Shown here: piece by piece, positions 1 through 36,383 of the stretch
Layout: every line of letters starts with the position of its first letter
Numbering within the stretch: the stretch's first letter is position 1
Assembly: GCA_029940175.1 (NCBI GenBank)
Contig: JAOZRM010000004.1
Coordinates: forward strand, 1 to 36,383
Direction of reading: 5' to 3'
DNA: 36,383 bases
DNA from: Candidatus Sabulitectum sp.
GTDB lineage: Bacteria; Fermentibacterota; Fermentibacteria; Fermentibacterales; JCC-6
Translations under genes and position numbers: made by a program
Notes under the pieces: model-generated
What the model was told of the DNA's origin: nothing
What the model saw: only the letters and a program-made list of their open reading frames with translations
The model's database searches: none

Positions 1-1
1 C

Positions 2-2137
2 GGCACCCGTACGGCTCTGGCACAATCTCTGGGAAATCCATGGTTGAGAAACGATCACTACTTCAGAGATCTGGCCGAAACTGCGCTTAACGATCCCGAG
101 GAATCTGTTAGAGCAGGTCTCCTCCTGAGTATTGACATGTGGGGACTTTCAGGTGATCCAGGTGATCTTGTTAAAAGGTTGATTGAGGATTCATCTCCTC
201 GGGTTTTGCGGGTGGCACTTTTTTACCTTGGCAGGAAATTTCCTGCTCTTGACACCCGGGAAATGGAAATTGTTAACTCTGCTCTGGACAGAGGAAACAC
301 CAACGAGCTTATGGCTCTTGTTAACGGTTTAATGAACCGGCAGCTTGGAGAATTTGAGGAGGAATCCTGTGACCTGCTGTGGCTTCTAATGCTCCGTCTG
401 CCTGACGGAGGGCGAGGTCTGGTAGCCTTTAACATTGGAGCCCGTATCAGATTTTTTGGAAATACGATAAGAGACACTCTGTTTTCCGATATATCGGAGA
501 ACGATATAAGAACTGTAGCCCAGTGCATGCTGATGAATTACAAAGATCTGACCGAAGGAGAAAAAACTACTCTCTGGCAACTTGTTTCTGAAAACATGCC
601 CCAGAGTATTGAGATGGCCCGGATGGTTCTTCCTTACATCAGAATTCTTGAAGAGCTGGAGCAGATCGAGCTTATTCGCATTGTTCTTGCTTCAGAAAGG
701 TACGGAGCCCGTGAAGCTCTCTCTCAGCTTCTTGCCCGGGGCAGGAACGATGTGGCAGAAATTTCGGTTAATGTTATCAGACTGCTTGTACAGAACGGAT
801 CAGTTGAAGAGAGATCACGACTGTCCTGGTTTATTCTCTGGAACTGGGAATCTGTTTCATGTTGCGCTGAGGAATTACTTATTCAGTTGTCTGTTGATGT
901 GGATCCTTCTGTTAGGAAAACAGTTGCCTCGGGTATTCTACGCCTGGGAAAGATGACTGAGTGGGATATTTCTCTTCTCAAGCAGCTTGCCTCTGATGAT
1001 GAAAGATCTGTCAGGGCCACTGCCGGTGAAGCTCTGGCAGAGTTTTCAAGACCTGAAGAGATTCATGAAATGGTTCAATCTCTTGTGAAAGATGAAGATC
1101 CTACGGTTAGATCTTCTGTTCTTCGCGGTATCAGTGATTCACCGTTCTTACAGAGAAATGACAAGGCGGAATTCTATTTGAAGGCTCTTGATGATACTGA
1201 CGCCTCTGTCAGGCTTCAAACCATTGAAGCTGTTGAGAAACTAACCAAACTTGGAAGCATTCCAGGGCTTGTTGAAAAAGTAACAGAACTTCTGAGCGAC
1301 AGATCAGAGAACGTTAGAAATGCCGTTGCCAGTCTGGTTACAAGCCATCCATCCAGGGAACTCAGAGAAAAACTGCCTGATCTGTATCTTGGAAGGCTTA
1401 CAGGCGGGGACTCTCTCGCAGAAGAATTGAGCACTGCCAGAAAAATACAGATGGGGCTATTGCCGGCAGAAGCACCTGAGTATGAGAATTATTCTATTGC
1501 AGTTTACTACAATCCAGCCAAGGAGGTTGGAGGGGATTACTATGATTTTTTCAATCTTCCTGACGGGAATCTTGGTCTTGCCGTTGCTGATGTCGCCGGC
1601 AAGGGTATTCCAGCCGCTTTGACAATGGCGGGTATGAAGGGTACTCTTGGTGCCAGCGTTAGAAGTCTTTTTGATATCAGTCATATCATGACAAGAGTGA
1701 ACTCTGAGTTAACCGTTGAAGGTGAGGTAACAGGTCTTGTCGGTCTTTTCTACAGTGTTCTTAACACTCTGGACGGTTTCCTTACCTATTGTAATGCCGG
1801 GCACAATCCGCCGTTTCTTGTTTCAAGGACTGGCGATGTACAGTTCCTTGAAGAGGGCGGGATGCTCATGGGGGTGCTCAAGAACGCAGTTTACAGCTTT
1901 GGAACTGTGCAGATGCATCCCGGAGATGTCCTTGTTCTTTACACCGATGGTATTACGGAAACCATGAGCAATAATGATGTTGAGTTTGATGTTTCCGGGC
2001 TGACGGAAGCTGTTCTGGAATACAGAGATCTTAATGCAGAGCAAATAGTCATTCGTGTTCTGAAGGCAATGAATGCTCATGGACAGGGATTAGCTCAAGC
2101 TGATGATAGAACACTTGTGGTTGTGAAACACCGCTGA
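2..2137 (+). CDS. HEAT-repeat protein with C-terminal PP2C/SpoIIE (RsbU-like) serine phosphatase domain; 5'-truncated by the window
   Basis: The track ORF starts at a TTG at 44, but the frame is open to base 2 (GTRTALAQSLGNPW-LRNDHYF) with HEAT-like residues, so the true start lies outside. C-terminus has ARKIQMGLLP...KEVGGDYYDFF...LAVADVAGKGIPAAL...YTDGITE, typical of SpoIIE/RsbU. Confidence 0.88.
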   Translation, partial: GTRTALAQSLGNPWLRNDHYFRDLAETALNDPEESVRAGLLLSIDMWGLSGDPGDLVKRLIEDSSPRVLRVALFYLGRKFPALDTREMEIVNSALDRGNTNELMALVNGLMNRQLGEFEEESCDLLWLLMLRLPDGGRGLVAFNIGARIRFFGNTIRDTLFSDISENDIRTVAQCMLMNYKDLTEGEKTTLWQLVSENMPQSIEMARMVLPYIRILEELEQIELIRIVLASERYGAREALSQLLARGRNDVAEISVNVIRLLVQNGSVEERSRLSWFILWNWESVSCCAEELLIQLSVDVDPSVRKTVASGILRLGKMTEWDISLLKQLASDDERSVRATAGEALAEFSRPEEIHEMVQSLVKDEDPTVRSSVLRGISDSPFLQRNDKAEFYLKALDDTDASVRLQTIEAVEKLTKLGSIPGLVEKVTELLSDRSENVRNAVASLVTSHPSRELREKLPDLYLGRLTGGDSLAEELSTARKIQMGLLPAEAPEYENYSIAVYYNPAKEVGGDYYDFFNLPDGNLGLAVADVAGKGIPAALTMAGMKGTLGASVRSLFDISHIMTRVNSELTVEGEVTGLVGLFYSVLNTLDGFLTYCNAGHNPPFLVSRTGDVQFLEEGGMLMGVLKNAVYSFGTVQMHPGDVLVLYTDGITETMSNNDVEFDVSGLTEAVLEYRDLNAEQIVIRVLKAMNAHGQGLAQADDRTLVVVKHR

Positions 2138-2156
2138 CTTCTCGAGGAGGGGGATT

Positions 2157-2939
2157 GTGAAAACGCCTGTATTCATCCTGTCGGATTTTGGTTCTTCCGA
2201 TACTTATGTGGCACAGATGAAGGCCGCAATTCTTTCTTTTTCCGGATACGATACCCCTGTGATCGATCTTACTCATGAGGTTGAGGCTGGAAATGTTCTT
2301 CAAGGAGCTTATCATCTAAGGACATCGCTTCCCTATCTTCCGGAAGGCTCAGTCACACTTGCAGTTGTTGATCCCGGTGTTGGTAGTGAACGATTTGGTC
2401 TTGCTGCATTCTGGCAGGGAAGATTTATTATTGCCCCTGATAACGGCCTGATCACCATGCTTCCTGAACCGCTGAAAACATGGAAGCTTCCACCTCCGGA
2501 ATCCAGTGCTGCCCCCACTTTTCACGGCAGGGATGTGTTTGCTGTATGTGCTGCGAGACTGGCTGTTGATCCAGGTTGGACGTCTTATCTTGAACCTCTG
2601 GAGAGCCCGGTTCTAATTGAGGAACCGAAATTTCTTATTGAAGGTAACACCTTGTCTTGTACCGTCCTGCATGTTGATCATTTCGGCAATTGCATATTAA
2701 GCATCAAAACGTCTGATCTTCTGGAATTTACTCCTGCTGCTCTTGTTACCCTTGAAGGAGATGTTCCTCTTGCTCCAGTCAGCGCTTATCATCAGGCTCC
2801 AGCAGATGATTCCATTCTATTTCTAAAGGGAAGTCAGGGATCTTACGAACTGGCTCTCAACGGTGAATCTGCTGCTGAGATTCTAAATATTCAGCCTGGC
2901 CATCGCCTGACACTTACCGGGCAAAGGAGTAATTCTTAA
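2157..2939 (+). CDS. SAM hydroxide adenosyltransferase / DUF62-family protein
   Basis: Motifs FILSDFGSSDTYVAQMKAAI, IDLTHEV, VVDPGVGSERFGLA, APDNGL, VDHFGNCILSI. GTG start after strong SD (GAGGAGGGGG). Confidence 0.88.
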   Translation: MKTPVFILSDFGSSDTYVAQMKAAILSFSGYDTPVIDLTHEVEAGNVLQGAYHLRTSLPYLPEGSVTLAVVDPGVGSERFGLAAFWQGRFIIAPDNGLITMLPEPLKTWKLPPPESSAAPTFHGRDVFAVCAARLAVDPGWTSYLEPLESPVLIEEPKFLIEGNTLSCTVLHVDHFGNCILSIKTSDLLEFTPAALVTLEGDVPLAPVSAYHQAPADDSILFLKGSQGSYELALNGESAAEILNIQPGHRLTLTGQRSNS

Positions 2940-4066
2940 TGAAGCACGTTGGATTTTTACTGCACTTCTATCAACCTCCATCACAGGATCCTGAAATTGT
3001 GAAAAAGATCGATCGAGAATGCTACAGACCGCTTTTTCAACTACTATTGGAGACTGGTGTGGAAGTAACTGTAAACATGAATTATTCTCTTACAGAGCAA
3101 CTGGCCCAGTATGCTCCTGAAACGCTGGAGATCGTATCACAGTTGTCCAATTGCACTTTCACTTCCAGCGGTGCCTACCACCCGATCCTGCCACTTATAC
3201 CTGAGAGTGAAGTTGTACGACAACTGAAACTGAATGACAGTGGTAACGGTGAACTGATCGGCAAAGCCTATGCTCCTATAGGAGTTTTTCCGCCCGAAAT
3301 GGCTCTGAATACAGACCTGGTGCGTCTTCTGGGTGTTGAGGGGTTCAAATGGACAATAACAGACGATGTACCCTGGGTTTATTCCCAGCAGGAAGTTCCT
3401 TCAAATTGGATTCCAGCAGTGGAGGGAGTTGGAGTTTTCCTTAGAAGCAATTTCTGGTCCAATCTGATTTCTTTCCACGGGGGCAGCGGCTCCGAGATGG
3501 TTGACCGGATGGTTGAAGATCTGCATTCCTGGGCCGGAGAGGAGTCTTCCTATGTGATCCTGGCCATGGATGGTGAAACATTCGGCCACCACAGGGACGG
3601 TGCCATTGATTCTTTTCTCAGACCTTTCTTTGAGAGGATTGTTCTGAAGGATAAAATAAGAATTTCCTCTCTGAACAGGATCTTGAATGAATTTCCACTC
3701 AGAGAGTGCAGTGTACCCTCCGGCAGCTGGTCAACAACAGCCGGAGACCTGGATGCAGGTGAGGCTTTTCCACTCTGGAACAACTCCAGTAACAGAGATC
3801 ATGAAACCTATTGGGAGCTTCTGAACTTCGTTATGACTGAATGCAGAAAAACTCACCCTGAAGGGGTTGCAGATTCAGTGGATAAGATGTTATACTCGTG
3901 CCCTGTGTGGTGGGCCTCACCGGGCCGTGAATCTTATTCACAGGTTCGAAGGGGTATATTGTTAATAATTGAGGCCGCCCTTAACGGGCTTAGTGAAAGG
4001 GCACTCCTTGACAGAGTCATGGAGTTGGCCGGGCAGATACCGGCCATGGCGCGAAAGGATAAATAA
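2939..4066 (+). CDS. Glycoside hydrolase family 57-like protein
   Basis: N-terminal HVGFLLHFYQPPSQ, VNMNYSLTEQL, SGAYHPILPLIP, FPPEMALN, MDGETFGHHRDG, matching GH57-like signatures. Start overlaps the preceding stop. Confidence 0.8.
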   Translation: MKHVGFLLHFYQPPSQDPEIVKKIDRECYRPLFQLLLETGVEVTVNMNYSLTEQLAQYAPETLEIVSQLSNCTFTSSGAYHPILPLIPESEVVRQLKLNDSGNGELIGKAYAPIGVFPPEMALNTDLVRLLGVEGFKWTITDDVPWVYSQQEVPSNWIPAVEGVGVFLRSNFWSNLISFHGGSGSEMVDRMVEDLHSWAGEESSYVILAMDGETFGHHRDGAIDSFLRPFFERIVLKDKIRISSLNRILNEFPLRECSVPSGSWSTTAGDLDAGEAFPLWNNSSNRDHETYWELLNFVMTECRKTHPEGVADSVDKMLYSCPVWWASPGRESYSQVRRGILLIIEAALNGLSERALLDRVMELAGQIPAMARKDK

Positions 4067-4266
4067 TGGCTAAGAAAGAAAGAACATTTGCAGCAAAACT
4101 TGCTCATGAGAGTCGTACCTCCCACAAGGAATTGTGTCAGGTGTGCGGCAAGGAGAAAGTTCCTGTGGTATATATTGCAGCGCGCACAGGGTTGAAAGAA
4201 ACCTGGCGTCCTCAGCGTAGAAGAGTTAAAGTCTGTGATTGCAACAGGAAAGAGATCTACGGTTAA
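4066..4266 (+). CDS. Small basic protein with putative zinc ribbon (CQVCGK...CDC)
   Basis: 66 aa ORF starting directly on the upstream stop (TAATGG); paired Cys motifs; in the plus-strand gene string. Confidence 0.6.
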   Translation: MAKKERTFAAKLAHESRTSHKELCQVCGKEKVPVVYIAARTGLKETWRPQRRRVKVCDCNRKEIYG

Positions 4267-5113
4267 GCCTTCTCACCGATACATTCAGGGGGTTCTGTTT
4301 CTTACTGCCGGTTACGGCACAAGGGCGGAACCTCTTTCTTTTTGCCGCCCCAAGGCTCTCCTGCCATGGAAGAATACAACTCTTCTTGGCAACCTGATGA
4401 ATCAATTCGGTGTTATTGATCCGGAGAAAATGGTCATTAATGCTTCCAGGTGTCCTGAACTTGTTCTGCATGAGGGTCGAGGTCACAACGACCGGACGAA
4501 GCTGCTTTTTGAAGAAAGACCACTCGGACTACCGGGAACACTTGCCAGAAACTGTAAACTGTTTGAAGGTCACTGGATTATCTCAAATACCGACATGGTC
4601 ATTGATATACCGGTGGAGAAAATGGTTGAGTATCATCAGAGATCCGGCTCCAAGTGGACAGTTCTCACAGGTAATTTCCCTGATTACGGTAAATACAGTG
4701 GACTTCCGGTAAAAGGAGTCTCCAGGCATTACCTCGGGGTGAGTATTGTATCTCCCGAAATTGCAGCTCTTTGCGCAGCACAGCAGTTAGGAACAGGTTT
4801 TTTTACAAAGCTCAGGAGTTTTGCTACCTCTCAGGGAATTCAGATAAATGAATTCTTCACTGATGTTCCATGGTTTGATATGGGTGAGGTGAATCTTTTC
4901 AGGAAACATCTTCTTGGTCAGGGCAGTTATATTCACCCGTCTGCTCAGATTCAGGATTCTGCGATTCTGGAGGGCTTTTACTGGATTGGCAGTTCGTGTA
5001 TAATCAATCGTGATGTGCTTCTTCGCGATTCTGTTATGCTTGAGGGGTCGCAGATGATGCAGGGGGCATCGCTGGTTGATTCTGTGTTACCGTGGTTTTC
5101 CAAAAGGAGCTGA
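4235..5113 (+). CDS. Sugar nucleotidyltransferase with C-terminal left-handed beta-helix; candidate MurU-like or hexose-1-P nucleotidyltransferase
   Basis: LFLTAGYGTRAEPLSFCRPKALLPW nucleotidyltransferase signature and hexapeptide-like C-terminus. Adjacent to an AmgK-like kinase. Exact start uncertain because it overlaps the previous ORF. Confidence 0.75.
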   Translation: MIATGKRSTVKPSHRYIQGVLFLTAGYGTRAEPLSFCRPKALLPWKNTTLLGNLMNQFGVIDPEKMVINASRCPELVLHEGRGHNDRTKLLFEERPLGLPGTLARNCKLFEGHWIISNTDMVIDIPVEKMVEYHQRSGSKWTVLTGNFPDYGKYSGLPVKGVSRHYLGVSIVSPEIAALCAAQQLGTGFFTKLRSFATSQGIQINEFFTDVPWFDMGEVNLFRKHLLGQGSYIHPSAQIQDSAILEGFYWIGSSCIINRDVLLRDSVMLEGSQMMQGASLVDSVLPWFSKRS

Positions 5114-5116
5114 AGA

Positions 5117-6127
5117 TTGACTGAACGAATGGAAAGTGTTGTGCGTTGGATAAATGAGAAATTCGGCACAGTCGACACGATTGTTCCAATTCCGGGAGAT
5201 GCTTCATCACGGGATTTCTACCGGATGGAGCACGATGGCAATTCTTTTGTTGTCATGGACAGTTCACATACTCCTGTATGGCCCTGGCTGGATATATATG
5301 CTCTCCTGGAGGGAATGGATTTCCCCATGCCCAAAGTAATTCTCAGCGATGAACATTCAGGCTATGTGATTCAGGAAGATCTGGGGAATACCCGTCTGTG
5401 CGATGTTGAGGAAGATGAGGTCTACCCCAAGTATCTAACAGAATCGCTTAGTCTTTTAAGGCGTCTGCAGCGCGAGATCACTCCTGAAATAGCAGACAGC
5501 AGCGTCTCAGGCAGGAGATATTTCACTCCAAGTTTTTTCATGGCGGAACTTGAGCATACCCTGGAGCATTTGTTTTTCAGGTTGCTTCGGGTTCCTGTAG
5601 AGGATCTTCTCGAGCTTCAAGCACATTTCAGAGAACTTTCCGGGAAGGCCATGGGGTCCGGAATGACTGTGTTTACCCACAGAGATTTTCATTCGGCTAA
5701 TTTAATGGTTCACAATAAAAAAGTATACATCATTGACTGGCAGGATTCACGCCAGGGTCCGCCCTGCTATGATCTTGCCAGCCTTTTAAGAGACAGCTAC
5801 AGAGATTGCGGTGAGGGCTGGAAAGGACTTGCTTCGTCATACATTCTCGGAGTGGGCGGAGCGAACATGTTTGAGTTTGTCTTCAGTGCTCTGCAGAGAA
5901 ACATGAAAGCTCTGGGAACCTTTGCATATCAATACAGAGCCCTGGGAAAAACTAACTACCTGAAGTACATCCCCAGGACTCTGCTTTACCTTCAAGGCTA
6001 CTCAAAAGTTTGCCCTGCAGTTAAGCCCACAGTGGATTGTGTTGTTAATCTTATCGAGTCATACACAGGTGAAATTGATCTGAGAAACTTCCGAGATCCG
6101 GATTCACCGATCATAATTAACAAGTAA
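5117..6127 (+). CDS. AmgK-like / aminoglycoside phosphotransferase-family sugar kinase
   Basis: PIPGDASSRDFYRM...FVVMDSS, TVFTHRDFHSANLMVHNKKVYIIDWQDSRQGPPCYDLASLL. TTG start 7 nt after AAAGGAG. Confidence 0.8.
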   Translation: MTERMESVVRWINEKFGTVDTIVPIPGDASSRDFYRMEHDGNSFVVMDSSHTPVWPWLDIYALLEGMDFPMPKVILSDEHSGYVIQEDLGNTRLCDVEEDEVYPKYLTESLSLLRRLQREITPEIADSSVSGRRYFTPSFFMAELEHTLEHLFFRLLRVPVEDLLELQAHFRELSGKAMGSGMTVFTHRDFHSANLMVHNKKVYIIDWQDSRQGPPCYDLASLLRDSYRDCGEGWKGLASSYILGVGGANMFEFVFSALQRNMKALGTFAYQYRALGKTNYLKYIPRTLLYLQGYSKVCPAVKPTVDCVVNLIESYTGEIDLRNFRDPDSPIIINK

Positions 6128-6144
6128 AGATCGAAAGAGGAGAA

Positions 6145-7134
6145 ATGGAGAGAATTCTTACGGGGGACAGGCCCACAGGCCCGCTTCATCTAGGGCATTT
6201 CGCAGGTTCACTCAGGAACAGGGTGAAACTGCAGAATCAGTACGAAACATTCATTATTATCGCAGACATACAGGCTCTTACCACGCACTGGGAAACTCCC
6301 GAACTTATCAGTACCAATGTTCGTGAAGTAGCACTTGATAACATCGCTTCCGGTCTTGATCCTGAGAATACAAGCATTTTTGTACAGAGCATGGTTCCCC
6401 AGATAGCTGAGCTCACTGTTCTGTTCGGTTTGTACACCTCGGTAAGCCGTCTGAAGCACAATCCCACTATCAAGACAGAAGCCAGGCAGTATGGCTTCAC
6501 GGATATGACTTACGGGTTTCTTGGTTACCCGGTGAGCCAGGCGGCAGACATTCTTTTCTGCAGAGCAAATCTTGTTCCGGTTGGAGAGGACCAGTTGCCC
6601 CACGTGGAAGTGACCAGATTTGTTGCACGAAGGTTCAACGAGCTTTACGGGGATGTGTTTCCTGAGCCGAAGGCCATGGTCAGCGATATTTCACGGTTGA
6701 TCGGACTGGACGGAAACACCAAGATGAGCAAATCTCTCGGCAACGCTATTTACCTTAAGGATGAGCCCAAGGTAATAAAGAAGAAGGTGATGAGTGCAGT
6801 TACAGATCCTGCCAGGATACACAAAACAGATCCCGGACATCCTGACATCTGTACTATATTCGCATACCATAAGGCTTTTAATGCTTTCGAGGTCCCTGAG
6901 ATTGAAGAGTCTTGTAAAAAGGGAACTATCGGATGTGTATCCTGTAAAAAGAATCTGATCAACAAATTGGAGGAAACACTGGCTCCTATCCGCGAGAGAA
7001 GAGCACAGTTTGATAAGCCCGGTGTCATAGAAGACATTCTGATCAGCGGCACCGAAAGAGCTGTGAAAGCCGGAGGAGAAACCATGGCTTCAGTCAGAGA
7101 GGCCATGCACACCGATTACTGGAAAGAGAGATAG
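6145..7134 (+). CDS. trpS: Tryptophan--tRNA ligase
   Basis: LTGDRPTGPLHLGHFAGSL, GYPVSQAADILFCRANLVPVGEDQLPHVE, KMSKSLGN. SD AGAGGAG before ATG. Confidence 0.95.
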   Translation: MERILTGDRPTGPLHLGHFAGSLRNRVKLQNQYETFIIIADIQALTTHWETPELISTNVREVALDNIASGLDPENTSIFVQSMVPQIAELTVLFGLYTSVSRLKHNPTIKTEARQYGFTDMTYGFLGYPVSQAADILFCRANLVPVGEDQLPHVEVTRFVARRFNELYGDVFPEPKAMVSDISRLIGLDGNTKMSKSLGNAIYLKDEPKVIKKKVMSAVTDPARIHKTDPGHPDICTIFAYHKAFNAFEVPEIEESCKKGTIGCVSCKKNLINKLEETLAPIRERRAQFDKPGVIEDILISGTERAVKAGGETMASVREAMHTDYWKER

Positions 7135-7141
7135 CGAAAAT

Positions 7142-8569
7142 ATGCTTTCCCTTTACAACACAAAAACCAGACAGAAGCAGGAATTTACTCCACTCGATCC
7201 TCCGTTTGTTGGTATGTATGTCTGTGGTCCTACAGTTTACGGTCACAGCCATCTTGGGCATGGAAAAAGTTACGTAAGCTTTGATGTGCTCCTGCGATAT
7301 CTCAGATACCTTGATTACAAAGTAAGATATGTTCAGAACATAACCGATGTGGGGCATCTCACCGATAATGCCGATTCCGGTGTGGATAAGTTGCAGAAGC
7401 AGGCTAAACTCGAGAAACTTGAACCAATGGAAATAGCGGAAAAATATACTGCAAGTTATTTCCATGACATGGATATTCTCGGCAACCTGAGGCCGGACAT
7501 ATCTCCACGAGCCAGTGGTCACATTCCTGAGCAGATTGAGCTAGTAAAAACTCTGATTGAAAAAGGCTACGCCTATCAGGCAGGCGGTAACGTTTATTTC
7601 GATGTTTCCTCTTTTCCGGATTACGGCAAACTCAGCGGCAGAATCGGTGATGACCAGAGAAGCGGCACCCGTGTCTGCATAGCGGATGATAAGCGCGACC
7701 CCAGAGACTTTGCCCTGTGGCTGGAAGCAGGTCAGGATCACATTCTCGGGTGGAAAAGCCCCTGGGGCCGGGGATATCCCGGCTGGCACCTTGAATGTTC
7801 TGCAATGGCCATGCGGTATCTTGGTGAAACAATTGATATTCATGGTGGAGGTCTTGATAACTCATTCCCACACCATGAATGTGAAATAGCCCAGTCAACG
7901 GCAGCTACAGGTAAGGAATTCGTCAGATTCTGGATGCACAACAACATGGTAACTGTAGACGGTAGAAAAATGGGAAAGAGTCTTGGCAATTTCACGCTGC
8001 TTAGAGACCTTTTTCAGCGGTGGGATCCAATGGTTGTAAGGCTCTACATTCTCAGGAGTCATTACCGAAGTCCACTGGACTTTTCCGATGAGGGGCTTGC
8101 GGGGGCCAGGAGCGGCCTTGAAAGGCTCATGTCCCTGAGGTCCAGGCTGGGTGACCATGAAGCCGGGGCGTCCTCACAGGCAGCTACAGAGCTTGTAGAG
8201 AAGACAGAGCAGGAATTCAAGAAATTCATGGACGATGATCTGAACACCCCGGGAGCGCTTGCAGCCATCTTTGACTTTGTCCGTGCTTGTAATACTCTTC
8301 TAGAGGCAAAAATCAAGGATGCGGATAAACATCTCATGGCAGCTCTCATGGACAGTCTGGTTACTGATGTTCTCGGTATAGAGCTTGCATCAGGCGGAAG
8401 CAGCGGCTCATCGGAAGACTTGTGCAGGATACTTGGAGAGCTCAGAGGTTATCTCAGGAAGAACAAACTTTTCGCTGAGGCAGACAAGTTGCGGGATGAT
8501 CTTTCGGAAGCAGGATTTTCTGTCCGTGATTTTCCCGGTGGTGTCAGTGAGGTAACACCGGATATCTAA
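7142..8569 (+). CDS. cysS: Cysteine--tRNA ligase
   Basis: YVCGPTVYGHSHLGHGKSYVSFDVLLRYL, DIHGGGLDNSFPHHECEIAQ, KMGKSLGNF. Confidence 0.97.
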   Translation: MLSLYNTKTRQKQEFTPLDPPFVGMYVCGPTVYGHSHLGHGKSYVSFDVLLRYLRYLDYKVRYVQNITDVGHLTDNADSGVDKLQKQAKLEKLEPMEIAEKYTASYFHDMDILGNLRPDISPRASGHIPEQIELVKTLIEKGYAYQAGGNVYFDVSSFPDYGKLSGRIGDDQRSGTRVCIADDKRDPRDFALWLEAGQDHILGWKSPWGRGYPGWHLECSAMAMRYLGETIDIHGGGLDNSFPHHECEIAQSTAATGKEFVRFWMHNNMVTVDGRKMGKSLGNFTLLRDLFQRWDPMVVRLYILRSHYRSPLDFSDEGLAGARSGLERLMSLRSRLGDHEAGASSQAATELVEKTEQEFKKFMDDDLNTPGALAAIFDFVRACNTLLEAKIKDADKHLMAALMDSLVTDVLGIELASGGSSGSSEDLCRILGELRGYLRKNKLFAEADKLRDDLSEAGFSVRDFPGGVSEVTPDI

Positions 8570-8577
8570 TTTGGAAT

Positions 8578-8619
8578 AACCTCCTTTCAAAGACTGTATC
8601 ACAGTAAAGAAAGGAGGTT
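8578..8619 (+). promoter_or_regulatory. SD-sequestering hairpin in the leader of the TonB-like gene
   Basis: Perfect 11-bp stem AACCTCCTTTC (8578-8588) / GAAAGGAGGTT (8609-8619) with inner ACTGT-ATC-ACAGT stem (8593-8605). The right arm contains the SD AAAGGAGGT, 5 nt before ATG 8624. Confidence 0.75.
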
Positions 8620-8623
8620 CCCG

Positions 8624-9274
8624 ATGCTACGTACACGCACAAATGGAATGGGAATGGAGATCGGTCTTCTTGTGGGTCTCCTGTTTGTTAACATTCTTTT
8701 TCAGTTTATCCCCGGTACAGAACTTGGAAGACTTTCCACGAGAACCATGGATGATGTTATGGAGGCTGTGGATGCCTATCTTCCCTACGATTCTTCTGTG
8801 GAAGATAAGCAGGATGAAGTGATCGAGGAGAACATTGCCATTGAAGAGCAGCTTCAGGAGGTTATTGAGCAGGTGACTCCGGATGTGACTATTTCGCTCA
8901 GTACGGATACAGTGGGATTGAGTACAGTGGAGACCATTGAAAATTTTTCAGGTGGTGGCACTGGAAACAACGAAATTGGTCCTCCGGGCTTTATGCCTGC
9001 GGAAGTTTTCCCCAACTGTACTTTCATGCCCCCACCGGACTATCCGGAGATAGCCCGACTTGCGGGAGTGGAGGGTGTAGTAACTCTCTGGGTCTACATC
9101 GACAGCGATGGCATGGTTCAGGACATACAACTGATGAATCCAAGTGGTGCTTCAGCTCTGGATAATGCAGCCCTGGCAGCTGCTATAAATACCCGCTGGA
9201 CCAGCGCACGGAACAATGGATTGGCAGTGGGAGTCTGGACCACTTTGACCTACAACTTTTCCCTTTCCGACTGA
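8624..9274 (+). CDS. TonB-family energy transducer-like protein with acidic linker
   Basis: N-terminal TM segment; C-terminal PPPDYPEIARLAGVEGVVTLWVYIDSDGMVQDIQLMNPSGASALDNAAL is TonB C-terminal domain-like. Confidence 0.82.
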   Translation: MLRTRTNGMGMEIGLLVGLLFVNILFQFIPGTELGRLSTRTMDDVMEAVDAYLPYDSSVEDKQDEVIEENIAIEEQLQEVIEQVTPDVTISLSTDTVGLSTVETIENFSGGGTGNNEIGPPGFMPAEVFPNCTFMPPPDYPEIARLAGVEGVVTLWVYIDSDGMVQDIQLMNPSGASALDNAALAAAINTRWTSARNNGLAVGVWTTLTYNFSLSD

Positions 9275-9280
9275 CTTTAC

Positions 9281-9303
9281 TGGCCCTCCTTCCCGGAGGG
9301 CCA
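9281..9303 (+). terminator. Intrinsic-terminator-like hairpin (weak U-tract)
   Basis: TGGCCCTCC-TTCCC-GGAGGGCCA perfect 9-bp stem just after the TonB-like stop; only a short pyrimidine tail follows. Confidence 0.5.
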
Positions 9304-9400
9304 TATCCTTCACACACATCATTTAGCATTATATTTTCCACGGTCATAATGCAGAAATACATGATTTTTTCGATATTGCTTTATCTGGAAGGGAGTACAG

Positions 9401-10675
9401 ATGGATTCCAGCGAGGAAATGAAACCCACCTTAGACCGTCTTCAGGAGATGATCGCCAAGGGATCATTGTTTGAACTCTATGACCAGATGCTTGGTGAAG
9501 TGGATGTAGCTAAAGTCCTGGACAAGACTACCGCTGCTGTAAAACACATCTTCGAGTCGGAGCGGGCCACGATATTCCGAGTTATCCAGGAAACCCAGGA
9601 ATTGGAATCAATTGCCTACCTCGGTAATGTTGCCCGAATCATCAGAGTACCAATAAACAATGACTCGCTTGCCGGGTACAGCGCTTTGAGTAAATCAACT
9701 TTTGTGCTGCCTGATGCGTATGGAGACCTCTCGGTCATCAATGACTCTCTTCATTTTGACCGATCATGGGATGAAATGAACAATTTCAGAACCAGAGACG
9801 TAATGTGTTCACCTGTTTTGTTCAAGGGCAAGTTACTGGGTGTTGTGCAGGTGATCAACAGTAAGAATAATCCGTTCTGTGAGACTGACCTGCCTGTTCT
9901 GGACAGTGTATGCAGGTTTGTGGCTTATTCTCTTCACCACACTCGACTGTATGATGAACTTGCAACGCTGAAGTGCCTTGAAAAGGAAAAAGCGGAATTT
10001 ATGCGTATCATCGTAGAGGAACTCCGTGCACCGGTTGCCACTTCAAAAACTCTTGTTCGTGAACTGCAGTTCACAAACATAGAGAATGCAGCTCTGCTTG
10101 CGGTACTCAGCAGAGTGGAGAGCCGTATGGATCAGCTACTGGACCTGGCCGAGGACATCCTTCAGTTATCACAGGTAAAGGGCGGAAGACCGCTGAGCGA
10201 AATAGTAGTGTGCGATCTGAAAAGCTATACTCAAGTCATCTTTGACAAGTATCTGGAGTTAGGAGAAAACAAAGGTCTGTCTTTGTCTCTGGAGCTGCCG
10301 GATTCACCCGTGAGTGTTCGTATGGATAAGCAGGGATACAACCTGATTCTGTCAAATCTTCTTTCCAATGCAGTAAAGTATACAGAAGCCGGGTCGGTGA
10401 GAGTAAAATTGCAGCTGGCAGACCCATGGGCTGTTCTCAGTGTTGAAGACACGGGAATCGGAATACCTGCAGAAGAGATCCCCAGGTTGTTCAAAGAGTT
10501 TTTCAGAGCTTCCAATGCCAGGCTGAGTGCGGTAAAAGGCACGGGAGTTGGTCTCACCAGTGTGAAAGATCTTGTGGAGAGGTTTCAAGGGGAGATAGAG
10601 CTGGACAGTGTGAAGAACGAAGGATCCAGGTTTACCGTACGGTTGCCACTTTACAAGCACGCAAAATTGTCATAA
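9401..10675 (+). CDS. GAF-domain sensor histidine kinase-like protein (H-box lacks the phosphoacceptor His)
   Basis: GAF-like N-terminus; HATPase motifs NLLSNAVKYTEAG, DTGIGIP, KGTGVGLTSVKDLVE; H-box reads FMRIIVEELRAPV. Confidence 0.85.
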   Translation: MDSSEEMKPTLDRLQEMIAKGSLFELYDQMLGEVDVAKVLDKTTAAVKHIFESERATIFRVIQETQELESIAYLGNVARIIRVPINNDSLAGYSALSKSTFVLPDAYGDLSVINDSLHFDRSWDEMNNFRTRDVMCSPVLFKGKLLGVVQVINSKNNPFCETDLPVLDSVCRFVAYSLHHTRLYDELATLKCLEKEKAEFMRIIVEELRAPVATSKTLVRELQFTNIENAALLAVLSRVESRMDQLLDLAEDILQLSQVKGGRPLSEIVVCDLKSYTQVIFDKYLELGENKGLSLSLELPDSPVSVRMDKQGYNLILSNLLSNAVKYTEAGSVRVKLQLADPWAVLSVEDTGIGIPAEEIPRLFKEFFRASNARLSAVKGTGVGLTSVKDLVERFQGEIELDSVKNEGSRFTVRLPLYKHAKLS

Positions 10676-10680
10676 AAAAA

Positions 10681-10703
10681 AGCCCTCTCCACTGGAAAGG
10701 ACT
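10681..10703 (-). terminator. Bidirectional terminator between the GAF kinase (+) and rpsT (-)
   Basis: Plus strand AAAAAAA-AGCCCTCTCC-ACT-GGAAAGGACT-TTTTT. On the minus strand it forms a 10-bp stem (two G.U) followed by a U-run. Confidence 0.75.
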
Positions 10704-10724
10704 TTTTTCTATTTTATTTTGAAA

Positions 10725-10958
10725 CTACAGCACTCTGCTTTTAAGGCGTCTGGCCTTGTTCGGGTGCATGAGTCTGGTCCTCCCGGCTCTATCGATAAGA
10801 CTTTGAGCCAGCTTCACTGCCTCTTTTCGATCTTCCGGAGTCTCAGCTGCATTAACCTTTTTAATCGCTGTACGAAGCCTTTTGAGCTTTCTGTGGTTTC
10901 TCTCATTTTTCTCTGCATCTGTTCTCAGACGCTTGAGTGATTGCTTGCTCCTTGCCAA
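10725..10958 (-). CDS. rpsT: 30S ribosomal protein S20
   Basis: MARSKQSLKRLRTDAEKNERNHRKLKRLRTAIKKV...LIDRAGRTRLMHPNKARRLKSRVL. TTG start at 10958 with SD GAAAGGAG; the track ORF start (11066) is too far upstream. Confidence 0.88.
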   Translation of the reverse strand: MARSKQSLKRLRTDAEKNERNHRKLKRLRTAIKKVNAAETPEDRKEAVKLAQSLIDRAGRTRLMHPNKARRLKSRVL

Positions 10959-11037
10959 GAGCGCTCTCCTTTCGCAGAATAGACGGCACGAGCCGAACTT
11001 TTTTAACCCGTCAGGGTTGTACACCTTATGACGGGCG

Positions 11038-11066
11038 AATTTAAAGGATTCCCGCGCAGTTGTCAA
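11038..11066 (-). promoter_or_regulatory. Sigma70-type promoter of rpsT
   Basis: Minus strand TTGACA (11066-11061), 17 nt, TAAATT (11043-11038). Confidence 0.75.
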
Positions 11067-11086
11067 CTATAGATGAGAGGAACGTA

Positions 11087-12514
11087 ATGCGTAAAAGTAT
11101 TGTTGTAGCACTTCTTCTGGTGCTTCCCATGGTTATGAGTGCCGACAGACTGATCCGGATACCAATGCAGACAGATGCAGATTTCACCCTTGTAAGAGAT
11201 ATGGGTTATGAAATTGCCTCTGGAAGCAGAGTCGATGGTTTTGTTGATATTCTGGTGAATCAGAGATTTGTTGAAGAGACCATGCGTGAGTATCCCGGGG
11301 CAAGACTGCTTCCCCTCGAGTGGTCGGAGCTTGTTCCCACGGATAGCAGAAATGAAATGGGCTATTACTACGGCCCCAACGAGAACGCTCTTTTTTGGGC
11401 AGAGCTGGCAGAGAACAATGACATGGTGGATACACCCACCTCCTACGGAACTTCCTACGAGGGAAGGGATCTTAACTTTGTTCGCATAACAAAAGCAGGA
11501 CCCGATGCTCCTGCAATTCTTTTTACAGCACTTACCCATGCCCGTGAACCGGGCAGCAATTCGGTTATTATCGACTGGGCCCAGTGGCTCACCACTGAGT
11601 ACGGTAATGACACTATGGCAACATTCATTCTGGACAATGCCCAGATCTACATTATTCCCATAGTTAACCCTGATGGCTATGTGTACAATGTGCCAGACCC
11701 GCAGGGAAGAGATCAGCGAAAGAACATGAACTGGACTCTGGGTAACGGAGTAGACCTGAATCGCAACTACAGTTACATGTGGGGATACGATGAGAGTGGT
11801 TCAAGCTCAAGTCCTTCAGCTGCAACTTACAGGGGTACCGCAGCTCTTAGTGAGCCTGAAACACTTGCAGAGACCCAGTGGATTGATTCAATAGAGCCTC
11901 TTGGCGGGTTTCACTACCACACCTGGGGTGGTTACCTGATTTATCCTTACGGGTTCAACAATTCACCAACACCGCACCAGAGTACCTTCCAGAGCTGGGC
12001 TGCCCAGATGACTGCACAGAATGGTTACGAATATGGCAGGTGCGGAGAAGTTCTTTACGATGTAAATGGCGACGCCGTTGACTGGTCTTACGGTGCCAGT
12101 ACCCATGATCCCATGCTTTTCTTCACTCCTGAGGTGGATGACAACGGTTTCTGGGGTAGTCAGAACGACACTAGTCTTATCGTGAACAATAATCTTGAAT
12201 GCAGATACATGAACAAGATTCTCTGCATGAACCTTTTAAGCATGACCGGTGTCGAAGAGGGAACCTATGCGCAGTGTGAAGGTTCTGTGATGGAACTCAC
12301 ACTTGGCTCAAACCCGGTAAGTGCGGTTCTCAGTTACACTGTTACCGGTGCTGTTCCAGCTTCCATGTCTGTTCTTGATGTTGCCGGCAGAGTTGTTGCA
12401 ACTCCTGAAGGTGGAAACTGGGTTGTCCCCGGGGATATGCAGAACGGTATCTACTTCATCCTTGCGGAAAACGGAAACGAATCTGTTTCGCAGCGATTTA
12501 CAATTTTGAGATAA
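11087..12514 (+). CDS. Secreted M14 zinc carboxypeptidase with C-terminal sorting-like (T9SS type A-like) domain
   Basis: Signal peptide MRKSIVVALLLVLPMVMSA; THAREPGSNS, IPIVNPDGYVYN, GVDLNRNYSYMWG, FHYHTWGGY, FTPEVDDNGFW; C-terminal SNPVSAVLSYTV...MSVLDVAGRVV...GIYFILAENG...QRFTILR. Confidence 0.88.
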   Translation: MRKSIVVALLLVLPMVMSADRLIRIPMQTDADFTLVRDMGYEIASGSRVDGFVDILVNQRFVEETMREYPGARLLPLEWSELVPTDSRNEMGYYYGPNENALFWAELAENNDMVDTPTSYGTSYEGRDLNFVRITKAGPDAPAILFTALTHAREPGSNSVIIDWAQWLTTEYGNDTMATFILDNAQIYIIPIVNPDGYVYNVPDPQGRDQRKNMNWTLGNGVDLNRNYSYMWGYDESGSSSSPSAATYRGTAALSEPETLAETQWIDSIEPLGGFHYHTWGGYLIYPYGFNNSPTPHQSTFQSWAAQMTAQNGYEYGRCGEVLYDVNGDAVDWSYGASTHDPMLFFTPEVDDNGFWGSQNDTSLIVNNNLECRYMNKILCMNLLSMTGVEEGTYAQCEGSVMELTLGSNPVSAVLSYTVTGAVPASMSVLDVAGRVVATPEGGNWVVPGDMQNGIYFILAENGNESVSQRFTILR

Positions 12515-12529
12515 AGGTAAGAGAATAAA

Positions 12530-13291
12530 GTGCTGGATTTTTACCAGAAACTGAACATTAAGAGAAGTGCCACTCAGGATGACATTGAGACTGCCTATGC
12601 AAAGATGGCTCTCAAACACCATCCTGATGTGGCTGGTGATTCTCCCAAGGTTCAGGAGCGATTTGCAAAGATCAATGAAGCATATTCTGTACTGAGCAAG
12701 CCTCACAAAAGACAGGAGTATGACGACAAACTGAGTACTCCCGAGGTTTTTTATCAGGAGGAAGTGATTTCGTCTGACGAAGGTCGAGCCACCGAGGAAT
12801 CTGTTTCTTCATCCACAGCTTCGGTTGTTTCTCCTGAAACCAGTCAGCCCGAGAAGAAGGAAAAGGCTTCTTCCGGGCTCATGAGCAGGAAAAAACTTGA
12901 AAGAATCAAACTGGAGTCCAAAAGACTCATCGCCAAGGGCGATTTCTGGAGAGCAAATGCTTTGATGAGGAAGGCTGTTATTGCCTATCCCCGTGATATT
13001 GATTTGCGGAAACTTCTTTCAAAAGCTGCTGCTGGAAGAGGAAGGCTCCGTGAGGCTGTAGAGGAGTTAAAAAAGGCTAGCGAAGTAGAGTACTTCAATC
13101 CGGAGATACACTGTTTAATAGGGGACATGTATCTACAGGGTAATCAGATAGACAGAGCAGCCAGTTCTTTTACAGATGCTCTGTCCTGGCAGGAGGATTA
13201 CAAACCCGCACTGCAGGGCCTTGAAAAGATCAGAGCGATGAAGAAATCCAACCTTCCCTGGTGGAAGAAACTGTTGAGGATGGGAAAATGA
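12530..13291 (+). CDS. DnaJ-domain protein with TPR-like C-terminus
   Basis: DFYQKLNIKRSATQDDIETAYAKMALKHHPDVAG...EAYSVLSKPHKRQEYD (J domain with HPD); TPR-like repeats follow; GTG start. Confidence 0.88.
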   Translation: MLDFYQKLNIKRSATQDDIETAYAKMALKHHPDVAGDSPKVQERFAKINEAYSVLSKPHKRQEYDDKLSTPEVFYQEEVISSDEGRATEESVSSSTASVVSPETSQPEKKEKASSGLMSRKKLERIKLESKRLIAKGDFWRANALMRKAVIAYPRDIDLRKLLSKAAAGRGRLREAVEELKKASEVEYFNPEIHCLIGDMYLQGNQIDRAASSFTDALSWQEDYKPALQGLEKIRAMKKSNLPWWKKLLRMGK

Positions 13292-13665
13292 AAGAGGCAA
13301 GTGGTCGACTCTACTATTCCATCGGTGAAGTGAGCGAAATGCTGGGTATCAAATCGCATACTCTTCACTACTGGGAAAGTGCGTTTCCCACCCTGAAGCC
13401 ACACAAGAATCAGGCTGGAAACAGGTGTTACAGACCCGGTGATCTTGATGTTCTAAAACTGATCGACAAACTGCTCAACGGTGAGGGCTACTCTATTGAA
13501 GGTGCTCGCAAGCAGCTTGAACTGCTCAAGAAGAAGGAAGGCCAGTTGTCTTTGAACTTGAAGGTAAACGATCAGTCAGTTGAATTGCTTGATGATATCT
13601 GTACTGAACTGGAAGCCATTATTCGGGATTTATCCCGACAGCCTCGTACCGAACTTGACGGTTGA
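13288..13665 (+). CDS. MerR-family transcriptional regulator
   Basis: [48 protein letters not shown]. Start ATG 13288 overlaps the DnaJ stop (ATGA). Confidence 0.88.
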
Positions 13666-13683
13666 TTATGCGTTGAATAGAAT
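13655..13683 (+). promoter_or_regulatory. Promoter for tRNA-Pro(GGG)
   Basis: TTGACG (13655-13660), 17 nt, TAGAAT (13678-13683); 12 nt to the tRNA 5' end. Confidence 0.7.
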
Positions 13684-13695
13684 TGTGCTTCCAAT

Positions 13696-13772
13696 CGGGG
13701 CGTGGCGCAGCCCGGTAGCGCACTTGAATGGGGTTCAAGTGGTCGCTGGTTCGAATCCAGTCGCCCCGACCA
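13696..13772 (+). tRNA. tRNA-Pro (anticodon GGG), CCA encoded
   Basis: Cloverleaf CGGGGCG...CGCCCCG-A-CCA; anticodon stem CTTGA/TCAAG with loop ATGGGGT; T-loop TTCGAAT. Confidence 0.95.
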
Positions 13773-13783
13773 CGCAGCAGCAG

Positions 13784-13807
13784 GAAAGGAACCCTCGGGT
13801 TCCTTTC
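13784..13807 (+). terminator. Hairpin terminator after tRNA-Pro(GGG)
   Basis: GAAAGGAACC-CTCG-GGTTCCTTTC perfect 10-bp stem followed by TTC. Confidence 0.6.
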
Positions 13808-13827
13808 TTCATATCCAGGGAGATTGT

Positions 13828-14463
13828 TTGATTTCAAAGGCCGCAGGGATGACGGTATGGCTCAGTAAGCTCTTTCCCGATCAGAGCTCCAGGGTTCTGG
13901 ATGCTATGTCAGAGGTTCAAAGAGATGTTTTCGTTGATCCAGGTTGGAAACGGATGGCCTATACAGACAGCAGCCTGCCCATCGGACATGGGCAGACCAT
14001 CAGTAAACCGGCTACTGTTTTCCGCATGCTCTCAGCCCTTGAACCTGTCTTCGGAGGAAAGCTGCTGGAGATAGGCAGCGGAAGCGGTTACCTCGCATCG
14101 GTGGCTTCAAGACTATTCAGCAGAGTATTCTGTGTTGAGAGGATCCTTGGACTTGTGGAGTCATCAAGGGCGAATCTTCAGAGAACCGGAGCCGGAAGTG
14201 TAGTAGTTCGGTACAGTGATGGAAGTGCAGGATGGGCTGCTCATGCTCCATTTGACGGTATACTTTACAGCGCCGGAGCCCCCGGGTTGCCTGCTTCACT
14301 TGCGGATCAGCTCCGAGAAGGTGGACTTGCCGGTGTACCGGTTGGTCTTAAAACGTCACAGGAATTCATCGTCTGGAAAAAGGTGCACGGAGAGCTTGAG
14401 AAAGTTTCATCTTTCCCGTGTTCCTTCGTTCCGCTTATAGGAAAAGAGGGATGGAATGGGTGA
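13828..14463 (+). CDS. Protein-L-isoaspartate O-methyltransferase-like
   Basis: LLEIGSGSGYLASVASRLFSRVFCVERI...GSAGWAAHAPFDGILYSAGAPGLPASLADQLREGG. The track ORF start (13702) lies in the tRNA; probable TTG start at 13828 after AGGGAG. Confidence 0.85.
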   Translation: MISKAAGMTVWLSKLFPDQSSRVLDAMSEVQRDVFVDPGWKRMAYTDSSLPIGHGQTISKPATVFRMLSALEPVFGGKLLEIGSGSGYLASVASRLFSRVFCVERILGLVESSRANLQRTGAGSVVVRYSDGSAGWAAHAPFDGILYSAGAPGLPASLADQLREGGLAGVPVGLKTSQEFIVWKKVHGELEKVSSFPCSFVPLIGKEGWNG

Positions 14464-14980
14464 GCACATTGCCATTGCGCTGATCAACAGCCTGAAGAAT
14501 CTTCCCGGAGAAATTGTTCTCATGCTTTTGTCAGCTCTCCCGGTAACTGAGTTACGAGCTTCTATTCCAGTGGCATTCACTGTTATGGCTGAAAGCTGGA
14601 ACTGGCCATGGTGGAAGGTATACATGCTGGCGGTTGCCGGTAATATGCTGCCTGTACCTTTCATTCTTATGCTTCTTGGTCCGGCTAGTCGCTGGCTTTC
14701 AAAGTGGAAGATCTTTGACAGGTTCTTTATGTGGCTTTTCGAGAGGACCCGCAAGAGGGTTGGGCCGCATATAAAAAAATACGAAGCTCTTGGTCTTACT
14801 CTGTTTGTAGCAATCCCACTTCCGGTAACAGGTGCATGGACAGGCAGCGCGGCGGCTTTTGTTTTTGATATTCCCAGGAAGCAGGCGATTGTATCGATTT
14901 TTCTTGGAGTATTGATCGCAGGAGCTATCATTACCCTGATCATGAAGGGTGTGTTGTCCGGTTTGAGCTTCCTTCTCTGA
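14456..14980 (+). CDS. Small multidrug export-like integral membrane protein (COG2426-type)
   Basis: PVTELRASIPVAFTVM...WKVYMLAVAGNMLPVPFIL...GLTLFVAIPLPVTGAWTGSAAAFVFDIPR. Confidence 0.82.
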   Translation: MGEHIAIALINSLKNLPGEIVLMLLSALPVTELRASIPVAFTVMAESWNWPWWKVYMLAVAGNMLPVPFILMLLGPASRWLSKWKIFDRFFMWLFERTRKRVGPHIKKYEALGLTLFVAIPLPVTGAWTGSAAAFVFDIPRKQAIVSIFLGVLIAGAIITLIMKGVLSGLSFLL

Positions 14981-14987
14981 GAAACAG

Positions 14988-15016
14988 TTGCAATAACGTT
15001 GTTGATCTCTTAGATT
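14988..15016 (+). promoter_or_regulatory. Promoter for tRNA-Pro(CGG)
   Basis: TTGCAA (14988-14993), 17 nt, TAGATT (15011-15016). Confidence 0.65.
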
Positions 15017-15029
15017 TCATCCGATCGGT

Positions 15030-15106
<77 letters not shown>

Positions 15107-15157
15107 GATTCTGCTTCCATATTTTGAAATTCTTTTATTTTTTACTATTTTACCCGT

Positions 15158-15616
15158 ATGCACAGACTGATTACCGTTATAGGAGGAAATTCCGCTTCTG
15201 ATAAAGATGCGGAATTCGCACATGCTTTAGGTGGGATTCTGGCAGCAGCGGGGTTTTCTGTTGTCTGTGGCGGTGGCGGCGGCGTCATGGAAGCTGCTTG
15301 TATGGGTTGTTCTGAGAACGGTGGTCTTACCGTTGGAATTCTTCCAGGAGAGGAAGCATCAGAAGCCAATCCTTTTGTGAAGGTTGCGCTGCCCACTGGA
15401 ATAGGCACCTCGCGGAACAGGCAGGTTGTTCTTGCGGGAAAGGCTGTTTGTGCAGTAGGAGGAGCCTATGGCACCTTGTCTGAAATTGCTTTTGCACTTC
15501 AGGCGGGGAAGCCGGTGTGCTGTTTTGGTAGCTGGGAGAGTATTCCAGGGGTTAGAAAGGTATCAACACCTAGTGAGGCCATGGAATTCGTACTTGAGAT
15601 GATTGGGGACAACTGA
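15158..15616 (+). CDS. TIGR00725-type LOG-like Rossmann protein
   Basis: [46 protein letters not shown]...[40 protein letters not shown]. Confidence 0.87.
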
Positions 15617-16149
15617 TGCACAGTGTTAATGAGATCGCAGGCTTTTTCAGGGATGTACCTGATTTTCCCAAAGAGGGCATAATATTCAAGGATGTTACAA
15701 CAGTTCTTACTCATCCCGGAGCTCTTGGTGATTCTGTCACTCATCTGCTGAAATTACTGGAAGATATTGAATTTGATGCAGTGGCTGCAGTTGAATCCAG
15801 AGGTTTTATGTTCGGTGGAATAATTGCAGACAGACTGAATATTCCTCTTGTGCTGGTTCGTAAACCTGGAAAACTGCCTGCTGATGTCATCAGCGAGGAT
15901 TACACTTTGGAATACGGTACAAACACCCTTGAGATGCACTGCAATTCCCTGGCAAGCCAGTCCAAAGTACTCATTATCGATGACCTCATCGCTACAGGAG
16001 GTACTGCTCTTGCCACAGCAGAGTTGATCAGACGTGATGGAAGCATACCTGTTGCAGCAGCATTTCTTATGGATCTAAGATTCCTTGGCGGAGCCAGGAA
16101 GATGGAAGAAGCAGGAGTTCCAGTCTGCTCGCTTATAATAATTGACTGA
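15616..16149 (+). CDS. apt: Adenine phosphoribosyltransferase
   Basis: FRDVPDFPKEGIIFKDVTTVL, AVESRGFMFGG, VLVRKPGKLPADV, VLIIDDLIATGGTALATAELI. Confidence 0.95.
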   Translation: MHSVNEIAGFFRDVPDFPKEGIIFKDVTTVLTHPGALGDSVTHLLKLLEDIEFDAVAAVESRGFMFGGIIADRLNIPLVLVRKPGKLPADVISEDYTLEYGTNTLEMHCNSLASQSKVLIIDDLIATGGTALATAELIRRDGSIPVAAAFLMDLRFLGGARKMEEAGVPVCSLIIID

Positions 16150-16210
16150 ATTTGATCGTAAACAAATAACAGGATCAGTTAATGAGAACTGATCAAACAA
16201 AGGGGAGAGA

Positions 16211-17170
16211 ATGACTAAGATCACAATGATGCTTGCAGTTCTTCTGGCTATTTTTGCATTTGGTTGTGCTGAGCAGGTAGATCCTGCTCCTGCTGATGAA
16301 AATGGCGAAACTGGCGAGAACGGTGAAGCAATTGAAACCAGTGAAGATTCCGGTACCGATGAAGTAAGTATTGACTTTGAATTTACTGCTCCAGAGGTTG
16401 GACAGTGGATTGCATACAGCGTTGATGGCGAGGATGGAGAATTTAAACTTTCAATCGTTGCTGAAGAAGACTACGCTGGTGCGGCATGCCTCTGGTACCA
16501 GATCGAGATGGACGGCGAAGCTCTTGCTCAGGTTCTTGTAGATCCTGTTGTTGTTGAAGAGCTTGTAGGTTTGAGTGGCGAATACATGGAAGAATTCATT
16601 GCTGATCCAGCAGCCTACATCCGTGAGAATATGCCGGAAGACGGCAGTTTCATGGGCAACGAAGACGCTATGGAAAACATGATGCTTTCCCTCAGCGCCA
16701 TCAAGCAGGTCAAGGTTCTTGATGGCACGCAGCTCATGCTTCTTGACCTGGCAGGCGTTCCTGAGCTTGTTGAGCAGATGATCGCTGATAATCCTGAGAT
16801 GCTTGAAGAGAGCATGCAGATCGATGCAGATAACTCCGAGATGGAAGAGTTCCTTGCAGAGCTCGAAGATGCTGAATTCAGCATGGAGGAAGTCGAAGTT
16901 GACGGGCTTAACTGTGTAGAGTACACCATGACTCATGCAGAAGAAGGAAGCATTGTTGCTGTTATTTCCATGGAGCTTCCAATTCTTCCTCTCATGGAAG
17001 CAGAAGTTATTCCAAACGATCCTGAAGATGAGGGTGGTCTTGTTTATGTCACCGGCTTTGGCTTTGACGGTGCAGTGAACCTTATTACCCAGGCTCCTGA
17101 TCAGACAATTCCAGTTGCAATGATGCTTCAGGGAATGGTTTCTCAGATGCAGCCTCCTCCAGAGATGTAA
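16211..17170 (+). CDS. Acidic putative lipoprotein of unknown function
   Basis: Signal peptide and lipobox-like LAIFAFGCAEQ; strongly Glu/Asp/Met-rich body; SD GGGGAGAG before ATG. Confidence 0.75.
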   Translation: MTKITMMLAVLLAIFAFGCAEQVDPAPADENGETGENGEAIETSEDSGTDEVSIDFEFTAPEVGQWIAYSVDGEDGEFKLSIVAEEDYAGAACLWYQIEMDGEALAQVLVDPVVVEELVGLSGEYMEEFIADPAAYIRENMPEDGSFMGNEDAMENMMLSLSAIKQVKVLDGTQLMLLDLAGVPELVEQMIADNPEMLEESMQIDADNSEMEEFLAELEDAEFSMEEVEVDGLNCVEYTMTHAEEGSIVAVISMELPILPLMEAEVIPNDPEDEGGLVYVTGFGFDGAVNLITQAPDQTIPVAMMLQGMVSQMQPPPEM

Positions 17171-17197
17171 AGAAACCGGTATTTGATTTGTTTTTTG

Positions 17198-17222
17198 CGG
17201 GTGTCCCTTCCAGGGGCACCCG
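17198..17222 (+). terminator. Hairpin after the lipoprotein gene
   Basis: CGGGTGTCCC-TTCCA-GGGGCACCCG 10-bp stem (one G.U); weak U-tract. Confidence 0.5.
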
Positions 17223-17276
17223 TCTTGCGTAATGTGCAGATGTATATCATAATGGTGAATACTATGGAGGGATAAG

Positions 17277-20200
17277 TTGGACTACAAGGGAAAGCTTCTT
17301 GATATCATTCTGGATAATATCAGTATCTCCTGTGTAAATTCTGACAGTTACGGAAGAATAACAGATGTCCTTGAATCTTCGTCGGGCGTACAGGATTTCT
17401 CTGTTGCCAGTTTGAAAGGCATGCTTTTAGATGATCTGTTTCCCGGACTTTCTCTGGAAAATAAATCTAGGCAGACATTCCCCTTCAGGACAGATCAGAA
17501 TACTTCTATATTTGTTGACGTCACTGTTACTCCCGCAAAAGATTCAACCGGTTACATCGTCCTTATTCAGGAAGTGACTGAACTAAATAGCTTGAAATCA
17601 GAGCTTTCTGCTACAAGAGACCTCATTGAAGTGGTAAAGAATGAAACACCTGATATCATTATCCTGAAAGATCCAGATGGGAAATGGCTGGAGTGGAACA
17701 GAAAAGCTGAGAGTCTTCTTGCTTCGCAGGGTTCTTCCCACAACCAGATTCCCTATCTTTCTCCAGGTTGTGCTGCTTCGGACAAAGCGGCGTGGGCATC
17801 AGACAGGTTTCTCAGGCAGGACGAAAAGCTGCCTGACGGACAGGTGTATGATGTGCTCAAGATACCCGTAAGAGAAAATGACGGATCTCCTCTCAGCATG
17901 TTGATAATGGCCCGTGATGTTACAGGAAGAAGTAACCGTGAAAAGAAGATCGAGAGACTGAATTTCATCGTTAACATGTTGAGATCCGTCGACAGACTCA
18001 TTCTTGGAACTGATGACCTTAACACTCTAGCTGAGCAAATTGTAAGAGTTCTTACTGAATCAGGTCCCTTCACTGGCTCTGTGGTCACCGTTACAACCGG
18101 TGGTACTGAGATCCGATTTGCTTCCGGTTCGAGTTCTGCGCTTTCAGAGTCCACAATATCAAGACCCCTGGAGTACAAAGGTATATCCTATGGATCTCTC
18201 CTTGCTGTGTTGTCTGAAACAGAATCCTCTGAGGGGGCTGCAGAACTCTCTGAGATCCTGGCAGAGCTTGCGCAGGACATCGGTTTCGCAATTCACTCAA
18301 TTCAGCTTTCATCTGAGAGAGAAGAAGCGAAGAGCATGCTTGACTCTTTTCTGGAAAACATTCCGGGCATAGCATTTATAAGAGATTCACATTCCCGGTA
18401 TCTCAGGATGAACAAAAATTGCTTTGAGTTGTTTGAAGAACCGGACTGGCTTGGAAAAGATCCTGAGGATCTCTACAGGCCGGATGTGTGCGAAAGACTT
18501 CTCAAGAGGGATAAGGAAATCCTGGAGAAAGGATATATCTGCAGGGAAAGGGTCTTTCAGGAGAGTGATGGAACGGATCGTATTTTTGAAGGACACTACT
18601 TTTCAGTTCTTAGGCCGGGAGAGGAACCTCTTATCGGTGGAATCGGCCTTGAGATAACTGACAGACTGAAAGCAGAGAGATCTCTTGTGGAGAGTGAAGA
18701 ACGTTACCGGACCATATACGAAAGTACCGTGACCGCCATGGCTCTTCTGGGAACTGATGGCGTTGTTGTATCTGCCAATTCGAATGTTGAGGAGCTTACC
18801 GGCTATGATCTGGATGAGATAATAGACAAAATGACATGGGTGGATTTTGTGCATCCCGAAGACCTGCAGTCAGTTGCAGAACAGAGAAAAAGAAGGCTTG
18901 CAGGGGACTCATCCAGCCATCAGGAATACGAATTCAGACTGATAAGAAAAGATGGGTCAGTCAGAAATATCCGCATGCGCACCGGTACCATTCCCAACAG
19001 TAACGGCATGGGGGTCATATCCCTCTCCGATATAACCAGCCTTATTACTTATCAGGAGCAGCTTAACCGGTCTTTGAACAAAACGAAGGCTATTCTTGAT
19101 GCTATTCCCGACCTGATGTTTGTTCTTTCTCGTGAGGGTATGTATCTGGGGCTGCATGCAGGAGACGAGAATAAACTCTACTACGAGCCTTCCGAGATCG
19201 CAGGCAAAGGAATTTTTGATATTGGTCTTCCAGAGAAAATTGCCGAAAAAATGCTGGATGCCATATCGGACACACTTGAGACCGGGAAGGTGAACAACGT
19301 CGCATACATGCTTGAGCTTCCAGACGGTAAGCATTTCTACGAGTCTGGAATTGCACCTTTTGAAGAGGATAAGGTTCTCGTGCTCTGCCGGGATGTTACT
19401 GGAAGGAAAGAAGCCGAAGAAGAACAGAAGTTACTTCAAGCCAGGGTACAGCACGTACAGAAACTTGAAAGTCTTGGTGTTCTTGCAGGCGGTATTGCCC
19501 ATGATTTCAACAACATACTCATGGCCATTTCAGGCAATACGCAACTTGCTCTGGAAGCCGGTAAATCAGGCAAGAATATTGAGCAATACCTTGAAGTGAT
19601 TGATTCTGCCACAGAGAGAGCTGCAGATCTCGCCAGCCAGATGCTGGCCTACTCCGGCAGAGGAGAGTTCAAGATCGCTCCTCTTGATCTGAATGCCGTT
19701 GTGAATGAGATATCGGACATGTTGAGGGTCACGGTATCAAAGAAGGCTGTTATGAACTTTGAGCCCGGCAAGGATCTCCCTCTAATACTTGCTGATGCTA
19801 CCCAGATCAGGCAGGTATTCATGAACTTGATCACCAACGCTTCTGAGGCCCTTCAGGGAGCTTCCGGTACCATTGGTGTTTCCACCGGCGTGATCTACTG
19901 TGATGAGAAATATGTTGCATCACTGGAGCGACTGAATGAACTGCCACTTGGACATTACGTTTACATGGAAGTACGTGACAGTGGTGCAGGGATGACAAGA
20001 GAGATCCGACAGAAAATTTTCAATCCCTTCTTTACCACAAAGTTTACAGGCAGAGGTCTTGGTTTGTCCGCAGTGCTTGGCATAATGAACAGCCACGACG
20101 GCGCCATCGAGATTGACTCTGAACCAGGCAAAGGTTCCACATTCAGAGCCTTGTTCCCTGCGATAAACGAAGCCACATTCAAAGGGCAACAAGTCCAGCA

Positions 20201-20591
20201 GACACAGAGTGATCCACTCTTAACCATTGGTACGGTGATGTTTGTGGATGATGAACCACTGGTGAGGGCTGTTGTTGAAACAATGCTAAAGCAGTTCGGG
20301 CTTAATGTAATCACTGCGATTGACGGTGTTGACTGCCTGAATAAGTTCCGAGAAAATATCATCAAGGTTGATCTTGTTATCCTGGACATCACTATGCCCA
20401 ATATGGATGGTGATGAGGCATTCAGAGTCATGAGGAAACTCAGGAAAGATATCCCGGTGATAATCTCAAGCGGTTACAGTGAACTGGAGATCCTTGGAAG
20501 ATTCGCTGATGAGCATCCCGATGGTTTCATTCAGAAGCCGTACAGTGCGGAAGAACTGAAAAACAAGATCCATTTAGTTCTGAAGCAGTAG
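17277..20591 (+). CDS. Multi-PAS hybrid sensor histidine kinase with C-terminal receiver
   Basis: Several PAS segments; H-box GVLAGGIAHDFNNILMAISG; HATPase VRDSGAGM...GRGLGLSAVLGI; REC MFVDDEPLVR...VDLVILDITMPNMDGDE. TTG start after GGAGGG. Confidence 0.92.
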   Translation: MDYKGKLLDIILDNISISCVNSDSYGRITDVLESSSGVQDFSVASLKGMLLDDLFPGLSLENKSRQTFPFRTDQNTSIFVDVTVTPAKDSTGYIVLIQEVTELNSLKSELSATRDLIEVVKNETPDIIILKDPDGKWLEWNRKAESLLASQGSSHNQIPYLSPGCAASDKAAWASDRFLRQDEKLPDGQVYDVLKIPVRENDGSPLSMLIMARDVTGRSNREKKIERLNFIVNMLRSVDRLILGTDDLNTLAEQIVRVLTESGPFTGSVVTVTTGGTEIRFASGSSSALSESTISRPLEYKGISYGSLLAVLSETESSEGAAELSEILAELAQDIGFAIHSIQLSSEREEAKSMLDSFLENIPGIAFIRDSHSRYLRMNKNCFELFEEPDWLGKDPEDLYRPDVCERLLKRDKEILEKGYICRERVFQESDGTDRIFEGHYFSVLRPGEEPLIGGIGLEITDRLKAERSLVESEERYRTIYESTVTAMALLGTDGVVVSANSNVEELTGYDLDEIIDKMTWVDFVHPEDLQSVAEQRKRRLAGDSSSHQEYEFRLIRKDGSVRNIRMRTGTIPNSNGMGVISLSDITSLITYQEQLNRSLNKTKAILDAIPDLMFVLSREGMYLGLHAGDENKLYYEPSEIAGKGIFDIGLPEKIAEKMLDAISDTLETGKVNNVAYMLELPDGKHFYESGIAPFEEDKVLVLCRDVTGRKEAEEEQKLLQARVQHVQKLESLGVLAGGIAHDFNNILMAISGNTQLALEAGKSGKNIEQYLEVIDSATERAADLASQMLAYSGRGEFKIAPLDLNAVVNEISDMLRVTVSKKAVMNFEPGKDLPLILADATQIRQVFMNLITNASEALQGASGTIGVSTGVIYCDEKYVASLERLNELPLGHYVYMEVRDSGAGMTREIRQKIFNPFFTTKFTGRGLGLSAVLGIMNSHDGAIEIDSEPGKGSTFRALFPAINEATFKGQQVQQTQSDPLLTIGTVMFVDDEPLVRAVVETMLKQFGLNVITAIDGVDCLNKFRENIIKVDLVILDITMPNMDGDEAFRVMRKLRKDIPVIISSGYSELEILGRFADEHPDGFIQKPYSAEELKNKIHLVLKQ

Positions 20592-20679
20592 AAGCACGTA
20601 TTCGTGTGCGTTTCATCACCGGTTGTCACAGAATATTCTTTGCCCTTTCACTGCAGTTCAAGTTACTTATATTCATAGA

Positions 20680-22014
20680 ATGGATAAAACTTTGTTTACA
20701 GACAAGCACCGGGCTTCGGCTCCTTTTGCTGAGCTGTTCCGTCCGGGAACTCTTGATGAGATAGCAGGCCAGAAACAGCTTCTGGGTGCAGAGGCTGCAT
20801 TTCGCCGTTCGCTTGCCGCTGCCTCACTGGGATCATTTATTCTCTGGGGTCCTCCTGGATGCGGCAAGACCACTCTTGCTCTTATTGTTGCCGATCACGT
20901 GGAGGAACACTTTGTAAGATTCAGTGCCGTTACTGGTGGTGTTAAGGATGTCCGCAGGATCGTAGCTGAAGCTGCTCTCCGCCGTGACACAGGTCAGGGC
21001 ACAATGCTTTTTGTTGACGAGATTCACCGATTCAACCGAAGTCAGCAGGATGCCTTTCTGCCCCATGTTGAAGATGGAACAATTCGTCTGGTGGGTGCGA
21101 CCACAGAGAATCCTTCTTTTCATGTGAATGCTCCACTTTTAAGCAGATGTTCAGTTTATGTCCTTGAACCTCTTGAGGCTTTTGATCTTATTGAAATGGT
21201 TCAGCGGATTGTTTCAAGTGATGAGTTCCGTGAAAAATGTGCTTCTGCTGTGAGTACCGAAGCGATGGAAGTTATAGCAGGGGCGGCAGATGGTGATGCC
21301 CGGAGATGTCTTAACATGCTGGAGCAGCTTGTGGGAATTGCCGACGAGGGTATGGTCAGCGGAGAGATGGCTTCTGATCTTGTTCAGGCAGCCCCCCTGC
21401 TTTACGATAACTCCGGCGAGGAACACTATAATCTCATAAGTGCTCTGCACAAATCCATGAGGTCCAGCGATGTGGATGCTTCTCTTTACTGGCTTGCCAG
21501 GATGATATCCTCCGGGGAGGATCCTCTCTATATTGGCAGAAGAATGATCAGGTTTGCTTCTGAGGACATAGGTATGGCAGATCCATCTGCTCTGACTGTC
21601 ACCATGAGAGCTGTTGACGCTTACAGGTTCCTGGGCTCACCGGAGGGAGATCTCGCTCTGGCTGAGGCAGTTGTTTACATGGCTCTGGCACCTAAATCCA
21701 ACAGTGTGTACTCCGCCTGGAAAAAGACATTGAAGACGGTTAAATTGATGGGAAGCCTCAGAGTACCGCTGCATCTCAGAAATGCTCCCACTGCCCTGAT
21801 GAAAAAACTTGAATACGGTAAAGATTACCAGTACGCCCATGGTCTTCATGGTGGTATTGTAACACACAACAATTTTCCGGACAGCATGAAGGAAATGGAG
21901 TTCTATAAGCCTTTAAGATCCGGTAGAGAAGTCAGAATTTCAGATGATCTGGAGCGATGGAAAAAAGCTCGCCTGGAAGCCAGGAAGAACGAAGGGAAAC
22001 AAAATGACCGATAA
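20680..22014 (+). CDS. rarA: RarA/MgsA-family AAA+ replication-associated ATPase
   Basis: PFAELFRPGTLDEIAGQKQLLG, FILWGPPGCGKTTLA, TMLFVDEIHRFNRSQQDAFLPHVEDGTIRLVGATTENPSF. Start assigned to ATG 20680 rather than the track start 20623. Confidence 0.93.
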   Translation: MDKTLFTDKHRASAPFAELFRPGTLDEIAGQKQLLGAEAAFRRSLAAASLGSFILWGPPGCGKTTLALIVADHVEEHFVRFSAVTGGVKDVRRIVAEAALRRDTGQGTMLFVDEIHRFNRSQQDAFLPHVEDGTIRLVGATTENPSFHVNAPLLSRCSVYVLEPLEAFDLIEMVQRIVSSDEFREKCASAVSTEAMEVIAGAADGDARRCLNMLEQLVGIADEGMVSGEMASDLVQAAPLLYDNSGEEHYNLISALHKSMRSSDVDASLYWLARMISSGEDPLYIGRRMIRFASEDIGMADPSALTVTMRAVDAYRFLGSPEGDLALAEAVVYMALAPKSNSVYSAWKKTLKTVKLMGSLRVPLHLRNAPTALMKKLEYGKDYQYAHGLHGGIVTHNNFPDSMKEMEFYKPLRSGREVRISDDLERWKKARLEARKNEGKQNDR

Positions 22015-22768
22015 GAAAGTATTCCAGGAGATCGAGTCACCAGTACAATACAGCGAGCTTTCTCCGGGAATGTACACTGTGAATTGCCCGGGTAAATTCA
22101 ATTCTGATGAAATTCTCAAGTTTGTGGAATGTGCAGCTGTTTCAAGGGATTCAGGTTTTTACAACGGGGCATTTATGGGGATAATGCTTCCTTACTACCT
22201 CCATAATGCAAACAATCTCATGGTGGGTGTTCTAGGTAATCTGGATCTGGCTGGAATGTTTATGCCGAACATGGAAAAGGTTGGCCCCAAAGTTACCGGA
22301 GCAAGAACCGCCACAGGCATTGTAGTAGACTATCTGCGCAACATCGCAGAAGCCATACCCTCCGATGAATGTGTGTCTCTGGGAGGCGATGTCATAGGTA
22401 AATCTCTGACCCTGCTGAAGGCCGCATGCGGTAGAAGCGTTAATTCCACCGGGCTTGACAGTATTGACCTTACAGAAACATTCAACTGCCTGCACCCTTC
22501 CATGGCAGCAGCAGCATTGAATGGTATGGCTGCATGGGTGGTTATCTCTCTCGGTGGCAGTGGTTCGGTTACAGGATATTCTTCCTCTGAAAGGATCGGA
22601 TTGAAGTGGTCAAGATCTGAAGGGTCCGGCCTGCCATACATGCCTGGAAGAGAAAACAGCGATTCTGTTATTGCCGCTGCAGGCGGCATGGCTATTGCAG
22701 GTGGGATGGCTCTTGTGATTCAGAACTGGAACAATCACGGAGGAGAGGTGTCTCTTGTTGTTAAGTAG
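22004..22768 (+). CDS. Uncharacterised Gly/Ala-rich protein
   Basis: ATG 22004 overlaps the rarA stop (11 bp) and its end overlaps the rnr start; no family recognised. Confidence 0.7.
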   Translation: MTDKKVFQEIESPVQYSELSPGMYTVNCPGKFNSDEILKFVECAAVSRDSGFYNGAFMGIMLPYYLHNANNLMVGVLGNLDLAGMFMPNMEKVGPKVTGARTATGIVVDYLRNIAEAIPSDECVSLGGDVIGKSLTLLKAACGRSVNSTGLDSIDLTETFNCLHPSMAAAALNGMAAWVVISLGGSGSVTGYSSSERIGLKWSRSEGSGLPYMPGRENSDSVIAAAGGMAIAGGMALVIQNWNNHGGEVSLVVK

Positions 22769-24803
22769 TAATGCCAGAGCGGTTTACTCTCTTCTTTCGT
22801 CCACCGGCGAAAGGTTGAATATCCAGGCGATAAACAGCCGGCTTCCAGAGATTCAGGACAGAACTGGAGCTGTTGCTGCTTTGATGAAGGAAGGGCTTAT
22901 CTGGCATGCAGGCAAGGGTCGATATGCCACTCTTAAAACCCTCGGCATGGAAGTGGGAACCATACGAATGCGTTCTGACGGCTCTGCAACTCTTTACACT
23001 CAAGAGCCGGATCCCATTCGCATTGTAATTGAAAAGAACGATACCGGTGGAGCTCTTGACAGAGATGTTGCCATCATCCGCCTTCTTGAACCTGATCTGC
23101 ACAGTGGCGGATACAACGGCAGAGTGATCGACATACTGAAGCGGTTTCGAAAGAGAATCGCAGGTATTGCCCGAAAACGGGGGGAGAACTGGTTCCTTGA
23201 TCCTCTTGATCCGAAAGTCAATGGTAATATTCCCCTTGATCCCGGCGAAGAGAAAATCAGGCAGGGTGATCTTATAGGGTGCGATATTGAATACGGCCGG
23301 AGTTCCATAAAGGTTAAAGCACTGTCAACTGTGGGTTCACCGAACACACCAGGAGCTCTCATTGACTCAGTATGTATCGATCTGGATCTTCCAGAGGATT
23401 TTCCTGAGGAGGTAAAACGGGAATCCGATGCTGTGTGTATTTCACCAGTACCTCATAGTTCCAGGAAGGATCTCAGGGATGTCTATACACTGACCATTGA
23501 TCCTGTGGACGCCAGGGATTTTGATGACGCAATTTCGATTGAGACACTTCCTCAGGGCGGATTCCGTCTGGGGGTTCATATAGCCGATGTTTCAGCATAT
23601 GCTCCACCTAATTCACTTGTGGATAATGAGGCTATGAAAAGGGGAACCAGTGTTTATCTTCCCGACAGAGTGATACCCATGATCCCTGAAATTCTTTCAA
23701 ACAGTGCATGTTCCCTGCAGCCGGATCAGGACAGACTGACAAAGACCGTTCTTATCAGTTATGACTCTTCCGGAAAGCGAACTGACTTTGCCGTTTTTTC
23801 TTCTCAGATAAGGTCTCGAAAAAGACTGAACTACACCGAGGCTTTTGCCATTCTTTCCGGTGAATCTTCAGGAGACCCGGAGCTGGATGAGATCTTCAGG
23901 CAGTTTTCTGCTTTGAATACCGTTCTCGATAAGGTTCGAGAGAAAAGAGGAGCTGTTGACCTTGGCGCTTCCGACTTCAGAACACAGTTCAGCGGAGAAG
24001 GTTTTCCAAACGGGTTTGAAAGAGTTTCCGATGATGTGTCCCACAGGATGATAGAGAACTTTATGGTGGAGGCAAACAGTGCAGTAGCTGAATTCTGCAA
24101 GTGGCTGGAACTGGATGTTCTTTTCAGGGTGCATGGGGACCCTGCACCGCAGGCTGCTGAAAAATTAAGGAGAACTCTTTCTATTTATGGGTTCAAGATG
24201 CCTGGTCAGCTCTCTCCTCGTGCTTCCGCCCTCTCAAAAACTGTTAAAGAAGCTGAGGGAACTCCACTTTATCCCATTATTCGGGATGCTGTACTGAGAT
24301 CCATGCAGAAAGCAGTTTATTCCACTGAGAATTCTGGTCACTACGGACTGGCTCTTAGAAACTACATGCACTTTACAAGTCCGATTCGAAGGTACCCTGA
24401 TCTGATCGTACACCAGGCTATTACAGCTTATGAAGAGGGGAAAATCCTTCAGCGCTCTGAATCAATTTCCACACTTGCCGATATGTGTTCTCAACTGGAG
24501 AGACGCGCAGCAGCTGCAGAAAGAACAACAACAGAGCTTATGGCACTGCTTTACCTCTCTCGGGAAACTGGCGGGGTTTTTGAGGGAGTTATTAGGGATA
24601 GAACAGATTTCGGTTTGTTCATCAGATTGCTTGATGTGCCGGTTGAAGGTCTGCTGCATGTGTCTGCCTTGAAGAAGTTCAGGCAGTTTGTTCCATCTGA
24701 TCTCAGCCCCGGTTCCGGTATATTTGTTTCTGTGGAGAAGTCGGATCCAGTCGAAAGAAGGCTTTCACTTCTGCCGGCGGCTGCCCCTGAGGAGAGCAAA
24801 TGA
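22755..24803 (+). CDS. rnr: Ribonuclease R-like exoribonuclease (RNB + S1)
   Basis: DPVDARDFDDAISIE...LGVHIADVSAYAPPNSLVDNEAMKRGTSVYLPDRVIPMIPEILSN; C-terminal S1-like GVFEGVIRDRTDFGLFIRLLDVPVEGLLHVS. TTG start after AGGAGAGG. Confidence 0.92.
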   Translation: MLLSSNARAVYSLLSSTGERLNIQAINSRLPEIQDRTGAVAALMKEGLIWHAGKGRYATLKTLGMEVGTIRMRSDGSATLYTQEPDPIRIVIEKNDTGGALDRDVAIIRLLEPDLHSGGYNGRVIDILKRFRKRIAGIARKRGENWFLDPLDPKVNGNIPLDPGEEKIRQGDLIGCDIEYGRSSIKVKALSTVGSPNTPGALIDSVCIDLDLPEDFPEEVKRESDAVCISPVPHSSRKDLRDVYTLTIDPVDARDFDDAISIETLPQGGFRLGVHIADVSAYAPPNSLVDNEAMKRGTSVYLPDRVIPMIPEILSNSACSLQPDQDRLTKTVLISYDSSGKRTDFAVFSSQIRSRKRLNYTEAFAILSGESSGDPELDEIFRQFSALNTVLDKVREKRGAVDLGASDFRTQFSGEGFPNGFERVSDDVSHRMIENFMVEANSAVAEFCKWLELDVLFRVHGDPAPQAAEKLRRTLSIYGFKMPGQLSPRASALSKTVKEAEGTPLYPIIRDAVLRSMQKAVYSTENSGHYGLALRNYMHFTSPIRRYPDLIVHQAITAYEEGKILQRSESISTLADMCSQLERRAAAAERTTTELMALLYLSRETGGVFEGVIRDRTDFGLFIRLLDVPVEGLLHVSALKKFRQFVPSDLSPGSGIFVSVEKSDPVERRLSLLPAAAPEESK

Positions 24804-25543
24804 TCTACGCCGAATTGACAGAGCAGATAACCGGGTGGATCAAAGAAAAGGTTCACGGTGCCGGTATGAAAGGTGTTGTTGTCGGACTCAGCGGTGGAAT
24901 TGACTCCGGAGTCACTGCGGCTCTCTGTGTCCGGGCTCTGGGAGCAGAGAATGTGCTTGGTCTTGTCATGCCTTGTGAGAGTATTGCAGCCGATACCACA
25001 GACGGCCACAGAACAGCAATTCATCTGGGTATGCCTGTGAAAGAGATAGATATATCACCGATACTGGAAGCCTTTGTTTCAGCTGGCGAACTGGATACTT
25101 CCAATGTGTTGAATCTTGCAAATGTGAAAGCCAGGCTTAGAATGACCATGGAATATGCCCACTCCGGGAACAGGCTTGTTGCTGGAACAGGGAACCTTTC
25201 CGAAACTAAAACAGGTTACTGGACCAAATGGGGGGACGGAGCCGCTGATTTTCTGCCTATCGCAGACTTGTGGAAAGATGAGGTTGGCGAACTTGCTGAG
25301 TACCTTGAACTCCCTGAATGGATCCTGACCCGGGTTCCATCTGCAGGGTTATGGATTGATCAGAGTGATGAAGACGAAATGGGTGTTACCTACACAGAAA
25401 TAAAGAAGTACTTTACCCTGGGGTCTGATAGTGTCTCTGCTGCTGCTGCACAGCGTATTGCCAGGCTTCATACTTCAAGTGCTCACAAGAGAAAACCGAT
25501 TCCGTATTACCATGCCAGGGGGTGGCTTGATGAAAGACAGTAA
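24800..25543 (+). CDS. nadE: NH3-dependent NAD+ synthetase
   Basis: VVVGLSGGIDSGVTAALCVRALG, GTGNLSETKTGYWTKWGDGAADFLPIADLWKDEV. No glutaminase domain. Confidence 0.93.
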   Translation: MIYAELTEQITGWIKEKVHGAGMKGVVVGLSGGIDSGVTAALCVRALGAENVLGLVMPCESIAADTTDGHRTAIHLGMPVKEIDISPILEAFVSAGELDTSNVLNLANVKARLRMTMEYAHSGNRLVAGTGNLSETKTGYWTKWGDGAADFLPIADLWKDEVGELAEYLELPEWILTRVPSAGLWIDQSDEDEMGVTYTEIKKYFTLGSDSVSAAAAQRIARLHTSSAHKRKPIPYYHARGWLDERQ

Positions 25544-27020
25544 GAGAACAGCGCTTGTCAGTGTCTGGAACAAACACGGGCTTGAAGATTTTGCCATTGG
25601 GCTTTCCGCTCTTGACTGGGAGATATGGGCATCCGGGGGTACTGCTGATGTGATAGAGAAAGCAGGAGTCTCTGTGCGCCGTACGGAGGAACTTACAGGT
25701 ATCAGTTCCATCCTTGGAGGCAGGGTGAAAACACTGCATCCAGAGTTGCATGCTTCTATTCTTGCAGATGGAGATGCCAGGAAAGGCCGACTTGCCCAGG
25801 GCAAACCTGTTTTTGATCTTGTGGCTGTGGACTTCTACCCGTTTTACAAAGCCAGAGATATGGACCCGGTTTCAAGGGAAACAATCGAGCTGGTTGATAT
25901 TGGGGGACCAACCATGGCTCGGGGTGCTGCAAAAAACTGGCATGAGGTGATCAGTGCCACTGGTTCTGACGTTTTTCCCTATGTTTTGAAAACTATTAAA
26001 GATGGTCTGGATGATCTTGTATTCAGGCGTGAAATGGCATCCAGAACTTTTTCCATTACATCAGCTTATGACCTGCATGTTTCTCTCAAGCTTGAGGAGG
26101 GTATCACCCCTGTTCTCCGGTATGGTGAGAATCCTCATCAGAAGGCGGCAGTTCATTTCTCATGGCCCAGAGAAGGTTTTGGCTGCTCCGAGGTTCTTGG
26201 TGGAAAAGCATTGAGCTATAACAACTATCTTGATGCTTCTGCGGCATGTGCAATAGCAGCCGACTTTGCAGGCTCTATACCTTGTGTTGTTCTGGCCAAG
26301 CATGGGAATCCATGCGGCGTGGGCTGCGGCCTTTCTGCCAGCGAGGCTTTTTTGAACGCATTCCGCGCAGACAGAGTATCACCGTACGGAGGAATTCTTG
26401 CCTGTACCTCCAAAGTGGATATGGAACTGGTGAAAGAGCTGAAAGGCATCTTCCTGGAAATCGTCATAGCTCCTGAGTTTGAAGAAGACGCACTTGCCCG
26501 ACTTCGTAAGAGAAAGAATCTTAGAATTCTCAAGATGCCCATAGCAGCAGACAAAGCTATGCTTCTCCGTTCGATCTGGGGAGGTTTGCTGGTTCAGGAA
26601 CCTGATCTTGCAGTGGAAAAAGCTGTTGAATGTCAGGTTGTTACGGAAAGAAAGCCCACAGCTGAAGAGCTTGTTGCTCTTGATCTGGCCTGGAAAGTAG
26701 TGAAGGGCGTTAAGAGCAATGCTATTGTAATAGGTGACAACCATGGGACACTTGGTGTGGGTATTGGACAGCCAAGCAGAATTGAAAGCCTTGATCTTGC
26801 AGTGCGCAGAGCGCTCCGGGAAAACAACAATCTTTCGGGATCTGTGCTTGCCAGTGATGCCTTCTTCCCTTTTCGTGACGGCCCGGACAAGGCAGCAGAG
26901 GCCGGCATTAAAGCAATCATTCAGCCTGGCGGTTCCATTCGCGACGAGGAAGTTATAGCTTCATGTAACGAACACGGTATTGCGATGGTATTCACCGGTA
27001 CAAGACATTTCAGGCATTAA
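25530..27020 (+). CDS. purH: Bifunctional AICAR formyltransferase/IMP cyclohydrolase
   Basis: [107 protein letters not shown]. Start set at ATG 25530. Confidence 0.95.
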
Positions 27021-27022
27021 CC

Positions 27023-29206
27023 GTGAAAAAGGTAATAGTTCTTACTCTATTTCTTCTACTTTCCGCCTGTCGAGTGGTGAATGATGACACATCAGTTGGT
27101 TCTTCTCTGGTACATACTGTTCCATCTCCATTTTATGAGGTCGATTCTCTGTTACAGAACGGAGCTCAGGATCAGGCAGTTCGCCTGTTAAGAAGAATGG
27201 ACCCTTCGGAATATGGAAGAATGGATATTCTGTGGAGACTTGTGGGTGCATACAACGGACGTGGAATGATAACACATTGCATCAGTATGCTTGACAGTCT
27301 TCAGTCTTCCGGCTGGGGGGACCTTGCCGGCTGGAAGATATCTGTACTTGATTTGAACAGAGAACAGGAACTGGCGGTAGAACTGGTTTCCATGGATAAT
27401 GTTCTGCTTCTAGGCTGGCTGTACAGGAACAATCTGGAAGATATGCCTTCAGTGCTCTCTCTTCCTGTTCCCGATCACCTGGGAGAAAGAGCCGCAAGGT
27501 TACTTATGGCACCGGAAGGAATCACCACAGGACAGCTCGAACTGGCTGTTTCCGATGTGCGCTATTTGCCTGCTGCAATTGGCCCCAGAGTGCTTGTGGA
27601 ACTTGAAGCTGCCTACAGCAGTTCAGGGAACTGGTGGTCCGATGCGCTGAAACGCTTTGATCCCACCGGCAGCAGCGATTCAAGTATTCGCCTTACAGCT
27701 CTGAGAACCAAGTTTCTTGGTGGGGGTGATTACCAGTACTGGCACGGGCTTATCGGAACATCTGCCGAGATCACAGCTGCCAGAGTAATTGCCTCAAGAT
27801 GGCCTGACAGGGTTGACTGGGAAGCTGCTGATGTTCTTCTGGAGTCAGGATACAGCAGCATTGTAACTGCAATTACTGAATCAAGGGATGATCCTGGATT
27901 CAGCACAGGTATTCAAATGGCAACTTTGCGAAATGCAGACAGGTTTTCTGAACTGGAAGCGCTCTGCGGCTCAATACCACCTGATGCTTCTATTGAACTC
28001 AGAGCCAGAGCTGCATTGTTCAACGCAAGATCTTTGCGTGCAAGACGACAGAATACAGCGGCATACAGGGCTTACTACAGATTTGCTCAGGATTTCCCAT
28101 TTCATCCCACAGCCAGAGAGGCTTCCTATCTTGCCGGTAAATACTTCGATAGTGAACAGAACTGGGCAGAGGCCGGTGAAGCCTATCTTGCAAGTCTCCG
28201 GGCATCCGGTTCCTGGGATGGGGACGCAAGAGGACACTGGCGAGGTGGATTCTGCCTCTACATGAATGGCAGAGGCTCTGTTGGAGATTCTCTGTGGCAA
28301 GCCGGCTGTGAACAGTTCCCATACAGCCACTGGGCTGATGAGATGCTCTTCTGGCGGGCCAGATATGCAGAGAGACAGGGCAACAGTAATTCCCGTACCC
28401 AGTTGTTGCAGCTTGTTGCCCGGGATCATCCCTGGGAATTTTATGGAATGCTTGCCGCAGACAGACTGGGGATTCAGGACAATATTCAACTTTCGGTTGT
28501 AAGCCCTGTCATGAAAGACAATAGTGTACTCTCTATGGCAGCAGAGTTGTTCAGTCTGGGATACGGTACCGCTGCTGTGGAAGTACTTTTCGCAGGTAGT
28601 GAAGGTGATAGTGGACTGAATGCTGTGGCACTTGGTATTCTTGGAGAGCACGGACGGGCAATTGCCGCCATGCGATCAATGGATACGGAATATCGCGACG
28701 CCAATGAGGGTATTCTTCCTGACAGCCTGCTGGGGTGGTATTTCCCGGCACCTTATCGGGGGCTGGTTAGTGCAGTGACAGATACCATGACACTGGATCA
28801 CTCATATGTGGAAGGGATCATGAGGGAAGAGAGTTATTTCAACAGATTTGTAATTTCCAGCGCAGGGGCAGCAGGACTCATACAGTTGATGCCTGGTACA
28901 GCCGGGGATGTTGCAAGGTGGAATGGCCTTCCACGGTTGTCTTCAGAAGAGTTTTTCAATCCTGAGCATTCTGTTCTCTACGGCAGTCTGTACATCAACT
29001 CCCAGGCCAGACGGTACGACCATCCCGCCCTGTTTCTTGCTGCTTACAATGCCGGGCCGGGGAATGCATCGAGATGGGTGGACATGCACGGATTTGATAA
29101 CAGTGATCAGGAACTTTACATCGAACAGATCACCTATAGAGAAACAAGAATGTACGCAAAAAAAGTGCAGCGCTCAGCATGGATATATGGAAGGATAAGA
29201 CCATGA
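27023..29206 (+). CDS. Slt-like lytic transglycosylase with TPR-like N-terminal region (lipoprotein)
   Basis: Lipobox LLLSACR; SLT motif GIMREESYFNRFVISSAGAAGLIQLMPGTA...AYNAGPGNASRW. Confidence 0.92.
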   Translation: MKKVIVLTLFLLLSACRVVNDDTSVGSSLVHTVPSPFYEVDSLLQNGAQDQAVRLLRRMDPSEYGRMDILWRLVGAYNGRGMITHCISMLDSLQSSGWGDLAGWKISVLDLNREQELAVELVSMDNVLLLGWLYRNNLEDMPSVLSLPVPDHLGERAARLLMAPEGITTGQLELAVSDVRYLPAAIGPRVLVELEAAYSSSGNWWSDALKRFDPTGSSDSSIRLTALRTKFLGGGDYQYWHGLIGTSAEITAARVIASRWPDRVDWEAADVLLESGYSSIVTAITESRDDPGFSTGIQMATLRNADRFSELEALCGSIPPDASIELRARAALFNARSLRARRQNTAAYRAYYRFAQDFPFHPTAREASYLAGKYFDSEQNWAEAGEAYLASLRASGSWDGDARGHWRGGFCLYMNGRGSVGDSLWQAGCEQFPYSHWADEMLFWRARYAERQGNSNSRTQLLQLVARDHPWEFYGMLAADRLGIQDNIQLSVVSPVMKDNSVLSMAAELFSLGYGTAAVEVLFAGSEGDSGLNAVALGILGEHGRAIAAMRSMDTEYRDANEGILPDSLLGWYFPAPYRGLVSAVTDTMTLDHSYVEGIMREESYFNRFVISSAGAAGLIQLMPGTAGDVARWNGLPRLSSEEFFNPEHSVLYGSLYINSQARRYDHPALFLAAYNAGPGNASRWVDMHGFDNSDQELYIEQITYRETRMYAKKVQRSAWIYGRIRP

Positions 29207-30504
29207 GTTTATTTCTGATAGCAATGATGATTGGTTCCGGTTTTACTACCGATCACGATGAAAATACCACAGTGGTTTATCCACCCTACGGACACTGCAT
29301 GGGAATCTACCGTGCCGGTCAGGATCAGCTTACAATGCTTCTTGGAGGTATGATCCAGTTTGATGATCCACAGGGGCTTGCCGCTGTACTTCCCTATACA
29401 TGGGATACTTCCGATCCAAGCGATGATGATGAGCTGGCTGTCTACGGCGTGAACAGTGGTTCGGGACACATCATCTACAACGCTTCCATGTACGCTCTGG
29501 GATTTTACGGAGGAGAAGGGAGTGGATCAGAAGAACTTTCTGCCCCACACGGTATCGCCGCTACAAGGTCCGGTATAGTCTACGTGGCAGATACAGGAAA
29601 CAGGCGGGTGGCAGTTCTTAAAAGATCCGGGCAGCGGCTTTCATCCGACTCCTTTATTGAGGGATTTTCAGAACCATGGGATGTTGCCCTGGACGGGCAG
29701 TACATCTGGGTTACAGACAGAGCCGCTGGAACCCTTTCCCGATATGCTTCAGCATCTGACCAGAGCCCTGTAGTTATTTCCCTGAATTCACCCAGAGGGG
29801 TTGCAGCTACAGGTTATGGTGAATACACCAGCGGTCATGCTGCCTGTCAGGTGGTGATCACCGACAACGGAACGATTCTTACAAAACTTGTTGAGGGTGC
29901 TGTAACGGCAACAGCCGACCTTTCCCGCTGCGGTGGCAGTTTTTTCAATTTTGTTGAGATCGATTATCATGGGAATGTATGGGTTACAGATTCCATCAGT
30001 TGTCGGATACACAAGTTTGATCCCCAGTTGAACTACCTGGACAGCTGGGGTGAAGGATACGGAGATGCTGACAACAGATTCCAGAATCCCACGGGTCTTG
30101 CTCTGTGGGACAGATTCGGTCAGATATTCGTGGCTGAAAGTTCCGGTGCCAGGTATTTCTGGGTTGGTTCTGATATACGGAACCTGAGCTTCTCAAGCGA
30201 CGGGAACGGATGTACAGTTTCAGGAAGACTGACAGAGAAGGCTACAATGATAGTCAGCGTTTTTCATGAAGATGGATCCCTGGCAAGAAATCTTTACTCA
30301 GGGAGAAGATCACCTGGATATTTCAGTTTTGAATGGGATGGTACAAGATTGCAGGGGCAGAGAGTTTATGTGGGTGATTATACCCTTTCCATAAATATTG
30401 AACCCATCTACTCAAGCAGAACCTATTTCGATAAGACATGGCTTACAGATTTCCACATGGAAGGTTCTGAAGAACCGGAGGAAACCCAAGGGGTAAGGAT
30501 CTGA
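29203..30504 (+). CDS. NHL/beta-propeller-repeat protein with FlgD-like C-terminus
   Basis: PHGIAATRSGIVYVADTGNRRVAVLKRSG, EPWDVALDGQYIWVTDRAAGTLSRY, NPTGLALWDRFGQIFVAESSGARYFW; C-terminal FEWDGTRLQGQRVYVGDYTL. ATGA overlap with Slt. Confidence 0.82.
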   Translation: MSLFLIAMMIGSGFTTDHDENTTVVYPPYGHCMGIYRAGQDQLTMLLGGMIQFDDPQGLAAVLPYTWDTSDPSDDDELAVYGVNSGSGHIIYNASMYALGFYGGEGSGSEELSAPHGIAATRSGIVYVADTGNRRVAVLKRSGQRLSSDSFIEGFSEPWDVALDGQYIWVTDRAAGTLSRYASASDQSPVVISLNSPRGVAATGYGEYTSGHAACQVVITDNGTILTKLVEGAVTATADLSRCGGSFFNFVEIDYHGNVWVTDSISCRIHKFDPQLNYLDSWGEGYGDADNRFQNPTGLALWDRFGQIFVAESSGARYFWVGSDIRNLSFSSDGNGCTVSGRLTEKATMIVSVFHEDGSLARNLYSGRRSPGYFSFEWDGTRLQGQRVYVGDYTLSINIEPIYSSRTYFDKTWLTDFHMEGSEEPEETQGVRI

Positions 30505-31700
30505 AATACGCTTTCCTCGCAGTACTGTTTCTGGCATCGGCATTTTTCAGTGGCACTGAAACGGCCTGCTTCAGCTTAAGTCAGCTTCAGAAAGAGAGAA
30601 TGTCCACCAGCGCCAGAGGGCGCCGTGCATTGAAGCTTCTCGCTGATCCGGGAAGACTGCTGACTTCCATTCTTCTTGGAAATACTTTCGTGAATGTTGC
30701 TGCTTCTTCTCTTGCAGCAGGAATCACTGCTGATCTGATTCCCGGTACACTGGGGTTGGGTCTCGGGGTTCTTGTTATGACTTTTCTTCTTTTAGTTCTG
30801 GGTGAGATCAGTCCCAAAACACTTGCCAGAAGAAAGAACCGGGAATGGATAGAAAGCTCATCCCATATTGTGGGTTTGTTGCTGTGGATTCTTTCTCCGG
30901 CAGCAAAGCTTCTTACGTACCCGGCGGATCTTGCAGACAGACTTGTTCCCGGAAGAGAAGGAGCTGATAGCTACATGGCTGCTGAGTTGTACATTCTTAT
31001 GGAAATGGCCAGGGATGAAGGAATTCTTGGAGGAGAGGCTGCTACAGCGGTTGCCATTCTTGAACTTGACGAGAGACAATGCGTTTCTGCAATGGTTCCC
31101 CGTGAAAAGGTTCTTTCATTAATGTCGGACTGGACTGTGGAAAAGGTAAAGGAAGAGGCTGAAAGAAGTTCTCAAACTGCTTATCCTTACATTGATGCAT
31201 CAACCGGACTCATGACAGGTATTATTGATGTAAAAGATCTCCTCGGTAAGGATCTGTTTATTGTTAGAGAGGTTCCATTCTTTCCAGAGTCTGCACGTTT
31301 GAGCAGAGTACTCTCTGATTTGAGAAAATCAGGGAACAGAATGGGAGCTGTTGTTGACGAATACGGAGACTGGACTGGTATTATTTCAGTGGCAGATATA
31401 CTGGAACGGGCTGTTTTTGCAGGGTCCTCCGGTGCACCTCTCCCCGAGGGTGTAAGCCGCAGCGGTGCTGGTTTTCTTATCCCGGCAAGTCTTTCTATCG
31501 AGACTCTTGCAGCTCTTCTGCACTCTGAAACACTTTCCGCGAGATATGCTGAATCCTGTGGAGGTCTGCTTCAGGAGATCACAGGCAGGCTTCCACTCGA
31601 GGGAGAGGTTATTGAGTATTCCGGTTTTCTGTTCAGAATAATCAGGGTTCATGTGAATGCACTTGAAAAAATATTTGTGGAGAAAGTTGTGAAATCATGA
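30501..31700 (+). CDS. CNNM/CBS/CorC-type (hemolysin C-like) membrane protein
   Basis: Frame open upstream of the track ATG (30600), giving (L/M)KYAFLAVLFLASAFFSGTETACFSLSQLQKER, the conserved CNNM N-terminus; AMVPREKVLSL CBS region; CorC-like tail. Confidence 0.85.
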   Translation: MKYAFLAVLFLASAFFSGTETACFSLSQLQKERMSTSARGRRALKLLADPGRLLTSILLGNTFVNVAASSLAAGITADLIPGTLGLGLGVLVMTFLLLVLGEISPKTLARRKNREWIESSSHIVGLLLWILSPAAKLLTYPADLADRLVPGREGADSYMAAELYILMEMARDEGILGGEAATAVAILELDERQCVSAMVPREKVLSLMSDWTVEKVKEEAERSSQTAYPYIDASTGLMTGIIDVKDLLGKDLFIVREVPFFPESARLSRVLSDLRKSGNRMGAVVDEYGDWTGIISVADILERAVFAGSSGAPLPEGVSRSGAGFLIPASLSIETLAALLHSETLSARYAESCGGLLQEITGRLPLEGEVIEYSGFLFRIIRVHVNALEKIFVEKVVKS

Positions 31701-32617
31701 TCAACCTTCTTGTTTTTCTTGGAGCCAGCATGCTTGCTGCATTCTGTAGTGGTTCGGAAACTGCATTTTCAGCTGCAGGTAAGATTCAGGTAGCAGCCCG
31801 GGGAAGAAAGGGTGCGAGAGCTCTGTGGTTCATGGAAAAACCTTCCCGTTACCTTGCTACAACCCTGGTGGGTACAAATGTTGGAGTGGTTCTTACTTCA
31901 AGCATAAGTCACGGCTGGGGTGTTGAGATGGGAGGTGTCTGGGGGGTTTTATTTGCTTTGGGTACAGCACTGTTTCTTCTCATCTTCGCTGAAATTACAC
32001 CCAAGCAGCTTGCTCTGTTCAGAAGCAACAAATTGTCTGTTGCAGCTGCTCCGTTTCTGTACCTGTTTCGAATGATAATGTACCCACTGATCGCAGCTGC
32101 GTCCGCTATATCCAACAAGGTCGCCGGCTCTGGCAGTGGTGAGCGATTCTTTGAGAGCCGAGCCGAGGTAAGGGGTCTTTTGCGGTCTTCCGGGGGCAGA
32201 AAGGGCATACTTGCATCTTCAGTTTTGAGCATGGCAGAAACTTCAGTAAGTGTTTATTCCAGGAAACTCACAGATTTCCCCGGAGTTGATGCCGGTGTTG
32301 AGAAGAAGCTTGCGCTTGAAGTGCTTTTGGGATCAGGGGAAAATCTTATTCTTATCTGGGAGGAAACAGGAGTAACTCTTCTGGGAGCAGTAAAAAGCTC
32401 CGCTCTTGTCAGATGGGATGGAGAGGGTTCAATATCAAAAATTTCTGTAGGTCTGCCTTACTACCAAGGGCGAACAGCACCGTTGAAGGTACTTTCAGAA
32501 CTCTGGCGATCCGGAGCAAGAGCTGCAGTTCTTCTTGATGACAATCGCCAGCCTGTCAGCCTGGTAACCGCTGAAATGATACTTGAACATCTCTTGCCGG
32601 AGTTTGCCAATGGCTGA
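31697..32617 (+). CDS. Second CNNM-type membrane protein with divergent CBS region
   Basis: LLVFLGASMLAAFCSGSETAFSAAGKIQ...TTLVGTNVGVVL...ALFLLIFAEITPKQLAL. ATGA overlap with previous gene. Confidence 0.82.
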   Translation: MINLLVFLGASMLAAFCSGSETAFSAAGKIQVAARGRKGARALWFMEKPSRYLATTLVGTNVGVVLTSSISHGWGVEMGGVWGVLFALGTALFLLIFAEITPKQLALFRSNKLSVAAAPFLYLFRMIMYPLIAAASAISNKVAGSGSGERFFESRAEVRGLLRSSGGRKGILASSVLSMAETSVSVYSRKLTDFPGVDAGVEKKLALEVLLGSGENLILIWEETGVTLLGAVKSSALVRWDGEGSISKISVGLPYYQGRTAPLKVLSELWRSGARAAVLLDDNRQPVSLVTAEMILEHLLPEFANG

Positions 32618-34220
32618 CATCAGCCCTCTCACCGGGTTGCCCGGTAATTTGTCGATTCAGATAAATCTTAGGGAACTGGTGATCAATGGAGACAGCACTG
32701 CTGTTTACGTGGATATTGTTGACTTCAAACCATTCAATGATTACTACGGTTTTGCTCTGGGAGATTCGGTGATCAGAAGGCTTGGGCAGATCCTTGAGGA
32801 ATCCATTCCTGATTATTTTGTTGGACACATCGGTGGAGATGATTTTTTATGTATTGGCCGGGGACAAAGCTTCATCACCGGTATTGAGAGTGCACGCCAG
32901 AGATTCCGGAGCATCGTTCCTGGATTTTACACTCCCAGGGATAGAGAATTTGGTGGAATTGAAACCTTTGACAGAGATGGAAGTTACAAATTTCTTCCTC
33001 TTCTGGATATTGCGGTGGTATTCATGGATTCAGAGCATGATGATGTCACCGTTGAGGCACTTGCACGCAAGGCGGGTCGCACTAAGAAATTCCTCAAGGG
33101 TGAACAGACTGCAGAATCAGTGTTTCCAGTTTTACAGAGAGCTCTTAGATCCGGATATCCGGTAGAGAATGTCAAGGCACTTATCGAAGCATGTGGCGTT
33201 TTGCGGGAAGAGGGAGCTGTAACAGTTCTCGCTGAAGTTCTCACAGGTAAATACAGCTGGAGTCTAAGGAAGAGCGCGGCACTTGCACTGGGGCACATTG
33301 GTAACGCTGAGTGTACCGGGCTTCTGCTGAATGCTCTTAAAGATTCCAATCCCCATATTCGTACCCGAGCAGTGGAAGGGCTTGTTATTTCTATGGGCAG
33401 AGAGTCCGGCCCTTTGATCGCACCAATGCTGAAGGACAGGTCAACCTGGGTTAGAAGGGCGGTTCTTCGCGGGATAGGATATGCAGGCTGGCTCGATGGC
33501 CTTCATTTTCTCAGAGCTTCAGCCATAGACAAGGCTTCCGGTGCAGGAATAAATACAGCCCGTGAAAGAAGTGCAGCACTAGATGGTATTGCTATGCTCA
33601 GTCCAGTTACTGAAGCTGAGTTTCTCTCAAGACTTTGCAATACTGAAGAGTATTATCCCGGAGATGCGGCTTTCAAAGCTCTCTGCTCTGTTGGAACAGA
33701 CTATGCTGCAGATCAGGTACTCCGGCAGAACGGAACAATTCCGGGGATTCTCAACCTTACTGGAATGAGTAATTCAAATTTGAGAAAGCTGGAGGTAATG
33801 GCAACCTGCTCACTTACTCAAGACGACTCCACTGTTGCAGGTGCTTTGAGATTTCTTGAGGGTTTTTCTATGGATCTCAGTAATTCCACCACTGCAAAAC
33901 TAAGGAACTGCCTCGGTAATTTTTCCGGGGACTTGTTCAGACGTCTGGTGATCTTACTTGACAACCGGAAGCTGACCGCTGACAGATCGTGCATCGCCAG
34001 AGTGGCCAGCCGGATGAATGCAGGGGAGCAGATCGGAGCATCGGCACTAAGCGCATTTCTGGGGTGGGTAGCTCGCAGGGGAGGAGTGTCCCCGGGCAGT
34101 CTGCTTATCTCCTTTCTAAGGGGAGATAGAAGGGCTGTGGCAGCTTCCGCTGCCCTTGCTGTTCGAGCTCTTGCATCCAGGGACTTGACGCAGATGGAAA
34201 ATGTAGAGACAATTAGTTAG
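32610..34220 (+). CDS. GGDEF-family (GGDDF variant) domain fused to HEAT repeats
   Basis: LTGLPGNLSIQ...VYVDIVDFKPFNDYYGFALGDSVIRRLGQIL...YFVGHIGGDDFLCIG, then SLRKSAALALGHIGN..., IRTRAVEGLV, VRRAVLRGIGYAG repeats. Confidence 0.87.
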   Translation: MADISPLTGLPGNLSIQINLRELVINGDSTAVYVDIVDFKPFNDYYGFALGDSVIRRLGQILEESIPDYFVGHIGGDDFLCIGRGQSFITGIESARQRFRSIVPGFYTPRDREFGGIETFDRDGSYKFLPLLDIAVVFMDSEHDDVTVEALARKAGRTKKFLKGEQTAESVFPVLQRALRSGYPVENVKALIEACGVLREEGAVTVLAEVLTGKYSWSLRKSAALALGHIGNAECTGLLLNALKDSNPHIRTRAVEGLVISMGRESGPLIAPMLKDRSTWVRRAVLRGIGYAGWLDGLHFLRASAIDKASGAGINTARERSAALDGIAMLSPVTEAEFLSRLCNTEEYYPGDAAFKALCSVGTDYAADQVLRQNGTIPGILNLTGMSNSNLRKLEVMATCSLTQDDSTVAGALRFLEGFSMDLSNSTTAKLRNCLGNFSGDLFRRLVILLDNRKLTADRSCIARVASRMNAGEQIGASALSAFLGWVARRGGVSPGSLLISFLRGDRRAVAASAALAVRALASRDLTQMENVETIS

Positions 34221-34245
34221 TCGTTGTCTTTTCGAAAGGTGATTA

Positions 34246-35391
34246 ATGAGCGAAACCGTACGAGAGTTACTTGCACAATTGCGAGTTTCCGATGAGCCGC
34301 AGCTTTCTGCTTTTCTTCCTGACCCCGAGGGCCAGAATGTGATCTTAAGGAACCTTCCTTGTGCTCTTATCGTACTGGATTCTGAAGAGGGCGTTGTTCT
34401 TGAACTGAACGATTACGCTCTTGATCTATTCGGAGTGCAAAGGTTTACGCTTATCGGGAAGACTTTGAAGTCTGTAGGTATCTCCATGGATGTAAACAGT
34501 GAATCAGTGGCTGCATCACCAGGGAACCCATCTCAGGGATTTATTAAGGATTCCAGTGGTGTCTCCGTTCCTGTTCTTCTGCTTCAGCGGAGAGTACGGT
34601 TGAGTGGCTTGAAAGCGGATGTTATTCTGATCATCGACTCTACGCTGATCGGAGGCAGCCGAACTGCTGAGGCAAGCTTTGATCTGTTTAAGAGAGCGCT
34701 CTCTGAGACGAAAACGGCGTACATATTCGCCCGTACCACAGGTGGAGCACTGGAGAGAGATCTTCAGGTGGTCGAATTTGGTGGTGATCTCCCTTTCGAA
34801 ATGACTGGTAAGATCATTGCCGGCACATCCGTTTCTGATGTTTTCACGCCGGTAAATGCAGCAAGAGTAGTGGAAAACGCAATAATTCTCTCAAGAAACG
34901 GTGGAGAGAAAAAACTTGACTTGAAGCAATGCAGACCACTTAAAATGTATGCAAATCCAGGAGGTCAGGTGCTTCTTGTTTTTCCTCCGGAGAATGACGA
35001 AAAAAAGACCATCAGAACAATTACCTCGCAGTTGAGTTCCGGAATGAAAAGAACAGTTCTGTATATCGCATCCAGCGCCACTGCAAGAAACTCAGGAAAG
35101 GAAATGCTGGAGATGATCGGCTTCCATGTGACCGAAATGGAATCTCCTTCAAGCGCACATATTATTCTGGACGAGAACCCGGGTAGATTCCACTTTATGG
35201 TATGCGAGGAATATGCTGATGATCCCGATCTTCTTGCTCTCGCCGTTGACCTGGACAGCGCCGGTATAGGTCTGATACTGGTTACAAATGATGACTTTTC
35301 TTACGACGGGGATCTAAGGCTGGTGAAACTGGCTCCTCCGCTAAGTATTAACCTTCTAGCGTCAGCAGTTTCTCAGGTTAGTGATCAATGA
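34246..35391 (+). CDS. PAS-like protein with C-terminal degenerate receiver-like domain
   Basis: LRNLPCALIVLDSEEGVVLELNDYALDLFGVQR PAS-like; C-terminal TVLYIASSATARNSGKEMLEMIGFHV...FHFMVCEEYADDPD...LVKLAPPLSINLLASAV resembles REC without its Asp residues. Confidence 0.65.
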   Translation: MSETVRELLAQLRVSDEPQLSAFLPDPEGQNVILRNLPCALIVLDSEEGVVLELNDYALDLFGVQRFTLIGKTLKSVGISMDVNSESVAASPGNPSQGFIKDSSGVSVPVLLLQRRVRLSGLKADVILIIDSTLIGGSRTAEASFDLFKRALSETKTAYIFARTTGGALERDLQVVEFGGDLPFEMTGKIIAGTSVSDVFTPVNAARVVENAIILSRNGGEKKLDLKQCRPLKMYANPGGQVLLVFPPENDEKKTIRTITSQLSSGMKRTVLYIASSATARNSGKEMLEMIGFHVTEMESPSSAHIILDENPGRFHFMVCEEYADDPDLLALAVDLDSAGIGLILVTNDDFSYDGDLRLVKLAPPLSINLLASAVSQVSDQ

Positions 35392-35442
35392 TTGATTGAG
35401 CCCTGTTTACGTTCATAACTAAACAGTTCTGCACTTTCTGGG

Positions 35443-35528
35443 TGGTACCGGAGGAGGGACTTGAACCCTCACACCTCGAAAGGTAACGGATTTTGAGTCC
35501 GTCGCGTCTGCCATTCCGCCACTCCGGC
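35443..35528 (-). tRNA. tRNA-Leu (anticodon CAA), CCA encoded
   Basis: Minus strand GCCGGAG...ACGGA-CTCAAAA-TCCGT...variable arm TTACCTTTCGAGGTGT...GAGGG-TTCAAGT-CCCTC-CTCCGGT-A-CCA. Confidence 0.93.
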
Positions 35529-35543
35529 ACTAAATCAAGGTGG

Positions 35544-35572
35544 AATGTAATTCATGTTTAACCTTTCGGCAA
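35544..35572 (-). promoter_or_regulatory. Promoter for tRNA-Leu
   Basis: Minus strand TTGCCG (35572-35567), 17 nt, TACATT (35549-35544). Confidence 0.55.
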
Positions 35573-35574
35573 CC

Positions 35575-35603
35575 TTGACAAAATTGCTGCAAAGGGGTAA
35601 ATT
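35575..35603 (+). promoter_or_regulatory. Promoter for the tRNA-Met/Ile2-tRNA-Val pair
   Basis: TTGACA (35575-35580), 17 nt, TAAATT (35598-35603), followed by TCGCG discriminator and the tRNA at 35615. Confidence 0.78.
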
Positions 35604-35614
35604 TCGCGTTCAAA

Positions 35615-35691
35615 GGGCCCATAGCTCAGTTGGCTAGAGCCACCGGCTCATAACCGGTCGGTCCCTGGTTCGAGTCCAGGTGGGCCCACCA
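35615..35691 (+). tRNA. tRNA with CAT anticodon (Met, or Ile2 after lysidine modification), CCA encoded
   Basis: GGGCCCA...ACCGG-CTCATAA-CCGGT...CCTGG-TTCGAGT-CCAGG-TGGGCCC-A-CCA. Confidence 0.94.
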
Positions 35692-35709
35692 TTTTAGCAT
35701 TCACAAGAA

Positions 35710-35785
35710 GGGCGGGTAGCTCAGTTGGTAGAGCACAAGCTTCACACGTTTGGGGTCGCAGGTTCGATCCCTGTCCCGCCCACCA
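35710..35785 (+). tRNA. tRNA-Val (anticodon CAC), CCA encoded
   Basis: GGGCGGG...CAAGC-TTCACAC-GTTTG...GCAGG-TTCGATC-CCTGT-CCCGCCC-A-CCA. Confidence 0.95.
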
Positions 35786-35818
35786 GAAAAACGGACACCC
35801 CATGGTGTCCGTTTTTCT
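35785..35818 (+). terminator. Rho-independent terminator after tRNA-Val
   Basis: AGAAAAACGGACACC-CCAT-GGTGTCCGTTTTTCT, 15-bp perfect stem with U-run. Confidence 0.88.
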
Positions 35819-35846
35819 GTATCCATAGAGATCGGATGGTTGTTTC

Positions 35847-36383
35847 ATGGAAGAATTCATAGCTCGACTTCTTGATCTTCAAGACTGTGACCGGGATGTA
35901 AGCAGATTAAAGGCTGATCTGGAATCAATTCCGCAGGAAATGAAGATTCACAGAAAAGATACAGAAGGTCACGAAGAAAAATTTGATTTTTTCAACGAGA
36001 ATCTTGAGAGTATCAGAAAGAAACAGAAGAAGCTTAGCGGGGACCGTCAGGATAATGTTGCCAGGATTGCCGATTATAAGAGCAGACTTATTTCATTGAA
36101 ATCCAATACGGAGTACACTGCCATGCTCAAGCAGATCACTCATGCCGAGAAAATGAATGGTCAGATAGACAGCATGATCCTCGAAGCAATGTACGAAGAG
36201 GATGAAGCTTCCCAGGCTCTTGAGAGGGCAATGAAGGAACGTGACAGAGCTGTGAAAAGATCTGTGATCAGAGAAGAAAGTCTGGGGGAGAAGCTGAGTG
36301 AACTGGAAAGTCAACTGACTGTGATTCAGAAGCGCAGGACAGAGATTGCAAAAAAAGTAGACCCGAAGCATTTGAAGATGTAT
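35847..36383 (+). CDS. Coiled-coil protein resembling COG1579 (zinc-ribbon protein), 3'-truncated
   Basis: Open frame from ATG 35847 to the window end (MEEFIARLLDLQDCDRDVSRLKADLESIPQEM...SLKSNTEYTAMLKQITHAEK); missing from the ORF track because it has no stop in the window. Confidence 0.78.
   Translation, partial: MEEFIARLLDLQDCDRDVSRLKADLESIPQEMKIHRKDTEGHEEKFDFFNENLESIRKKQKKLSGDRQDNVARIADYKSRLISLKSNTEYTAMLKQITHAEKMNGQIDSMILEAMYEEDEASQALERAMKERDRAVKRSVIREESLGEKLSELESQLTVIQKRRTEIAKKVDPKHLKMY

Follow-up and report, generated by a model that had tools for sequence, protein, structure and literature searches.

A candidate ECF-like promoter nested in a Shine–Dalgarno-masking hairpin between cysS and a TonB-like gene in Candidatus Sabulitectum

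In a member of the genus Candidatus Sabulitectum (Fermentibacterota), an uncultured bacterium from sediment, the gap separating cysS from a gene for a TonB-like protein contains a hairpin that covers the Shine–Dalgarno sequence (SD) of the latter, conserved across the genus with an arm that slides between species, and two sequence blocks kept at a fixed spacing. The best explanation of this arrangement, to which we assign a probability of roughly two in three, is translational insulation of an ECF-like internal promoter nested in the hairpin. An alternative-sigma promoter of this type would occupy the 5' half and the loop of the hairpin. Transcripts initiated from it, near positions 8607–8609, would not carry the left arm and would leave the SD exposed, since the start lies downstream of that arm; transcripts reading through from cysS would carry both arms and form the hairpin, with the SD hidden in it. 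Synthesis of the TonB-like protein would then depend on the firing of its own promoter alone, irrespective of the transcription of the cysS operon. The promoter identity of the blocks, the start site, the occurrence of read-through and the block of translation by the hairpin are what we infer from the sequence.

The SD-masking hairpin and its conservation

The features of the locus, numbered along the window (the whole stretch of 36,383 nucleotides that was analysed), are as follows.

7142–8569, + strand: cysS, cysteinyl-tRNA synthetase (Pfam tRNA-synt_1e, 9.5e-110, and DALR_2), with the stop codon TAA at 8567–8569; it adjoins the 5' side of the TonB-like orthologue in 12/12 cases.
8573–8578, + strand: GGAATA, -35-like element; GGAAY in 12/12 orthologues at a constant distance from TGTATYA, with the same spacing before a second gene in about 11 species.
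8578–8588, + strand: left arm AACCTCCTTTC (anti-SD), within the putative promoter spacer; pairs with 8609–8619, the pairing being found in 12/12 species.
8593–8597, + strand: ACTGT, 5' half of the inner stem, from the folds; two pairs are changed on both sides across species.
8596–8601, + strand: GTATCA, -10-like element, lying in the loop of the hairpin; GTATYA in 12/12 orthologues, with spacing enrichment.
8601–8605, + strand: ACAGT, 3' half of the inner stem, from the folds and cross-species pair changes.
8607–8609, + strand: predicted transcription start of the internal promoter, placed 6–8 nt downstream of the -10-like element.
8609–8619, + strand: right arm GAAAGGAGGTT holding the SD (GGAGG, 8613–8617), from the pairing and the 16S 3' end of congener L122.
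8624–9274, + strand: TonB-like protein of 216 aa (TonB_C at residues 136–214, Pfam PF03544, 9.5e-18), starting with ATG at 8624 after a gap of 54 nt.

The stem and the inner ACTGT/ACAGT extension described in an earlier sequence-only reading are correctly placed, and all 11 of the 11 pairs between AACCTCCTTTC and GAAAGGAGGTT, over the SD of ATG 8624, are of the Watson–Crick type. The 121-nt leader folds at -33.5 kcal/mol (z -2.37; 4 of 200 shuffled sequences fold equally well). The pairing strength of the arm is equalled by only 7 of 3000 real 17-mers drawn from upstream regions of the genus and by none of 3000 shuffles of its own letters. The predicted accessibility of the SD in the read-through RNA is 0.0001–0.013 in 11 of the 12 species, compared with 0.23 as the median of 122 genes of congener G008 having the same SD; the exception is L011, in which GGAGG retains a predicted accessibility of 0.40 and the start codon is paired instead. 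For the RNA expected from the gene's own promoter, modelled with the 5' end within about 8605–8610 and the left arm absent, the predicted values are 0.54–0.96 in 12/12 species on the assumption of a start 4–8 nt after the -10 element. The masking of the SD proposed earlier is well supported, and it holds genus-wide: the arm covers five of the five GGAGG bases in 11 of 12 orthologues, and in L011 three of the five plus two bases of the start codon. Scans of the gap found neither a terminator-like site between cysS and the TonB-like gene nor a sigma-70 promoter.

The comparison covers 13 genomes of the genus, several of them incomplete, and the counts given here are not independent because the species are related. 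The orthologue is present in 12 of the 13, in every case directly 3' of cysS with a gap of 53–58 nt; the 11 species other than that of the window were taken without selection for the stem. In most of these genomes there is a second TonB-like paralogue, which lies behind an exbD/tolR-type gene and has an ordinary SD without a masking leader. In the tree the cysS-linked orphan set is separate from the exbD-linked copies (support for the orphans 100/99). The branches of the orphan set are also longer than those of the exbD/tolR-operon set (8624–9274 of the window and L074–L092 for the two sets together).

The SD core GGAGG is invariant in all 12 orthologues. The sequence of the left arm is variable (CCTCCTTTC, CCTTCTTTC, CTTCCTTTC, CCTTCTTCC, TCTCCTTCTC, CGCCCCTTCTTTC and ACTTCGTACCT), the pairing being retained throughout, and the position of the arm slides within the spacer (columns 1–11, 2–15, 4–16 and 3–13). 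For each species, 1 to 66 of 3000 real upstream 17-mers do as well as the arm (0.03–2.2% for the other 11 species), the weakest arms being those of L003 and L008, which about 2% of random 17-mers equal. The most telling pair is that of the sister species L010 and L011, which have nearly identical proteins and yet differ in both arms. The L011 arm pairs with another target (ACTTCGTACCT/AGGTGCGAAGT) than that of its closest relative, which implies that both arms have changed together; each sister's own arm pairs with its leader at -13.2 (L010) and -18.3 kcal/mol (L011), and the L011 arm combined with the L010 leader yields only -6.9. When the arms were permuted among the species, the cognate combinations were outscored in 53 of 20,000 permutations, by a statistic that ignores kinship.

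Compensatory change, which the sequence-only reading had named among the checks on the stem, is seen in the double change between L010 and L011; in a single common register the covariation is modest. In that register 85.9% of the cells are paired (24 of 500 shuffles score as high) and two pairs are changed on both sides (45 of 500 shuffles), most of the changes being C to U opposite a G of the constrained SD. Such a modest signal follows from the fact that the SD side cannot change and that the arms slide.

The left arm had also been read as a copy of the 3' end of 16S rRNA. The assembly of the window contains no 16S gene, and that of congener L122 was used, which ends in CTGGATCACCTCCTTTCTAAGG; the left arm with its flanks does resemble it, so the likeness is real, but it is not an independent fact. 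Anything complementary to GAAAGGAGG resembles an anti-SD, which makes the likeness a by-product, and the TTGGA that matches in addition is part of the conserved element GGAATA. A copy of the 16S end was rejected as an explanation of the arm, since the arms of relatives (CCTTCTTCC, CTTCCTTTC, ACTTCGTACCT) depart from 16S while the pairing stays.

The conserved blocks as a candidate internal promoter

The blocks GGAAY and TGTATYA (GGTATCA in L009) are nearly invariant and are separated by exactly 17 nt in 12/12 orthologues; they flank the left arm, which sits in this 17-nt spacer. ECF sigma factors recognise promoters with a GGAAC-type -35 and a GTC- or GTA-type -10 element. The candidate promoter of the locus is similar in having GGAATA at -35 and GTATCA at -10, at a fixed spacing, and in the position of such sites before genes for envelope or exported proteins. 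A transcription start within the hairpin, by which the masking arm is left out of the RNA, has the best support among the possibilities raised by the sequence-only reading; the weak sigma-70-type pair TTGGAA/TGTATC that it had invoked is better replaced by the ECF-type GGAATA/GTATCA.

A strict motif search of the window's own genome returned this site alone, so the spacing test was run on long contigs of two congeners. In their 1.2 Mb, exact GGAATA...GTATCA occurs five times at the two relevant spacings versus three times at 15 other spacings taken together; restricted to regions upstream of genes, the numbers are five and zero, one of the five being the present gene, so that the enrichment rests on a handful of sites. 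The matches precede genes for lipoproteins and for other exported or membrane proteins. Each genome has about 7–10 Sigma70_r2 genes, and no convincing site was found among the sigma genes sampled in four genomes when a matching autoregulatory promoter motif was sought.

The second gene with the conserved blocks, P0004 (G008:C41:157364-158281 and orthologues, L204–L214), has GGAATA-N16/17-GTAT(C/A)A upstream in about 11 species (ten orthologues by script, one of them with a spacer shorter by 1 nt, and L210 by eye). It is likely, judging from these sites, to be a member of the same alternative-sigma regulon. Its product is a predicted exported protein (EWGVLTW...) unrelated to TonB, and the motif overlaps the stop codon of the upstream co-directional gene. 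The spacer of P0004 is variable and pairs with the SD at -4 to -9 kcal/mol, which is about chance, versus -11 to -19 kcal/mol at the TonB-like locus. The blocks therefore do not need the hairpin, which is an addition at the TonB-like gene, and masking is not a general feature of the regulon.

Two other loci were noted in G008. A possible second masked site, before the lipoprotein gene P0003 (G008:C41 near 39679), was rejected, as the motif is not conserved and a conserved TTGACA-type block is found instead. Upstream of P0003 (near 39606; L217–L230) nearly all members of the genus have a conserved TTTTTTGACA...TTGATTAAACTATG block, apparently a promoter of the housekeeping type to judge by its sequence, and a long conserved leader. 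A minus-strand gene of G008:C19 (start at 136777, counted on the reverse complement of the opening 320 kb; L124–L139) has another apparently strongly masked SD, ATATTACCTCCT...AGGAGGAATAT, located directly before the TTG start of a membrane-protein-like frame.

A member of the orphan clade was also found in another genus (L014, g5; 1370–1500, reverse orientation). It lies not behind cysS but behind a gene that we call MazG-like by eye from its sequence, whose stop codon is inside GGAATAG, and it has an arm over the SD (CGTACCTC/GAGGTGCG); the -10-like site is a poor match and is overlapped by the masking arm. Since the upstream gene is unrelated, the element goes with the TonB-like gene and not with cysS. 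This arrangement suggests that the element belongs to the TonB-like gene and may guard it against whatever gene lies upstream.

Other explanations of the element

The position of the gene directly 3' of cysS in 12/12 species, with a gap of 53–58 nt and an SD that is predicted to be masked in the bicistronic RNA, would also be expected if the ribosomes finishing cysS opened the hairpin, so that production of the TonB-like protein keeps pace with that of CysS. We regard such translational coupling, which was among the earlier suggestions, as unlikely: in 12/12 species the stop codon of cysS lies 8–13 nt before the arm, which keeps translating ribosomes out of the stem, and one that is terminating would, as estimated from the usual footprints, reach just the first 2–3 nt of the stem. 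Coupling also leaves the fixed GGAAY/TGTATYA blocks unexplained, and a similar element accompanies the orphan copy behind an unrelated gene in the other genus. An SD-masking hairpin with a conserved loop sequence is, on the other hand, what a sensing RNA might look like, whether a thermometer, a ligand switch or a protein-gated switch opening the stem under some condition, but for this locus we consider it improbable. When folded at several temperatures, as proposed earlier for a thermometer, the modelled stem of the window does not open even at 75 °C (predicted SD accessibility 0.000 at 45–55 °C and 0.003 at 75 °C); a ligand-gated switch is disfavoured by the lack of any Rfam match up to E=5 in 8400–8800 and by the 54-nt leader, which leaves little room for an aptamer. 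The occurrence of the loop sequence at another gene without the stem points to a DNA element instead.

A DNA element could equally be an operator, with a dimeric repressor bound to the inverted repeats (ACTGTATCACAGT, AACCTCCTTTC...GAAAGGAGGTT) over the promoter, and the inner ACTGT-ATC-ACAGT is indeed palindromic and overlaps the -10 element. We find this very unlikely, as L011 and L012 have lost the inner palindrome, the outer arm shifts its position, and the changes in that arm keep the RNA pairs as G-U (UG in 4/12 at one pair), which is ill-suited to a DNA palindrome; the second locus, P0004, has no repeat. Finally, a pyrimidine-rich spacer might match the SD through shared ancestry and have no role. 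The relatedness of the species, the weak arms of L003 and L008 and the modest covariation in the common register agree with such drift, but the pairing is kept 12/12 in a spacer otherwise free to vary, the near-identical proteins of L010 and L011 are preceded by arms that differ on both sides, and the orphan gene of another genus has an arm as well. Chance, too, is hence a poor candidate, and the insulated internal promoter is the reading that we prefer.

Relation to known systems and significance

With these blocks, Fermentibacterota have a first candidate alternative-sigma promoter. The arrangement has a signature that can be searched for in any genome, namely a promoter spacer complementary to the downstream SD, located behind a co-directional gene without a terminator. 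It is tempting, though doubtful, to suppose that bacterial chromosomes regularly apply this device, known from phages, to envelope genes located behind housekeeping genes. Were this so, selection would fix the promoter blocks and keep the spacer complementary to whichever SD follows, and an alternative-sigma gene could directly adjoin a constitutive gene that has no terminator and yet stay silent until its sigma factor acts.

The closest parallel is found in bacteriophage T4, in which the SD of gene e (lysozyme), soc, gene 49 and I-TevI is buried by the folding of long transcripts started upstream; a late promoter encoded by the 5' strand of that structure produces short transcripts, which are devoid of this strand and are translated; for gene e a 100-fold effect was reported (PMC3014915). 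As in gene e, the folds and predicted accessibilities in 12 species have the SD or the start codon sequestered in the long RNA, and the short RNA from the gene's own promoter is predicted to have an open SD (0.54–0.96). The counterpart of the T4 promoter within the 5' strand would here be the pair of -35/-10-like blocks with fixed spacing, present also at a second gene, with a predicted start site. T4 relies on a phage late sigma factor and a temporal switch, whereas here the gene is chromosomal, the promoter is ECF-like and the upstream gene is a housekeeping one that encodes a tRNA synthetase; the T4 case was shown experimentally, and the present locus is known from its sequence. Our literature search found no chromosomal read-through isoforms with a hidden SD, which is weak evidence, as subscription journals were mostly outside its coverage.

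ROSE and fourU RNA thermometers likewise place the SD in a hairpin; the present element is not a member of these families, having a perfect 11-bp stem with GC pairs that is predicted to be closed at 75 °C. Fold-back inhibition of the IS10 and IS50 transposases follows the logic of the insulated internal promoter, the read-through RNA hiding the SD in a hairpin and the RNA from the transposase promoter, which starts inside it, escaping. Those are mobile elements guarding against fortuitous activation, unlike the gene described here, which is resident and has the same neighbour throughout one genus. The principle of masking the SD in read-through RNA, best documented in phages and present also in insertion sequences, would have here a chromosomal example that extends over a whole genus, its promoter staying in place and its anti-SD arm sliding. 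In such an example a stretch of 50 bp may carry an alternative promoter together with a block to translation of the read-through RNA.
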